From Hyphomicrobiales bacterium (lineage in GTDB: Bacteria; Pseudomonadota; Alphaproteobacteria; Rhizobiales; Rhizobiaceae), in the NCBI GenBank assembly GCA_900471605.1, contig UCEY01000065.1, positions 1-64,000 of the forward strand: DNA of 64,000 nt, given 5' to 3'. Of the stretch, positions 1 to 64,000 are shown in pieces (within the stretch, counting starts at the first letter, position 1; the number at the start of each line of letters is the position of its first letter). The notes beneath the pieces are model-generated. The model worked only from the letters and a program-made list of their open reading frames with translations, did no database searches and was not told where the DNA came from. The position numbers and the translations under genes were made by a program.

Positions 1-2
1 AG

Positions 3-608
3 GCGATCTGGCTCGGCCGGCTGGTGGCCGCGATGCTGCCCGACGAACCCGAAGCGCTCGGCCTCCTGGCACTGATGCTGCATCTCGAAGCCCGGCGCGG
101 TGCGCGGCGGACCGAGGCGGGAGAGTATGTCCCGCTCGCCGACCAGAATTCGGCCAGATGGAACAGGACACTGATCGACGAGGCCGAAGACATTCTGCTG
201 ACCGCCAGCCATCGCGGAAAGATAGGCCGCTATCAATTAGAGGCGGCCGTGCAATCCGCCCATGCGGTTCGCCGTTTCGGCCATCAACCGGATTGGCCTG
301 TGCTCGAAACACTCTACGACCATCTGCTGGCGTTGACCGGCTCACCGGTCGTCGCAATCAATCGGGCGGTTGTGATCGCAAGCGGCCGAAGCGTCGAAGA
401 GGGACTTGCGGCCCTCGATGCCGCGGGAGGCGACCAGCGCCTTGCCGGCTACCAGCCCTATTGGGCGGCCCGTGCCGATCTGCTTGCCCGCTGCGGCAGA
501 GGACAAGAGGCCGACGACGCCTATCGGTGCGCCATCGACCTCGAGACCGATCCCGTGATCCGCCAGTTTCTGGCAGGCCGCCGATTGCAGATCGGATTTG
601 TGTCCTGA
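3..608 (+). CDS. ECF-type RNA polymerase sigma factor, C-terminal part (5' end outside window)
   Basis: The reading frame is already open at the window edge, so the promoter-binding sigma2/sigma4 regions lie upstream and only the last ~200 residues are visible. These match the C-terminal extension of the SigJ/ECF42-like group (DUF6596 followed by TPR-like helices): the run PDEPEALGLLALMLH, then LADQNSARW, and a closing helical segment with YWAARADLLARCGR and a DAYRCAIDLETDP-like TPR turn. In this group the extension takes the place of a separate anti-sigma factor and modulates activity, and a YCII-domain gene often lies next door, but here it would be outside the window. It converges on the response-regulator gene that ends at 964. 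Family assignment is firm, target genes unknown. Confidence 0.85.
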   Translation, partial: AIWLGRLVAAMLPDEPEALGLLALMLHLEARRGARRTEAGEYVPLADQNSARWNRTLIDEAEDILLTASHRGKIGRYQLEAAVQSAHAVRRFGHQPDWPVLETLYDHLLALTGSPVVAINRAVVIASGRSVEEGLAALDAAGGDQRLAGYQPYWAARADLLARCGRGQEADDAYRCAIDLETDPVIRQFLAGRRLQIGFVS

Positions 609-739
609 ACCGGGCGAGACGCCACTCCAGATGAGCGCGGCCGCGGCCGGAATTAAAATCGATCTCCCGCTATCAAACTGGGTTTCGGCGTGACGCTTTA
701 CAAAACATTGATTTGACGGTGGCGCGGGCGCGGCTTTTA

Positions 740-845
740 GGTTCCGACAGCCGCCATGATGGCGGTTAGAGGCTCGCACCCCGCCGGATTTCGGGCCGCG
801 AGCCTCGCCTGAGCATTGGATCGGGGGACCTTCCCGAGGCGGCGT
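740..845 (+). ncRNA. Candidate structured RNA in the 609-963 gap
   Basis: The 355-bp gap between the convergent sigma factor and response regulator genes holds three strong hairpins in a row: CCGCC/GGCGG (751-755 with 761-765), a perfect 9-bp stem GAGGCTCGC/GCGAGCCTC (769-777 with 798-806) and TCGGG/CCCGA (821-825 with 833-837). Upstream, TTGACG at 713-718 followed after 17 nt by a weak TTTAGG could be a promoter. There is no T-run after any stem, so these are not plain intrinsic terminators. I could not match the segment to 6S RNA, tmRNA, SRP RNA, RNase P or the common rhizobial small RNAs. The strand is inferred from the possible promoter only. Confidence 0.3.
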
Positions 846-847
846 TG

Positions 848-961
848 ATGAAAGACGAGCAGAAGGGTTCGCCGTCGCCGACGTCATTCATAACGGGCGA
901 TGCATCGGCAGCGATGCTGCCCGACGCCTGGTCCCGCAGACTCGATAGCGTCCAGCCTTAG
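848..961 (+). CDS. Possible 37-residue small ORF
   Basis: An ATG follows AGGCGG by a few bases and opens a 37-codon frame ending in TAG just before the response-regulator stop codon. It starts at the 3' edge of the structured segment described above. Third-position GC is only around 60%, lower than the neighbouring genes, and I recognise no family. It may be a chance frame or a leader/sORF belonging to the structured RNA. Confidence 0.15.
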   Translation: MKDEQKGSPSPTSFITGDASAAMLPDAWSRRLDSVQP

Positions 962-963
962 GA

Positions 964-1365
964 TTACAGCGCCCGGCCGACGGCCCGGTCGTTCTCAAGG
1001 CGGGCGATGCAACCGGCAAGTTTGGCCAGCAGAAGATCGAAATCGATCGGCTTGGTCAGGTAGTCCGCCGCGCCTGCCCGCAGACCGGTCAATACGTTAT
1101 CCTTGTCGGTCAGGGCCGACAGCAGGATGAAAGGGATGTTGAAAAGCTCGGCATGGTTCATCTGGATTTCGGCCAGCAGCTGATGACCGTCCATGACCGG
1201 CATGGAAATGTCGCAGATGACGATGTCGGGCCAATAGGTCAGAATGGCCTCCAGCCCCTCCTGGCCGTTGGCGGCCTCCAGAGTAGCAAATCCCGCGTCC
1301 GTCAGCTCCTCGACGATGAGCTGGCGAATATCCGCTTCGTCGTCGATGCATAGTACCGTGATCAT
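964..1365 (-). CDS. Single-domain response regulator (CheY-like receiver)
   Basis: A 133-residue stand-alone receiver domain. The acidic pair is D8-D9, the phosphoacceptor is D52 in the ICDISMPVMDG stretch, the switch Ser is S83 (LLSAL) and the conserved Lys is K105 (LTKPID), so it should be phosphorylatable. There is no output domain: it probably acts through protein-protein contact or as a phosphotransfer step. It starts 12 bp after the stop of the CHASE4 histidine kinase and is surely co-transcribed with it, so that kinase is the likely phosphodonor. A FixL/DivK-type role is possible, but the partner cannot be read from the sequence. Confidence 0.93.
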   Translation of the reverse strand: MITVLCIDDEADIRQLIVEELTDAGFATLEAANGQEGLEAILTYWPDIVICDISMPVMDGHQLLAEIQMNHAELFNIPFILLSALTDKDNVLTGLRAGAADYLTKPIDFDLLLAKLAGCIARLENDRAVGRAL

Positions 1366-1377
1366 CCTGGTATTTCC

Positions 1378-3084
1378 CTAAGCTGCTCGTTTGATGATAT
1401 TTGCAAGCGGTCCCTTGTTGGGGAGCGCTACCGTGAACGTTGTTCCCCGGCCGAGCGCGCTCTCGACCGAGATCGAACCGCCATGCAGGTCGATGATCTG
1501 CTTGACGATGTTGAGGCCGATGCCGGTGCCGGCAATCCCGGTGGCGCTGCGGGCCCGGTAATAGGGCTGGAAGAGCTTCGGCAGGTCCTCGGCATCCATG
1601 CCGATACCGCCATCCTTGATCGACACATAGGACATGCCGTTCTTCGTCCAGCTCCGGATATGGATGTCCGGCGCCTTGGGCGCATATTTGATGGCATTCG
1701 AGAGCAGGTTGGTGAAGACCTGTTCGATCGTCGCACGATCGGCAAGGATCGTCTGCGGCAGATGCGAAAGGTCCCTGTGAAACGTGTGGGATTCGCGGAT
1801 ATCCGCCTGTCGGGCGCAGCAGGTTTCGATCAGCTCCGCCAGCGAAAGGCGTTCGGGCTTCAGTGTCGTCTTGCCGGTCTCCAGCCGGCCGGCGGACAGG
1901 ATGCTTTCCATCAGGTCGACCATGCGCAGCACGGCGGAGCGGATCTGAGCCGCCTTCTCTTCCACATATTCGGGCTTCTGGGTGGCTTTGGTGCGCGACA
2001 GGCGCTGAGCGGCGGCATCGATGATGGCAAGCGGGGTGCGGAATTCATGCGAAGCCATGGTGACGAACTGACGCTGCAGGGCGTTGACATGCCGCTCCTG
2101 CGCCAGGAGCCTGTCCAGCTCCTCCCGCTGGCGCTCGATCTCGGCCGTCCGGAGTGTGACGGTCTCCTCGAGCTGATCGCGATGGCGCATCAGCGCCAGG
2201 CGGCTTTCCGACAGATCAATGGACGTCTTGCGCAGGCCGCTTCCCAGAAAGATCACGACGCCCATCGCCACGACGATGCCGGCAATGCCCGCCGGGGCGA
2301 TCTGCTCGATGAGCATCAGGCCTGGCCGGATGGGTTGCCACGCCATGTATCCAAGCGTGGAGCCGGCCGTGGCTATGACCGGAATGGCCGCGGTCGATTC
2401 GGCCGGGTCGGTGGTAAAATGCAACGTCTCGATCCGCGCGTAGCGGGCGATCTTCGCAACGGCTCCGGCATCCAGGAATTTCACGGCAATCGCGATGAAC
2501 TCCTTGCCGGGGTCGACCGAGACTGCATCGGTGCTCGGCACGATCGGCCTTGCGCTGACGACCGCCGGTCGGCCGCTTATCGCAAGAATCTGCTCGGAGA
2601 AGATTCCAGCAATCACCGGAGGAGCCGCATCGCCGGGTGCGATGCGCTTGTGCAGCTCCGCACGGACATTATCCCGCAAGGCCGCCACAGGCTTTTCATC
2701 CTCGCTGAAGGTCAGAGCAGCAATATCCTGCCCGTCCCGCATGGCGAAGACCAATTCGTCCCGTTCATTGAAGACATAGGTGCGGTCATGATTGAAATAG
2801 GTGTGCATCCATGTGCCGATATTATCGACAATCCATTGGTGAGCACCCTTGGAAACCAGCAGAACCGCGTCATTCCACGTCGTGACGCTTTCCAGTTCAT
2901 GCTGCACGGCTTTCACCTGCTCGTCGAGGCCCTGCTCGACGTAACCCTTCTGCCGGGTCAAGGCGATATCATCCACTTTGGTGGAGGCAAGCCACATGAA
3001 GCCGGCGAGAAGAAACGCCGTCAGAGCCGTCAGCAATGTCAGCACGATCGTGACGTGCGATGTGATGCGAATGTTCTGCTGCAT
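1378..3084 (-). CDS. CHASE4-domain sensor histidine kinase
   Basis: Membrane-bound kinase of 568 residues from the preferred ATG. Transmembrane helix 1 is at about residues 11-33, followed by a periplasmic region of ~225 residues whose start (VDDIALTRQKGYV, then TTWNDAV) is typical of the CHASE4 sensory domain; helix 2 is at about 264-282. A coiled coil (~300-338) leads to the HisKA H-box with the phospho-accepting His346 (ASHEFRTPL), then a HATPase domain with an N-box (NLLSNAIKYAP) and G-boxes (DGGIGM, GTGIGL). The start at 3084 is chosen because GAGGAG lies ten bases upstream and helix 1 follows directly; ATGs at 3114 and 3123 would add 10-13 residues. It is the first gene of a two-gene operon with a receiver-only protein. 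The ligand is unknown. Confidence 0.9.
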   Translation of the reverse strand: MQQNIRITSHVTIVLTLLTALTAFLLAGFMWLASTKVDDIALTRQKGYVEQGLDEQVKAVQHELESVTTWNDAVLLVSKGAHQWIVDNIGTWMHTYFNHDRTYVFNERDELVFAMRDGQDIAALTFSEDEKPVAALRDNVRAELHKRIAPGDAAPPVIAGIFSEQILAISGRPAVVSARPIVPSTDAVSVDPGKEFIAIAVKFLDAGAVAKIARYARIETLHFTTDPAESTAAIPVIATAGSTLGYMAWQPIRPGLMLIEQIAPAGIAGIVVAMGVVIFLGSGLRKTSIDLSESRLALMRHRDQLEETVTLRTAEIERQREELDRLLAQERHVNALQRQFVTMASHEFRTPLAIIDAAAQRLSRTKATQKPEYVEEKAAQIRSAVLRMVDLMESILSAGRLETGKTTLKPERLSLAELIETCCARQADIRESHTFHRDLSHLPQTILADRATIEQVFTNLLSNAIKYAPKAPDIHIRSWTKNGMSYVSIKDGGIGMDAEDLPKLFQPYYRARSATGIAGTGIGLNIVKQIIDLHGGSISVESALGRGTTFTVALPNKGPLANIIKRAA

Positions 3085-3255
3085 GTGCCACGCTCTCCTC
3101 GGCGCATCATGCATCCAAAACATTACATTCGACTAAATTTCGAATGCCAAGGTTGAAATGAATATTTTCTACATAGCTCTGGCTGTGGCGTTGAACCGCG
3201 ATGGTTTTCCCGCTTTCCCCGCCGAAGCGCACGCCGGGTCATGCAGCATCCCCTG

Positions 3256-3759
3256 CTATAACCAGGAGGCCGGGCTTTTCGGCAGCCTGCCATCGGGATC
3301 CGTAACCGTCAGTTTCGGCTGGTCCTTGCCGTTCCAGTGCCAGAGGGCGATGCAGGTTCCACCCGGCGACATGAAGGACGGGTAGATAACGCCGTCGTGG
3401 CCCTCGTGGAGCAACCTCTCTCTGACAAGATGCGCCGCCGGTATCCGGCCGGCATCGAGATCGGCCCGCCATTCGCAGTGGTGGATAGCCTCGTCAACGC
3501 AGAGACCGGCCAGAACGTCGCTGTCGGTCAAATCCGCAAGCCGCGCGCCATCGAGCCGAAGCTGGGCGATCAGCGCCGGATGCTGCACGAAACCCTGGTT
3601 GTATTCCGCCCAGGCAGTGGAAAGCTCGCGCGCAGCATAGATGGTCGGCGCGCCGACCGGGTTCCAGCGTCCGCCGAAACGGACAGCACCATCCCCGGAA
3701 AGCGGCGCATGCGCCCAGCGCGGCACATAAGCACGCCAGAGGACTACGGGTTCAGGCAT
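3256..3759 (-). CDS. RES-domain toxin of a Xre-RES toxin-antitoxin pair
   Basis: A 167-residue RES-domain protein. The fold-defining segment is near the N-terminus (WRAY, then RFGGRWNPVGAPTIYAA and WAEY), with a conserved C-terminal Ser/His region. Characterised RES toxins (MbcT, ParT, the Photorhabdus/P. putida Xre-RES pairs) degrade or transfer from NAD+, by phosphorolysis, hydrolysis or ADP-ribosylation, and stop growth. The start at 3759 is fixed by the overlap of its ATG with the antitoxin stop codon (8-bp overlap), the usual antitoxin-first order. A longer frame extends upstream but only as a shadow of the antitoxin gene. Confidence 0.9.
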   Translation of the reverse strand: MPEPVVLWRAYVPRWAHAPLSGDGAVRFGGRWNPVGAPTIYAARELSTAWAEYNQGFVQHPALIAQLRLDGARLADLTDSDVLAGLCVDEAIHHCEWRADLDAGRIPAAHLVRERLLHEGHDGVIYPSFMSPGGTCIALWHWNGKDQPKLTVTDPDGRLPKSPASWL

Positions 3760-4120
3760 ACACGCCGGAGCGCACCGCCTCCAGATAGGCAAGTACCTTG
3801 TCGGCCTTGCCTTCGCCGACAAGGTCGTAAGCCGTCTTGCCCGCCCATCCGGGGATCGGCTGATGTTTGAACCAGATCGCCGCGCGGTTTTCGTCGCCGG
3901 CCATCTCGCTCGCCATCGCCAGAATGCGCACGACCGGGGAGAGCGCCAGATCGACCTTGCGCGCACCGCTTTTGGCCGTCAGCGTATTGCGGGCGACACC
4001 GATCAGCTTCGCCAGTTCCGCCTGCGTCAGCCCGAGCAGATCCGATACCCGCCGGGCGGACAGGAGCGAAGACTGAGGTTCACCGAAAGCGGCGGCGCCA
4101 ATTTCGAAGGCGTGTGCCAT
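3752..4120 (-). CDS. Xre/MbcA/ParS-type antitoxin (DUF2384)
   Basis: A 122-residue antitoxin. An N-terminal helix-turn-helix (LLGLTQAELAKLIGVARNTL) is followed by the C-terminal DUF2384 toxin-binding domain (RAAIWFKHQPIPGW, then GKTAYDLVGEGKADKVLAYLEAV). It neutralises the downstream RES toxin by blocking its NAD+ site and usually autorepresses the operon. The ATG at 4120 is preferred; a TTG at 4138 is also in frame. The pair stands alone between a sensor kinase and scpB. Confidence 0.9.
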   Translation of the reverse strand: MAHAFEIGAAAFGEPQSSLLSARRVSDLLGLTQAELAKLIGVARNTLTAKSGARKVDLALSPVVRILAMASEMAGDENRAAIWFKHQPIPGWAGKTAYDLVGEGKADKVLAYLEAVRSGVYA

Positions 4121-4195
4121 GAGAACAGTCCGATCCAAATTTGATCATCCGCAGCTCAATATGTGCCCAATTCTCGCACATTTCAAGCGCAGCTG

Positions 4196-4840
4196 TTAGT
4201 CCTCGTCGTCTTCCAGTTCCGGCTCCACGAAATCGTCGACCGGCAGCTTGCGGGTCAGCAGTCCGGCATCCTCCAGCATTTCCGTATCCGGCAGGTCGCG
4301 CAGCGTGTCGAAACCGAAGGCGGCGAGGAAGGCCGGGGTGGTGATATAGGTATATGGCGCACCGGGGGTCGGACTGCGCGGGCCGGAGCCAAGAAAGCCG
4401 AGCTGGCGGAGCGTCGCGATCGTATCGCGGCTGACTTCGCGCCCGAAAATCTTGGAAATCTCGGCCCGTGTCACCGGCTGGAAATAGCCGATCGTCATCA
4501 GCACCAGCGCCTGATGATCGGTCAGATCTGCCGGCGGGGCGTTGGCAGTGCCGGAAGCGTGGATGACATCACCGAACTCGGGTCGGGTGCGGTGCTGCCA
4601 GCCGCCGGCGACCGCGACCAGTTCATAAGGCCGGCCGACGAGCGCTTCCTGGATTTCACCGATGATCGCTTCGATATCGCAGTCCTGCCCCACGACGCGT
4701 TCCAGCGCTTTTCGGGTAACCGGCTCGGAAGAGGCGAAGATCACCGCCTCCACCCGGGCCGCCCATTGGCGATGCCGCTCCTCCGGTGTCAGGTGGAGAA
4801 GTTCCTTGTCGATCGAAATCTGCCGCGCCCGCTTCGCCAT
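4196..4840 (-). CDS. scpB: ScpB-family segregation and condensation protein
   Basis: A 214-residue ScpB homologue with the two winged-helix domains of the family: N-terminal EAVIFASSEPVTRKAL, then the second domain with LTDHQALVLMTIGYFQPVTRAEI and REVSRDTIATLRQLGFL. ScpB dimers bind the kleisin ScpA and modulate the SMC ATPase during chromosome condensation. Here there is no scpA next door: the gene follows a DUF1403 gene with a 2-bp gap, so the two form one transcription unit. The housekeeping scpA-scpB copy would be elsewhere, and this one may be an accessory paralogue. The start at 4840 lies just after the DUF1403 stop. Confidence 0.85.
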   Translation of the reverse strand: MAKRARQISIDKELLHLTPEERHRQWAARVEAVIFASSEPVTRKALERVVGQDCDIEAIIGEIQEALVGRPYELVAVAGGWQHRTRPEFGDVIHASGTANAPPADLTDHQALVLMTIGYFQPVTRAEISKIFGREVSRDTIATLRQLGFLGSGPRSPTPGAPYTYITTPAFLAAFGFDTLRDLPDTEMLEDAGLLTRKLPVDDFVEPELEDDED

Positions 4841-4842
4841 GC

Positions 4843-5793
4843 TCAGAGTCCGTAGATCCGGAAGGTGGGGCGGCCGGAAAGCTCGCGCACGGCATCCAGC
4901 TGCTGCAGCCGCTCGAACAGCCGCCGCGACGCGAAACGGGATAGGTTCGGCGTCTGCAGGGAGCCGGAGACCGCGTCTTCGCACAGCAGCAGGCGGAGCC
5001 CATCGTCTGCCCCTTTCGAACGCAGCTTCGGCGTGACGGCGGCAAGCCGGTCGGCACGCCGGGCAATCTCCGTCGCCAGCCGGCCGGCTTCGGTCGCGGC
5101 GTGTACCAGAGCCAGGCAGATTGCCCGCTCGAACCCGTCGTCCCCCGGTCGGATCCGGCCGCGCCCGCCCTCAGCGCGGAATACCGAAGAGAAGCGCTGA
5201 CCCATCAACAGCGGCACCGGCACGGACCACCGCAGCTTCTGCGCCAGAAGGAGATCGGCAAGCCACCAGCCGAGCACCTCGGCATCCGGGCGGATCGCGA
5301 CTGTCTCGCGCATGATCGCTGCTGCCGCAAACGGCGCGGCGGATCCGGTCAGGCCGAGATCGTCAAAAGACTGCACGAGCGTTGCCAGCGGCTCGTCCCA
5401 TTTGATGCCCAGCATGCCGGCAATCGTCTGCAGCACGTCCACATCGAGCGCGGCCGAACGGGAGGCAAGCCGCTTCCAGGCCGCAAGAATCTGCCCGGCA
5501 GGGCCGGGATCGTCTCCAGGCTTTCGCAGCAGCCACGCGTCGCGAAGGCTGGCCTCGTCCTCCGAACGTCCCGTAAGCCGCACCGCCGCTGCCGCGCATT
5601 TCAGCGCCAGCCGCTGCCGCCACGCCCCGACCCAGTCGAACTCCGCCCGAACGATCTGGTCGAGCGGATAAAGCGCACCACCCGCCATAAATGCCGCGTC
5701 CGAGGTTTCCGCAGCAAAGGTCGGGGGTGCAGCCCAGCGAGGTACCGGCATGGGCTGGAACGACGGCTTTGGAGATACGATCTTGGGAATCAT
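4843..5793 (-). CDS. DUF1403 family protein
   Basis: A 316-residue, largely helical, Ala/Leu-rich protein with no signal peptide. It matches what I know of the DUF1403 family from rhizobia, including the N-terminal stretch AAFMAGGALYPLDQIVR, the middle segment EVLGWWLADLLLAQKLRW and PLLMGQRF. No function has been assigned to DUF1403. It sits directly upstream of scpB and is almost certainly co-translated with it, which suggests that it works with ScpB, perhaps in place of the kleisin ScpA; that is inference. The first ATG is used; no clear ribosome binding site is visible. Confidence 0.75.
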   Translation of the reverse strand: MIPKIVSPKPSFQPMPVPRWAAPPTFAAETSDAAFMAGGALYPLDQIVRAEFDWVGAWRQRLALKCAAAAVRLTGRSEDEASLRDAWLLRKPGDDPGPAGQILAAWKRLASRSAALDVDVLQTIAGMLGIKWDEPLATLVQSFDDLGLTGSAAPFAAAAIMRETVAIRPDAEVLGWWLADLLLAQKLRWSVPVPLLMGQRFSSVFRAEGGRGRIRPGDDGFERAICLALVHAATEAGRLATEIARRADRLAAVTPKLRSKGADDGLRLLLCEDAVSGSLQTPNLSRFASRRLFERLQQLDAVRELSGRPTFRIYGL

Positions 5794-6083
5794 GGAGGCG
5801 AGCGTAAAGACGATGTGCGGTTATGACTACCGATCGCGCGGCAATCCGCACCATTTGCAGCAGATTTGCACCGTTATTCCGTATCTCGCCTGTGCCGCCG
5901 AAAACAGGCCGGAACTGAGGCCGGGCCGCGTTTGCGCGTACCGTCGATAATCTGCGCACGACGCCCCCTCGCAGACGTTGAAAGGCGAGCATAAACCTCC
6001 TACCCACCGATCAATAGGAGTTGAGTTTTGCGGATCGAGCCGCCGCCCTACATAGTGAGCGGCTGGCAAAGGAGGATTTCAGT

Positions 6084-7613
6084 TTGTCGTTTCATCGGAT
6101 GATCGCGTCCCTCGCCGTGCTGCTCACCCTATCGGTGCCGGTTCTGGCGCAGCAGCAGCGTGGCGGGGACGAGAACCGCGAACGCGCACGCCAGACGGAA
6201 CAGGGGGCCGGTGGCGGCATATTCGGCCTGATCCCGGCGGATTCCACAACCGAACATGTCTTCAAGGCGCCTTCCGGCGACCTGCCCTACACGGCGACGG
6301 CGGGCACGCTCGACCTGTTCGGCCAGGACGGCAACCGATCGGCGAAGATTTTCTACACCGCCTATATCGCGAAAAACAGGACGCCGGGCCGGCCGCTCAC
6401 CTTCGCCTTCAACGGAGGCCCGGGTGCCGCCTCCGCCTATCTGCATCTCGGCCTGGTCGGCCCGAAGATCCTGGAATTCGGCGCGACCGGCGACAACGGC
6501 ACGACACCCCGGCTGAAGGACAATCCGGAAAGCTGGCTCGCTTTCACCGATCTCGTGCTGATCGATCCGGTCGGCACCGGCTGGAGCCGTGCCGCCAGCA
6601 ACGATGCGGCCGGCAGCTATTACGGTGTGCGACAGGATGCCGACAGCCTGTCCAAGGCGATCGCTCTCTACGTCCAGAAGAACAACCGCCTCGATGCACC
6701 GAAATATCTGCTCGGCGAGAGTTACGGCGGCTTTCGCGCCGCCAAGGTTGCCGTGTCCCTGAAGAACGGTCAGGGAATGCTGGCTTCTGGCATAATCATG
6801 CTGTCGCCGCTGGTCGAAGGCCGTTTCCTTGCCAATTCCGAGGATCCCTTGAGCGCCGCGCTGCAGTTTCCGTCGCTGGCGGCGGCCGAGCTGGAGCGCC
6901 GCAACCAGTTCACGCCGGAAAAGCTCGCCGAGGCCGAGCGGTTTGCAATCGGCGATTACCTGACGGGACTTGCCGGTCCCTCCCCCGCCGGCCAGGCGGC
7001 GGAGACATTCTATGGCCGCGTGTCAGAGCTCACCGGTATTCCGAAGGATGTCGTCGCCCACACCCGCGGTTTCGTCGGCGATGTCTATGCCAAGCAGATG
7101 GGAGGGCCGGGGAAAGTCGTCAGCCCTTATGACGCGTCCTATTCAGTGCCGGATGCCTATCCGGAAGATGCCGTCACCCGGAACGACGACCCGATCCTCG
7201 AAGGTTACACACGTGCCTACGGCGCCGCTTTCGCGGCCTATGCCCGCAGCGAACTCGGGTTTGTGAGTGAGATGACCTATTCGCTGCTGAACGAGGACGT
7301 GAACCGTCGCTGGGAATGGAACGGCAGCCGCGGCGGAGACTCGCGCTCGCTCGCCAGCGCCTCCACCGATATCCGCGACCTGCTCTCGGTCATCCCGTCC
7401 TTCAAGTTGATGATCGCCCACGGCTACAGCGACGCGCTGACGCCTTATGGCGCCAGCCGCTACGTCATCGACCACCTGCCGCCCGACCTCGCAGCCGGAC
7501 GCGCCGGGCTCAAGGTCTATCGCGGCGGGCACATGTTCTACACCAGGCCGGATTCGCGCCGGAGCTTTGCAGCGGATGTCAGGGCGTTTTACGAGGCCAG
7601 GCCAACCGATTGA
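6084..7613 (+). CDS. Secreted S10-family serine carboxypeptidase homologue
   Basis: A ~509-residue exported peptidase. A signal peptide (hydrophobic IASLAVLLTLSVPVLA, cleavage near AQQQ) precedes the S10 alpha/beta-hydrolase fold: oxyanion segment FNGGPGAASAYLHLG, nucleophile in GESYGG, acid in HGYSDALTPY and the catalytic His in GGHMFY. Family members cleave C-terminal residues from peptides at acidic pH; in proteobacteria the substrate is usually unknown. The TTG at 6084 is chosen because AGGAGG lies eight bases before it; an ATG five codons downstream (6099) is the alternative. The 290 bp upstream of it, back to the divergent DUF1403 gene, shows nothing recognisable. Confidence 0.85.
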   Translation: MSFHRMIASLAVLLTLSVPVLAQQQRGGDENRERARQTEQGAGGGIFGLIPADSTTEHVFKAPSGDLPYTATAGTLDLFGQDGNRSAKIFYTAYIAKNRTPGRPLTFAFNGGPGAASAYLHLGLVGPKILEFGATGDNGTTPRLKDNPESWLAFTDLVLIDPVGTGWSRAASNDAAGSYYGVRQDADSLSKAIALYVQKNNRLDAPKYLLGESYGGFRAAKVAVSLKNGQGMLASGIIMLSPLVEGRFLANSEDPLSAALQFPSLAAAELERRNQFTPEKLAEAERFAIGDYLTGLAGPSPAGQAAETFYGRVSELTGIPKDVVAHTRGFVGDVYAKQMGGPGKVVSPYDASYSVPDAYPEDAVTRNDDPILEGYTRAYGAAFAAYARSELGFVSEMTYSLLNEDVNRRWEWNGSRGGDSRSLASASTDIRDLLSVIPSFKLMIAHGYSDALTPYGASRYVIDHLPPDLAAGRAGLKVYRGGHMFYTRPDSRRSFAADVRAFYEARPTD

Positions 7614-7628
7614 GGTTCTCTCGAACCT

Positions 7629-8006
7629 TCATTTCAGCTTGACGCTCATGGTGATCTGGACCGTCACCATGATCTGCGCATTGTCCCGCTGCAGGCGTTG
7701 GGAATTGACGTTGTTGCTGAGATTGCTGATCTTGCAGTCGGCGGCGATCGTCGCAAGCACGAGATCGCATTGCTTGGCCACAAGAGCATAGACCATGCGT
7801 TGCGCGGCTTCGACCTGGGGTTCCACCGGCACGCCGTCGTTGTAGGGCAAGGCGAGGCTGATGTTCGATTGAAGGTTGATGTAGCCCTCGGGCGATGGTT
7901 CCCGCCCGGATCGCTGCGGGAGATTGGGTATCGACTGAGACGAGGCAGGGAGCGCCGATGCAAGCAGCAGGGCGGCGATCGCAGAGAGCCTGAGAGATTT
8001 GCGCAT
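7629..8006 (-). CDS. Small exported protein of unknown function
   Basis: A 125-residue protein with a clear N-terminal signal peptide (basic start MRKSLRL, hydrophobic core, cleavage near ALPASSQ). The mature part has two Cys residues ~10 apart (AKQCDLVL and AADCKIS), which could form a disulfide, and ends in a beta-rich segment (AQIMVTVQITMSVKLK). No family recognised. Its 3' end lies 15 bp from that of the S10 peptidase gene (convergent). Periplasmic location is inferred from the signal peptide. Confidence 0.7.
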   Translation of the reverse strand: MRKSLRLSAIAALLLASALPASSQSIPNLPQRSGREPSPEGYINLQSNISLALPYNDGVPVEPQVEAAQRMVYALVAKQCDLVLATIAADCKISNLSNNVNSQRLQRDNAQIMVTVQITMSVKLK

Positions 8007-8207
8007 GAATTAACCTCCGGTTGCGGCACATCTGGCACGCCGGCAATGAAGGGGAGGTTCCCAAGTCAGCTCGAATTTTATCTGACCGGCCGGTTTTCGA
8101 CCGATGACGGGAAGGTCACCGTGATGTGATGCGCAGGCGCCTTGCTGGCTCGGGCCGGAAACCGCTACTAGCTCTTATACGTTGATTTTCAGAAAGATTT
8201 TTGGTCC

Positions 8208-8930
8208 ATGACCGTCGAATACCAGATGTCGCGGCGCGCCTTCGTTATCGGCTCCGTCTCGATGACCGCGGCGCTTGCCGGGTGCTCCACCACCACCGAG
8301 CGGGCTCCGATCCCGGAAATGGCCCGCCGCCCGATCGAACCTCCGGGCGAAGCGGAACTGCAGGCCCGCTACGCCGCGGTCGAGGACAGTGGCCATCTGC
8401 TGCCGGCAATCCCCTACAAGCAGATCGACCCGAAATATTATCGCCAGCGCGTCGTCGATCCGACCGGCGAACTGCCCGGAACGGTGGTCGTCGATACGCC
8501 CGGCCGGTTCCTCTACGTGGTCGAACCCGGCGGCACGGCGATGCGCTACGGCGTCGGCATCGGCAAGGACGGTTTTGCCTGGCAGGGCGAAGGCGTCATC
8601 CACTGGCGCCAGCCGTGGCCGCGCTGGAAGCCGCCGAACGAGATGGTGGCGCGCCAGCCGAGCCTCAAGAAGTTCTCCATCGAGAACGGCGGCATGGATC
8701 CGGGCGTCAAGAACCCGCTCGGGGCGCGGGCGCTCTACATCTTCCAGAACGGCCAGGACACGCTCTACCGCCTGCACGGCTCGCCGGAATGGGCTTCGAT
8801 CGGCAAGGCGACATCCTCCGGCTGCGTGCGTCTCGTCAACCAGGATGTCATGGATCTCTATACGCGCGTGCCCTATCACGCCCGGATCGTCGTGCATCAG
8901 GATGCGCTGAAGCCGGCTGCCACGGTGTGA
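8208..8930 (+). CDS. L,D-transpeptidase (YkuD), lipoprotein
   Basis: A 240-residue cell-wall enzyme. A twin-arginine-like start (SRRAFVIGS) and a lipobox ending at Cys26 (ALAGC) indicate a lipid-anchored periplasmic protein. The YkuD domain follows at about residues 90-230 with the catalytic pair His190 (RLHGSP) and Cys206 (SSGCVRL). Such enzymes make 3-3 cross-links in peptidoglycan or attach proteins to it; the TAT/lipoprotein type with a long VVDTPGRFLYVVEPGG lead-in is common and multi-copy in rhizobia. It is followed by a strong terminator hairpin, so it is probably monocistronic. Confidence 0.93.
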   Translation: MTVEYQMSRRAFVIGSVSMTAALAGCSTTTERAPIPEMARRPIEPPGEAELQARYAAVEDSGHLLPAIPYKQIDPKYYRQRVVDPTGELPGTVVVDTPGRFLYVVEPGGTAMRYGVGIGKDGFAWQGEGVIHWRQPWPRWKPPNEMVARQPSLKKFSIENGGMDPGVKNPLGARALYIFQNGQDTLYRLHGSPEWASIGKATSSGCVRLVNQDVMDLYTRVPYHARIVVHQDALKPAATV

Positions 8931-8942
8931 AATGGTCCTCCG

Positions 8943-8973
8943 ACAACATCGTCGGGATATCCGACGATGTTGT
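8943..8973 (+). terminator. Terminator hairpin after the L,D-transpeptidase gene
   Basis: A perfect 13-bp stem, ACAACATCGTCGG (8943-8955) with CCGACGATGTTGT (8961-8973), and a five-base loop. The stem ends in TTGTTT, a short T-run. It separates the transpeptidase gene from recX. Confidence 0.75.
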
Positions 8974-9054
8974 TTCGCCGTGGCTGCCTGGTGTAAGCAT
9001 CCGCGGCCGCACCGCGCGAAGCGGTCAAGACGGGGCTGGAGGCCTGAACTGGAC

Positions 9055-9609
9055 TTGGACGAAGAGACGCCGCAATCCGACGCGCCGACGCCACGCATGT
9101 TGTCCTGGGCGCGCAATTCGACGATGTACCGGATCGAGCGGCGGATGCACACGGAAAAGCAGCTTTTCGACGCGATCGCGCGCAAGGCACGCCAGAAATT
9201 CGAGGATATCGGCGAAGTCCAGATCAGGGCGCTCGCCGAATTCGCGGTGAAATTCGCCTATGACAACAAGGCGCTGGACGATACGGCCTTCGCCGAGATG
9301 AGCACCCGCTCGGGCATGCGCGGCGGCAAGTCACGGCGGGCCATCGCCCAGAAATTGTCCCGGAAAGGCGTGGCGAGCGGCACCGTCGCAGCCGCCATCG
9401 CGGAGGCGGACGATTTCCATGCCGCGCTCGTTCTTGCCCGCAAGCGCGCCTTCGGGCCGTTCCGCAAAGGAGAGTTCGACGAAAAACGCAAGGCCAAGGA
9501 ATTTTCCGCCTTCGCCAGAGCGGGTTTCAGCTTCGATATCGGCCGCAGGATCTTCGAGATGTCGCTCGAGGAGGCGGAGGAAGCGCTGGATGCAGGCCGC
9601 CACCTCTAG
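9055..9609 (+). CDS. recX: Regulatory protein RecX
   Basis: About 184 residues, with the RecX three-helix repeats: an N-terminal LSWARNSTMYRIERRMHTEKQL segment, a middle part with DDTAFAEMSTRSGMRGGKSRRAI and QKLSRKGVASGTV, and a C-terminal FARAGFSFDIGRRIFE. RecX binds RecA filaments and limits their growth. The start is uncertain: GGAGG at 9038-9042 favours the TTG at 9055 (or CTG at 9049) over the long frame that begins at 8932. recA is not adjacent, which is usual for the longer rhizobial RecX. Confidence 0.88.
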   Translation: MDEETPQSDAPTPRMLSWARNSTMYRIERRMHTEKQLFDAIARKARQKFEDIGEVQIRALAEFAVKFAYDNKALDDTAFAEMSTRSGMRGGKSRRAIAQKLSRKGVASGTVAAAIAEADDFHAALVLARKRAFGPFRKGEFDEKRKAKEFSAFARAGFSFDIGRRIFEMSLEEAEEALDAGRHL

Positions 9610-9635
9610 GTGCCGGTACGACGGCCGGCTGGCCG

Positions 9636-10103
9636 TCAGTTTTGCTTCAGCGCCGGGTCGTCGATCGCCGGATTGTAGAAAAGCGAGAGCGTCAGGCTTT
9701 TCGCGATACGCTCGGCGGTCGCCATGAACCAGGCTTTCGCCTCCGGGTTCGGAGCGATGTCGTCCAGCGTCGCGGCAAACAGCTCCAGCCATTTCGGAAA
9801 AAGCTCCGGCGTCATGTTGGCGACGCCAAGATGCGCCTGGACCGGCTTTCCACCATAGGCACCGTTGCGGAAGGCGACGGACGACCAGAAGCTTTTCATC
9901 TTCGCCATGTGTTCCGGCCAGCGTCCGGAAAGCCGTGCGTCGAATACAGGCCCCAGTTCCGGATGCGCCAGTATGCGGCCGTAAAATGTGTCGACCAGAT
10001 TGCCGATGAAGGCATCGTCTATGCCGATCGCTTTCATCTCCGCTTCCGCGCGCTCCCGGATTGCCGCGACATGCGCGGCGCGCGCCTGCAATTCATTGTT
10101 CAT
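9636..10103 (-). CDS. Group III truncated hemoglobin
   Basis: A 155-residue globin of the trHbP (group III) type. The B10 Tyr is Y41 (DTFYGRIL), the proximal His is H91 (KPVQAHLGV) and the conserved Trp is W105 (FPKWLELF). Such globins bind O2/NO and are linked to microaerobic life and NO or peroxide handling; the reaction here is not known. The ATG at 10103 overlaps the stop codon of a small upstream frame (ATGA), which fixes the start. No FNR-type box is visible nearby. Confidence 0.9.
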   Translation of the reverse strand: MNNELQARAAHVAAIRERAEAEMKAIGIDDAFIGNLVDTFYGRILAHPELGPVFDARLSGRWPEHMAKMKSFWSSVAFRNGAYGGKPVQAHLGVANMTPELFPKWLELFAATLDDIAPNPEAKAWFMATAERIAKSLTLSLFYNPAIDDPALKQN

Positions 10104-10252
10104 CTCAAAATCCCAGCTTCCGCAGCATCTGCGGTCAGCCTCATATAGGCTTTGCGGGCGCCTTCCCAAAGGCCGAACTGGCGGTTGCGACGATGTGACA
10201 GTCGTGGCCATTGCGAAACCGTCGATGTTGAAATTCCGTCGCGCTGCAGCAT
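10100..10252 (-). CDS. Small ORF (50 residues) coupled to the globin gene
   Basis: A frame from the ATG at 10250-10252 encodes 50 residues and ends in a TGA that overlaps the globin ATG (ATGA). Its C-terminal half, with RRNRQFGLWEGARKAY and LTADAAEAGIL, looks like a folded helical peptide rather than random translation, and the ATGA junction argues for translational coupling. There is no clear ribosome binding site and I know no named family. It may be a small globin partner or the 3' remnant of a longer gene. Confidence 0.45.
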   Translation of the reverse strand: MLQRDGISTSTVSQWPRLSHRRNRQFGLWEGARKAYMRLTADAAEAGILR

Positions 10253-10304
10253 ATCCGGTTTCGCCGCGAAATGCGGCTATGGGTTCATGGTAGAGACGAG
10301 GCGC

Positions 10305-11384
10305 ATGCGGAAGCGGGAATTTCTGATCGGCGGGGCTGCGCTGGCTCTCTGTGTCGGGGCAGGAGGTCGGGTCATGGCGGCGACGGGCGAACCGGTTGAT
10401 GTCGATGCACTGGCAGCGCTGCGGCCCGGAATGCCGATGTCAGCCGTCGAGAAGGCGATGGGTTCGGCCTGGCGGGCGCCGGCACCTCACAAAGGCGGTG
10501 TCATCGATATTCTCGAAAACAGCTATGGCGTCATCGTGCGGATCGACCGGAAGGGGCTGATCGGCAGCATCGATTTCAACTCCCGCTTCGAACATACGAT
10601 TGCCGGCGTTCCGATGGGTATCTCGCTTGCCGATCTTCGCACGACCGTGCCCGACATGCAGATCGGCGAGGAAAGCAAGGTGCGGCGCGCCACCCGCTTC
10701 GGCAGGAAGCAATTGCCGGAAGGGGAACTGTCCGCCCGCATCACCTATGACACGGTCTACGAGATCAACATTTCCAATCCCGACGCCGAATATACGGAGC
10801 CGACCGCGCCGCCCTATCCGGCCGCGAGCGGCGATCCCGGGGCGCCTTTCTCGGATGTGAACCTGAAGCTGGCGGTGCTCTCTGCGCTGATGCGCGCCAA
10901 GGCGATCGATCTCGGCACGCCGGAAGAGCTGGCGAGCCATGTGCTTGGGCGGCCGGTCGACCTGGAAAAGGAGGGCGACGAGCGCATTCCGGAAGCGCTG
11001 GACTATCTCGCCCGTTATCCTTTGAACGACGAACTCCTGGCTTCCGTCGAGTGGATCGAATTCGACGGGGGCGCGGCGATCTACCCCTATGTCTGGTACT
11101 TCTGGGGCGGCGAAGAAAATGCGTTCGATGTCAAGGATCTGTCAGGTATCCGCTTCTGCCCGAACCTGAAATTCATCTCCGTGATCTCGATGATCGACAA
11201 GGTCGATATTCGCGACCTCGTGCCTCTCAAGAAACTGGAACGGGTCAGCATCAACGTGCCGTCCGAAAACATCGAGGCGCTGCTCGATCTGCCGTCGCTC
11301 AAACAGGCAGGCCGTTTTTCCGGGACGCCGGCCGCACGCGGGGTTTTGGAAACGTTGAAGCAGCGCGGCGTGCGGGTGAACTAG
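10305..11384 (+). CDS. Exported protein of unknown function with LRR-like C-terminus
   Basis: About 359 residues. The start MRKREFLIGGAALAL resembles a twin-arginine-type or Sec signal; an in-frame ATG at 10287 adds six residues, but ACGAGG lies just before 10305. The mature protein has a SmpA/BamE-like segment (LRPGMPMSAVEKAMG and PMGISLADLRTTVPDMQ, each a short helix before a beta-strand) and a C-terminal part with repeating LKFISVISMIDKVDIRDLVPLK-type units resembling leucine-rich repeats. I cannot name a function. It converges on pcaF with a terminator hairpin between them. Confidence 0.65.
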   Translation: MRKREFLIGGAALALCVGAGGRVMAATGEPVDVDALAALRPGMPMSAVEKAMGSAWRAPAPHKGGVIDILENSYGVIVRIDRKGLIGSIDFNSRFEHTIAGVPMGISLADLRTTVPDMQIGEESKVRRATRFGRKQLPEGELSARITYDTVYEINISNPDAEYTEPTAPPYPAASGDPGAPFSDVNLKLAVLSALMRAKAIDLGTPEELASHVLGRPVDLEKEGDERIPEALDYLARYPLNDELLASVEWIEFDGGAAIYPYVWYFWGGEENAFDVKDLSGIRFCPNLKFISVISMIDKVDIRDLVPLKKLERVSINVPSENIEALLDLPSLKQAGRFSGTPAARGVLETLKQRGVRVN

Positions 11385-11405
11385 ACTTGAGGCAACCCGG
11401 AAGCC

Positions 11406-11425
11406 CCCTCCCCTTTCGGGGAGGG
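11406..11425. terminator. Bidirectional terminator hairpin
   Basis: A perfect 8-bp stem CCCTCCCC (11406-11413) with GGGGAGGG (11418-11425) and a TTTC loop, placed in the 57-bp gap between two convergent genes. No long T-run on either side. Confidence 0.6.
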
Positions 11426-11441
11426 AAGCAAAGCCTTGAAA

Positions 11442-12647
11442 TCACACGCGCTGGAGCGCTACCGCGATCCCCTGTCCCACCCCGATGCACATCGTGGCAA
11501 GCGCATACCTGCCCTTGCGCAGCGACAGTTCGAGCGCCGCCGTGCCGGAAATACGGGCGCCGGACATGCCGAGCGGGTGGCCGAGCGCGATCGCGCCGCC
11601 ATTCGGGTTGATATATTCGGCGTCTTCCTGGAGGCCGAGTTCACGCAGAACGGCGATGCCCTGGCTCGCAAATGCCTCGTTGAGTTCGATCACGTCGAAA
11701 TCCTTCGGCGAAATGCCCAGACGCGCGCAGAGTTTCTGGGTGGCGGGCGCCGGGCCGATGCCCATGATGCGCGGCGGAACGCCGGCGGTGGCGCCGCCCA
11801 TGATGCGGGCGATCGGCGTCAGGCCGTATTTCTTGGCCGCCGCTTCCGAAGCGATGATCAGAGCCGCTGCGCCATCGTTTACGCCCGACGCGTTGCCGGC
11901 GGTGACCGTTGCGCCTTCGATCTTGTTGAGGACCTTGAGCTTGGCGAGCGCTTCCATGTTGGTCGCGCGGGGATGCTCGTCCTTCGCAACGACAACGGGA
12001 TCGCCCTTCCGCTGCGGAATGGTGACCGAGGTGATTTCCCTGGCGAGACGCCCGTTCTCCTGAGCCGCCGAGGCTTTCGCCTGGCTGCGGACGGCAAATG
12101 CGTCCTGGTCCTCGCGGGAGACCTTGTAGTCGATCGCCACGTTGTCGCCGGTTTCCGGCATGGAATCGACGCCATACTGCTTCTTCATCAACGGGTTGAT
12201 GAAACGCCAGCCGATCGTCGTGTCGTAGATCTCGGCGTTGCGCGAAAACGCGGTATCGGCCTTCGGCATCACGAAGGGCGCGCGGCTCATGCTTTCGACG
12301 CCGCCGGCGATCATCAGTTCGGCCTCGCCGGCCTTGATGGCGCGGGCGGCGGTGATGACCGCGTCCATGCCGGAACCGCAGAGCCGGTTCATCGTGGTGC
12401 CGCCAACGCCGACCGGCAGGCCGGCAAGCAGTCCGGCCATACGGGCGACGTTTCGATTGTCTTCGCCGGCCTGGTTGGCGCAGCCATAGATCACGTCGGC
12501 AACCGCGTCCCAGTCGACGGAAGCATTACGCTCCATCAGTGCTTTGAGAGGGATCGCAGCGAGATCGTCGGCACGTACGGAGGAGAGCGACCCGCCAAAA
12601 CGGCCGATCGGGGTGCGGATGTAATCGCAGATATAGGCTTCGGTCAT
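11442..12647 (-). CDS. pcaF: 3-oxoadipyl-CoA thiolase
   Basis: A 401-residue thiolase that cleaves 3-oxoadipyl-CoA with CoA into succinyl-CoA and acetyl-CoA, the last step of the beta-ketoadipate pathway. The acyl-accepting Cys90 is in NRLCGSGM; the C-terminal catalytic residues are in NEAFASQ, GGAIALGHPLG and CIGVGQG. The substrate is assigned from the operon: pcaI and pcaJ lie directly upstream. The start at 12647 begins MTEAYICDYIRTPIGRFGG, the normal N-terminus of PcaF. It lies 11 bp after pcaJ. Confidence 0.95.
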   Translation of the reverse strand: MTEAYICDYIRTPIGRFGGSLSSVRADDLAAIPLKALMERNASVDWDAVADVIYGCANQAGEDNRNVARMAGLLAGLPVGVGGTTMNRLCGSGMDAVITAARAIKAGEAELMIAGGVESMSRAPFVMPKADTAFSRNAEIYDTTIGWRFINPLMKKQYGVDSMPETGDNVAIDYKVSREDQDAFAVRSQAKASAAQENGRLAREITSVTIPQRKGDPVVVAKDEHPRATNMEALAKLKVLNKIEGATVTAGNASGVNDGAAALIIASEAAAKKYGLTPIARIMGGATAGVPPRIMGIGPAPATQKLCARLGISPKDFDVIELNEAFASQGIAVLRELGLQEDAEYINPNGGAIALGHPLGMSGARISGTAALELSLRKGRYALATMCIGVGQGIAVALQRV

Positions 12648-12658
12648 GATCTTCTCTC

Positions 12659-13348
12659 TTACAGTTTCGGCACGACAAGATCGGCAACCGGTCCATCGAG
12701 ATGGAGCGGCGCGCCGGTCATGGCCTGAAGTTCTTCGACCGTCATATCGGCAAGCTTTTCGCGCAGGACGAAATGCTTCCCGACGATGTCGACGACTGCA
12801 TGGCTCGTATAGACCCGAGTGATACAGGCAACGCCGGTCAGCGGAAAGGTACAAGCTTCAACTAATTTCGGCTCGCCGTTCTTGGTGACATGCTCGGTGA
12901 TGACGCAAACCTGCTTGGCGCCGTGGACGAGGTCCATGGCGCCGCCGACGGCCGGCACCCCCTTGGAGCCGACCCGCCAGTTGGCGAGATCGCCGTTCTG
13001 GGCCACCTGCAGCGCGCCCAATATCGCGACATCGAGATGGCCGCCGCGCACCATGGCAAAGCTGTCGGCATGGTGGAAGAAGGCGGCGCCAGGCTTCAGC
13101 GTCACGGCCTTCTTGCCGGCATTGATCAGATCCCAGTCCTCTTCGCCTTCGGCCGGGGCCTCGCCGAAGTTCAGGATGCCGTTCTCGGTGTGGAAGATCG
13201 CTTCGCGGCCCGGCGGCTGGTAGCGCGCCACCATTTCCGGAAAGCCGATGCCGAGATTCACATAGGCGCCGTCCTTGATGTCCTGGGCCGCGCGCCAGGC
13301 GATCTGGGCGTTGGAAAGCTTGATGTCTTCGCGTGTGTTGACGGTCAT
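12659..13348 (-). CDS. pcaJ: 3-oxoadipate CoA-transferase subunit B
   Basis: A 229-residue CoA-transferase family I small subunit. The catalytic Glu55, which forms the thioester with CoA, is in HTENGIL; GIGFPEMV and the MDLVHGAK segment are typical. With PcaI it moves CoA from succinyl-CoA to 3-oxoadipate. Its ATG overlaps the pcaI stop codon by four bases, indicating coupled translation and a stoichiometric complex. Confidence 0.94.
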   Translation of the reverse strand: MTVNTREDIKLSNAQIAWRAAQDIKDGAYVNLGIGFPEMVARYQPPGREAIFHTENGILNFGEAPAEGEEDWDLINAGKKAVTLKPGAAFFHHADSFAMVRGGHLDVAILGALQVAQNGDLANWRVGSKGVPAVGGAMDLVHGAKQVCVITEHVTKNGEPKLVEACTFPLTGVACITRVYTSHAVVDIVGKHFVLREKLADMTVEELQAMTGAPLHLDGPVADLVVPKL

Positions 13349-14067
13349 GCCTGGGCTCCTGGGGCGTAGGCCACTCCGGCTCGGATGAGGACTTCTTCCT
13401 GTTGCGGGTTGGCAACCTCGACGACACGGTCGATGAAGATGCCGGGCGTGACGACATGCTCGGGATCGATGCCGCCGGGAGGCACGATCTTCGAGACCTG
13501 CACGATGGTCTTGGCGGCAGCCATGCACATCAGCGGGTTAAAGTTGCGGCCGGCCTTGTTGTAGGTGAGGTTGCCCAACGGATCGCCGAGCTGCGCCTTG
13601 ACGATGGCGAAATCCGCTTTCAGCCAGCGCTCCTGCACATAGTGGCGGCCGTCGAACTCGGCGATCACCTTGCCGTTGGCAAGCTCGGTGCCATAAGCGG
13701 TCGGCGTGTAGAAAGCCGGAATGCCGGCGCCGCCGGCGCGGATGCGTTCTGCAAGCGTGCCCTGCGGCACGAGTTCCAGCTCGATCTGGCCCGCCAGATA
13801 GCGGTCCGTGAAGGCGCGCGGATCCGAGGATTTGGGAAACGAGCAGATCATCTTGCGGACCATGCCCGCGTCGATCATCGCGGCGATTCCGATGCGGCCG
13901 TTGCCGGCATTGTTGTTGATGACGGTCAGGTCCCTGACCCCCTTGTCGATCAGAGCGTGGATCAGTTCGATCGGCGCCCCCGATCCGCCAAAACCGCCGA
14001 TCATGATGGTCGCGCCATCACCGATCTCGGAGACGGCTTCCGCCGTGCTTCCGATTGTCTTGTCCAT
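13345..14067 (-). CDS. pcaI: 3-oxoadipate CoA-transferase subunit A
   Basis: A 240-residue alpha subunit with the CoA-binding motif near the N-terminus (GGFGGSGAP) and the conserved [24 protein letters not shown] stretch. First gene of the pcaIJF unit, transcribed away from pcaR. The upstream pathway genes (pcaDCHGB) are not in this window, so protocatechuate ring cleavage is encoded elsewhere. The start at 14067 matches the usual MDKTIGS-type N-terminus. Some homologues act on other 3-oxo acids, but the thiolase neighbour favours 3-oxoadipate. Confidence 0.94.
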   Translation of the reverse strand: MDKTIGSTAEAVSEIGDGATIMIGGFGGSGAPIELIHALIDKGVRDLTVINNNAGNGRIGIAAMIDAGMVRKMICSFPKSSDPRAFTDRYLAGQIELELVPQGTLAERIRAGGAGIPAFYTPTAYGTELANGKVIAEFDGRHYVQERWLKADFAIVKAQLGDPLGNLTYNKAGRNFNPLMCMAAAKTIVQVSKIVPPGGIDPEHVVTPGIFIDRVVEVANPQQEEVLIRAGVAYAPGAQA

Positions 14068-14158
14068 GCGGGATATCTCCTTCGCTACGATCGGCAGAAA
14101 TGGCCCGCCGCCTCCAGGGATCAGAGATAGATCAGGGTGGGATGGACAGCAAGAAGAT

Positions 14159-14193
14159 TGTGCGGTAATTGACTTTTGTTCATATACCGCACA
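14159..14193. promoter_or_regulatory. Probable PcaR operator between pcaI and pcaR
   Basis: A perfect inverted repeat, TGTGCGGTA (14159-14167) and TACCGCACA (14185-14193), spaced by 17 bp, sits in the 150-bp divergent intergenic region. A TTGACT at 14169-14174 and TATTAG at 14194-14199 form a plausible pcaR promoter that the repeat would cover. IclR-family PcaR dimers bind such repeats and activate pca genes with 3-oxoadipate; binding here is inferred from position. Confidence 0.75.
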
Positions 14194-14217
14194 TATTAGG
14201 CCAATAGTGGAGGAAAC

Positions 14218-14973
14218 ATGCGAGAAACGGATTTCGTCAGCGGTTTCGCACGGGGCTTGAAGGTCATCGAGGCATTCGGTGAGACGACGCCGCGGCTGGC
14301 GATCGCGGACGTGGCGAAGGCCACCGGCCTCGACCGCGCCACTGCCCGCCGCTGCCTGCTGACATTGGCCGAACTTGGCTATGCCGATTACGACGGAAAA
14401 TTCTTCGTGCTGACGCCCAAGATTTTGAGGCTCGGCCATGCCTATCTCTCGGCCACGCCCCTTCCCCATATCGTCCAGCCGTTCCTCGACAAGCTCGCCG
14501 AGGAAGTCCACCAGAGCGCCTCGGCAAGCGTGCTCGACGGCACCGAAGTCGTCTATATCGCCCGTGCTTCGCAAAAGCGGGTCATGTCGATCAACCTGAT
14601 GCCGGGAAGCCGCCTGCCCGCCTATTGTGCTTCGATGGGTCGCGTGCTGCTCGCAGCGCTGCCCGAGGAAGAAACCCGTGCGCTCCTGAAGCAGACGAAT
14701 CTCAAATCCTTCACGCCGCGCACCCTTACCGACCCCACCCGGCTGATGGAGGAGCTCGTCAAGGTCCGGGAACAGGGCTTTGCCGTCATCGACCAGGAAC
14801 TCGAGCTCGGCCTCTGCTCGATCGCGGTGCCGCTGGAAAACGATCGCGGCCGTGTCGTCGCCGCGATCAATATAGGCGCGCCGGCTGCGAGTGTTCCGGC
14901 CGCCGAAATGGCGGAACGTTATCTCGGACCATTGAAGGGTGTCGCGCGGCTGCTGAAATCGCTGCTGCGCTAA
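14218..14973 (+). CDS. pcaR: IclR-family pca operon regulator
   Basis: A 251-residue IclR-type regulator: N-terminal winged helix (about residues 8-65, with LAIADVAKATGLDRATARRCLLTLAELGY) and a C-terminal effector-binding domain (residues ~80-250, with SRLPAYCASMGRVLLAALP and a ELGLCSIAVPL segment). It belongs to the PcaR/PcaU/PobR group and is expected to activate pcaIJF in response to 3-oxoadipate. The ATG follows GGAGGAAAC. It is divergent from pcaI across the operator at 14159-14193. Confidence 0.92.
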   Translation: MRETDFVSGFARGLKVIEAFGETTPRLAIADVAKATGLDRATARRCLLTLAELGYADYDGKFFVLTPKILRLGHAYLSATPLPHIVQPFLDKLAEEVHQSASASVLDGTEVVYIARASQKRVMSINLMPGSRLPAYCASMGRVLLAALPEEETRALLKQTNLKSFTPRTLTDPTRLMEELVKVREQGFAVIDQELELGLCSIAVPLENDRGRVVAAINIGAPAASVPAAEMAERYLGPLKGVARLLKSLLR

Positions 14974-14986
14974 CCCATCAGCGCCG

Positions 14987-15012
14987 TGAATCGATCAGCC
15001 CGGATCGATTCA
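14987..15012 (+). terminator. Hairpin after pcaR
   Basis: A perfect 10-bp stem TGAATCGATC (14987-14996) with GATCGATTCA (15003-15012), six-base loop, 13 bp after the pcaR stop codon. No T-run, so termination is likely but not certain. Confidence 0.5.
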
Positions 15013-15057
15013 ATCATGTCGTTGGACGGCGGAATCCGGACTTGCGATTCTCTCGGC

Positions 15058-15306
15058 ATGACCAGCGAACCGCTTCTTCTCACCCGCCGCGACCCTGTCC
15101 GCAACATGGCCCGCTTCTACCTGCTCGCCATCGAGCCGGATCTTTTCCAAGGCACGGCACTCACCCGCAACTGGGGCCGCATCGGCACCAAGGGCAGGTT
15201 CCTGATCGAGTTATTCGGCTCTCGGCAGGAGGCTGAACGGCGGTTCGCAGCCCTGGCGCGGAGCAAGGTGAAGCGCGGCTACCTGCGTCGCCCGGAGGCA
15301 AGTTGA
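15058..15306 (+). CDS. Small WGR-domain protein
   Basis: An 82-residue protein that is essentially one WGR domain: RNMARFYLLAIEPDLF, then LTRNWGRIGTKGRFLIELF with the name-giving Trp-Gly-Arg, and a C-terminal helix EAERRFAALARSKVKRGY. WGR domains are found in PARPs and molybdate-metabolism proteins and bind nucleic acids in the former. Stand-alone copies are common in rhizobia with unknown role. The ATG at 15058 is chosen over an upstream in-frame ATG because the domain starts soon after it. Confidence 0.85.
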   Translation: MTSEPLLLTRRDPVRNMARFYLLAIEPDLFQGTALTRNWGRIGTKGRFLIELFGSRQEAERRFAALARSKVKRGYLRRPEAS

Positions 15307-15425
15307 CGGTTGTCGACCTGCCATCTCATTTTCCTGGGAACTCCGGTTGATCCCCGAGTGGCCCTCGACGGTAATTGATGATCTAACCGGAGCGTCGGGG
15401 AACGCGGGGCTTGGGGGATGAGATC

Positions 15426-16175
15426 ATGAATATGGCGGGCAACCGGTTGGCATTGTCACTTGCTATCCTCGTCGGATGGGCGCTGATCGGCTGGTTTGCC
15501 GGTCCGCTTCTGGCGCTGTTCGGGGACACGTCGATCGATTTAGGCGGCATCGCTATCCCCCAAACCCTGTTCTGCTCCGTCATCTTCCTGATCGGCATGT
15601 CGGCTCTGTTCGAGAGCCGTGAAATCGGGTTCACCGCCCCGATCATCCTTCGCTCCCTGCTCCTGTCCTGGCTGCCCGGTCTCTATGCCCTGGGCTTCCT
15701 GCTGCTGGCGATCTGGTCAGGTCTTCCATCGATCGCCATGGCATCCTCGCTGCTGGTCTCGACCGCTCTTGGCGCGGCCTCTCAGGAATTGATGTTCCGG
15801 GGCATTCTGTTTGCCGGACTGCGATCCCGTTATTCGGTGACCGCGACGGCGTGGATATCGAGCCTTGCTTCAGGCTTTGCCTGGCTTCCCGTCTGGCTCT
15901 GGTACGGGTTCTGGGAACTGGGCATCGCGGACATGGCCCTCGGCGTCCTGCTGGGCATTCTGTTCTCGGCCATCCGCATCAGAACCAACTCGCTCTATCC
16001 CTGCATCCTGCTGCATACCGTCTGGAGCTATTGCCTTACCCTCCTGAGGGTAAGCGGAGGTGAGTTCTGGACGCAACCGCTCTTCATCGCCATCATAATC
16101 CCCCTTCCGATCTACGGACTGTTCCTGCTCCGGAAGAAGGTGCTTCCGGGCTTACCAGGTGCCGCGGCCGCCTGA
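15426..16175 (+). CDS. CPBP-family intramembrane protease homologue
   Basis: A 249-residue protein with about seven or eight transmembrane helices. The CPBP (Abi/CAAX protease) core is visible: motif 1 reads QELMFRG (residues ~120-130) where the family usually has EExxxR, so the first Glu is Gln here; motif 4 is LLHTVWSY with the conserved His. Family members are glutamic intramembrane peptidases, often in immunity or prenylated-peptide processing; the Gln change may weaken catalysis. The ATG at 15426 has GGGGGATGAG upstream. No neighbour points to a substrate. Confidence 0.75.
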   Translation: MNMAGNRLALSLAILVGWALIGWFAGPLLALFGDTSIDLGGIAIPQTLFCSVIFLIGMSALFESREIGFTAPIILRSLLLSWLPGLYALGFLLLAIWSGLPSIAMASSLLVSTALGAASQELMFRGILFAGLRSRYSVTATAWISSLASGFAWLPVWLWYGFWELGIADMALGVLLGILFSAIRIRTNSLYPCILLHTVWSYCLTLLRVSGGEFWTQPLFIAIIIPLPIYGLFLLRKKVLPGLPGAAAA

Positions 16176-16225
16176 ACAGGCACGGCCCGCCTTGCCTCCG
16201 ATCATCCGCACCCTAAATCCGAAAC

Positions 16226-17512
16226 ATGGACGCCGAACGAATCAAAGGCTCTGACAAATCGGTAAGAGCGTCTTCGCGGAAACCTCTCCAGAGGCCGAGT
16301 CCCGCCATCGTGGAACAAGTGGAGCGCCTGTTAAGCGGACGCACGCGAGATATACGGCTCAACGGGGATCTCGCCCGTCTTTTCCGCGAACGCTCCTGGC
16401 CGCAGGCGGCCAAGATCATCCGTGCGTGGATGGTTTGGGTCATCGTGCTCGATGGCCTGACGCTCGGCCTCAACGCAATCCTGCTTCCGGCCGGGACGGT
16501 GCTGTCCATGCTTTGGCCGGCGTCCATCCTTCCCCCCGCAGCCGTTGTTGCCACGATAGTTTTCCGGCGGCCGCGCGCTTTGTGGCTGCAGGGCGTTTTC
16601 ACGCTTTCCGCCGTTTTTCTCATCCTCCTCTCCGTGGCCCTGGTGGGCGTCAACACGGGGGGCGAGTTCTACGAGCGGCATTTGACCATCATGCTTTTTG
16701 TCGCCGTCACCGCCATCATCATATTTCCCATCCCGCTCAGCTGGTCGACGGCGATCGGCGCCTCCGCTCTCGGCATCTACCTTCTGTTTCAGCTGCGCAA
16801 TCCGTATATCGAAGCGGGAAGCGCCCTCGCCGGGGCGCTGTTCTTTGCGAGCGGCGTGGTCGCAACCCTGGTCGCCCGGCGCACCGCCACCATCCTGGCG
16901 CACAAGACTTTCCTGCTCGAATTGCGGGACCGAAGCCGCCTGGCGGAGCTCGCCGACGCTAATTCCCAGCTCGAACTGCTGGCCCGAACCGACCCGCTGA
17001 CCGGGGTCGCCAACCGGCGTTCGATGATGGAAACGCTCCATCGTTTCTGGAACGAAGATCCCGGTCGGGCCGGGGGCGCGGCGATGCTGATGTGCGACGT
17101 CGACGACTTCAAGCGCCTCAACGACAATCTCGGACATGCCGAGGGCGACCGCTGCCTGGTGAAGGTGGCCGGCATCATTCAAAGCAGCATGCGCGACGAA
17201 CGGGACCAGGTTGCCCGTTACGGAGGCGAAGAGTTTCTCGTCTTTCTTCCCTCCTGCGATGAGCAGGAGGCACGGGTGGTCGCCGAGCGAATTCGCAGCC
17301 GAGTGGAAGCCGCCTCGCTCCCAAACCCCACCTCTCGCGTCCTTCCCTATGTCACCGTCAGCATCGGGGTGTCGGTATCGACGCAGGATGGCGAACTCTT
17401 ATCGGCGGAGCATCTCCAGCGGCAGGCGGATGCGGCGCTCTACCTCGCCAAAAAGGCCGCCCGCAACTGCGTCGTAGTCCATGCCCCGGAAGCAACCCCG
17501 GCCTCCGGTTAG
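16226..17512 (+). CDS. Diguanylate cyclase with membrane-anchored N-terminus
   Basis: A 428-residue protein. Five or six transmembrane helices (about residues 65-220) form a membrane sensor region, followed by a short coiled coil (HKTFLLELRDRSRLAEL) and a GGDEF domain from ~254 (RTDPLTGVANRR). The active-site signature is GGEEF at 333-337 and the metal-binding Asp is in CDVDDFK, so it should make cyclic-di-GMP. The RxxD inhibitory site that normally lies five residues before GGEEF is not present at that spacing (DERD there), suggesting no product inhibition at the I-site. There is no EAL domain. It has no operon partner; the next gene is a chemoreceptor with its own leader. Confidence 0.92.
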   Translation: MDAERIKGSDKSVRASSRKPLQRPSPAIVEQVERLLSGRTRDIRLNGDLARLFRERSWPQAAKIIRAWMVWVIVLDGLTLGLNAILLPAGTVLSMLWPASILPPAAVVATIVFRRPRALWLQGVFTLSAVFLILLSVALVGVNTGGEFYERHLTIMLFVAVTAIIIFPIPLSWSTAIGASALGIYLLFQLRNPYIEAGSALAGALFFASGVVATLVARRTATILAHKTFLLELRDRSRLAELADANSQLELLARTDPLTGVANRRSMMETLHRFWNEDPGRAGGAAMLMCDVDDFKRLNDNLGHAEGDRCLVKVAGIIQSSMRDERDQVARYGGEEFLVFLPSCDEQEARVVAERIRSRVEAASLPNPTSRVLPYVTVSIGVSVSTQDGELLSAEHLQRQADAALYLAKKAARNCVVVHAPEATPASG

Positions 17513-17689
17513 GACCGCCGGCAGCGGTTCAGTCCAAATCCAGATCCGCGAAGCGGTCCCGCCCGCGGTAGAGCTCGGTTCTCCGCTTCGTTGCGCAGAT
17601 CTTGGTAAACGGCGCTTTACATATGAGTAAAGCATTAAATTATTATCGTTATAAATTGCATGTCAGTCCGCCATAGGTCGAACGTCTGA

Positions 17690-19585
<1,896 letters not shown>

Positions 19586-19606
19586 CGCCCCGGACGTCGC
19601 GGAGCC

Positions 19607-19635
19607 GGCCGCTGCTGCGGCCCGCTCTTGTTTTT
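19607..19635 (+). terminator. Intrinsic terminator after the chemoreceptor gene
   Basis: GGCCGC (19607-19612) pairs with GCGGCC (19617-19622) around a TGCT loop, followed by CTCTTGTTTTT. It lies in the gap between this receptor gene and the convergent RraA-like gene. Confidence 0.6.
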
Positions 19636-19685
19636 CCGAAGATGCCTCGGAACGCCGCCACGATGCGGCCAGCCTGTGCGAGGCC

Positions 19686-20408
19686 TCAGACGGCGGCGCC
19701 CCGCGCTGCGCGCCACGCCTCGTAGCGCTCAAGCGTTTCCTTGTTTGGCGGGTACACGCCCAAAGTCGATTTGCCTGACTCGATTTCGAGCTTGAGGAAC
19801 TCCTCCTGCTCCTCCATCGCGACCGCCTCGTCGGCGATCTCGTCCACATATTCCCGCGGAATGACGATGACTGCCTCGCTGTCGCCGAAAATGATGTCGT
19901 CGGGATAGACCGCGACGCCGCCGCAGGCGATCGGCTGGTTCATATCCGACGCATGGTGGGCGACGAGATTGGCGGGCGCCGCCGGTCCCAAGCAATAGGT
20001 GGGAAGCCCCAGCTGGACGATATCGGCAGTGTCGCGCACGCCTCCATCCAGAACAAGGCCGGCGCAGCCCCGATAGACCAGCCGGCGGGCAAGCATTGCG
20101 CCGATACCGGCGATGTCGGCCATCGAGCGGCAATCAAACACGAGAACGTGGCCCTCCGGAATCGTATCGATCGCCTTGCGCTGCTGGTTCGACGGATCCG
20201 AACTGTAGGTCGATCCGTCGATATCTTCGCGCGCGGGAATATAGCGCACGGTGACGGCCGGACCGACCATGGGCTTGCCGGCCCCCGCGAGCGGCCGCAC
20301 GCCGCGAACCGCGGTGTTCCTGAGGCCGCGCTTCAACAGAAGCGAGCTGAGGCTCGCAGAATTGGTGCGCAGGAGTTTTTCGTAAACCGATGGGTCCAGG
20401 GCCGTCAT
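19686..20408 (-). CDS. RraA-like / HMG-CHA aldolase family protein
   Basis: A 240-residue member of the RraA fold family. The signature GLVLDGGVRDT, with the Arg and metal-binding Asp of the class II pyruvate aldolases (4-hydroxy-4-methyl-2-oxoglutarate/4-carboxy-4-hydroxy-2-oxoadipate aldolases, oxaloacetate decarboxylases), is present, as is GGVAVYPDDIIFGDSEAVIVIP near the C-terminus. It is longer than E. coli RraA (~160 residues), fitting the catabolic subgroup rather than an RNase E inhibitor. GGAGGATCTC before the ATG at 20408 fixes the start. It lies downstream of an IclR regulator in the same direction, and an ABC importer runs the other way, so a catabolic role for an imported compound is likely. 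Confidence 0.82.
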   Translation of the reverse strand: MTALDPSVYEKLLRTNSASLSSLLLKRGLRNTAVRGVRPLAGAGKPMVGPAVTVRYIPAREDIDGSTYSSDPSNQQRKAIDTIPEGHVLVFDCRSMADIAGIGAMLARRLVYRGCAGLVLDGGVRDTADIVQLGLPTYCLGPAAPANLVAHHASDMNQPIACGGVAVYPDDIIFGDSEAVIVIPREYVDEIADEAVAMEEQEEFLKLEIESGKSTLGVYPPNKETLERYEAWRAARGAAV

Positions 20409-20457
20409 GAGATCCTCCATTATCTGGACAGAGGTCTAGCACAACGCCGGGATAGTT

Positions 20458-20472
20458 CAATATAGAATATTG
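20458..20472. promoter_or_regulatory. Palindrome upstream of the RraA-like gene
   Basis: CAATATAGAATATTG is a perfect 6-3-6 palindrome in the 70-bp gap between the IclR stop codon and the RraA-like start. On the minus strand it runs into TTGAAC, a possible -35 element, so a protein bound here could block or activate that promoter. The IclR protein next door is the obvious candidate. Confidence 0.5.
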
Positions 20473-20478
20473 TATTTC

Positions 20479-21264
20479 CTATTTGGACATTGGATTGACG
20501 CCATTGATGGCCTTCGTCAACGCCGCGGCTCCCTCCGCGACTTCGCGCTTGATCGAGCGAGCCCGATCCGGCGTCGCTTCTCCGATGAAAGGCACGCTGA
20601 TCGTCGCCACCAGGCGGCCGGCCGCATCGAATACGGGAGCCGCAAAAGCCCGCAGGCCGAGATTGGATTCCTGGTTGTCCTCCGCACTGCCGTTGCGGCG
20701 GATCTCGACGAGCGCCTCCTTCAGCGCCTCCGGGTCGGTGATGGTATAAGGCGTTCTGGCTTCGAGCCCGCCGGCGCAATAGGCCTCGATCTCGTTATAG
20801 TCGGAATAGGCAAGGGCAAGCTTGCCGGCCGCGCCGACATGCTTGCGGGAACGGCCTCCCACCTTGATGAAAAGGGCATAGTCGCCGGGACTGGATGCCG
20901 CGAATATCGTCATCATTTCGTTGCCCTCGGGCGCAGCCAGCCGGAAGGATTCGTAGATCCGGTCGGCCGCAGCCGTCAGAATCGGCCTTGCGGTCTCGAT
21001 CAGCGTCGCCCTGTCGGCGCCAGGCGAAATCCGTCGCGCCAGCTCCACAAACTTGGGCCCCAGTTCGTAGGAGGCCCCGCCCCTCACCCGGGCCACGAGC
21101 CCGTGCGCGGTCAGAGAGTTGAGGATGCGATAGACCGTTGAACGAGGCACCCCCAGCTGATCCACCAATGCGCCGAGGGAGATGCCGGTTCTAGCGTCGG
21201 CGACTGCCTCAAGCAGATGCGCGGTCTTCTCAACAATCGGCGAGCCATGTTTCGGTTCAAGCAT
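20479..21264 (-). CDS. IclR-family transcriptional regulator
   Basis: A 261-residue regulator with an N-terminal winged helix (ISLGALVDQLGVPRSTVYRILNSLTAHGLV, residues ~27-57) and an IclR effector domain (KHVGAAGKLALAYSDYNEIEAY, then SAEDNQESNLGLRAFAAPVFD). It is transcribed toward the RraA-like gene and divergently from the peptide-type ABC importer, so it probably controls both. The ligand is likely the imported compound or a breakdown product. The start MLEPKHGSPIV is the first in-frame ATG. Confidence 0.9.
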   Translation of the reverse strand: MLEPKHGSPIVEKTAHLLEAVADARTGISLGALVDQLGVPRSTVYRILNSLTAHGLVARVRGGASYELGPKFVELARRISPGADRATLIETARPILTAAADRIYESFRLAAPEGNEMMTIFAASSPGDYALFIKVGGRSRKHVGAAGKLALAYSDYNEIEAYCAGGLEARTPYTITDPEALKEALVEIRRNGSAEDNQESNLGLRAFAAPVFDAAGRLVATISVPFIGEATPDRARSIKREVAEGAAALTKAINGVNPMSK

Positions 21265-21272
21265 GAACTATG

Positions 21273-21289
21273 AATTCCATATCTGAATT
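21273..21289. promoter_or_regulatory. Inverted repeat in the IclR / ABC importer divergent region
   Basis: AATTC (21273-21277) and GAATT (21285-21289) flank CATATCT, directly upstream of the IclR start and ahead of a TTGACT at 21297. The sequence is AT-rich inside a GC-rich region. A regulator site is plausible; its relation to the palindrome at 20458-20472 is loose. Confidence 0.35.
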
Positions 21290-21480
21290 AATCGTCTTGA
21301 CTTCGGTCGACTCGGCGCGCATGCTCATGGTCGCGAGTGTCACATTTGACACTACGCGCTTGCAGGAGGAAGTAAAGCCATTTGAACGCCCGCCGGGAGT
21401 GGCGGGCCTGCCCATGGCTTTCGAACTGACGGCACCGTGGCAGGCGAGGTGCCGCTCGTTGGATCAGGAGGAGGGATCTC

Positions 21481-22995
21481 ATGAACAAGATCAGGAAGAT
21501 CAATGCGTTGAGCGTGGGGATGGCGTTGCTGGTGGGCGTTGCCCTCCCGGCATATGCGGCTTCCGACAAGCTGACCGTCGTGGTGACGGACGAACCAAAG
21601 TCGCTCGACCCGTGCGATACCGACCTTTCGGGCAATTCCCGGGTCATGCACAACAATATCACCGAAGCGCTCGTCAACCTCAGCCCCAAGGACGGGTCGG
21701 TGGTTCCGAGCCTCGCCACCAGCTGGCGGCAGGTGGACAGCCTGACCTGGGAGTTCAAGCTGCGCGAAGGCGTAACCTTCCACGACGGTAAGGTCTTCGA
21801 TGCCCAGGCGGTCGTTGCGGCCCTCAAGCGCGGACAGGATCCGTCGCTTGCCTGTGAGGTCGGACTTGCCACGTTGAAGGGCATCAAACTCACCGCAGAG
21901 GCGGTCAACCCGACCACCCTTCGCATCAAGACGGATGTCGTCGAGCCGATCCTGCCCAACAAGATGTCCGCACTGGACATCGGCTCGCCCGCGACCCCGG
22001 GTGACGGCAAGACGCGCGCTCCGGCTGGAACGGGCCCCTACAAGCTTGCGGCGTGGACGCCCGGCCAGTCGGTTACTCTTACCGCCTATGACGGCTATTG
22101 GGGCGACAAGCCGCCGATCAAGCACGCCACGATCATCTGGCGCGCCGAATCCGCCGTCCGCGCCGCGATGGTCGATACCGGCGAAGCGCAGATTGCCTAT
22201 GAAATCGCCCCGCAGGACGGCACGACCGGTCAAGACCACGCCTTCCCGAACGCCGAGACCTCGCTTCTGAGGATCGACGCGCAGGTCCCGCCCCTCAACG
22301 ACAAGCGCGTGCGGGAAGCCCTCAATCTGGCAATCGACCGGGACGGGCTCGTCGGCACCGTCTTTCACAAAGACGCCCAGAAGGCGATGCAGGTCGTGCC
22401 GCCATCGGTATTCGGCTTCAACCCCGACATCCCTGTCTGGACATACGATCCGAAAAAAGCAAAGGCCCTGCTCGCCGCCGCCAAGGCGGATGGCGTGCCG
22501 GTCGACAAGGAAATCGTCATCTACGGCCGCATCGGCATCTATCCCAATTCGTCGGAGAGCCTGGAAGCCATTCAGGCGATGCTGGCGGATGCGGGCTTCA
22601 ACGCAAGGCTTGAAATGCTTGAGACAAGCCCCTGGCTGAAGCGGCTGTTGAAGCCATGGGAGAAGGAGCGCCAGCCGTCGATCCTGCAGACGCAGATCGA
22701 CAATACCGAAGGCGATGCGGTGTTCACGCTGCCGAACCGTTTCACCAGCGACGGCAACCAGTCGACCATTGCGGACGCCAAGCTCGACAAGCTGATCGCC
22801 GACGCTTCGAAATCGACCGGCGACGAGCGCAAGAAGATGTTCCAGGAAGCGTTCAGGTACATCGCGGTCGACGCGGTCAATATCGCGCCGCTCTTCCACA
22901 TGGTCACGATCGCCCGCGTCGCCAAGAACGTGAACTACACGGTCGACGTGCAGGCCGGCAACGAGATCAAGCTGAGGACGGTCAGCTATCGCTGA
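21481..22995 (+). CDS. ABC importer substrate-binding protein, family 5 (peptide/opine type)
   Basis: A 504-residue periplasmic binding protein. Signal peptide at residues 1-26 (ALLVGVALPAYAA), then the SBP_bac_5 fold: DEPKSLDPCDTD at the start, WEFKLREGVTFHDGKVFDA, GTGPYKLAAWTPGQ, and RVREALNLAIDRDGLV. Family members bind di/oligopeptides, opines, glutathione or nickel. First gene of a five-gene importer operon; a GGAGG precedes the ATG. The IclR and RraA neighbours suggest a catabolic substrate rather than peptides in general. Confidence 0.93.
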   Translation: MNKIRKINALSVGMALLVGVALPAYAASDKLTVVVTDEPKSLDPCDTDLSGNSRVMHNNITEALVNLSPKDGSVVPSLATSWRQVDSLTWEFKLREGVTFHDGKVFDAQAVVAALKRGQDPSLACEVGLATLKGIKLTAEAVNPTTLRIKTDVVEPILPNKMSALDIGSPATPGDGKTRAPAGTGPYKLAAWTPGQSVTLTAYDGYWGDKPPIKHATIIWRAESAVRAAMVDTGEAQIAYEIAPQDGTTGQDHAFPNAETSLLRIDAQVPPLNDKRVREALNLAIDRDGLVGTVFHKDAQKAMQVVPPSVFGFNPDIPVWTYDPKKAKALLAAAKADGVPVDKEIVIYGRIGIYPNSSESLEAIQAMLADAGFNARLEMLETSPWLKRLLKPWEKERQPSILQTQIDNTEGDAVFTLPNRFTSDGNQSTIADAKLDKLIADASKSTGDERKKMFQEAFRYIAVDAVNIAPLFHMVTIARVAKNVNYTVDVQAGNEIKLRTVSYR

Positions 22996-23034
22996 CAGCC
23001 GGCCTCATCCCTGAACGTCGCCTGAGGAGAGCGG

Positions 23035-23955
23035 ATGTCCTTCACATATTTCCTGAAACGCGCGGCCTTTGCGGCATTGGCACTTGCCGCGCTGATGACA
23101 TCCGCTTTCTTCCTGGTGCGGCTGACGGGCGACCCTGTCGATCTCTACCTCCCGGTCGACGCGTCGAGCGCGGCGCGCGAAGCCATGCGTGTCCGGCTCG
23201 GTCTCGATGCGTCCCTGCCTGTACAGTTCCTCGATTGGGCCTGGGACATGATCCGACTCGATTTCGGCATGTCGCTCTGGCACAACCGGCCGGCCATGGA
23301 CGTGGTGCTGGAAGCCTTGCCGAACACGCTGGCGCTCGGCGCCATCGCATTGACGCTGGCCTTCGTCGCCGCCATCGTCATCGGCTCCATCGCCGCCGTG
23401 AATGCCGGCGGCTGGATCGATCGCGGCGTCAACGTGCTGTCGCAGGCTGCCGCCAGCGTGCCGGATTTCTGGCTCGGCCTGATGGGCGTCCTTTTGTTCG
23501 CGGTCACCTTCCGGATATTGCCGACATCCGGCTTCGGCGGCCCGATCTACTGGGTCCTGCCGATCGCCTGTCTTTTTGCCAGGCCTTTCGGAACGCTGGT
23601 GCAGATCGTCCGCGGCTCGATGATCGAGGCGCTGAACGCGACGTTCGTGCGGACGGCGCGAGCCAAGGGGGCCCGCGACGGGCGGGTTACTTTCGTGCAC
23701 GCGCTTCGCAACGCTCTCCTGCCCGCGGTCACCGTCACCGGCGACCTCGCCGCCCAGTTTGCCGGCGGCGGCGGCGTCGTCGAAGTGGTCTTCGGCTTTC
23801 CGGGCATCGGCAAGCTTCTGATCGACGGCATCCTCAAACGCGACTTCGCCATTGTCCAGGCATCGATCTTCGCGGTCGCGGTCGTCATCTTCTTCATCAA
23901 CATCCTGGTCGACATGCTTTATGCCTCGATCGATCCGCGCGTGAGGGTCGAATGA
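23035..23955 (+). CDS. ABC importer permease (DppB type)
   Basis: A 306-residue inner-membrane permease with about six transmembrane helices. The N-terminal cap (MSFTYFLKRAAFA, first helix, then GDPVDLYLP and RVRLGLDASLPVQFLDW) and the ATPase-docking EAA loop (SMIEALNATFVRTARAKGARDG) are those of DppB/OppB proteins. It starts 39 bp after the binding-protein gene and overlaps the next permease gene by four bases. Confidence 0.93.
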   Translation: MSFTYFLKRAAFAALALAALMTSAFFLVRLTGDPVDLYLPVDASSAAREAMRVRLGLDASLPVQFLDWAWDMIRLDFGMSLWHNRPAMDVVLEALPNTLALGAIALTLAFVAAIVIGSIAAVNAGGWIDRGVNVLSQAAASVPDFWLGLMGVLLFAVTFRILPTSGFGGPIYWVLPIACLFARPFGTLVQIVRGSMIEALNATFVRTARAKGARDGRVTFVHALRNALLPAVTVTGDLAAQFAGGGGVVEVVFGFPGIGKLLIDGILKRDFAIVQASIFAVAVVIFFINILVDMLYASIDPRVRVE

Positions 23956-24869
23956 CCGACGCCCCTGCCGAACTCCTCCCCGCCCGCGAGCGCCGCGGCC
24001 GCCGCATCCTGTGGCTCGTGCGAGCGCTCGCGGGTGACCCGATGGCGGTCGCGGCGGCGATCTGGCTACTCATTGTCGTGCTCGCCATTCTGGCGGACAG
24101 CCTGTCGCTCCTGGGCGACAACCGCATCTCGCTCAAGGCGCGCAATCTGCCACCCTTCGATTTCAGCCAGTCCTGGACATTGTGGCTGGGGGCCGACGCG
24201 CTCGGACGCCCGCTCCTCGTGCGCCTAATCCAGGCGGCATCGACGACGATCGGGATCGCCCTCATGACCGTGCTGACGAGCCTGATCGGCGGGACGCTGC
24301 TGGGCGTCATCGCGGCGTATTTCGGCGGCATCGCCGGCAATATCATCATGCGGATCTGCGACATCATCCTGGGCTTCCCAACGCTGCTTGTCGCCCTCTT
24401 CGGCCTCTACCTGTTCGGCCCAAGCGTCAGCAACCTGGTGATCGTGCTGGCCGTCACCCGCATGCCGGCCTATATCCGCGTAGCAAGGGCCGAAACCCTG
24501 GAGGTCCGGGAACGGCTGTTCGTCGATGCCGCGCGGGTCTTCGGCGGCGGGCCGGTCTGGATCCTGCGCAACCATATCCTGCCGAGCGTCGCTCCCACCA
24601 TGCTGACGCTCGCCTCCGTCAATCTCGCCATGGTCATGCTGTTTGAATCCGGCCTCAGCTATCTCGGCCTCGGCATCCAGCCGCCGGCCGTCAGCTGGGG
24701 GCTGATGGTGGCCCAGGGTCAGGGCTATCTGTCGTCCGCCTGGTGGCTCGGCTTTTTCCCCGGCCTGGCGGTCATGTTCACCACCATGTCGTTCAACCTC
24801 CTCGCCAACTGGTTTCGGATCGTCAACGACCCGTCGCAGCACTGGCGGCTTGTCAGCAGGAGGCGCTGA
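23952..24869 (+). CDS. ABC importer permease (DppC type)
   Basis: A 305-residue permease partner of the DppB-type protein. N-terminal helix (VAAAIWLLIVVLAILADSL), the LGADALGRPLLVRLI segment typical of DppC/OppC, and the EAA loop near RVARAETLEVRERLFVDAARVFG. The start is the ATG overlapping the previous stop (ATGA); a much longer open frame upstream is a shadow of the binding-protein gene. Confidence 0.93.
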   Translation: MTDAPAELLPARERRGRRILWLVRALAGDPMAVAAAIWLLIVVLAILADSLSLLGDNRISLKARNLPPFDFSQSWTLWLGADALGRPLLVRLIQAASTTIGIALMTVLTSLIGGTLLGVIAAYFGGIAGNIIMRICDIILGFPTLLVALFGLYLFGPSVSNLVIVLAVTRMPAYIRVARAETLEVRERLFVDAARVFGGGPVWILRNHILPSVAPTMLTLASVNLAMVMLFESGLSYLGLGIQPPAVSWGLMVAQGQGYLSSAWWLGFFPGLAVMFTTMSFNLLANWFRIVNDPSQHWRLVSRRR

Positions 24870-25840
24870 TGGCACTTCTCGAAGTCAATGACCTGCGGGT
24901 CAGTTTCGACACGGCCGCCGGCCGCATTCTCGCGCTCAACGGGGTTTCCTTTTCGCTCAACCGCGGCGAGGTCCTGGCGCTTCTCGGCGAGAGCGGCTCG
25001 GGAAAATCGGTGACGGCATCGGCCATCATGGATCTCGTTCCCAATCCTCCGGGCGCCATCGACCATGGTTCCATCCGTTTCGACGGCAGCGAACTGCTGC
25101 AGCTTCCGCGGCAGGAGAGACGCGATCTTTGCGGCGATAGGATCGCCCTGATCTTCCAGGATGCGCTTGCGGCGCTCAATCCGGTCTACCCCGTTGGCTG
25201 GCAAATCGCCGAGATGTTCCGTATCCATGGCCGCACCGTGCAAGGCGGCGTTGAAAAGGCGGTGATCGACCTTCTGACTGCCATCGGCATTCCCGATCCC
25301 GAGCGGCGGGCGAAGCAATATCCGCACGAGTTCTCAGGCGGCATGCGCCAGCGCATCATGATCGCCATGGCAGTGGCGCTCGAACCGGACGTGATCATCG
25401 CGGACGAGCCGACGACGGCACTCGACGTGACGATCCAGGCGCAGGTGGTCGATCTCCTCAACGCCATTCGCAAACGCAGCGATGCCGGCATGATCTTCAT
25501 CACCCATGACCTCGGAGTGGTGGCCGAACTCGCGGACCGCGTGGCCGTCATGTATGCGGGCCGCATCGTCGAGACCGCGAGCGTCTTCGAACTCTTCGAT
25601 GACGCCAGGCATCCTTACAGCGTCGGACTGCTCGCCTCGCAGCCACGCATGGATACGGACGAGGACGAGCTGGTGCCGATCCCCGGCTCCGCCCCCAATC
25701 CTGCCGCCCTCCCCTCCGGTTGCGCATTCAGGACGCGCTGTCCGCGGGCAGAAAAGCTCTGTGCCGAGGTTGTTCCTCACCTTGAAACCGTGGGGCCGGG
25801 CCGCCAGGTCGCCTGCCACTTTCCGGTATCGCCAGCATGA
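24869..25840 (+). CDS. ABC importer ATP-binding protein (DppD type)
   Basis: A 323-residue ATPase with Walker A GESGSGKS, Q-loop LIFQDALAALNP, signature FSGGMRQRI, Walker B VIIADEPTTALD and H-loop THD. The C-terminal oligopeptide-transporter extension with paired Cys (SGCAFRTRCPRAEKLC) is present; in some homologues it binds an iron-sulfur cluster. ATG overlaps the DppC stop (TGATG). Confidence 0.94.
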   Translation: MALLEVNDLRVSFDTAAGRILALNGVSFSLNRGEVLALLGESGSGKSVTASAIMDLVPNPPGAIDHGSIRFDGSELLQLPRQERRDLCGDRIALIFQDALAALNPVYPVGWQIAEMFRIHGRTVQGGVEKAVIDLLTAIGIPDPERRAKQYPHEFSGGMRQRIMIAMAVALEPDVIIADEPTTALDVTIQAQVVDLLNAIRKRSDAGMIFITHDLGVVAELADRVAVMYAGRIVETASVFELFDDARHPYSVGLLASQPRMDTDEDELVPIPGSAPNPAALPSGCAFRTRCPRAEKLCAEVVPHLETVGPGRQVACHFPVSPA

Positions 25841-26823
25841 CGGAACCCCTTCTCAAAGTCCAAAACCTCTCCCGGCACTTCGGCGGCACATCGACCCCCG
25901 TGCGCGCCGTCGATGATGTCAGCTTCGAGATCGCCCGGGGCGAAACGCTCGGCCTCGTCGGCGAAAGCGGCTGCGGCAAGACCTCGCTGGTGCGCACGCT
26001 GCTGAAGCTCGGACCGGCAACCGGCGGCAGCGCCCTGATCGACGGCGTGGACATCACGCGGAGCGGCGGCCGGCAGCTGCACGAATTGCGCCGCAGGATG
26101 CAGGTCGTGTTCCAGGACCCTTATCAGTCGCTCAATCCCCGCATGCGGGTCGACCGGCTGATCTCCGAACCCTGGGCGCTGCATCCGGGCACCGTGCCAA
26201 AGAGCCTTTGGCGGGCGGAGACGGTCAAGCTGCTGGAATCCGTCGGTCTGCGCGCCGAACATGCGGAACGTTATCCTTCCGAATTTTCGGGCGGCCAGCG
26301 GCAGCGCCTCGGCATTGCACGCGCCCTTGCGCTCAATCCGACGCTCCTCGTCTGCGACGAGCCGGTTTCGGCCCTCGACGTGTCGGTGCAGGCGCAGGTC
26401 GTCAACCTGTTGTCCAGGCTCAGGCGCGAACGCAATCTCGCGATGCTTTTTGTCGCGCATGATCTCGCCGTGGTACGCCATATCTCGGACCGGGTCATGG
26501 TCATGTATCTGGGCAAGATCATCGAGACCGGACCGAAGCATTCCATTTTCAGCGCGCCTGCTCACCCCTACACGCAGGCTTTGCTTTCCGCGGTGCCGAC
26601 CCCGGATCCAAGGCTCCGCGGAAAACGCAAGCGCATCGTCCTGCAGGGTGATCTTCCAAGCCCCGTCAACCCGCCCAGCGGATGCCGCTTCCGGACCCGC
26701 TGCTGGAAGGCCACATCGATCTGCGCCGAACAGGAACCGGCGTTGACCGCAAGGACGTCGGCCCATGGCCTGCTGACCGCCTGCCACCATGCGGAGGCAG
26801 ATCCGGCAGTTGCAGGCGAATAA
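25837..26823 (+). CDS. ABC importer ATP-binding protein (DppF type)
   Basis: A 328-residue second ATPase: Walker A GESGCGKT, Q-loop VVFQDPYQSLNPRM, signature FSGGQRQRLGI, Walker B LLVCDEPVSALD, and the Cys-containing C-terminal extension SGCRFRTRCWKATSIC. Its ATG overlaps the DppD stop by four bases. Last gene of the importer operon; it converges on the SMP-30 gene with a 68-bp gap. Confidence 0.94.
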   Translation: MTEPLLKVQNLSRHFGGTSTPVRAVDDVSFEIARGETLGLVGESGCGKTSLVRTLLKLGPATGGSALIDGVDITRSGGRQLHELRRRMQVVFQDPYQSLNPRMRVDRLISEPWALHPGTVPKSLWRAETVKLLESVGLRAEHAERYPSEFSGGQRQRLGIARALALNPTLLVCDEPVSALDVSVQAQVVNLLSRLRRERNLAMLFVAHDLAVVRHISDRVMVMYLGKIIETGPKHSIFSAPAHPYTQALLSAVPTPDPRLRGKRKRIVLQGDLPSPVNPPSGCRFRTRCWKATSICAEQEPALTARTSAHGLLTACHHAEADPAVAGE

Positions 26824-26891
26824 CGACGGCCGCATAGTCCGCGCCGCGAACCACTGCTCGGCCGCGCGCGAACCTCATGCCGCTTGATCAA

Positions 26892-27836
26892 TCAGCCCAG
26901 CGACGCGCCGCTCGTCGCCAGGAAGACGGAATAGAGCGATCTGGTGGCGGTGATGAAAAGCCGGTTCCTGCGCGGACCACCGAAGGTGACGTTGGCGACG
27001 GTCTGCGGCACGAGAACCTTGCCGAGAAGCGCCCCTTCCGGAGAGAAGCAATGCACGCCGTCCCCGGCGCTGGTCCAGACATTGCCCTGCACGTCGACCC
27101 GGAAACCATCGGGCAGGCCGTTGTCGAGACTGCAGAAGATCTTGCCGTTGGCGAGGCGCTTCCCATCCGCCACATCGAAGACGCGGATATGGCGCGGTGC
27201 GCTGACATCGTGGCTGGAGGCCGAGTCGGCGACGTAGAGTTTCGTCTCATCCGGTGAGAAGGCAAGGCCGTTCGGCTGGCCGAAATCCGTCACGACGGCC
27301 TCGAGTTCTCCCGTTCCCGGATCAAGCCGGTAGACGTTGCGGGTTTCCTGTTCCGGCTCGGCGCGGTAGCCCTCGTAGTCGGACTTGATGCCGTAGGTCG
27401 GGTCGGTGAACCAGACGCTGTCATCCGAGCGGACCACGACATCGTTCGGCGAGTTGAGCCGCTTGCCCTGGTAGCGGTCGGCAAGAACGGTGATCGCGCC
27501 GTCGATCTCGGTGCGGATGACGCGGCGGCCGCCATGTTCGCAGGACACGAGCCGGCCCTGGCGGTCGCGGGTGTTGCCGTTGACGAAATTGGATGGCGAG
27601 CGGAAAATCGAGACGCCGCCGTCCGGCGCCCAGCGCAGCATGCGCTGGTTGGGAATGTCGCTCCAGATCAGGCAATTCAGGTCCGCGAACCACACCGGCC
27701 CTTCCGCCCATCGGCAATCCGAATAGAGCTCTTCGAGGGCCGCGCTGCCGACGATCAGGTGCCGGAACCGGTCATCATGGATTTCGTAGATGGATGGGGT
27801 CTGCGGCATGGGAGAGATCCGATTGGGGTTGTTCAT
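26892..27836 (-). CDS. SMP-30/gluconolactonase-family protein
   Basis: A 314-residue six-bladed beta-propeller of the SMP-30/gluconolactonase/LRE family. The metal-binding residues are visible: Glu in WAEGPVWF, Asn in RLNSPNDVVV, and Asp in GLPDGFRVD. Family members open sugar lactones with a divalent metal. As the last gene of the sugar importer operon, it probably hydrolyses the lactone made by oxidising the imported sugar. The start at 27836 overlaps the permease stop (ATGA); an ATG at 27809 is the alternative. The upstream continuation of the open frame is a shadow of the permease gene. Confidence 0.88.
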   Translation of the reverse strand: MNNPNRISPMPQTPSIYEIHDDRFRHLIVGSAALEELYSDCRWAEGPVWFADLNCLIWSDIPNQRMLRWAPDGGVSIFRSPSNFVNGNTRDRQGRLVSCEHGGRRVIRTEIDGAITVLADRYQGKRLNSPNDVVVRSDDSVWFTDPTYGIKSDYEGYRAEPEQETRNVYRLDPGTGELEAVVTDFGQPNGLAFSPDETKLYVADSASSHDVSAPRHIRVFDVADGKRLANGKIFCSLDNGLPDGFRVDVQGNVWTSAGDGVHCFSPEGALLGKVLVPQTVANVTFGGPRRNRLFITATRSLYSVFLATSGASLG

Positions 27837-28780
27837 CGGTTGGACTGACGGCCGCCGGCAACCAGGATGACGGCGATGATGATGAGGCCGGTGAGAATGA
27901 GGCGGAACCCGGCTCCGAAGCCATAGGTGTTCAGCATCGACACCACAAGGAACATGAAGAGGGAAGCGCCCCAGATGCCCGGAATGTTGGAATTGCCGCC
28001 GGCGACGGCCGTTCCGCCGATCACCACGACGGCGATCGACATCAGCAGGTATTCGGCCCCCATGTTGAGCGCCGCGCCTCCGGAGAAACTCGCAAGCAGA
28101 TAACCGCATATCGAGGCGAGCACGGCGCAGAGGACGTAGGTCGCCAGCCGCGTGCCGTCGACGGGAATGCCGGTCATGCGGGCGGCGAACGTGCTCTGGC
28201 CGATCGCCGAGATCCAGCGGCCGTAGATGGTCTTTTCGAGCAGAACCCAGGCGACGGCGGACAGGACCAGCGCCACGATGGCGATATTGGGGATGCCGAA
28301 CAGGTTGGATGTCGTGAAGCTCGCCAGAATGTCCGGCGGCTTGATGCGCAGGCCGCGGTTCGCCCAGATCGCGGTCGACTGGATGATGAAGCTCATGGAC
28401 AGCGTCGCGATGATCGGCGGGATGCGGAGCAGCTTGATCAGCACGTAGTTGCCGATGCCGACCGCCAGGCCGAGCAGGATCGAAAGAAGCAGGCCGACGG
28501 CGATCATGCTGTCCTGCACGTCCATCAGCTTCAGCGCCAGCGTGCCCGAAAGCGTCATCGTGGCGGGTACGGAAAGGTCGATATTGCCTGGACCGAGCGT
28601 GATGACGAACATCTGGCCGATGCCGACGATGACCGAAAAGGCCGCGAAGGTGAGCGCCGCCTGCGACAGCCCGAGCGAGCTTGCGCCGCCGGTGAACACC
28701 ACGGTGACGACCCAGACGACGGTCGTCGCCGCGAACGACCAGATCCAGGGTCTGGAGAAGAGAAGGCGGGCGGTGTTCAT
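27833..28780 (-). CDS. Sugar ABC importer permease (RbsC/XylH type), second
   Basis: A 315-residue permease with about eight to ten helices. The family hallmarks are VITLGPGNIDLSVPATMTLSG after the second helix, GWAIGQSTFAARMTGIPV-like cytoplasmic region (read ISAIGQSTFAARMTGI) and GGTAVAGGNSNIPGIWGA near the C-terminus. Forms a heterodimer with the permease encoded just upstream. The ATG overlaps that gene's stop codon by four bases. Confidence 0.92.
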   Translation of the reverse strand: MNTARLLFSRPWIWSFAATTVVWVVTVVFTGGASSLGLSQAALTFAAFSVIVGIGQMFVITLGPGNIDLSVPATMTLSGTLALKLMDVQDSMIAVGLLLSILLGLAVGIGNYVLIKLLRIPPIIATLSMSFIIQSTAIWANRGLRIKPPDILASFTTSNLFGIPNIAIVALVLSAVAWVLLEKTIYGRWISAIGQSTFAARMTGIPVDGTRLATYVLCAVLASICGYLLASFSGGAALNMGAEYLLMSIAVVVIGGTAVAGGNSNIPGIWGASLFMFLVVSMLNTYGFGAGFRLILTGLIIIAVILVAGGRQSNR

Positions 28781-29718
28781 CGGCTCTTCTCCCGCTTTTC
28801 CAGCCGGTTGAGGAAGAGGCGCAGCGCCAGGACGACGATGAGGATCGCGCCCTGCGCACCGATCTGCCAGTCCGGCGAGATGCGCATGAAGGAGAGGAAC
28901 GACCCGGCGAGGGTCAAGGTCAATGCGCCGATGACGGCGCCGATCGGCGAAACCTTGCCGCCGACGAATTCGCCGCCGCCCAGGATGACGCCGGCGATCG
29001 ACAGCAGCGTGTAGCGCAGCGCGATATTGGCGTCCGCCGACGTGGTGAGGCCGACGAGCGCGATGCCGGACAGGACGGCGAAGAAACCGGCGAGCGCGTA
29101 GGTGCCCGCCCGGAGGCGGATGACCGACCAGCCGGCGCGTTCCACCGAGCGGACATTGCCGCCGACGCCGCGGATCAGCACGCCGACCGAGGAGCGCATG
29201 ATGAGGAAATGGGTGACGAGCGCAATGACGATGCTGGCGACGATCGCCATCGGCACGAAGGGCGGCCGCGAGGTCATCAGCCAGCGCGCCCAGCCCGGCG
29301 CCTCGCCACCCGGCGACGGCAGCATCAGCACCGCAAGCCCGCCCCAGACGAAGCTCATGCCGAGCGTCACGACGATCGAGGGCAGTTCGCGGAGATGGAT
29401 GACGACGCCGATTGCCGCGTAGGCCGCGATGGCGCCGAGGAAGATCAGCACGCCGATTGCCGGGGAAGCCTGCAGGAAGGTGGCCGTGACGCAGGCGCAG
29501 AAGCTGACGAAGGTGCCCATCGAAAGGTCGAGGTCGTTGACGGCCATGATCAGCATCTGCGCGACCGTCGCCAGCGCGATCGGCACCGCGAGATTGAAGA
29601 GCAGGTTGAGGCCGGTATAGCTCATGGCGCGCGGCTGCATATAAAAGACAGCCGCCAGCAGCAGCGTCAGCGACGCCGCAGGGATGATCAGGCGGACGGT
29701 GCCGGACGATATCTTCAT
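28777..29718 (-). CDS. Sugar ABC importer permease (RbsC/XylH type), first
   Basis: A 313-residue permease of the branched-chain/ribose family: first helix LIIPAASLTLLLAAVFYM, then AVNDLDLSMGTFVSFCACV and GVILGGGEFVGGKVSPIGAVIGA. Start codon overlaps the ATPase stop (ATGA). Two permeases rather than one suggests a heterodimeric channel, as in some rhizobial pentose or sugar-alcohol importers. Confidence 0.92.
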   Translation of the reverse strand: MKISSGTVRLIIPAASLTLLLAAVFYMQPRAMSYTGLNLLFNLAVPIALATVAQMLIMAVNDLDLSMGTFVSFCACVTATFLQASPAIGVLIFLGAIAAYAAIGVVIHLRELPSIVVTLGMSFVWGGLAVLMLPSPGGEAPGWARWLMTSRPPFVPMAIVASIVIALVTHFLIMRSSVGVLIRGVGGNVRSVERAGWSVIRLRAGTYALAGFFAVLSGIALVGLTTSADANIALRYTLLSIAGVILGGGEFVGGKVSPIGAVIGALTLTLAGSFLSFMRISPDWQIGAQGAILIVVLALRLFLNRLEKREKSR

Positions 29719-31178
29719 GCCGCTTCGCCTCCGCTGAAGGAAGCCTCGAGCACGTTCTTCTCCGAGATCTCGTCGCCCGCCAGTTCGGCGACGATCGCGC
29801 CCTCGCGAAAAACATAGACCCGATCGCAAAGGCGTATTTCGTCCATTTCCGTCGAATACCAGATGAAGGTGCGGCCGCTCGCGGCCTCGGCGCGCAGGAT
29901 GTCGTAGACCTCCTGCTTGGTCCCGACATCGACGCCGCGCATCGGATCGTCCATCAGGACGATCCGCGCCGTCGTCACCAGGGCGCGGGCGAAGAGCACC
30001 TTCTGCTGGTTGCCGCCGGACAGCGACAGGATGCGGTTTTCCATATCGGGCGTGCGAATTTCGATGCGCTTCTTCCAGCCGTCGCCGAGCATGCCCTCCT
30101 GCCCGCGGTCGACGAGCGACCGGGAGGAAAGCTCGCCGAGCGAGGCGATGCTCAGGTTCTTCAGGATGCTCCAGAGCGGAAACGTGCCGTTGAGGCCACG
30201 GTCGCCGGCAACGAAGGCGATTTCTTTCCTGCGGGCCGGCCACCAGTTGCTGTTGCGAGAGAGATAGAGGTCGAGAAGCATTTCCGTCTGGCCGTGGCCG
30301 CCGAGGCCGGCAAGGCCGATCATCTCGCCGCGATGGGCCTGGAAGGCGAGCCCCTGCCCCCGTCGCGGCGGCATGGAAAGAACCGGCTCTCCGCCGCGTT
30401 TGTCCGTCGAACGCAGCCATTCCTGCTCGCGCACCACATTGCCCATCGCCTCGACGAGACTGCGGGTGCTGAACGCGGACGCGGCACGGTCGGCGACGAC
30501 GCGGCCGTCCTTCATCACCACGATACGATCCGAGGTGGAGAGGATCTCGCCGAGAATGTGGGAGATCAGCAGCACCGAACCGCCTTCGCCGACGAACCGG
30601 CGGATATAGGCCATGAGCTGCGCGGCAAGGCCCGCATCGAGGGACGACGTCGGCTCATCGAGAATGACCAGCTTGGGCTTGTCGCGGAGGCCGGCGAAGC
30701 TGATGGCGATCTCCACCATCTGCCGTTCGGCGATGGAAAGATCGTCGATCGTGCTGTCGCAATCGATGCCATGGCCGGGAAAGATGTCCTGCAGCTGCCT
30801 TTCGACGAGCGCGAGCGCCCTGACGCGCCAGTTCCAGCCGGCCAGTTCCGCATGCATGATGCGGGCGTTCTCGTTGACGGTGAGGTTGGGGCAGAGCGAC
30901 AGTTCCTGGAAGACGCATCGCACGCCGCTGGCCCGCGCCGCCGATATGCCGTGCTGGCCGCCGTTGCCCCCATAGTGGACCTCGCCGGCATGCGGGGCGA
31001 GGCCCCCGTTGATGACATTGACGATGGTGGACTTGCCGGCGCCGTTATGGCCTACCAGCCCGACGCATTCGCCGGCATGGATGACGAGGTCGGCGCCGTC
31101 CAGCGCCTTCACGGCGCCGAAGGTCACCTTGATGCCGCGGGCGGCAACCACCTCTCGTCTTGCTGTTACTTCATTCAT
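29715..31178 (-). CDS. Sugar ABC importer ATPase, duplicated (RbsA/XylG type)
   Basis: A 487-residue fusion of two ATPase domains. The N-terminal half is complete: Walker A GHNGAGKST, Q-loop FQELSLCPNL, signature LSIAERQMVEI, Walker B LVILDEPTSSLD. The C-terminal half has the degenerate Walker A usual for this family (GLGGHGQTE) with signature LSGGNQQKVLF and an MDDPMRGVDV Walker B region. It energises both permeases. A strong hairpin separates it from the binding-protein gene upstream. Confidence 0.93.
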   Translation of the reverse strand: MNEVTARREVVAARGIKVTFGAVKALDGADLVIHAGECVGLVGHNGAGKSTIVNVINGGLAPHAGEVHYGGNGGQHGISAARASGVRCVFQELSLCPNLTVNENARIMHAELAGWNWRVRALALVERQLQDIFPGHGIDCDSTIDDLSIAERQMVEIAISFAGLRDKPKLVILDEPTSSLDAGLAAQLMAYIRRFVGEGGSVLLISHILGEILSTSDRIVVMKDGRVVADRAASAFSTRSLVEAMGNVVREQEWLRSTDKRGGEPVLSMPPRRGQGLAFQAHRGEMIGLAGLGGHGQTEMLLDLYLSRNSNWWPARRKEIAFVAGDRGLNGTFPLWSILKNLSIASLGELSSRSLVDRGQEGMLGDGWKKRIEIRTPDMENRILSLSGGNQQKVLFARALVTTARIVLMDDPMRGVDVGTKQEVYDILRAEAASGRTFIWYSTEMDEIRLCDRVYVFREGAIVAELAGDEISEKNVLEASFSGGEAA

Positions 31179-31214
31179 GCGGGGACACGTCGCCGATGGG
31201 CACCAGATATGATC

Positions 31215-31240
31215 GGCACGGCGCCGCCGGGCGCCGTGCC
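31215..31240 (-). terminator. Intercistronic hairpin downstream of the sugar-binding protein gene
   Basis: A perfect 10-bp GC-rich stem GGCACGGCGC (31215-31224) with GCGCCGTGCC (31231-31240) in the 81-bp gap after the binding-protein stop codon. No T-run. Such hairpins often stabilise or partly terminate the message so that the binding protein is made in excess over the membrane parts. Confidence 0.6.
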
Positions 31241-31259
31241 TGTCTCGGGGAGGATCAGC

Positions 31260-32276
31260 CTATTTGGCGCTGCTGATGACCTTCTGGGCGTCTTCCAGCG
31301 CATACTCGACATTGGCCACGCCGCCCTTCTGGGTGCTGGCGAGATTGGTTTCGAGATTGCCCTGGTCGATGCGCAGGAAGGGTACCACGAGGTCCTTCTT
31401 CACCTGCTTGCCGTCGAGGATCTGCTGCGCCACCCAGAAGGCGAGCGTGGAAACGCCCGGCGCGATCGAGACGGACATCGTCTCGTAACCGTCCTTGTCC
31501 TTCTGCTGCTTCCACCAGACGAGTTCGTCCTCGCGATTGCCCATGACGATGGTCGGGGTCGGGCGCTTGGCGGCGGCGAATGCCTGGGCAGCGCCATATC
31601 CATCGCCGCCCTGGGTCACGACAGCGGCGATTTCCGGCAGGCTCGGCAGGATGCCGGCGACGGCGCGCTGTGCGACATCCTGGGCCCAGTCGCCGTTGAC
31701 GGAGCCGACGATCTTGAACTGCGGGTTCTTCTGGACGCCCGCCTGGATGCCGGCATGGATCTGGTCATCCACCGAGACGCCGGCGAGCCCGCGGATTTCG
31801 AGCAGGTTGCCGCCCTTCGGCATCTTCTTGGCGAGATATTCGACCTGGCTTTCGCCCATCGCCTTGAAATCGACCGCGATCCGCCATGCGCAGGGCTCGG
31901 TCACGATCCCGTCGAAAGAGACGACGGTGATGCCGGCATTGCAGGCCTCCTTGATGGCCCCGTTCAACGCGGTCGGCGAGGCGGCGTTGACGACGATCGC
32001 ATCATAGCCCTGCAGGATCATGTTCTGGATCTGCGCGGCCTGTTCGGTCGCCTGGTTCTCGGCGGTGGTGAACGGATCGGCCGCGGCGACGACCTTCTTG
32101 GCGACGGCGTCCTTGGTGATCTTGTCCCAGCTCGTCAACATCGCCTGACGCCAGGAATTGCCTGCATAATTGTTGGACAGGGCGATCTTCTTGCCCGAGG
32201 TATCGGCCAGGGCGGAGACCGGCCCGGCAACGCAAGCGATGGCGACAGATGCGAAAAGCATCTTCCTGATGATCAT
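31260..32276 (-). CDS. Sugar ABC importer periplasmic binding protein
   Basis: A 338-residue ribose-type (Peripla_BP_4) binding protein. Signal peptide to about residue 24 (SVAIACVAGPVSALA), then IALSNNYAGNSWRQAM, ADPFTTAENQATEQAAQIQNM, GYDAIVVNAASPTALNGAI and GVSVDDQIHAG, all standard for pentose/hexose-binding members. The exact sugar cannot be read. First gene of the operon: binding protein, ATPase, two permeases, lactonase. Confidence 0.92.
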   Translation of the reverse strand: MIIRKMLFASVAIACVAGPVSALADTSGKKIALSNNYAGNSWRQAMLTSWDKITKDAVAKKVVAAADPFTTAENQATEQAAQIQNMILQGYDAIVVNAASPTALNGAIKEACNAGITVVSFDGIVTEPCAWRIAVDFKAMGESQVEYLAKKMPKGGNLLEIRGLAGVSVDDQIHAGIQAGVQKNPQFKIVGSVNGDWAQDVAQRAVAGILPSLPEIAAVVTQGGDGYGAAQAFAAAKRPTPTIVMGNREDELVWWKQQKDKDGYETMSVSIAPGVSTLAFWVAQQILDGKQVKKDLVVPFLRIDQGNLETNLASTQKGGVANVEYALEDAQKVISSAK

Positions 32277-32447
32277 GATTTCCTCCCTAGAGTTCCAGAC
32301 GGGCTGTCTCCGGTCCGCTCCTCAACGGTTGTCCGAAGATAGTGATTGCGCTGAGCCCCGTTTGCTCAGTAAAGCGAGCATGGAGGAGAAATCTGATGTT
32401 GTATAGGCGCATACAAGCAACCTTTCTGCGGGTATTCGCCCAAAATT

Positions 32448-32461
32448 TGCGGGTTCCCGCA
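32448..32461. promoter_or_regulatory. Palindromes in the sugar importer / two-component divergent region
   Basis: The 241-bp region between the binding-protein gene and the divergent kinase gene holds a perfect palindrome TGCGGGTTCCCGCA (32448-32461), preceded 21 bp upstream by a related half-conserved copy TGCGGGTATTCGCC (32427-32440). A third repeat, CTGAGC/GCTCAG (32351-32356 with 32364-32369), lies closer to the importer. The tandem pair is the best candidate for the response regulator's binding site. Confidence 0.5.
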
Positions 32462-32517
32462 GGACAAGAACCACCGCGAAGCGTCTAATATGTTCGAGGG
32501 ACTGGAGGAGGTCCGGC

Positions 32518-33756
32518 ATGCTCAACCCGGCGCGTAATTCGCTGTTCGACCGCTATCTCGGCATTTCCCGGCTGCTGGCCGGCCAGCTCGATTTCAATTC
32601 GATCATCCAGGCGGTGGCGGCCGAGATCAGCCACATCATCCCGCACGACCACCTCGACGTCTGTATCAAGATGCTGGATGGGAAATACCACATCGCCTAT
32701 GAAAGCGGGATCGAAACCGCGTGGAGCAAGCATCCGCCGGCGCTGCTGACCGGCAGCCCCATCCGGACGCTCCTGTCCGGCGACGTCGATTTCCTGCTGT
32801 CGCCGGATGCCTGCGCCGATCCGCGGTTTCACTTCGAAGGCGCCTTCGCGAGCCCGATCATCGAACTTTCGCTCAGGAGCCGGCTGCATGTGCCGCTGAA
32901 GGTCCAGGGCAACATCATCGGTGCGTTGAGCTGCTCCAGCCACGAGCGCGACAGCTACACGATGGAGGATGTCGAAAACGCCCGGTCGATCGCCGACCTG
33001 CTGGCGCCCTATTTCTTTGCGCTGAGGGCGGCGGAACAGGCCAAGCGTTCGGCGATCGTCGAGACGGAGGCCCGCGCCCGCGAAGAGGGCCTGAGGCTGG
33101 GCGCACTGAAACTGACCGAGGCGCTGGAGGCGGAACGCCAGCGGATCGGCATGGATCTCCACGACCAGACGCTTGCCGATCTGACGAGGCTTTCCCGTCG
33201 CATGGAACGGCTGACGGGCCTGCGCGAGTTGTCCGGGGAAACGCTGGAGCCGATCTGCCGCACCCTGCAGCAATGCATGCACGACCTTCGCCAGATCATC
33301 GAGGAAGCCAAGCCGACCGTCCTGCAGCTTTTCGGCGTCGCGGAGGCGATCGAGAACCATCTGGAACGCTCGGTGCGCGAAAGCGGGCAGGCGATCGAAT
33401 GGCGAATGATCGACGAAAGCGACGGCGCGCTCGTGGACCTCGACCAGACCGTGGCGACGGCACTGTTCCGCATCGTCCAGGAAGCCGTCAACAACGCCAT
33501 CAGGCACGCCCAGCCGAAAGTCATTCTGGTGCGCCTTGCCAGCCGCGAGCGGATACTTTCCATCGAGGTGGACGACGACGGCCATGGCCTGCGCAGCTCA
33601 CAGGACAAGGCCGGCCACGGGATAGACAACATGAAGACACGGGCACGGCTGATCTCGGCACGGTTCGAGATCGGTGGTCATGCCGACGCCAGCGGCACGT
33701 CCGTGAAGGTGACGCTGCCGGTCCGCCCGAAGCCGCTGCCGGAGGCATTTCCGTGA
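32518..33756 (+). CDS. GAF-domain histidine kinase (NarL-system type)
   Basis: A 412-residue soluble kinase with no membrane helix. A GAF-like sensory domain covers about residues 25-170 (EISHIIPHDHLDVCIKML and LHVPLKVQGNIIGALSCSS). The HisKA_3 dimerisation helix follows with phospho-accepting His215 (GMDLHDQTLADL), then a HATPase domain (VQEAVNNAIRHAQP, DDDGHG, GHGIDNMKTRA). It phosphorylates the downstream response regulator, whose GTG start overlaps its stop codon. Being cytoplasmic and divergent from the sugar importer, it probably senses the sugar or a metabolite inside the cell. Confidence 0.9.
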   Translation: MLNPARNSLFDRYLGISRLLAGQLDFNSIIQAVAAEISHIIPHDHLDVCIKMLDGKYHIAYESGIETAWSKHPPALLTGSPIRTLLSGDVDFLLSPDACADPRFHFEGAFASPIIELSLRSRLHVPLKVQGNIIGALSCSSHERDSYTMEDVENARSIADLLAPYFFALRAAEQAKRSAIVETEARAREEGLRLGALKLTEALEAERQRIGMDLHDQTLADLTRLSRRMERLTGLRELSGETLEPICRTLQQCMHDLRQIIEEAKPTVLQLFGVAEAIENHLERSVRESGQAIEWRMIDESDGALVDLDQTVATALFRIVQEAVNNAIRHAQPKVILVRLASRERILSIEVDDDGHGLRSSQDKAGHGIDNMKTRARLISARFEIGGHADASGTSVKVTLPVRPKPLPEAFP

Positions 33757-34469
33757 GGATCCTGATCGTCGAGGACGACCCGCTGCACCGATCCTACCTG
33801 CACGAGGCGGTGCGCGCGGCACTGCCGGAATGCGACACGATCCTGGAGGCGGAAAACGGCCATGCGGGCGAGGTGCAGGCGCGGAAATCGCGGGCCGAGC
33901 ATGTGGTCATGGATCTGCAGATGAGCGAGCGGAACGGCATCGAGGCGGCACGCACCATCTGGCGCGAGCGGCCGGACACCAAGATCCTGTTCTGGTCGAA
34001 TTATTCCGACGAGGCCTATGTGCGCGGCGTGGCGCGCATCGTGCCGGAGGGTGCGACCTACGGATATGTGCTGAAATCCACGTCCGAAGAGCGGCTGAAA
34101 CTTGCGTTGCGGGGCGTCTTCATGGAGTCGCAATGCGTCATCGACCGTGAGGTGCGCGGCATCCAGCAGAAGAGCCTCGGCAATGCGCATGGTTTGAGCG
34201 ATGCGGAATACGAGATCCTGGTCGATGTGGCGCTCGGCCTGACCGACAAGGCGATCGCTCAGCGCAAGAAGCTCTCGCTCAGGAGCGTCCAGAACCGTCT
34301 CCAGCAGCTCTATGAAAAGCTTGACGTCTACGAGGTTCCGGGCGGCGGCTCGGAGGGCTGGTACAATCTGCGCATGCGGGCGGTCGCCGTCGCGCTGCTC
34401 CGCAAGGTTCTGAACGCCAGTGCGCTCGAGAGAGCCGAACGCGAATTGCGCAATTCGGGCGGGAATTGA
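33753..34469 (+). CDS. LuxR/NarL-type response regulator
   Basis: A 238-residue regulator starting at a GTG that overlaps the kinase stop (GTGA). Receiver domain with acidic pair E8-D9-D10, phosphoacceptor D54 (VMDLQMSERNG), switch Ser82 and Lys108 (VLKST). The HTH (~residues 143-195: LSDAEYEILVDVALGLTDKAIAQRKKLSLRSVQNRL) is of LuxR type, followed by ~40 extra C-terminal residues. Likely controls the divergent sugar importer through the palindromes between them; inferred from position only. Confidence 0.88.
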   Translation: MRILIVEDDPLHRSYLHEAVRAALPECDTILEAENGHAGEVQARKSRAEHVVMDLQMSERNGIEAARTIWRERPDTKILFWSNYSDEAYVRGVARIVPEGATYGYVLKSTSEERLKLALRGVFMESQCVIDREVRGIQQKSLGNAHGLSDAEYEILVDVALGLTDKAIAQRKKLSLRSVQNRLQQLYEKLDVYEVPGGGSEGWYNLRMRAVAVALLRKVLNASALERAERELRNSGGN

Positions 34470-34709
34470 ACCGTAAACCCGCCTCTGGTTGGTTTGCGAC
34501 GACAGGACGGGGAACTTGTCTCGCCACATGGTCCCCGTGAACCGGGGCGCGCAAAATTTCAGCGCTGGAAAAGCCCCTGGCTGGAACAACCAAGGTGACA
34601 TCCGCCTAGCTGACAATGTATCAACATGCCGTCGTCTCGAACGCGCTCCGCGTCTGCCGAAGCCATGCCTGATCTATCGTCCGCTCGAACTGTAGAAAGT
34701 CCCTGGTTC

Positions 34710-35801
34710 ATGCCCTCGCTCGTTCTGCCTGCCCGCCCCCTGTCGCTGGCTCGTGATGTGATCTCCACCCCCGGAGCCTATTTCTGGTCGACGCCCGTCA
34801 TTCTGGCACTGGCTGTTTTCCTGATCATCTGGGAAGCGCCGGGCGTTCTCCGCGACTTCCAGATCAGCCAGAACCCGGTATTCCTTGAAGACGGAGATGT
34901 GCGTGACGGGCGGTGCACGACACGCAGGGTGATCTTTACCGACTGCGAGGCACGCCTTGTCTACAGCTACAACGGACGGAAATACGACACCGAAGTCGAA
35001 GTCATGTTTGTCGATTTCCATATGGGCGACTATGAAACCGGTCTGGCGATCTCGGCCGATCATCCGGAGCTGGCGACGATCACCCTTGGCCTGGACAAGC
35101 TATGGAACCGGATCATCACGCTTAGCCTTTTCTCCCTGCTGCTCGGCGGCATGAGCCTTGGAATGCTGTTCCTTGCCTTGCGGATCTGGCGCGTCAAAGG
35201 GCAGCTGCGGCGGCCGGCTCACCTGAAGCCTGTTCCGGTCGAGATCACCGCATTCGACCGCAAACGCAATGTTCTCTCCATCACCTATAACGACAAGCTT
35301 GCCAGCGATCAGACGGGGCGGTCGGCTTACACGCGCATGAGACAAGGCGAGGAGCCGCTGATCGTGGGCGAAGCGAACGGCAAGGCCGTCGGACTTGCCG
35401 TCAGGCATGGTAAGACCGCCCTGCCGGTGCTTCTCGATGACCGGTTGCAACGCGTCGCGTTGAGCGACGAGGAGCGCGCGGCTGCGCTTGCCCCCTTCAA
35501 TCAGTACGGGAACGGACAGGACCGTGCTGCGCTGGTCGAGGCGCCCCAAAGGACGATGTCGATCTGGAAGCGGCTGCAACTGTTCTTTGGGACGCTGCTT
35601 CTGATCGTGGTCGGCGTCATGGGCTTCTGGCTTTGGTATGTGACCAGCTCCGACACGCAGTTCCAGTCGCCCGGGATGGACATCAACGATTTGATGCCGA
35701 AGCCGTTGAACGAATGGGGATGCAGCCAGTTGAAGAAGCGTTTCGGCCAGCAGCGTGCGCCGTTCGGTTGCGTTGCCGGCGACTACACGAGCTGGAAGTA
35801 G
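34710..35801 (+). CDS. Membrane protein of unknown function (DUF3592-like)
   Basis: A ~363-residue protein with three transmembrane segments, at about residues 24-44 (STPVILALAVFLIIW), 130-157 (ITLSLFSLLLGGMSLGMLFLAL) and 310-330 (FFGTLLLIVVGVMGFWLWYV). The loop after the first helix has CEARLVYSYNGRKYDTEV, which resembles the DUF3592 beta-strand pattern. Two Cys near the C-terminus (EWGCSQLKKRF and APFGCVAG) could pair outside the cell. The ATG at 34710 is preferred since the membrane part follows it; in-frame ATGs at 34626 and 34665 are alternatives. Stands alone; no function can be assigned. The 240 bp before it hold no gene I can support. Confidence 0.65.
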   Translation: MPSLVLPARPLSLARDVISTPGAYFWSTPVILALAVFLIIWEAPGVLRDFQISQNPVFLEDGDVRDGRCTTRRVIFTDCEARLVYSYNGRKYDTEVEVMFVDFHMGDYETGLAISADHPELATITLGLDKLWNRIITLSLFSLLLGGMSLGMLFLALRIWRVKGQLRRPAHLKPVPVEITAFDRKRNVLSITYNDKLASDQTGRSAYTRMRQGEEPLIVGEANGKAVGLAVRHGKTALPVLLDDRLQRVALSDEERAAALAPFNQYGNGQDRAALVEAPQRTMSIWKRLQLFFGTLLLIVVGVMGFWLWYVTSSDTQFQSPGMDINDLMPKPLNEWGCSQLKKRFGQQRAPFGCVAGDYTSWK

Positions 35802-36103
35802 CGGCCGCGGGATCCGGACCGCTGTGCCATCACCTGCGGCCGGTCGCTTTCGCCGTGCCGGAGGCAGGTGAATTCGGGCGATCGGGATCCACCAGCACCC
35901 CCATCTTCAAGTTCGGATCGCAGCGGATGCACGGCACCGGCGGAGCGCTTCGGCGTGGCTTCCGGCACGGAAGGACGCGGTAAAATGCCGATCTCCCATC
36001 GGCAAATCTCGGCTCGAGGCGCCGGTTGCATATGGTCGCTCGCCCTTTTTATCCCAAACGCGCGGGACAAGAGTGGCCGAGGCCCGCATGGGCTGCGGGA
36101 TAA
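35802..36103. other. Intergenic region without recognised gene
   Basis: Between the membrane protein gene and the cytochrome c peroxidase leader I see no convincing coding frame on either strand. A perfect 7-bp stem TGCCGAT (35986-35992) with ATCGGCA (35998-36004) and a CTCCC loop stands out and is followed 40 bp later by CCCTTTTT; it may end transcription of the preceding gene. From ~36,100 the base composition turns AT-rich. Confidence 0.4.
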
Positions 36104-36117
36104 TTGAAATTAATCAA
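36104..36117. promoter_or_regulatory. FNR/FixK-like box, upstream site
   Basis: TTGAA-ATTA-ATCAA matches nine of the ten conserved positions of the FNR/FixK consensus TTGAT-N4-ATCAA. It lies about 215 bp before the cytochrome c peroxidase start, inside the AT-rich leader. Confidence 0.5.
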
Positions 36118-36182
36118 CTTTATTCAAAAGGATAACGAAATCGTGTGCTTGTGAGGACGGCGGATTGAAGCCCTTTTCTCAT

Positions 36183-36225
36183 TTGTCAATTTTCAATAAA
36201 GGGTTGAGTTAGAAATACATTATAC
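36183..36225 (+). promoter_or_regulatory. Possible FNR/FixK-dependent promoter of the peroxidase-chemoreceptor operon
   Basis: A weaker FNR-like box, TTGTC-AATT-TTCAA (36183-36196), is followed by a good -10 element TTATAC (36220-36225). If transcription starts near 36231, the box is centred at about -41.5, the standard class II position for FNR-type activators. No good -35 hexamer is present, as expected for an activator-dependent promoter. The leader before the ATG would be ~100 nt. Confidence 0.4.
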
Positions 36226-36331
36226 AAAAATTTTACCCTTTCTGGTTACTTTCATTGCAGACGACAACCAGACGGCTCCCGCCTGAGCCCATCCGGTCTT
36301 CGAGCGCTAATTCACCCTCTGGATCACCATC

Positions 36332-37321
36332 ATGCGCCGTTCGGTTCTCTGCATAACCCTCCTTTGGGCCGTGTCTTTCCAGGGCGCGGCCGCTGGCAAT
36401 CTCGCCGATTTCAAGCGACCTCTGACGATTCCGTTCGACAAGGTGACGCCCTATTCGCTGCAACTGGCGACACTCGGAAAGATGCTGTTTTTCGATCCGC
36501 GGCTGTCGGGCGCGAAAAACATGAACTGCGCCAGCTGTCACAACCCGTCCTTCGGGTTCGAAGTGCCGGTCAAGACGCCGGTGGGGGCCGCCAATACCCG
36601 TCTGGCCCGCCAGTCTCCGACGATTCTCAACCTGGCGTGGACCACCCCCCTCTTCTGGGACGGCCGGGCGCCGACGCTGGAGGCCCAAGCCTCAGGTCCG
36701 ATCACGGCACCCGCAGAGATGAATGGCAAGCTTGATCAGATCGTCGCCGATCTGCGAAGCATTCCCGACTACAATAACTGGTTCAAACAGATATTCCCGG
36801 ACAAGGGCGCGACCAGCGAGACGCTGCTGACGGCGATCGCAACCTATGAACGCACCGTGGTTTCCGCCTGGTCGCCGTTCGACCGCTGGGTGGACGGCGA
36901 CGAAACCGCGGTTTCGGACAGCGCCAAGCGGGGTTTTGGACTGTTTACGGGCAAAGCGAATTGCGCGGTCTGTCATACGGGCTGGAATTTCACCGACAAC
37001 AAGTTTCACAATACGGGACTGCCCACGAACGACATCGGGCGCGCCCAGCTGGAACCGGACAATCCCAAAGCCCTGCATGCTTTCAAGACGCCCAGCCTGC
37101 GCAATACCCTCTATCGGGGCCCCTACATGCATAACGGCAGCCTGGCGACCATGGAGGAGGTGATCGCCCACTACGAGAGCGGTGGGGTCGCAAGCCCGTC
37201 GCGTTCGGATGACATTTCTCCATTTTTCATCACCGATCGCGAGCGGGAAGACCTGATCACCTTCCTCAAGACACTGACTCCCGAACAGCAGGACCTGCTC
37301 CTGCCGACATTACCAAACTGA
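36332..37321 (+). CDS. Di-heme cytochrome c peroxidase (CcpA/MauG family)
   Basis: A 329-residue periplasmic enzyme. Signal peptide at residues 1-21 (LCITLLWAVSFQGAAA). Two c-type heme sites are present: CASCH (~residue 68) and CAVCH (~212). The conserved Trp/Asp-rich N-domain motif NLAWTTPLFWDGR and the C-domain FKTPSLRNTLYRGPYMHNGSLATMEEV (Met/His ligand region) are intact. Such enzymes reduce H2O2 with electrons from cytochrome c under low oxygen; MauG-like oxidative roles are also possible. It is followed after 9 bp by a chemoreceptor gene, an unusual partner. Confidence 0.9.
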   Translation: MRRSVLCITLLWAVSFQGAAAGNLADFKRPLTIPFDKVTPYSLQLATLGKMLFFDPRLSGAKNMNCASCHNPSFGFEVPVKTPVGAANTRLARQSPTILNLAWTTPLFWDGRAPTLEAQASGPITAPAEMNGKLDQIVADLRSIPDYNNWFKQIFPDKGATSETLLTAIATYERTVVSAWSPFDRWVDGDETAVSDSAKRGFGLFTGKANCAVCHTGWNFTDNKFHNTGLPTNDIGRAQLEPDNPKALHAFKTPSLRNTLYRGPYMHNGSLATMEEVIAHYESGGVASPSRSDDISPFFITDREREDLITFLKTLTPEQQDLLLPTLPN

Positions 37322-37330
37322 GTAGCACCC

Positions 37331-39238
37331 ATGGCCCTGTCAGTCCGTTTCCAGATTCTTCTTCCTCTCGTTCTCTCCATTCTCGCCGGCCTGGGTGCCG
37401 CCGCTCTCGTCGGATCGCAGGCGATCGACGGCCAGGCTCATGTCGAGAAGGTCGTTCAAGACGCGATAGCCGCCAAGACATTGGCCGCAAGGACCGGCGC
37501 GCAATTCGAGACCGTGTCGGGCGTTGTCGCAAATCTGCTGGCGATGACCACGTTTGTTTCGGTCGACGAGGTCCATAAACGGTTCGACACGACGAATAGC
37601 GCTCTCGAGGCTACGCTTGCCGAGTTTGCCCGCAACTCGCTGTCGCCTGCCGTATCGGCGGACGCCAAGAAACTCGGCGATCTGCATGCGGCGTGGCGCG
37701 GCAATGTTCGCGTCATGCTCGGGCTCGACCCAGCCAAGGCAATTCCGACCACCGAGCAGCTGACACGTTCCCGCGCGGCCATCCTGGCAAAAATTCTCGA
37801 CATCAACACGCTCGTGGACAAGACGGCGTCCGACACGGTGGCGGCAGCAGGGGACGCGCTGGAGACCGAGATCCGCAACGAACTGACGACCGGTGCCGCA
37901 CTGGCGGTGGCAGGCATCGTCATCCTGATGTTCGTCGCGCAGCGGATCGCCGGCCCGATCGTGCGGATCACGGCGTCGATGAAGCTGCTCGCGGGCGGCA
38001 ATAACGAGGTCGTCGTGCCGAAGCGCCGCGGCGCCAAGGAAATTCGCGCCATGATCGATGCTCTGGCCGTATTCCGCGAAAATGCACGCATGCGCGATAC
38101 GCTGGAGCAGGAAGCGCAGGCGCAGAGCGCCAATCTCGCCACCGTCTCCGCGGAAGCCCGGCTGCTGCAGAGCCAGGTGCGCGGTGTCGTCCACCAGGCC
38201 GTCGAGGGCGATTTCTCCGGTCGCGTCAACGGGCCTTTCGACCGCCCTGAACATCTCGAGCTGGCCCAGAGCCTCAATACCCTGATATCGAGCTTCGAAG
38301 GCGGCCTCAACGAAACCAGCCGCGTCCTCAATGCGCTTGCCAGTGCCGATCTGACGATCCAGTTCGAGGGGGTTCACAAAGGTGCGTTTGCCGAGCTGCA
38401 GAACAATGCGAACGCCGTGACGAGCCGCCTCTCCGACGTGGTGTCGCGACTGGCCGACGCCTGCGCATCCGTCTCGGCATCCAGCGACGAAATTCTGCGC
38501 GGAACGACCGAGCTGAATGCGCGCTCGACACGCCAGTCGTCGATGCTTCAGGACACGACCGTAACGACGAACGCCGTCGCCGAGACCGTTGGTCAGAACT
38601 CCAAACGGGCGGGTGAAGCGACCAGCGTGATTTCGGATACGAGCCACATGGCTGAAAACGGCAGCCAGGTCATGACCGGCGCGGAAAGCGCCATGGCGCA
38701 GATCACCGTCTCGTCGGGCAAGATTTCCGAAATCATCGGCGTCATCGAGGATGTCGCGTTCCAAACAAATCTGCTGGCGCTCAATGCAGGCGTGGAAGCG
38801 GCGCGGGCGGGCGAAAGCGGCAAGGGGTTTGCGGTCGTCGCGACCGAAGTGCGCTCCCTCGCCCAGTCGACGGCCAACGCGTCCAACGAAGTGAAAGCGC
38901 TCATCCAGAAAAGCCAGGCGGAAGTGAAGGCTGGCGCCGAACTGGTCCGCAAGGCGAGCGAGCAGTTTTCCCAGATCGTTTCGTCCATCGCCTTCGTCTC
39001 TTCGCTTTCCAGCGGCATTACCACCGAGAGCAACAATCAAAGCGCCAACCTGCGGCAGCTGTCGCGGGCCATGAAGGATCTCGACGAACTCAACGCCCAT
39101 AACAACCGGCTCGTCGGCAATCTTTCGGCCTCCACCGAGAGGACAAGCCGGGAGATGGAAGCGCTGGCCGAGATCGTCAATCTGTTCCGCATCGACAAGC
39201 GGGGAGAACAGCGCGTCAGACCCGGCCGGGCCGCCTGA
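37331..39238 (+). CDS. Methyl-accepting chemotaxis protein co-transcribed with the peroxidase
   Basis: A 635-residue receptor. Transmembrane helix 1 at about residues 7-29, periplasmic helical domain (~30-185) without cofactor motif, helix 2 at ~187-206, HAMP ([16 protein letters not shown]), a helical linker with a second HAMP-like part, and the signalling hairpin ([29 protein letters not shown]). The tight 9-bp spacing to the peroxidase gene places it in the same operon. No CheR-binding pentapeptide. A role in redox- or peroxide-directed taxis is suggested by the operon, not by the domain content. Confidence 0.93.
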
Positions 39239-39243
39239 GATCC

Positions 39244-39278
39244 TTCACGCGGCAGCGCCAGGGCAGCTGCCGCGTGAA
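39244..39278. terminator. Strong bidirectional terminator hairpin
   Basis: A perfect 13-bp stem TTCACGCGGCAGC (39244-39256) with GCTGCCGCGTGAA (39266-39278), nine-base loop, six bases after the chemoreceptor stop. It lies between convergent genes and can serve both. Confidence 0.75.
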
Positions 39279-39383
39279 CGCGGAGAAGGCCGGTCCCTTC
39301 GCGGTGACGTCACAAAGATGACCCGACACCGCGTCCGGACCCATCCTGCGACCGTGGCGATACCATCGGCCCGAATGATCTCC

Positions 39384-41534
<2,151 letters not shown>

Positions 41535-42355
41535 CGGCTTCTCCCTTTGTCAGACCATAGTGTTCCATGCCTGCCCCGATGGCATCGATGAGATCTTGCC
41601 CTGCTGCCAGTCCTCCCGCCACCGCGATGCGCACCCTGGCGATAGAGGCCCGTTCATCCCGGAAATCCGGGGCAGCCGGCATTCGCGCCGTTCCGCCGAA
41701 TGATCCGGGCCATCTCGGCGGCAGAAAGTACTTTCCCGGTCTCACGTCGCATTCCCTCCTTCGGCGAGGCAGACGCCCCCCTTGGTGATTTTCGGTTTTT
41801 TTCGGCCGGGGCACTGAAAGCTGCCTCGAATGTAGTTTTGTAAGTAGCACCTTCCAGTACCCCGTTCGGCGGTTTATGCCCGCAGCCCGATCGCCTCGAA
41901 ATGGACGACATCGGCTCTACCCGATGCCTCGCCCGACGGATCCTGCGCGGCTTTTATCGACGCGGTTTCCGGCAGGTTTTGAAGGACGGCAGTGTTTCAC
42001 CTGCCGCCGCACATTTCTATGGGCATAGCCCAGGCCAGGAGTTCCTCGCTGGCTGCAATCCTTTCGCGAACCCGAACGCCAGGGTTTTGCGTCCTACCCC
42101 TGACGTCCGCGCCGGCCCCGCCTCGCCGGCACGCCTGCCGGTGTATCCGTGACGGAACCGGGGCATTGTAGGCACGGTTTGAAGAGGCGGGGAAAACGGA
42201 CGGACATTTTTTCGCAAAAATTGACGCCGGTGCCACCCGGCAGTACTTTGTGCAGCAACCGGAGACGAACCGCTTCCTGCGGCGCCGGCGCGGTGCCGTC
42301 GATTTCCTCCGGGAATGCTGGCGGTGTTTTCAGCCATCTTCAGATCGGCACCCGA
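41535..42355. other. 821-bp gap between the mutase gene and pccA
   Basis: No complete gene is convincing here. On the minus strand, two frames in different phases (41654-41911 and ~41509-41677) together look like a short coding remnant: one carries RRETGKVLSAAEMARIIRR, the other PDFRDERASIARVRIAVAGG and continues into the mutase start region. Third-position GC is moderate. This may be a decayed gene or chance. I saw no cobalamin riboswitch box upstream of the mutase, nor a clear promoter. Confidence 0.35.
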
Positions 42356-44365
42356 CTATTCGAACTCCATGATCAGCTCGTCCACCGCAAGGCTCTGGCC
42401 CTGGCTCGCGGCGACCCGTTTGACCACGCCCTTGCGTTCCGCCTTCAGGACGTTTTCCATCTTCATCGCCTCGACGGTCGCGAGCGTCTGGCCGGCCTCG
42501 ACAGCGTCCCCGGCCTTCACGGACACCGAAGTGATGACGCCGGGCATCGGGCAGAGCAGCATTTTCGACGTGTCCGGCGGTAGCTTGACCGGCATCAGGC
42601 GGGCGAGCTCGGCGATGCGGGGCGAGCGGACGCGGGCGGTGACGTCCATCCCGCGCCAGCGCAGGCGGATGGCCGATCCGATGAGATTGATCTTGACGCC
42701 AATGATCTCGCCGCCGACATGGAAGCGGGCATGCTGGCGGCCGGGCAGCCAGGCGCTGGCAACGGAAAGCCGCGTGCCGTCGGAGAAGCGGACGCTGGCG
42801 CCGTCGGGCAGGGTTTCAAGCGTGACGGCCTCTTCGAAACCGGCAAGCGTCACCACCCAATCCCGCGCCGGGATCCGGCGGTGATTGCCGATCGTGCCGG
42901 AAATCTGCGCCGCACGCTCCTGCATGGCCTGATTGAGCAGGACGGCGATCGCCGCAAGTTTTTTGGCGGCCGCCGCGTCCGGATGCACGCCGGAAAAGCC
43001 ATCCGGAAATTCTTCGGCGATGAAGGCCGTGGTGATGTTTCCCGAGCGGAAGCGATCATGATCCATGACCGCCGAGAGGAAGGGCAGGTTGTGGCCGATG
43101 CCGTCCACCTCGAAATCGTCAAGCGCCTTGCCCATCGCGTCGATGGCCGCCACGCGATCCGGCGCCCAGGTGCACAGCTTGGCGATCATCGGGTCGTAAT
43201 ACATGGAGATCTCGCCGCCTTCAAAGACGCCGGTATCGTTGCGGACGACGGTGCCGTCATCCTGCCCGCCTTCGGCGGGCGGGCGGTAGCGGGTGAGACG
43301 GCCGATCGAAGGCAGGAAGTTGCGGTAGGGATCCTCGGCATAAAGCCGGCTTTCGATCGCCCAGCCGGTGAGCTTGACGTCGTCCTGACTGAGCGACAGG
43401 GTCTCGCCGGCGGCAACCCGGATCATCTGCTCGACGAGGTCGATGCCGGTGACGAGCTCGGTAACCGGATGCTCCACCTGCAGGCGGGTGTTCATTTCGA
43501 GGAAGTAGAAGTTCCGGCTGCCGTCGACGATGAACTCGACCGTGCCGGCTGAGAAATAACCGACGGCCTTGGCGAGCGCGACGGCCTGTTCGCCCATGGC
43601 CTTGCGGGTTGCCGCATCGAGGAAGGGTGACGGGGCCTCCTCGATGACCTTCTGGTTGCGGCGCTGGATCGAGCATTCGCGCTCGCCGAGATAGAGCGTG
43701 TTGCCGTGCTGGTCGCCGAGCACCTGGATTTCGATATGGCGGGGCTGGTCGACGAATTTTTCGATGAAGATGCGGTCGTCGCCGAACGAATTCTTCGCCT
43801 CGTTGCGGGAGGACTGGAACCCTTCCCGGGCCTCGGCGTCGTTCCAGGCAATCCGCATGCCCTTGCCGCCGCCGCCGGCAGACGCCTTGATCATGACGGG
43901 ATAACCGATCGAGGCGGAGATCTTTACCGCTTCCTCGGCATCCTCGATCAGCCCCATATGGCCGGGCACGGTGGAGACGCCGGCTTCCGCGGCGATCTTC
44001 TTGGACGTGATCTTGTCGCCCATCGCCTGGATGGCGCCGACCGGCGGGCCGATGAAGGCGATGCCCGCCTTTTCGAGCGCTTCGGCAAAAGCGGGATTTT
44101 CGGACAGGAAACCGTAGCCCGGATGCACGGCATCCGCGCCGGTCTTGCGGATCGCGTCGAGGATCCTGTCGATGACGATATAGGACTGGGACGACGGCGC
44201 GGGACCGATATGGACGGCCTCGTCGGCTTGTCTCACATGCAGCGCCTCCGCATCCGCATCGGAATAGACGGCGACCGTCGCAATGCCCATCTTGCGGGCC
44301 GTCCTGATGACCCGGCAGGCAATCTCGCCACGGTTGGCGATGAGGATCTTGTTGATCGCGGCCAT
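42356..44365 (-). CDS. pccA: Propionyl-CoA carboxylase alpha subunit (biotin carboxylase + BCCP)
   Basis: A 669-residue protein: biotin carboxylase domains (residues ~1-450, with KASAGGGGKGMRIAW ATP-binding loop and EMNTRLQVEHPVTE catalytic stretch), a BT linker domain, and a C-terminal biotinyl domain with the modified Lys in VEAMKMEN. With PccB it carboxylates propionyl-CoA to methylmalonyl-CoA. Its ATG overlaps the stop of the small gene upstream by one base (TGATG). The nearby mutase and PccB settle the substrate. Confidence 0.95.
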   Translation of the reverse strand: MAAINKILIANRGEIACRVIRTARKMGIATVAVYSDADAEALHVRQADEAVHIGPAPSSQSYIVIDRILDAIRKTGADAVHPGYGFLSENPAFAEALEKAGIAFIGPPVGAIQAMGDKITSKKIAAEAGVSTVPGHMGLIEDAEEAVKISASIGYPVMIKASAGGGGKGMRIAWNDAEAREGFQSSRNEAKNSFGDDRIFIEKFVDQPRHIEIQVLGDQHGNTLYLGERECSIQRRNQKVIEEAPSPFLDAATRKAMGEQAVALAKAVGYFSAGTVEFIVDGSRNFYFLEMNTRLQVEHPVTELVTGIDLVEQMIRVAAGETLSLSQDDVKLTGWAIESRLYAEDPYRNFLPSIGRLTRYRPPAEGGQDDGTVVRNDTGVFEGGEISMYYDPMIAKLCTWAPDRVAAIDAMGKALDDFEVDGIGHNLPFLSAVMDHDRFRSGNITTAFIAEEFPDGFSGVHPDAAAAKKLAAIAVLLNQAMQERAAQISGTIGNHRRIPARDWVVTLAGFEEAVTLETLPDGASVRFSDGTRLSVASAWLPGRQHARFHVGGEIIGVKINLIGSAIRLRWRGMDVTARVRSPRIAELARLMPVKLPPDTSKMLLCPMPGVITSVSVKAGDAVEAGQTLATVEAMKMENVLKAERKGVVKRVAASQGQSLAVDELIMEFE

Positions 44366-44742
44366 CAGACTTCCATCACGTCTTCGAAGGATTCGGGAAA
44401 GGTTCTGCGCGCGACCTTCTCGTCGATCCGCAGCAGCGCGTCATAGGAGGTCGGGTCGAAATCGTCCTGCGCCGGCACCACCTCCCGGCCGAAGAGGAGA
44501 TTGAGCCGGCCGGCATCGAGATTGCCGCGCTCGAACGGTTCGGCTCCGAAGTGATGCCAGAGCGCATGCAGGAACGCCGCGTCCACCTTGTGCTCGATCG
44601 TGCCGGGGCGGGCAAGGCGCTGCAGGACCTTGAGCGGCGTCGCGCCCTTTTCGTTCGCCCGCCGGATGGTGAAATGATGGCCATGGCCCGGCATGCCGGA
44701 GGGAAAACCGCGATGTTTGGTCATGTCGGGCGGTCTAGGCAT
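44365..44742 (-). CDS. Conserved small protein between pccB and pccA
   Basis: A 125-residue protein with no signal or membrane segment. Recognisable stretches are GHHFTIRRANEKGATPLKVLQRLARPG and LHALWHHFGAEPFERGNLDAGRL. I know this type of gene from the same position in rhizobial pcc operons, without an assigned role. The ATG at 44742 has AGAGGATCC eight bases upstream; ATGs at 44763 and 44724 are also in frame. The tight junction with pccA suggests a function tied to the carboxylase, perhaps assembly. Confidence 0.7.
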   Translation of the reverse strand: MPRPPDMTKHRGFPSGMPGHGHHFTIRRANEKGATPLKVLQRLARPGTIEHKVDAAFLHALWHHFGAEPFERGNLDAGRLNLLFGREVVPAQDDFDPTSYDALLRIDEKVARRTFPESFEDVMEV

Positions 44743-44805
44743 TGCGGATCCTCTTGCATTCATGTCTGGCGGCCAAGCGCGTCGAAACAGGCATTACGGG
44801 CGGGC

Positions 44806-46338
44806 TTAAAGCGGAATCGTATCGTGCTTCTTCCAATGCGTCGTCACCTGCTTGTTGCGCAGCGAGGCAAAGGCCCGGGCGATGCGGCGGCGCGACGAAT
44901 GCGGCATGATCACCTCGTCGATGAAGCCGCGTTCGGCCGCGACGAACGGATTGGCGAAACGTTCCTCATATTCCCTGGTGCGGGCGGCGATCTTTTCAGG
45001 ATCGCCCAGTTCGGAACGGTAGAGGATTTCGGTCGCGCCCTTGGCGCCCATCACCGCAATCTCGGCGGTCGGCCAGGCGTAGTTGAAATCGGCGCCGATA
45101 TGTTTCGAGGCCATGACGTCATAGGCGCCGCCATAGGCTTTTCGGGTGATCAGGGTCACCATCGGCACGGTCGCCTCGGAATAGGCGAAGAGCAGTTTTG
45201 CGCCATGCTTGATGACGCCGCCATATTCCTGGGCGACGCCCGGCAGGAAGCCCGGCACGTCCACGAGCGTCAGGATCGGGATCGAGAAGGCGTCGCAGAA
45301 GCGCACGAAACGCGCCGCCTTGCGGGAACTATCGATGTCGAGGCAGCCGGCGAGCACCATCGGCTGGTTGGCGACGACGCCGACCGTCTGGCCTTCGAGG
45401 CGGATGAAGCCGGTGATGATGTTCCTGGCATAGGCTTCCTGGATCTCGAAGAAATCGCCTTCATCGGCGATCGCCAGGATCAGTTCCTTCATGTCGTAGG
45501 GTTTTGCCGCACTGTCCGGGATCAGGCTGTCGAGGCGGTTCTCGATGCGGGCCGGATCGTCGTGGAAGGGACGGACCGGCGGCTTTTCGCGGTTGTTGAG
45601 CGGCAGGAAATCGAAGAGCTGGCGAACGGCCTCAAGCGCCTCGATGTCGTTATCGAAGGCGGCATCGGCGACCGAGGATTTTTTCGTATGGGTGCCGGCG
45701 CCGCCGAGTTCTTCGGCGGTGACGATCTCGTTGGTGACGGTCTTCACCACATCGGGGCCGGTGACGAACATGTAGGAACTGTCCCGCACCATGAAGATGA
45801 AGTCGGTCATGGCAGGCGAATAGACGGCGCCGCCGGCGCAGGGGCCCATGATGACGGAGATCTGCGGCACGACGCCCGACGCCTCGGCATTGCGGCGAAA
45901 GACTTCCGCATAACCGGCGAGCGAAGCCACGCCTTCCTGGATGCGGGCGCCGCCGCTGTCGTTGAGGCCGATCACGGGTGCGCCGACGCGCACGGCCATG
46001 TCCATGATCTTGCAGATCTTCTGGGCATGGGTTTCGGAGAGCGAGCCGCCGAGGACCGTGAAATCCTGGGAGAAGACATAGACCTGGCGGCCGTTGATCG
46101 TGCCCCAGCCGGTGACGACGCCGTCACCCGCGACCTTCTGCTCGGCCATGCCGAAATCGACCGCGCGGTGGGTGACGTACATGTCGAATTCTTCGAACGA
46201 TCCCTCGTCGAGCAGGACCTCGACGCGCTCGCGCGCCGTCAGCTTGCCCTTGGCATGCTGCGCCTCGATACGCCTTTGCCCGCCGCCGAGCCTTGCCTCT
46301 GCCCGCCGCTTTTCGACCTCACCCAGAATTGCCCGCAT
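44806..46338 (-). CDS. pccB: Propionyl-CoA carboxylase beta subunit
   Basis: A 510-residue carboxyltransferase with the crotonase-like tandem fold: [41 protein letters not shown] (acyl-CoA oxyanion site), [16 protein letters not shown] and, in the C-terminal half, [16 protein letters not shown] and [11 protein letters not shown]. It transfers the carboxyl from biotin to propionyl-CoA. GAGGAGCGGAC precedes the ATG. First gene of pccB-small protein-pccA, divergent from the ScfR-type regulator. Confidence 0.95.
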
Positions 46339-46452
46339 GTCCGCTCCTCAAATTCCCGCTCTTTTATCGATCGACACGCCCGGAGAAAAGCGTTGAACGG
46401 GTGTGATTGTGAAAGTATATAAACGTGTTTTTAAAATTGCAAAGTTGTGAAA

Positions 46453-47859
46453 ATGGCGGTCGGCAAGCTCTTCATCGGACGCAAGGTGCGCGAATTGCGG
46501 ATGGCCCACAACGCCACCCAGAGCCAGTTCGCGGAGCGGGTGGGAATCTCGACCAGCTACCTCAACCAGATCGAGAGCAACCAGCGGCCGGTTTCGGCGA
46601 GCGTCCTGCTTGCGCTGGCCGACAAGTTCCAGCTGAACATTTCCGAGCTCTCGACCGGCGAGACCGACCGGCTGGTCTCCGCGCTTCTGGAGGCTCTCTC
46701 CGATCCGATCTTCGACGCCTATGCGCCAAGCCTTCAGGAACTGAAGCTCATCACCCACAACGCGCCGGGTTTCGCCCATGCCCTGATCGCCTGCCACCAG
46801 GCCTATCGCCGCAACAGCGAGCAGCTGGCCAGCATGGACGACCGGCTCGACCTGACGGCGGCCGTCGAGCTGACGCCCTATGAGGAGGTCCGGGACTTCT
46901 TCCATTTCGTCGACAACTACGTCCACGAACTCGACGTGCTCGCGGAGAAACTCGCCCACGAACTCGGCGACCGGAAGGACGACAGCTACGCGACGCTGAC
47001 GGGTTTCCTCGACCGCCGGTTCGGCGTTCGCGTGGTGCACGGTCAGGACAAGAACGAGCTGCGCCGCTACGACCCCGCGTCACGCCTGCTGTCCATCAAC
47101 CCCTATGCCGCCGCCCACACGCGGGTCTTTCAGATCGCGGTCCAGATCGCGCAGCTCCATGCCGGGGAGGTCGTCGAAACGATCGTCCGCGATGCGGGCT
47201 TCCGCACCGAGGAGGCTGCCGACATCTGCCGGATCGGGCTGCACAACTATTTTGCAGGCGCGCTGTTGATGCCCTACCAGACCTTCCTGCGCACCGCCCG
47301 CGAACTGCGCCACGATCTCGAACTGCTCGCCGCGCGCTTCGGCGCCTCGCTGGAGCAGGTCTGCCACAGGCTCTCGACCCTGCAGCGGCCGGGGCTGAAA
47401 GGGGTGCCGATCTTTTTCGCGCGGATCGACCGGGCCGGCAACATCACCAAGCGGCACAGCGCGACGAAGCTGCAATTCGCCCGCTTCGGCGCCGCCTGCC
47501 CTTTGTGGAACGCCCACCAGGCGTTCGAAACGCCCGGGCGGATCATCCGCCAGCTTGCGGAAACGCCCGATGGAGTACGGTATCTCTGCCTCGCCACATT
47601 GACCAGCAAGGGCATCGGCGGCTTCCGCACCGCCCAGTCGAGCTATGCGCTCGCGATCGGCTGCGAGATTTCCTATACGGATGAATTCGTTTACGCCGAT
47701 GACCTCAACGTCACCCAGAAGACCAGCTTCGAGCCGATCGGCATATCCTGCCGCATCTGCGATCGCGCCAACTGCGCGAGCCGGGCCGTGCCGCCCCTGA
47801 AACACAAGCTCACGGTCAACCACAACCAGCGCCTGCCGCTGCCCTACGAATTGTCCTGA
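46453..47859 (+). CDS. scfR: Short-chain fatty acyl-CoA regulator (XRE-HTH, ScfR/RamB-like)
   Basis: A 468-residue regulator. The N-terminal XRE helix-turn-helix is at residues ~8-62 (RELRMAHNATQSQFAERVGISTSYLNQIESNQRPVS in pieces), followed by an IrrE/DUF955-like peptidase-derived domain without the HExxH metal motif (read IAVQIAQLHAGEV) and a C-terminal DUF2083 domain with Cys residues in GISCRICDRANCASR. Members sense acyl-CoA and control propionate/acetate genes such as pccB. Divergent from pccB with a 114-bp AT-rich gap. The upstream ATTGCAAAGTT (46437-46447) resembles the RamB TTTGCAAA-type site. A CGGCAG/CTGCCG hairpin (47868-47882) follows the stop. Confidence 0.88.
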   Translation: MAVGKLFIGRKVRELRMAHNATQSQFAERVGISTSYLNQIESNQRPVSASVLLALADKFQLNISELSTGETDRLVSALLEALSDPIFDAYAPSLQELKLITHNAPGFAHALIACHQAYRRNSEQLASMDDRLDLTAAVELTPYEEVRDFFHFVDNYVHELDVLAEKLAHELGDRKDDSYATLTGFLDRRFGVRVVHGQDKNELRRYDPASRLLSINPYAAAHTRVFQIAVQIAQLHAGEVVETIVRDAGFRTEEAADICRIGLHNYFAGALLMPYQTFLRTARELRHDLELLAARFGASLEQVCHRLSTLQRPGLKGVPIFFARIDRAGNITKRHSATKLQFARFGAACPLWNAHQAFETPGRIIRQLAETPDGVRYLCLATLTSKGIGGFRTAQSSYALAIGCEISYTDEFVYADDLNVTQKTSFEPIGISCRICDRANCASRAVPPLKHKLTVNHNQRLPLPYELS

Positions 47860-47905
47860 CCCCAAAGCGGCAGGCTCTGCCGAGCCCGCCGCCCGGGAAC
47901 GGGTC

Positions 47906-48568
47906 TCAGGACGCCATGCTTTGAGCCGCCAAAGCGACGTCGAAGGGCGCCTCGGTCTTCCCCCTGATCTCCTCGACGGACACGCCGGGCGCGGTCTCGA
48001 TCAGGGTCATTTTCGGCGCGCCGTGGCGGGCGACGGTGAAGACGCCGAGATCGGTGATCACGAGATCGGTCACCCGCCGGCCGGTGAGCGGAAGGTTGCA
48101 TTCCTTCAGAAGCTTCGGTTCGCCCTTGGCCTCGTGCTCCATCACCACCACGACCTTCTTCACCCCGGCGACGAGGTCCATGGCGCCGCCCATGCCCTTC
48201 ACCATCTTTCCGGGGATCATCCAGTTGGCGAGGTCGCCGCTTTCGGAAATCTGCATGGCGCCGAGAATGGACAGGTCGATATGGCCGCCGCGGATCATCG
48301 CGAAGCTGTCGGCCGAGGAAAAATAACTGGTTCGCGGCAGCTCGGTGATCGTCTGCTTGCCGGCATTGATGAGGTCCGCATCCTCCTCGCCCTCGAAGGG
48401 GAAAGGCCCCATGCCCAGCATGCCGTTTTCGCTCTGCAGGGTCACGTCCACCCCGGCCGGGATATAGTTTGCCACCAGTGTCGGAATACCGATCCCGAGA
48501 TTGACGTAGAAGCCGTCTTCAATTTCGCGGGCTGCGCGCGCCGCCATCTGTTCGCGAGTCCAGGCCAT
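47906..48568 (-). CDS. scoB: 3-oxoacid CoA-transferase subunit B (SCOT)
   Basis: A 220-residue beta subunit with the catalytic Glu47 in LQSENGMLG and [13 protein letters not shown]. The pattern [11 protein letters not shown] and [10 protein letters not shown] is that of succinyl-CoA:3-ketoacid (acetoacetate) CoA-transferase rather than PcaJ, which has ENGILNFG in this window. It lets the cell activate acetoacetate with succinyl-CoA. One base separates it from the scoA stop. Confidence 0.9.
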
Positions 48569-48569
48569 A

Positions 48570-49286
48570 TCAGGCAAGCTCCTTCTCGGTCTTTGAGCGG
48601 GTCGTGCGCTGTTCGATGCGTTTTTCAACGTCCTTCACCTCGAGCACGCGCTGCACGAAAATGCCCGGCGTATGGATATGGTCAGGATCGATTGAGCCCG
48701 CCGGCACCAGATGCTCCACCTCGGCAACCGTGACCTTGGCCGCCGTCGCCATCATCGGGTTGAAGTTCCGCGCGGTCTTGCGGTAAACGAGGTTGCCCTC
48801 CGTATCGCCCTTGAACGCATGGACGATGGCGAGATCGGCAAAGAGGCCCGTCTCCATCACATAGTCGTCGTCGCCAAACCGGCGCACTTCCTTTCCTTCG
48901 GCGACCAGCGTGCCGACGCCGGTCTTCGTGTAGAAGGCGGGGATGCCGGCGCCGCCGGCGCGAATGCGCTCGGCAAGCGTGCCCTGCGGATTGAATTCCA
49001 GTTCCAGCTCGCCCGCCAGAAACTGCTGGGCGAAAAGCTTGTTCTCGCCCACATAGGACGACACCATCTTGCGGATCTGCCGCGTTTCGAGAAGGACCCC
49101 GAGCCCGTATCCGTCAACGCCCGCATTGTTGGATATGACCGTCAGGTTCTTCACGCCCGCGAGCCGGATGGCTTCGATCAGGCTCATCGGTATGCCGCAG
49201 AGGCCAAAGCCCCCGGACATGATCGTCATGCCGTCGAACAGCGTATCCGCCAGCGATTCCGCCGCTGTCTTGAATACCTTCCTCAT
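48570..49286 (-). CDS. scoA: 3-oxoacid CoA-transferase subunit A (SCOT)
   Basis: A 238-residue alpha subunit: [16 protein letters not shown] (CoA-binding glycine loop) and [28 protein letters not shown]. The GFGLCGIP signature, with Cys, is the acetoacetate type; the paralogous PcaI at 13345-14067 has GFGGSGAP. The operon is divergent from a PAS-LuxR regulator with a palindrome between them. Expected role: use of ketone bodies, PHB-derived acetoacetate or leucine breakdown products. Confidence 0.9.
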
Positions 49287-49364
49287 CAGAATTTCCTCCG
49301 TCCAGCTTCCCCCCGGAAGCTTTCATGCCACGGGAGAGTAAGTCTTGATCGCCTCGCCCGGTTA

Positions 49365-49380
49365 GCCGTATAAATACGGC
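49365..49380. promoter_or_regulatory. 16-bp palindrome between scoA and the PAS-LuxR regulator
   Basis: GCCGTATAAATACGGC is a perfect palindrome (7-2-7), 14 bp before the regulator start and ~80 bp before scoA. LuxR-type dimers bind such sites. It is the only strong repeat in the 108-bp divergent region, so the regulator probably binds here, repressing itself and controlling scoAB. Confidence 0.65.
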
Positions 49381-49394
49381 ATTTCGTGCGAGAA

Positions 49395-49991
49395 ATGGAT
49401 ATTTGGATGACGGCGAGCCCGGACAGTTTTCGTTTCCTGCTGTCGGAACTGCCGGTGCCGCTCGTCTATGCCACGCATCGTATCATCCGCGACTGCAATG
49501 CGGAATTCGCGAACCTTTTCGGTTATGCCCGCGAAGAACTCGTCGACCAGAGCTTCGCCCGCCTGTACCCGAAACTGTCGGACTTCGTGCGCACGGGGCA
49601 CATGTGGCAGACCCACCTGCCCGGCGGCCGGGTCTATTATGACGAGCGCATCATGACCGCCAGCGACGGCAGCCGCTTCTGGTGCCGGGTGCGCGGCCGC
49701 AGCCATCATGCCGTCAACCCCTTCGCCGAGGCGCTCTACTGTTTCGAACCCATGGCCCGGCCGGTCGCAAGCCGCAGCGTCGCGCTGACGGACCGGCAAC
49801 GCCAGATCGTCGCCCTGGTGACCCAGGGCAAGAGCAACGCGGAAATCGCCGAGGAACTCAACCTGTCGAAAAGGACCATCGAGTCCCACCGTGCGCGTCT
49901 CATGCGCGCCTGCGGGCTGCGCAATACGGCGGAACTCATCGTCTGGTTCACGAGCGGTGCGGACGACGCGAAGTCGCCCGCCGAGAGTTGA
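49395..49991 (+). CDS. PAS-LuxR transcriptional regulator
   Basis: A 198-residue one-component regulator. A PAS domain spans about residues 8-125 (SELPVPLVYATHRIIRDCNAEFANLFGYAREELV, in pieces), followed by a LuxR-type HTH at ~135-190 (LTDRQRQIVALVTQGKSNAEIAEELNLSKRTIESHRARLM). No phosphoacceptor domain. The PAS pocket may bind a small ligand, possibly an acyl compound linked to the CoA-transferase. The ATG at 49395 is chosen over a GTG three codons earlier that falls closer to the palindrome. Confidence 0.88.
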   Translation: MDIWMTASPDSFRFLLSELPVPLVYATHRIIRDCNAEFANLFGYAREELVDQSFARLYPKLSDFVRTGHMWQTHLPGGRVYYDERIMTASDGSRFWCRVRGRSHHAVNPFAEALYCFEPMARPVASRSVALTDRQRQIVALVTQGKSNAEIAEELNLSKRTIESHRARLMRACGLRNTAELIVWFTSGADDAKSPAES

Positions 49992-50007
49992 CCGCCGGAA
50001 GTCGGCG

Positions 50008-50733
50008 TCAATCGACCCGGTGTGCCGACGAAGCTGCGCCGAGACCCCGCGCCGCTTCGGCGATCGGCCTCACCGCCGCCTCCATGCTCGACGGCGTCGT
50101 GCCGGTGACGATGACGCCGAGCAACGGCGCGGCGATGCCGACCTCCTTCAGCCTGGGCATGTCTTCGGCGGTGAACCGCTTCTGGCTCGGCGCGATGACG
50201 GGGATGCCCGCCTTGGCGGTTATATCGCGGTAACGCGCGATATCCTTCTCGTTAAGCGGCTTGCCGTAATCCTCGAACGAGGCGACGGATGCTTCCATCA
50301 TCACCCCTGGAATATCGAGGATGTTCCGCAGATCCTCGTCCGTGCTCTTTTCGCCGAGTGCCGGCATCGGCCTCAGCCGCGACTGAAGAAGATGCGGCTG
50401 CATCTCGCTGAAGTAGATGTTGAAGCCCTCGAAACCGAGGTCGGCAAGCGCGTCCATCTCTTCTGCGCTCGGCACCTTTTCCTGCCCCGCCATGACCAGC
50501 AACGGCACCCCGAGCGTTGCGAGCTGCTCAAAAAACGGCCGCTCGTCCGAAAAGCTGCCGAAGGTCGTGCCGGTCGCGCGGTGGTAGGCGTTGAGATGCA
50601 CCTTGATGGCGAACGCCCCTGCCCCGATCGCCGCCCTGGCGAGATCGAGATCATGGCGCGCCAGCGAAACGATGACCGGGAATTCGCCGCCGCGCAACGC
50701 TTTGGTGAGCCTGGTTTCAGGATAGTTCGGCAT
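50008..50733 (-). CDS. TIM-barrel protein of unknown function
   Basis: A 241-residue cytosolic protein with the alternating beta/alpha pattern of a TIM barrel: FPVIVSLARHDLDLARAAIGAGA, KVHLNAYHRATG, VPLLVMAGQEKVPSAEEMDALADLGFEGFNIY, GVMMEASVAS, GIPVIAPSQKRFTAEDMPRLKEVG and LLGVIVTGTTP. The KVHLNAYH and APSQKRF segments near strand ends could be phosphate or active-site loops, as in NanE- or KDPG-aldolase-like enzymes. I cannot name the reaction. Last gene of the LacI-controlled sugar operon, 8 bp after the ATPase gene, so it presumably acts on the imported compound. Confidence 0.65.
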   Translation of the reverse strand: MPNYPETRLTKALRGGEFPVIVSLARHDLDLARAAIGAGAFAIKVHLNAYHRATGTTFGSFSDERPFFEQLATLGVPLLVMAGQEKVPSAEEMDALADLGFEGFNIYFSEMQPHLLQSRLRPMPALGEKSTDEDLRNILDIPGVMMEASVASFEDYGKPLNEKDIARYRDITAKAGIPVIAPSQKRFTAEDMPRLKEVGIAAPLLGVIVTGTTPSSMEAAVRPIAEAARGLGAASSAHRVD

Positions 50734-50741
50734 GGCGTGCC

Positions 50742-51794
50742 TCAGTTCAGACGCTGGCCGCCATCGGCGGCGAAGAGATGGACATTATCGAGATCGGGCC
50801 GCACCCGGATCGTCGCACCCGGCGACAGCGAAACCCGTTCACGGAAAACGCCGGTGGCAAGCGTTTCGCCGAGCTTCATCGTCACCTGCGTCTCCGACCC
50901 CATCGGCTCGACCAGAATGATTTCAGCCGGCACACCGTTTTCGTCCAGGGCGAAATGTTCGGGACGGATGCCGTACACCGCCTTTCGGCCCGTGTGCACC
51001 TGCGCTGCCGCAGGCAGCGGCAGCACGATTCCAGGCGCTGCGAAACCTTCGGCCGTGATCGTCCCGTTGAGGAAATTCATCGACGGCGACCCGATGAAGC
51101 CGGCGACGAACTGGTTGGCCGGGCGGTCGTAGAGTTCGAGCGGCGCGCCGATCTGCTCGACCCGGCCGCCGTTCAAGACGACGATCTTGTCGGCCATCGT
51201 CATCGCCTCGACCTGGTCGTGGGTGACGTAGATGGTGGTGGTCTTCAGCCTCTGGTGCAGGCTCTTGATCTCGCCGCGCATGACGACGCGCAGTTTCGCA
51301 TCGAGGTTCGACAGCGGCTCGTCGAACAGGAAGACTTGCGGGTTGCGCACGATCGCCCGGCCCATGGCGACACGCTGGCGCTGGCCGCCGGAGAGCTGGC
51401 GCGGATAGCGGTCGAGCAGCGGCGCAAGACCGAGGATATCGGCCGCCCATTTCACCCGTTCGGCAATCTCCGCCTTGCTGCCGCCGCGATGTTCCAGCGA
51501 AAAGCCCATATTGGTCGCGACCGTCATATGCGGATAGAGCGCATAGTTCTGGAACACCATGGCGATGTCGCGGTCCTTCGGGTCGAGATCGTTGACCACC
51601 CGCGGGCCGATCCTCACCTCGCCGCCGCTGATCGTCTCCAGCCCGGCCACCATTCTCAGCAGCGTGGACTTGCCGCAACCGGAGGGCCCGACGAGGACGA
51701 CGAACTCGCCATCGCTGATGCCCAGGTCGATGCCGTGGATGATATCGACGGCGCCATAGCTCTTGCGGACGTTGGAAAGGGTAACTTCAGCCAT
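50742..51794 (-). CDS. Sugar ABC importer ATPase (UgpC/MalK type)
   Basis: A 350-residue ATPase with Walker A GPSGCGKST, Q-loop VFQNYALYPHM, signature LSGGQRQRVAM, Walker B VFLFDEPLSNLD and THD H-loop, plus the C-terminal TOBE/OB regulatory domain (YGIRPEHFALDENG). Energises the two permeases encoded upstream. Many such ATPases are shared between importers. Confidence 0.93.
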   Translation of the reverse strand: MAEVTLSNVRKSYGAVDIIHGIDLGISDGEFVVLVGPSGCGKSTLLRMVAGLETISGGEVRIGPRVVNDLDPKDRDIAMVFQNYALYPHMTVATNMGFSLEHRGGSKAEIAERVKWAADILGLAPLLDRYPRQLSGGQRQRVAMGRAIVRNPQVFLFDEPLSNLDAKLRVVMRGEIKSLHQRLKTTTIYVTHDQVEAMTMADKIVVLNGGRVEQIGAPLELYDRPANQFVAGFIGSPSMNFLNGTITAEGFAAPGIVLPLPAAAQVHTGRKAVYGIRPEHFALDENGVPAEIILVEPMGSETQVTMKLGETLATGVFRERVSLSPGATIRVRPDLDNVHLFAADGGQRLN

Positions 51795-51809
51795 AGGAAA
51801 TCCGGTTCT

Positions 51810-52652
51810 TCAGCCCTTGAGGCCGGTATGCGCGAGCCCTTCGACGAATTGCTTCTGCGCGATGATGAAGACGATGAGGACGGGCAGCGCCGTGAGCGTC
51901 GCCGCGGCAAGCTGGATGTTCCACATCGGGCCGCCATAGGCGTCGGTATATTGGGTGAGCGCCTGCGGCAGCGTGAATTTGTCGGCGCTGGACAGGAACA
52001 CGATCGGCTCGAGATAGAGGTTCCAGGAATGCAGGAAGGTGAAGATCGCCACCGACGCGAGCGCCGGCCTTGCCAGCGGCAGCGCGATCTTGCGGAAGAT
52101 CTTGAAGCGCCCGAGGCCATCGACCCGCGCCGCCTCTTCGAGTTCGGCGGGCAGCGCGATGAAGAACTGCCGCATGACGAAGGTTGCGAACACACTCGGC
52201 GCGCCAAAGATCGGCACGAGGATGAGCGGCCAATGGGTGTTGACCATGCCCGCCTTCAGGAACATCTGGAACAGCGGCACGATCGTCACTTCCGAAGGGA
52301 TCAGCAGCCCGAGCAGCACGACCATGAAGATCGCATTGGCGAACGGGAACCTGATGCGCGCGAAGGCATAACCCGCCATCGACGAGACGATCATCGTGCC
52401 GACCGTCACCAGCGCCGCGATATAGGCGGAATTCCAATACTGCTTCACGAAGGGTTGCAGTTCGAACACCTTGGAATAGGTCGTCCAGTCGTATCTTTCC
52501 GGCACGAGCTGCGGCGGAAAGGCGAAGATGTCGCTGATCGGTTTCACCGACGACGTCACCATCCACCAGGTCGGAAAGACGAAGGGGATCAGGAGAACGC
52601 AGAGCAGGCCATAGAGAAAGACGCGTCTGCGCGGGGAGAACTCAGCTTTCAT
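51810..52652 (-). CDS. Sugar ABC importer permease (MalG type)
   Basis: A 280-residue permease: N-terminal helix (FLYGLLCVLLIPFVFPTWWM), six helices in all, and the EAA loop ALPAELEEAARVDGLGRFKIFRKIALPLARPAL. The start MKAEFSPRR at 52652 overlaps the end of the other permease gene by 11 bp; a longer open frame upstream is a shadow. Confidence 0.92.
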   Translation of the reverse strand: MKAEFSPRRRVFLYGLLCVLLIPFVFPTWWMVTSSVKPISDIFAFPPQLVPERYDWTTYSKVFELQPFVKQYWNSAYIAALVTVGTMIVSSMAGYAFARIRFPFANAIFMVVLLGLLIPSEVTIVPLFQMFLKAGMVNTHWPLILVPIFGAPSVFATFVMRQFFIALPAELEEAARVDGLGRFKIFRKIALPLARPALASVAIFTFLHSWNLYLEPIVFLSSADKFTLPQALTQYTDAYGGPMWNIQLAAATLTALPVLIVFIIAQKQFVEGLAHTGLKG

Positions 52653-53574
52653 AAAAGACGATCCTCTTGCGCATCTGCCACTGGGCGAAGGTGAGCACGA
52701 CGACGATCGCAAACAGCATGATCGACAGCGTCGAGCCGTAACCGAAGAAATGGAACTGGAAAGCCTGCTGGTAGAGGTAGTAGACCAGCACCGTGGTCGT
52801 GAGACCCGGCCCGCCCTGCGTCAGCACCGCGATCTGCGCAAACACCTGCAGCGAGCCGACGATGGTGATGATCGAGGTCAAAAGGATGGTCGGGCTGATC
52901 AGCGGCAGGGTGATGCGGCGGAACTGCTTGAAGCGCGGGGCGCCGTCGATGCGGGCCGCTTCGTAAAGCTCGTTCGGCACGCCCTGCAGGGCGGCCAGGA
53001 ACAGGATCATGTTGAGGCCGACATTCTTGAAGACCTGCACCACGATCACCGAGATCATCGCGGTTACCGGTTCGCGCAGCCAGTTCGGCCCCTCGATGCC
53101 GAAAACGAGCAGCACGCCGTTGATGCCGCCGTTCTTCTGCAGAAGGAAACCCCAGACGATCGTCCAGGCGACCAGCGACACGACGACCGGCGAGAAGAAC
53201 AGCGTGCGGAAGATGGTGATGCCGGCGAGTTTCTGGTTGAGCAGAACGGCGAGCAGCAGCGCCAGGCTGAGGTTGAAGATCACCAGCCCTGCCGAAAAGA
53301 CCGCGGTCGCGCCGAGCACCGAGGGCAGGTTCGGATCCTCCAGCAGCATCTGGTAGTTGGTGGCGCCGGTATAGCTGAAGGTATTGGCGAGCACGTTCCA
53401 CTCGTGCAGCGAATACCAGAAGACGAGGCAGAGCGGGATCAGCACGAACAGCGTGATCCCGATCAGCTGCGGGGCGATGAAGAGAAAGCCGGCGAGGCTG
53501 TCGCGCCGCGCGACCGTCCAGAACGACGATGAGGAGCGGCCTTCCGGACGGGCGGTTTGCGGCACGACAGCCAT
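52642..53574 (-). CDS. Sugar ABC importer permease (MalF type)
   Basis: A 310-residue permease with a first helix LAGFLFIAPQLIGITLFVLIPLCLVFWY and the EAA loop GVPNELYEAARIDGAPRFKQFRRITLPLISPTI. Partners the MalG-type permease. Twelve bases separate it from the binding-protein gene upstream. Confidence 0.92.
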   Translation of the reverse strand: MAVVPQTARPEGRSSSSFWTVARRDSLAGFLFIAPQLIGITLFVLIPLCLVFWYSLHEWNVLANTFSYTGATNYQMLLEDPNLPSVLGATAVFSAGLVIFNLSLALLLAVLLNQKLAGITIFRTLFFSPVVVSLVAWTIVWGFLLQKNGGINGVLLVFGIEGPNWLREPVTAMISVIVVQVFKNVGLNMILFLAALQGVPNELYEAARIDGAPRFKQFRRITLPLISPTILLTSIITIVGSLQVFAQIAVLTQGGPGLTTTVLVYYLYQQAFQFHFFGYGSTLSIMLFAIVVVLTFAQWQMRKRIVFYES

Positions 53575-53585
53575 CGACTATTCCC

Positions 53586-54872
53586 TTAGCGCTTCAGAAG
53601 CGGGCCGATCTGGCCGCAGATCTGCTGGAGGGCTGCCGGGATATTCGCCTCCGGGCGCCAGACGGCATCGAGGCCGGAGCGAACCGCCTGCTGGATCTGC
53701 GCAAAGCCGGTATGGCCCGGAATGACCTTGCCGGTGGCGATGCCGGAGATCACGACCTTGTCGATCTGCTCCTGGCTGAGCAGCGGGTTGGTCTTTTTCA
53801 GGACTTCGGCGTTCAGCAGGGATTTGCGGGCCGACGGGAAGAACTGGCTGAGCTTGGCCGAGTTTTCCGGGTTCGTCATATAGGCGACGAATTCGGCGGC
53901 CGTCTTGGCGTTCTTGCCCGCCTGCATGACGCCGACGCCGGCCTGGCCGATCAGGGCATAGTCACCCGCCGGGCCCTTCGGCAGCGGCACGAGATCCCAG
54001 GCGAACGGCTTGTCCTTCGGCAGAAGCGAGGCGCGGCTGATCTGGGTGATGGTCATCGCGGCATTGCCGGCGAAGAAATCGACGCTCTCGCCAGGCCCCG
54101 GCATCGCCTTGTTCTTGAAGGCCGCCTGGTGGATGAAGGTCAGCGCGTCGACCATCGGCTTTTCGGCCATCGTGCAGGTCTTGCCGTCGGCGCTCCAGGG
54201 CGAGGCGCCCCAGCCGTTCCAGACGGAGGCGAGGTTCTGCCAGGTCTGGTAGTTGAAGTCGCGAACGATCAGGCCACCCTTGCCCGGCACCTTGCCGACG
54301 GCGGATGCGGTGGCGATGGCGTTCTCCCAGGTCCATTGCCCGGCCGCGATCATTTCCGCCGGCGTCTTGGCACCGGCCGCCTTGATGATGTCGTTGTTGA
54401 CGAACATCGCAAACGGCGAGGTCGAGAAAGGATAGGCATAGAGCTTGCCGTCCTTGGTCCAGCGCTCGGCAGCCGTGGCGCTCAGCTCTTCCGCGTTATA
54501 GCCCTTGGTGGCCTTCAGCGTGTCCGTCAGCGGAAAGAGCGCACCGGAATTGACGAAGTCATAGGCGGCGGTTTCGAAGATCCATGCCATGTCGGGCGCG
54601 TTGCCGCCGGCGATCTGGGTCGTCAGGGCCGTCGTATAGGTTTCGAACGGCAGCGACTCGTAGGTCACCGCGACGTTCGGATGGTCCTTCTTGAACCCGG
54701 CGGCGATGTCGTTGAAGAGTTTCAGATGCGCTTCGTTGGCGCTCCAGATCGTCATGCGCAGGTTGACCGCATCCTGCGCGTTGGCGATCCCGCCCGCAAG
54801 CGGCGACAGGCCGAGCGGCACGGCCACGGCCAGCGCCGCGACCGCGGATTTCAGTGTCCGATGATAGTTCAT
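53586..54872 (-). CDS. Sugar ABC importer binding protein, family 1
   Basis: A 428-residue periplasmic protein. Signal peptide to about residue 33 (AALAVAVPLGLSPLAGGIANAQ); then NLRMTIWSANEAHLKLFNDIAAGF and GNAPDMAWIFETAAYDFVNSGALFPL, typical of SBP_bac_1 proteins for oligosaccharides or glycosides. The substrate is unknown. It lies between the FAD oxidoreductase gene and the permeases in one operon. Confidence 0.92.
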   Translation of the reverse strand: MNYHRTLKSAVAALAVAVPLGLSPLAGGIANAQDAVNLRMTIWSANEAHLKLFNDIAAGFKKDHPNVAVTYESLPFETYTTALTTQIAGGNAPDMAWIFETAAYDFVNSGALFPLTDTLKATKGYNAEELSATAAERWTKDGKLYAYPFSTSPFAMFVNNDIIKAAGAKTPAEMIAAGQWTWENAIATASAVGKVPGKGGLIVRDFNYQTWQNLASVWNGWGASPWSADGKTCTMAEKPMVDALTFIHQAAFKNKAMPGPGESVDFFAGNAAMTITQISRASLLPKDKPFAWDLVPLPKGPAGDYALIGQAGVGVMQAGKNAKTAAEFVAYMTNPENSAKLSQFFPSARKSLLNAEVLKKTNPLLSQEQIDKVVISGIATGKVIPGHTGFAQIQQAVRSGLDAVWRPEANIPAALQQICGQIGPLLKR

Positions 54873-54922
54873 TCCCGTTCCTCCTCCAAAGATGGTTTAG
54901 ACAGACAGGCCGAAGGCCGCCC

Positions 54923-56542
54923 TCAGTAGGCCGCGATATCCGGCCAGCGCATTTCGATGCCTTCGCGGCCGAGCTCTCTCTGGAAATCGTGGAGCTTGCC
55001 GTCGTTTTCCTGGACCTGATGCGGCGTAAGACCCTTGTCGAGGCAATGGGCGGCGAGCATGCCGGCGACTTCGCCGATGTTCCACTCGACCGGGTGCAGC
55101 CGGTAGCAGCCATTGGTGATATGGGTGGTGCCGATATTCTTGCCGGCCGGGATGAGGTTCTTCACCCGCTGGGGCAGAAGCGCGCCGAGCGGGATCTCGA
55201 ACGGGCAGGACGGCACGTCGATATAGTTGTCGCCGCCGGTCGAGGGATGCAGGTCGATGCGGTACATGCCGATGCCGATACTGTCGCGGTAGTTGACCGC
55301 GCCCTTCTCGCCGCGCACCGAATAGGAAAGGTCCTGCTCGACGATGCGGGTGACCGGCTTGATGCGGCGGCTCTCGCGAATATAGGGGGCCATGGCGAGC
55401 CCGTGTTCGGTGCCGGTGATGTCGCCGCGCAGCCGCAGCCCCGGAAAACCCTGGCCGCCATCGACACGCGGCGCCTCGGTCTGCAGCCAGTAGAACAGCG
55501 AGTAGGAAAGGTCGGCGGCCGACTTGAGCTGCCTCGCCTTGTCCTCTTCGGAGAGGTCGATGATCGTGCCTTCCATATAGTCGATCATCGGCCAGTTCAC
55601 GAGGCAGATGTCGGAGGCGTAGGCACCGGGCACGAAATTGTTGCGGGCCGCGATGCGGCGGAAGATCCAGAGGTTTTCGTCGCCGCCGCCCTTGCGCTGG
55701 TCGGCATCGACGGCAAGCGGATCGTCGTTCGGATTGGGCGTGAACGAGCGGGTGGTGAAGTCCAGCGTGCGCGGATGCGGCGCCGTGAACCCGAGCAGCG
55801 GACCGCCCCAGAAATGCGGCTGGTACTTGCGCCAGTAATCGTAGTTCTCCGGCTTGTCGATCGTCTGGTCGCCGTCGACATGGTCGATCGCAAAGCAGAT
55901 CGATACGGCCTGGACATTGTCCGGCTGTGCCTCGGACGGTGCGCTCGGCTCGCCGGTATCGGACTGGGCCTCGAAGCCTTTCACATATTCGGTGCCGGTC
56001 ATCGGCAAGAGATCGCCAAGTTCGGTGGCATCGAGGATATAGGCGGCGGAAATGGTGATCTCGCGGCCGGTATCGCGGTGCCGAACGGTGACGGAGCGGA
56101 CCGTATCGCCCTCGACGTCAGCGGCAACCGGACGGTAGGGCTGCAGCACCTTCAGTTTGCCGGCGCCGCGATAGGGCATCAGCATCGCTTCCATGACGGC
56201 GAGGCTGACGCGCGGCTCGGCGCAGATGCGGCTGACCCAGCCGGCGCCGGGATTGAGGTCGCCCCAGGCCCGAGCGCCCTCGGTCAGCGGATAATGATCG
56301 CGGTAATAGCGGCGGATGCCTTCCCGCAGCTTCCGGTAGGAGCGGGTGATGCCGAACTGCTCGACCCAGGTATGCTCGTCCGACGGCACCGCCTGGCTGG
56401 TCAGCTGGCCGCCGATCCAGTCGAACTCCTCGGTCATGATCACGTTGCGGCCGGCCCGGCATGCGCCCAGTGCTGCCGCGACGCCGCCGAGACCGCCGCC
56501 CACTACCAGAATATCCGTATGCATCTCTGTCACGTTGATCAC
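54923..56542 (-). CDS. FAD-dependent oxidoreductase (PF12831 type)
   Basis: A 539-residue flavoprotein. The dinucleotide-binding motif VVGGGLGGVAAALGA is at residues ~14-28, with TEEFDWIGGQLTSQAVPSDEH after it, and the second FAD contact AAYILDATELGDLLPM further in; near the C-terminus LIPAGKNIGTTHITNGCYRLHP closes the FAD site. This matches the FAD_oxidored family found in sugar-utilisation loci (some relatives lie next to xanthan/uronate genes). No signal peptide, so it is cytosolic. The GTG at 56542 overlaps the LacI stop (GTGA); an ATG six codons later is the alternative. Probably oxidises the imported sugar derivative. Confidence 0.85.
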   Translation of the reverse strand: MINVTEMHTDILVVGGGLGGVAAALGACRAGRNVIMTEEFDWIGGQLTSQAVPSDEHTWVEQFGITRSYRKLREGIRRYYRDHYPLTEGARAWGDLNPGAGWVSRICAEPRVSLAVMEAMLMPYRGAGKLKVLQPYRPVAADVEGDTVRSVTVRHRDTGREITISAAYILDATELGDLLPMTGTEYVKGFEAQSDTGEPSAPSEAQPDNVQAVSICFAIDHVDGDQTIDKPENYDYWRKYQPHFWGGPLLGFTAPHPRTLDFTTRSFTPNPNDDPLAVDADQRKGGGDENLWIFRRIAARNNFVPGAYASDICLVNWPMIDYMEGTIIDLSEEDKARQLKSAADLSYSLFYWLQTEAPRVDGGQGFPGLRLRGDITGTEHGLAMAPYIRESRRIKPVTRIVEQDLSYSVRGEKGAVNYRDSIGIGMYRIDLHPSTGGDNYIDVPSCPFEIPLGALLPQRVKNLIPAGKNIGTTHITNGCYRLHPVEWNIGEVAGMLAAHCLDKGLTPHQVQENDGKLHDFQRELGREGIEMRWPDIAAY

Positions 56543-57570
56543 GTCCGTCTTTTTGCGGGTCCGAGGGTTTCCCCCTCGACCGGTTCACAGGTCAGAAGAA
56601 TTTGGCCGCCGGCATCGCCGCTCTCGATGCGACGCACCAGCATGGCGGTCGCCTGGCGGCCCATCTCCTCGCGGGGAATGTCGAAGGCGGTGAACTGCAC
56701 ATGGCTGCGCTCGGCGCGGATATGGCTGCCGAGCACGACCGCAGAAAAATCGCCGGGAATGGAAAGGCCGCGCTCGCGGGCGGCGGCTTCGACGCGCACC
56801 GCATCGGCAAGTTCGACGAAGAAGGCGACGGTGGCGCCGCTGGCGAGCAGAGCATCGAGAATCTCTCCAGCCGGCCGGCCGGCTGCCTCGACATGCAGGA
56901 CGAGTTCCAGCCCCTCGCCAAGAGCGGCGGCGAAGCCGTTCCAGCGATCGGCGGTCGATTCAGCCGGTCCCGGCGGGCCGATATAGGCGAGCCTGGAATG
57001 CCCCAGCGCCCTCGCCTTCCCGACGAGCGCCAGGGTACCGTTCGCATAGTCGCCGCCGACATAGGGAACCGGCCCGCCGGCATCCTCGCGCCGGCCGATC
57101 GCCACGAACGGATAGTCGCCGGCCACCAGCCGCGTCAGTTCGGCGCGGTCGAATTCGCGGCCAAGCACCAGGCAGCCGTCGGCGATCCTCAGCCGGTTGC
57201 CATCGGCAAAGATCTTGCGGTCCTTGCCGACGCCCGCACCGGTGAGGAGCAGAAGGTCGTAATTCTGGATCTGCGCCTCTTCCTCGATACCGAGCAGGAA
57301 GGGCGTGAAGAAATCCGCCTGGGCGCTCGGAAACGCCGGCTCGTAGGTGAACACGCCGAGAATGCGGTTCAGCCCCTTGGCCATGCGCCGCGCGATCGGA
57401 TCTGCGACGTAGCCGGTGGTGCGGATGACCTGCTGGACCCGTTCACGGGTTTCCTGGGGAATGCGCGCCAAAGCTGTCGGCGCACCGTTCAGCACAAGCG
57501 AAACGGTCGCCTGGCTGACGCCCGCGAGTTTCGCAATATCATGCTGAGTCAAGCGCTTAGGCGTGGCCAC
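56539..57570 (-). CDS. LacI-family regulator, first gene of the sugar operon
   Basis: A 343-residue regulator with the LacI helix-turn-helix at residues 6-28 (LTQHDIAKLAGVSQATVSLVLNG) and hinge helix, then a periplasmic-binding-like sugar domain (ILGVFTYEPAFPSAQADFFTPFLLGIEEEA, VVLGSHIRAERS). Two LacI-type operators lie just upstream of its start, so it represses itself, the rest of the operon and the divergent SGNH hydrolase until the sugar binds. Confidence 0.93.
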   Translation of the reverse strand: MATPKRLTQHDIAKLAGVSQATVSLVLNGAPTALARIPQETRERVQQVIRTTGYVADPIARRMAKGLNRILGVFTYEPAFPSAQADFFTPFLLGIEEEAQIQNYDLLLLTGAGVGKDRKIFADGNRLRIADGCLVLGREFDRAELTRLVAGDYPFVAIGRREDAGGPVPYVGGDYANGTLALVGKARALGHSRLAYIGPPGPAESTADRWNGFAAALGEGLELVLHVEAAGRPAGEILDALLASGATVAFFVELADAVRVEAAARERGLSIPGDFSAVVLGSHIRAERSHVQFTAFDIPREEMGRQATAMLVRRIESGDAGGQILLTCEPVEGETLGPAKRRT

Positions 57571-57597
57571 GCAACATCCTCCCGATCCCTCTTGACT

Positions 57598-57629
57598 GCT
57601 AATGCGTATTAGCAGCTAATACGTATAAA
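57598..57629. promoter_or_regulatory. Two tandem LacI-type operators
   Basis: Two near-identical sites centred on CG: CTAATGCGTATTAG (57598-57611, part of the perfect repeat CTGCTAAT-GCGT-ATTAGCAG at 57596-57615) and CTAATACGTATAAA (57616-57629). Their centres are 17 bp apart. They lie 28-60 bp before the LacI start and ~50-80 bp before the divergent hydrolase gene, overlapping a TTGACT (57592-57597) that may be a -35 element for the plus strand. Confidence 0.8.
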
Positions 57630-57675
57630 CAGGATAAGCCCGATCCTTGTCAAGCGGGAAAATGAAGGAGACCTG

Positions 57676-58338
57676 ATGACCTTTGGGGAGCATCTGAAAT
57701 CGCTCGGAATTTCCGGTACCCGCGTTTTCGGCGACAGCATCACCGCCGGGTTCAATGCCAGCCGGTCCGAACGTGCCTGGCCGGCGCTGTTCGCCGAAGC
57801 GGTCGACGGCTTTCCGATCCGCAACCACGCAATTCCGGGAACCGTGCTGCAAGGCTCGATACTCGCCGACGGAAAACCGAGGCCGAACAATGGCGTCGGC
57901 CGGTTTGCCGCGGCGCTTCTCGACCGGCCTCACCAGGATGCGATCCTGATCCTCTACGGCTATAACGACGCCCGATACACGGCGGCGCCGGAAACGATGA
58001 ACGTTGCGGGGTTCGTGCGAGACTACACCAGGATACTCGAGGCCCTCGTCGCGGCCGGCCATCGCGGAAGGATCGCGATCGGCAGCCCGCCCTATATCCC
58101 CGACGCGGGTTTTTCGGTCGGCAGCACCGGCTTTACAGGCCAGACGCGGGAGGGATTCAAGGCTTATGCCGGAGCGGTAGAAGAACTCGCAGAGCGGTTT
58201 TCGGTTTTCTACGCACCGGTCTACGAGTCGATGACCGTCTTCGGCGACGGCGCCCTCGCCTCCCCCGATATCACCCACCCGAACGACGAGGGGCATCGGG
58301 TGATTTTCGAGGCGTTCCTTAAGGCCGAAAGCCTGTAG
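57676..58338 (+). CDS. SGNH/GDSL-family hydrolase
   Basis: A 220-residue esterase-fold protein without signal peptide. The SGNH blocks are clear: catalytic Ser in FGDSITAG (residue ~20), Asn in YGYNDAR (~97) and the Asp-His pair in DITHPNDEGH (~200-210). Such enzymes remove acetyl or other acyl groups from sugars. Its placement opposite the LacI-controlled operon, sharing the operators, suggests deacylation of the imported sugar. An AAGGAGACC precedes the ATG. Confidence 0.9.
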   Translation: MTFGEHLKSLGISGTRVFGDSITAGFNASRSERAWPALFAEAVDGFPIRNHAIPGTVLQGSILADGKPRPNNGVGRFAAALLDRPHQDAILILYGYNDARYTAAPETMNVAGFVRDYTRILEALVAAGHRGRIAIGSPPYIPDAGFSVGSTGFTGQTREGFKAYAGAVEELAERFSVFYAPVYESMTVFGDGALASPDITHPNDEGHRVIFEAFLKAESL

Positions 58339-58375
58339 CGCAGGCATGCGCCCGCTGGCCTATGCCAGGTGGCGC

Positions 58376-58627
58376 CTATTCCTCCGCCTTCATGCGGGAA
58401 CCCGTCGGGGCCGCTCGGGCCCCCTCGCCCGGAACCGCGTCGCCAAAAGCCGCAGCGGAAGCCGGCTCGCTTACCTGATCCAGCCTCCGCAAGAGATCAT
58501 CGAAAACAGTTTCGGCTGGATCCTCGAGCCGGTACATCGACTGAACGCGGCGCTGGATCTGGCCGTCGGCATAATAACGTTGAAATGAGCGAAGTTCGTC
58601 GTAGTCCTTGTGCAAATCCTGGTCCAT
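58376..58627 (-). CDS. NepR-like small protein (putative anti-sigma factor)
   Basis: An 83-residue, charged, helical protein. The central stretch IQRRVQSMYRLEDP-AETVFDDLLRRLD follows the NepR pattern I-x3-L-x2-MY ... P ... F-x-DLL-x2-LD, with the MY, F, DLL and LD positions conserved and two fewer residues in the linker. NepR binds the general stress sigma factor EcfG and is released by phosphorylated PhyR. The usual nepR-ecfG-phyR neighbours are absent, so this would be an orphan paralogue. GGAG eight bases before the ATG at 58627 fixes the start (a GTG at 58648 is also in frame), and an EcfG-like promoter lies just upstream. Homology is my reading of a short motif, so moderate confidence. 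Confidence 0.5.
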   Translation of the reverse strand: MDQDLHKDYDELRSFQRYYADGQIQRRVQSMYRLEDPAETVFDDLLRRLDQVSEPASAAAFGDAVPGEGARAAPTGSRMKAEE

Positions 58628-58655
58628 GAATGTCTCCAAAATGCTCACCCGACAA

Positions 58656-58680
58656 AACCGGCGAGCGTCCGGGTCGTTCC
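58656..58680 (-). promoter_or_regulatory. EcfG-type general stress promoter
   Basis: Read on the minus strand: GGAAC (58676-58680), 16 bp, then GGTT (58656-58659), against the alphaproteobacterial EcfG consensus GGAAC-N16/17-CGTT. The -35 is perfect and the -10 differs at one base. The ATG of the NepR-like gene is ~22 nt beyond the expected start of transcription. Confidence 0.55.
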
Positions 58681-58993
58681 GGCGCTCTCGGCTGCGTGTC
58701 GGGCGCCGTCGTGTATGGAAGACACCACGGCTGCGCTGTTATCGGTTGGGCGGATCCTCCGGATCACGCCTGCATGCCCGCCATCGGGAAATCCCGGGCG
58801 CCCAGAACAACGCCGGGGCGGCGGAAAAGCTCCAAGATTTTCTTGCATTGAAAGGACGCGGGAAACATGATGGGCGCCATTGATCGCATCAGGGGACGAG
58901 GCACCGCTCCGGCAACGGATCATGCCCGCAGATATCCGGGCAGTTTTCGCAACGTCGCTTCATGAACCCGGCTCGAATTGAAAGAAGACCCTG
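58681..58993. other. Intergenic region upstream of the second LacI gene
   Basis: No supported gene. A TTGCAT (~58842) with CATGAT 17 bp downstream could be the promoter for the LacI gene. A short frame from the ATG at ~58867 (32 codons, GGACGCGGG before it) looks like chance. Confidence 0.35.
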
Positions 58994-60034
58994 TTGAAAG
59001 CCAAGATCGGCTTGAAAGATATTGCCCGGGACGCCAACGTTTCGCTCAGCACCGCGTCACACGTCCTTAACGGCACTGCCCCCATATCCGTGGAAGTCCG
59101 AGACCGGGTGCTCAGCTCCGCCCAAAGGCTGGGCTATCTGGAAAAACGCCGGAGCCGCGCCACGATCGCGACGCTTCGCACGATCCTTCTTGCCGTCACC
59201 GCCGAAGCGGCGGCTCACAGCGACATCAACCTGGTGAGCTGGACGATGCTGAACGGCCTGCGCCAGGAATGCGAGCGGCTCAGCATCCGCATCGTCCCCT
59301 TCGTCAGCGCCGGCAGCCGGATCGACGCCGGCGAGGTGCGCCGCATGGCCCAGGCCGAAAATGTCGACGGAATAGTCGTCCTCAACGACGACCGTCCCGA
59401 ATTGATCCGCGCGCTTGCCGGCGGGCGCACGCCTCTCGTCATCCTCAACGGCGAGGATCCCTCGATGCTCGTCGACACGGTGACCGGCGAAAACCGCTTC
59501 GGCGCCCGGCAGGGAACCGAATACCTGCTGTCGCTCGGCCATCGCCGTATCCTGCACCTGACCTGGAAAGGCCGGACCACCATCCGCCGGCGATATGACG
59601 GTTATGCGGACGCGCATCTTGCGGCAGGACTTGCCCCCTTGCCGGAGATGATCGTCGAGGCAGAGGGATACGAGCCCGCGCAGGGCGAGCAGGCGGTTCG
59701 CCAGCTCATTGCAGAAGACCGGACCTTGAGGGGCGCGACCGCCATCTTCTGCGCCGCGGACAATCTCGCCCTCGGCTGTCTCAGGGCGTTCGCTGCTCTC
59801 GGCATCCGCGCGCCCGAGGACATCTCCGTGCTCGGCTTCGACGATATCGTGCCCGGAGAGTTCAGCACGCCGCCGCTCTCGACGGTGCAGTTGCCTACCG
59901 ACCGGCTGGGGGCCGCCGCCATCGGCCTGCTGGAGCAGAGGCTGCTTGCCAACGATCCGTTGCGGCCGGCCTACCGGCTGGAGCTAGGCTGTAAGCTGGT
60001 GCTGCGGGGCAGCGTCGCGCCACCCCGCAAGTGA
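58994..60034 (+). CDS. LacI-family regulator next to the second sugar importer
   Basis: A 346-residue LacI regulator starting at a TTG with GAAAGAAGACC upstream. Helix-turn-helix at residues 7-29 (LKDIARDANVSLSTASHVLNG), hinge, and sugar-binding domain (INLVSWTMLNGLRQECERL, then VDGIVVLNDD and ISVLGFDDIVPGEFSTPPLSTV). It converges on the importer genes with a 1-bp gap, so it is not in their operon but is likely their regulator. Confidence 0.92.
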   Translation: MKAKIGLKDIARDANVSLSTASHVLNGTAPISVEVRDRVLSSAQRLGYLEKRRSRATIATLRTILLAVTAEAAAHSDINLVSWTMLNGLRQECERLSIRIVPFVSAGSRIDAGEVRRMAQAENVDGIVVLNDDRPELIRALAGGRTPLVILNGEDPSMLVDTVTGENRFGARQGTEYLLSLGHRRILHLTWKGRTTIRRRYDGYADAHLAAGLAPLPEMIVEAEGYEPAQGEQAVRQLIAEDRTLRGATAIFCAADNLALGCLRAFAALGIRAPEDISVLGFDDIVPGEFSTPPLSTVQLPTDRLGAAAIGLLEQRLLANDPLRPAYRLELGCKLVLRGSVAPPRK

Positions 60035-60035
60035 G

Positions 60036-61094
60036 CTATTTCATGCCCGTGCCGGCAATGCCGGTGGTGATGTATTTCTGCAGGAACAGGAAGACGAGGG
60101 TGACCGGAGCAAGGCTCAGGAAGGTCATGGCGAGAATGTAGTTCCACTGCACGGAGAACTCGCCCTGGAAGGCATTGAGGCCGACCTGCAGCGTGAAATT
60201 CTCGCGGCTGCTGAGAACGATCAGCGGCCAGAGGAAATCGTTCCAGCGCCACAGGACCGAGAAGATCGCCAGCACCGCGAGCGCGGGCGCCGTCAGCGGC
60301 AGGATGATGCGCCAGAAGATCCGGAACTCGCTCGCCGCATCGACGCGGGCCGCCTCGATGAGTTCGTCGGGGATGGTGAGCATGTACTGGCGCAGCAGGA
60401 AGACGCCCGTCGGCGAGGCGATCGTCGGGATGATGATGCCCCAGAGACTGTCCACCAGGCCGACGCCGACGACGACGAGATAGGCCGGCACCATGACCAC
60501 CGTCAGCGGGATCATCAGCGTCGAGATGATCAGCACGAAGATCGCCTTCTCGCCCCGGAACCGGTATTTCGACAGAGCGAAGGCGGCAAGGGCGTTGACG
60601 ATGAGCGTCAGCAGCGTCGCGACGAAGGTGACGAAGACCGAATTCTTCAGGAAGGTGAGAAAGTCGAAGCGGGTCAGGGGATCGGTGTAGTTCTCGGTCG
60701 CGACGGTGAGCCGCTGGACCGGGGACATGCTTTTCACGTCGACGCTGACCGGCGTTCCCGGGTTGTTCGGATCGACCATCTGGGCCTTCAGTCCGATGCG
60801 GCGGATCATCGCCATCTCGCGAGATTGGCCATCGACATTGACGGTCCAGAGGCTGAGCGGCGCATCGAAGCCCGGCACGGTCTGCTGGACCGCCACGCGC
60901 GGCAGCAGCGTCGGCGGGAAGCGGGTGATCTCGGCGGCCGGCTTGAGCGAGGAAAGCCCCGCCCAGACGACCGGGACGAGCACCGCAAGCGTGCCGAGGA
61001 TCAGCCAGGCCCAGGAGAGAATGTCGGTGAGCCCGATCCGCCCCGGCCGGCGGGTGCGGGTCAGGAAGGCGATGGGGGAGAGACCTTGCGACAT
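60036..61094 (-). CDS. Sugar ABC importer permease (MalG type) with large periplasmic loop
   Basis: A 352-residue permease, ~70 longer than usual. The extra residues form a loop of ~100 between the first and second helices (about residues 60-160, with FDAPLSLWTVNVDGQ and VDVKSMSPVQRLTV). The EAA loop TIPDELIEAARVDAASEFRIFWRIILPL is normal. Long-loop MalG permeases are found in importers for plant-derived oligosaccharides. Overall six helices. Confidence 0.9.
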   Translation of the reverse strand: MSQGLSPIAFLTRTRRPGRIGLTDILSWAWLILGTLAVLVPVVWAGLSSLKPAAEITRFPPTLLPRVAVQQTVPGFDAPLSLWTVNVDGQSREMAMIRRIGLKAQMVDPNNPGTPVSVDVKSMSPVQRLTVATENYTDPLTRFDFLTFLKNSVFVTFVATLLTLIVNALAAFALSKYRFRGEKAIFVLIISTLMIPLTVVMVPAYLVVVGVGLVDSLWGIIIPTIASPTGVFLLRQYMLTIPDELIEAARVDAASEFRIFWRIILPLTAPALAVLAIFSVLWRWNDFLWPLIVLSSRENFTLQVGLNAFQGEFSVQWNYILAMTFLSLAPVTLVFLFLQKYITTGIAGTGMK

Positions 61095-61095
61095 G

Positions 61096-62077
61096 TCAGG
61101 ACTCCATCTTGCGGCCGAGCCGCAGTTGTATGAGCGTCAGGGCCAGCAGCACGAGGCCCATCAGCACCGAAGCGGCCGAAGCCAGGCCGAACAGGCGCAG
61201 ATCGCTGCCGAAGGCCATCTGGTAGATGTACTGCACGATGAAGCTGTTGGCGGTGCCGGGCCCGCCGCCATTGGTGAGCACCCAGGCTTCGTCGAAGATC
61301 TGCACCGAGCGGATCATCAGCAGGATCAGCACGACGAGCAGGTTCGGCCCGAGAAGCGGAAGCGTGATGCGGAACAGGGTGCGCCGGGGCGAAGCCGCGT
61401 CGATGGCGGCGGCTTCGTAAAGGTCCTTCGGAATGGCCTGCAGGCCGGCGAGAAGGATCAGGGTGTAAAAGCCCATATGGAACCAGACCGAGACCACGAC
61501 GACGAAGAAGCGCGACCAGCCCACGTCGAGCAGAAAGATTTCCGGCGGCACGCCGAGCATCTGCAGGAAGGCGTTGAGCAGGCCGTTGCGGTCGAGGAAC
61601 CATTTCCAGATCAGGCCGATGACGACCGGCGACAGCAGCACCGGATAGAAGAACATGGCGCGGAAGAAACCGCGCGCGGCGATCGCCCTGTTGAGGATGA
61701 GAGCCGTCACCAGTGCCACCAGCAGGGTCGCCACGACGTTGAAGCCGACGAACCAGAGCGTGTTCCAGATCGCCGTCCAGAACAGGGATTCGCGGCAGCT
61801 TCCGGGACGGAGATAATCCTCGCACTGCAGGAGCTGGCGGAAATTGTCGAAACCGACGAAGGGCCTGTCCGAGACGAAAAGCCCGGTGCCCCCGGTGAAG
61901 GCATAACCGACGGCGATCGCGATCGGCAGGAAGGTGAATATCCCGAAAAGAACGAGGTTCGGCGCGAGGAACAGATAGGGCATCCTCTTCCTGCCCATCA
62001 GCCGTTCGAACCCGTTGATCGGCGCCTCGACGATGCCCATCACGAAATCCAGCGCGCGGCCGCCGAGATCGGTTGAC

Positions 62078-62091
<14 letters not shown>
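61096..62091 (-). CDS. Sugar ABC importer permease (MalF type)
   Basis: A 331-residue permease: first helix MPYLFLAPNLVLFGIFTFLPIAIAVGYA, periplasmic insertion with two Cys (LLQCEDYLRPGSCRES), and EAA loop AIPKDLYEAAAIDAASPRRTLFRITLPL. The start at 62091 overlaps the end of the ATPase gene by 14 bp. One base separates its stop from the following permease. Confidence 0.9.
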
Positions 62092-63196
<1,105 letters not shown>

Positions 63197-63208
63197 TCCC
63201 TGCTCCCG

Positions 63209-64000
63209 TCAGGTTCGGTCCATGTCGTGGACGACGGCCTCTGTGTTCCAGCCTGCCGGAACCGGTTGCGGCCGTTCAAATTGTGTCTCTTCGATCGAGA
63301 TCCCCTCGATGCCGGCGGTAAACAGCGCCGGCATGCCTCCCGGGTAATCGACCAGGCCGATCACGCACCCGTCGACCCCCTTCGTCCATGCGTTCGCCCG
63401 GCCGGCGGCCTCGGCGCTCGGCGCGATGTCCGCCTGCGTGGGCCGCAGATCATAGCGAAGTCCGGTGCCGAGCGGGCCCTTGCGCTGGCGCAGCCGCAGC
63501 CGCGAAAGCTTGACGCCGTGGATCCCCGCCGCCGAAATCGAGACGAGCGCGATCGCGCCGTCCATCTGGCCGTGCAGGTCCTCGACGAGCAGGTCGCGGA
63601 CGGCGCCGGCCCGACGGGTGGGGATGCGGTCGACCACCGTCACCGTCAGCGCCTCGCCCGATCCCCAGAAGCCGTCGAGCGTCTCGTGGCAATCGACCTC
63701 TATCCGGGAGAAGCGGATATCGGTCATCTGCCCGCCGTCGCGTGAAAACAGCCCCAGTCCGCGGTTGGAATCGTGGACGCGGCAGTCCTCGAAGACGACG
63801 TCGATGAAATCGCCGAAGGATTCGGTGCCGATCTTGAGCGCGCAGCTTTTGCTTTCGACCGTGCAGCGCCGCACCCGCACGTTTTCGCACTCGCCGATCG
63901 CCCGGCCGTCCGGCCCGGCACTGGTCTTCAGGCAGATGCCGTCATCGGCCGTCGATATGACGCAGTCCTCGACCACCGCATGCCGGCAGGCATCGAGCAC
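63209..64000 (-). CDS. GH28-like (polygalacturonase family) beta-helix protein, N-terminus outside window
   Basis: The last 264 residues of a right-handed beta-helix protein. The repeating strand pattern (VVEDCVIS, VRVRRCTVES, DVVFEDCRVHDS, DIRFSRIEVDC, IHGVKLSRLRLR) and the paired acids in STADDGICLKTS match the GH28 catalytic DD motif region; ALKIGTESFGD follows as in that family. GH28 enzymes cut galacturonides or related uronic-acid glycosides. No signal peptide can be judged since the start is missing. Twelve bases before the importer ATPase gene, so the operon probably takes up pectin-type oligosaccharides and degrades them. Confidence 0.75.
   Translation of the reverse strand: MLDACRHAVVEDCVISTADDGICLKTSAGPDGRAIGECENVRVRRCTVESKSCALKIGTESFGDFIDVVFEDCRVHDSNRGLGLFSRDGGQMTDIRFSRIEVDCHETLDGFWGSGEALTVTVVDRIPTRRAGAVRDLLVEDLHGQMDGAIALVSISAAGIHGVKLSRLRLRQRKGPLGTGLRYDLRPTQADIAPSAEAAGRANAWTKGVDGCVIGLVDYPGGMPALFTAGIEGISIEETQFERPQPVPAGWNTEAVVHDMDRT

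Follow-up and report, generated by a model that had tools for sequence, protein, structure and literature searches.

The window analysed here, a stretch of 64,000 nucleotides from a Rhizobiaceae genome (G000), carries a gene for a NepR-like small protein of 83 amino acids, which occupies positions 58376..58627 of the minus strand and starts with an ATG at 58627. A ribosome-binding site, GGAGA, lies just upstream at 58633..58637, followed by a predicted EcfG-type promoter with a GGTT -10 element at 58656..58659 and a GGAAC -35 element at 58676..58680, all on the minus strand. The first-pass annotation had proposed an orphan NepR-like gene under its own EcfG-type promoter across 58376-58680; this span takes in both the open reading frame (ORF) and the promoter, and both were found there. 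On one side, the gene converges with a GDSL-type hydrolase gene (57676..58338, plus strand, PF13472), and on the other it diverges from a gene for a LacI-type regulator (58994..60034, plus strand, PF00356/PF13377).

The longest ORF in this frame opens with a GTG at 58648, which would give 90 amino acids and lies just 7 nt behind the -10 box. We rejected this start and prefer the ATG at 58627, because GGAGA stands at -10 before this codon and the start position is common to the relatives of the gene described below. The codon at this position is ATG in three of the six orphan genes and TTG in the other three, and GGAGA is found at -10 in all six, one of which (L009) has a further copy at -24.

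We found five relatives of the gene, all of them in Rhizobiaceae, which makes six orphan genes with the window copy. One (L056) is present in a single genome (G414) among the 56 others in the window's genus, three (L009, L010 and L088, from G157, G075 and G831) come from 3 of the 21 genomes of another genus of the family, and the fifth (L011) is carried by a megaplasmid of Neorhizobium sp. EC2-8, the sole record among 72,556 plasmid records to be matched by tblastn with the window protein. The same plasmid search with the L009 protein again returned Neorhizobium sp. EC2-8, and with the L010 and L088 proteins matched no record. In at least one strain of the window's lineage, the megaplasmid that carries the gene is typed as conjugative. 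A related-locus search of genome contigs with the window protein gave no relative. Wider searches used two profiles, A1, built from an alignment of four orphans, and A3, built from five. Within the window's genus, A1 gave six weak matches (E 0.006-0.077) besides G000 and G414; one of these, L061, is by eye no nepR, and the frames of the other five are 147-1047 amino acids long. An order-wide profile search of 397 genomes, with about 13 candidates scored per genome, gave a strong score to the window's own copy only. Both this search and the one of 394 genomes described below scored some 13-14 first-look candidates in each genome, so that absence from either is not firm.

The orphan gene is under purifying selection, because dN is 0.10-0.25 against a dS of 0.79-2.6 in four pairs within the two lineages, i.e. 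a dN/dS of approximately 0.10-0.28 over codons 2-57. At the level of sequence, then, the gene is real, as the comparison with its relatives confirms.

The EcfG promoter consensus is given in the literature as GAAC-N16,17-C/GGTT (PMC4814048), and the window matches it with GGAAC-N16-GGTT on the minus strand, from 58680 to 58656. A lone match of this kind is at chance level: the bare pattern occurs 3 times in the window, against 3.03 +/- 1.77 expected from shuffles. The case for the promoter therefore rests on its conservation in the relatives. GGAAC-N16/17-NGTT is kept upstream of all six orphan genes, despite the strong synonymous divergence within the two lineages, with CGGAAC identical in 6/6 and the -35 box placed 53-60 nt before the start. 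On one strand, the background frequency of this loose pattern is 0.011 per 100 nt in seven longer stretches, with the orphan sites counted in, and 0.026 per 100 nt across most loci. The pattern first proposed, GGAAC-N16-(C/G)GTT, is thus present in the window and survives as NGTT throughout; its strict C or G before GTT is seen in only three of the six promoters, the other three having A or T. Overall, the comparison supports the prediction of an EcfG-type promoter. The two further matches to the pattern in the window, at 7180-7206 and 42154-42179 on the plus strand, correspond to the chance frequency.

These counts bear on the reading in which a chance ORF happens to follow a chance promoter. 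An 83-amino acid ORF is by itself unremarkable in such G+C-rich DNA, which is rich in ORFs (67 of at least 40 amino acids overlap the last 10 kb of the window), and the promoter pattern is at chance level window-wide. We nevertheless find such a coincidence barely credible, as it is already contradicted by five relatives that share the start, the ribosome-binding site and the promoter, and by a dN/dS well below 1.

None of the six orphan proteins matches the Pfam NepR family, PF18557 (0/6, with the window protein and four relatives searched at E <= 10 and L088 at E <= 1); as a control, the canonical NepR of the same genome scores 56.6 bits with this model. Pfam and NCBIfam gave the window protein no family, NCBIfam having been searched with the window protein alone, and a single-sequence search of the protein's own genome did not find the resident nepR. 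Using the A1 profile, a search of 394 Rhizobiaceae genomes returned 11 matches at E <= 0.01 besides its own rows. Eight of these are PF18557-positive NepRs (42.5-59.4 bits) from five genera, encoded beside phyR in all eight cases and beside ecfG in seven; the other three (L047, L048 and L050) are not nepR. With A3, the order-wide search returned two matches at E <= 0.005 other than its own sequences: L084, a nepR that adjoins ecfG in a member of another family, and L085, which is not a nepR; nepRs that A1 had matched, e.g. in G297, were missed by this search. None of the NepR chains in the PDB was found with A3 at E <= 10, and four of them are found with the canonical NepR of the genome.

For direct comparison, we assembled 31 canonical NepRs, i.e. 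the 30 best-scoring matches of a 101-genome search plus the genome's own, with weaker second copies left out. hhalign aligned five orphans with these sequences at a probability of 85.5% (P 5.7e-6, score 30.9) over residues 20-57, covering both helices with one 2-residue gap in the linker, and 0/300 column shuffles were as good (best score 21.7). A plain HMM of the 31 canonical NepRs gave the five orphans low scores (7.6-11.6 bits), and its reported alignments were confined to helix 2; yet no more than 1 in 2000 shuffles of each orphan protein reached the real score. In the reverse direction, an orphan HMM placed 10 of the 31 NepRs above the best shuffled NepR (9.5 bits). The NepR relationship read from the sequence in the first-pass annotation is borne out by the A1 matches and by the hhalign comparison with its shuffles, and the homology of the orphans to canonical NepR is supported by profile methods.

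The failure of all six proteins with PF18557, the low HMM scores on a single helix and the lack of a PDB NepR among the A3 matches would also fit a small EcfG-regulated protein with no relation to NepR, in which the likeness of the two helices arose by chance or convergence. We judge this very improbable, given that eight of the 11 matches of the reverse profile search are nepR genes, that both helices align with one short gap and that column shuffles never match the real score. As the orphans fail the family model and depart from NepR in linker length and gene neighborhood, we describe them as a NepR-like variant and not as members of PF18557.

The NepR-like core comprises residues 24-53 (helix 1, a short linker and helix 2), encoded at 58469..58558 of the minus strand, as delineated by invariant residues, the hhalign alignment and a low-confidence structure model. 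This model has helices at residues 3-31 and 38-53 and a loose tail (mean pLDDT 67.9, pTM 0.24, low confidence). M31, Y32, F42, L46, R48, L49 and D50 are identical in the six orphans, and the core motif first noticed in the window is conserved as MY...F..[LV]L.RLD in 6/6. Y32, F42, L46 and L49 are invariant across 13 aligned rows (six orphans and seven NepRs). Canonical NepR (PF18557, encoded here on contig C83) thus shares with the orphans a two-helix core and an L/V...Y...F..LL..L pattern. It differs from them in the linker: on the alignment, the Tyr-to-Phe distance is 12 in 31/31 canonical NepRs and 10 in five orphans and 9 in the sixth, so that the orphans are 2-3 residues short in the linker, and they have lost the P-D-R-F turn. 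In the open-licence literature, we found no account of a rhizobial branch of NepR with a shortened linker.

Functional residues can be mapped from Sphingomonas melonis. L32 and Y36 of its NepR (chain 2lfw_B), a hydrophobic and an aromatic residue that contact PhyR, correspond to V28 and Y32 of the window protein, with L/V and Y at these positions in 6/6 orphans. According to PMC6599016, an alanine change of L32 or Y36 impairs S. melonis NepR, and equivalents of both residues are present in its paralog NepR2. R33 is Q in 6/6 orphans and M48 is F here; the same report describes NepR activity as unreduced by R33A and NepR2 as unaffected by M46A.

The surroundings of the gene are those of an orphan, as first proposed. 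In its own genome, phyR, nepR and ecfG lie together at a single locus on contig C83, and no match to any of the three was found on the window's contig (C91); nor was there a phyR or ecfG match at E <= 1e-8 in ten orphan stretches of 2-19 kb each. The window copy sits in a sugar ABC-transporter region. In all three known loci of its lineage (the window, L011 and L063), the gene lies between the LacI gene and a block with the hydrolase, a second LacI, an FAD oxidoreductase and a solute-binding protein, the GDSL hydrolase gene being adjacent to the orphan in each. In the window, this block spans 53586-58627 and runs from the solute-binding protein through the FAD oxidoreductase, LacI and GDSL hydrolase genes to the NepR-like gene. 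It is absent from the orphan-free loci L101 (N. galegae) and L103, within approximately 4 and 8.6 kb, respectively, where the LacI-transporter part is present. The divergent LacI is carried by 24 genomes of the genus; of 12 loci compared, 10 lack the orphan, the hydrolase and the second LacI in the adjoining 1.5 kb, and the remaining two are the orphan carriers. The simplest reading is that a block was gained or lost. Among the neighbors scanned, no stress gene was recognized beside the orphan in this lineage.

In the other genus, two of the three loci (L065 and L102, from G075 and G831) have the orphan directly downstream, on the same strand, of a gene for a PAS-HWE histidine kinase with an H-R-x-K-N motif, the two kinases being 78% identical; the third (G157) ends at a contig end. 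Kinases acting on PhyR are reported to be of the HRXXN type (PMC4814048), and the PAS-HWE kinase and the NepR-like protein are possibly a kinase-regulator pair. Genes for catalase and DUF892 in G075, and for Ku and DUF4112 in G831, lie within approximately 10 kb, and a DUF3597 gene is found near the orphan in G157.

Kinase adjacency and the shortened linker suggest a further reading, in which a NepR-derived protein has been re-targeted to a new partner, e.g. an HWE kinase or a single-domain response regulator. Methylobacterium extorquens offers a parallel in META1_2700, its third NepR homolog, which has a putative EcfG-type promoter and for which PMC4814048 reports neither co-precipitation of PhyR nor an effect of overexpression. 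We consider a new partner unlikely, as the residues that are kept are those of the NepR core, and the kinase is not adjacent in the window's lineage: nothing in G414 matches it at E <= 1e-60, and the window's genome and G157 have, on other contigs, best relatives of it with no more than 52% and 50% identity, respectively.

In the switch as it is known, EcfG is held by NepR and freed when phosphorylated PhyR draws NepR away; the same source points to the scant knowledge of negative feedback in the general stress response of alphaproteobacteria (PMC4814048). A NepR look-alike made by EcfG could compete for PhyR or hold EcfG, and either would amount to negative feedback. The negative-feedback arm suggested in the first-pass annotation is plausible by analogy, and its principle, an EcfG-driven NepR paralog, is already published; it is not new, because it has been described for S. 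melonis NepR2 and M. extorquens META2_0735. Both are reported to be EcfG-dependent, to bind PhyR and to dampen the response (PMC6599016, PMC4814048). NepR2, of strain Fr1, resembles the orphans by its description as a NepR-like paralog of the EcfG regulon that BLAST could not predict conclusively, and in keeping the hydrophobic and aromatic positions that contact PhyR. Judging from the residue numbers given (35-46 versus 36-48), its linker is one residue shorter than that of NepR (PMC6599016), against 2-3 residues in the orphans. NepR2 differs from the window gene in that it adjoins ecfG, whereas the window gene is on another contig than phyR, nepR and ecfG, and in that its PhyR binding and negative effect are experimental, whereas those of the window gene are predicted. 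META2_0735 (MexAM1_META2p0735 of strain AM1), compared here by description, is likewise a NepR homolog with an EcfG-type promoter; it is described as stress induced in an EcfG- and PhyR-dependent manner, and its overexpression as rendering cells stress-sensitive (PMC4814048). Its binding and induction are experimental, unlike those predicted for the window gene.

We slightly favor the reading that the window gene encodes a NepR-like protein that is induced by EcfG and exerts negative feedback mainly by acting on PhyR, as NepR2 and META2_0735 do. EcfG itself would switch on the gene of this divergent NepR paralog, so that the protein would accumulate while EcfG is active. With its NepR-like helix pair it would then bind activated PhyR, so that canonical NepR, displaced from PhyR, could recapture EcfG and the response would be damped or shut off. 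The comparison provides, at sequence level, a real gene with NepR homology, a conserved EcfG-type promoter and a location away from phyR, nepR and ecfG. From these, we infer that EcfG drives the gene, that the protein binds PhyR with a negative effect and that its main target is PhyR and not EcfG.

Besides these precedents, the reading agrees with the nepR matches of A1 and L084, the shuffle-tested hhalign alignment, the retained V28 and Y32, a promoter kept across substantial synonymous divergence, and the kinase, catalase, DUF892, Ku and DUF4112 genes around the orphan in the other genus. It has to accommodate the absence of PF18557 matches and the low NepR HMM scores, the resident nepR missed by the single-sequence search, the nepRs and PDB chains missed by A3 and the three A1 matches that are not nepR, as well as the altered linker and turn, the R33-to-Q substitution (at a position where R33A was without effect in S. 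melonis), the inactivity of META1_2700 and the placement of the window gene among sugar-uptake genes.

The principal alternative is a second anti-sigma factor, as the first-pass annotation proposed, which would bind EcfG (or the EcfG-like sigma factor encoded on C43) directly until PhyR releases it. NepR homology is equally compatible with such a role, and Sinorhizobium meliloti, of a related genus, provides a precedent in RsiA1 and RsiA2, NepR paralogs compared here by description only, each of which reportedly binds the two PhyR proteins as well as the sigma factor RpoE2 (PMC4814048). The genome also has two possible targets, EcfG and its 41% identical paralog on C43. However, EcfG binding by META2_0735 was not seen in a two-hybrid test, for which the authors allow for misses (PMC4814048), and none could be demonstrated for NepR2, the proteins being unstable in that test (PMC6599016); both tests could thus have missed binding. 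In addition, the orphans have changes in the linker and the P-D-R-F turn, both of which are constant across the 31 canonical NepRs. We regard direct EcfG binding as possible though rather doubtful, and favor PhyR as the target because PhyR binding has been shown for both dampening EcfG-dependent paralogs; the computation itself does not discriminate between PhyR and EcfG.

If the PhyR-directed reading is true, EcfG-driven NepR paralogs acting on PhyR are not peculiar to Methylobacterium and Sphingomonas, and more such paralogs may hide below the detection of the family model. A wider and more tentative reading, which we would not expect to hold in full, is that the six proteins form a distinct short-linker NepR branch unseen by the Pfam model, pure PhyR antagonists whose shortened turn misfits the sigma factor, and that their gene is an accessory one, which travels with an HRXXN kinase in one genus and inside a sugar-utilization block in another, there in at least one strain on the conjugative-typed megaplasmid. 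Some strains would then possess a separately acquired off-switch for the stress response. The short linker would also give direct structural access to the features of NepR that set the binding of PhyR apart from that of the sigma factor.

On C43, the gene of the second EcfG-like sigma factor lies near two Ku genes and a LigD gene. Approximately 5 kb from it, also near the Ku and LigD genes, a small protein (L003 1399-1599) resembles the second half of NepR only (E-K-E-D-V-P-D-R-L-L-Q-L). Short frames that match approximately the second half of the NepR model, below the cut-off, occur in 11/101 Rhizobiaceae genomes, of which only the C43 one was read. Two NepR genes above the Pfam cut-off are present in 12/101 Rhizobiaceae genomes, and NepR duplication is therefore common in this family.
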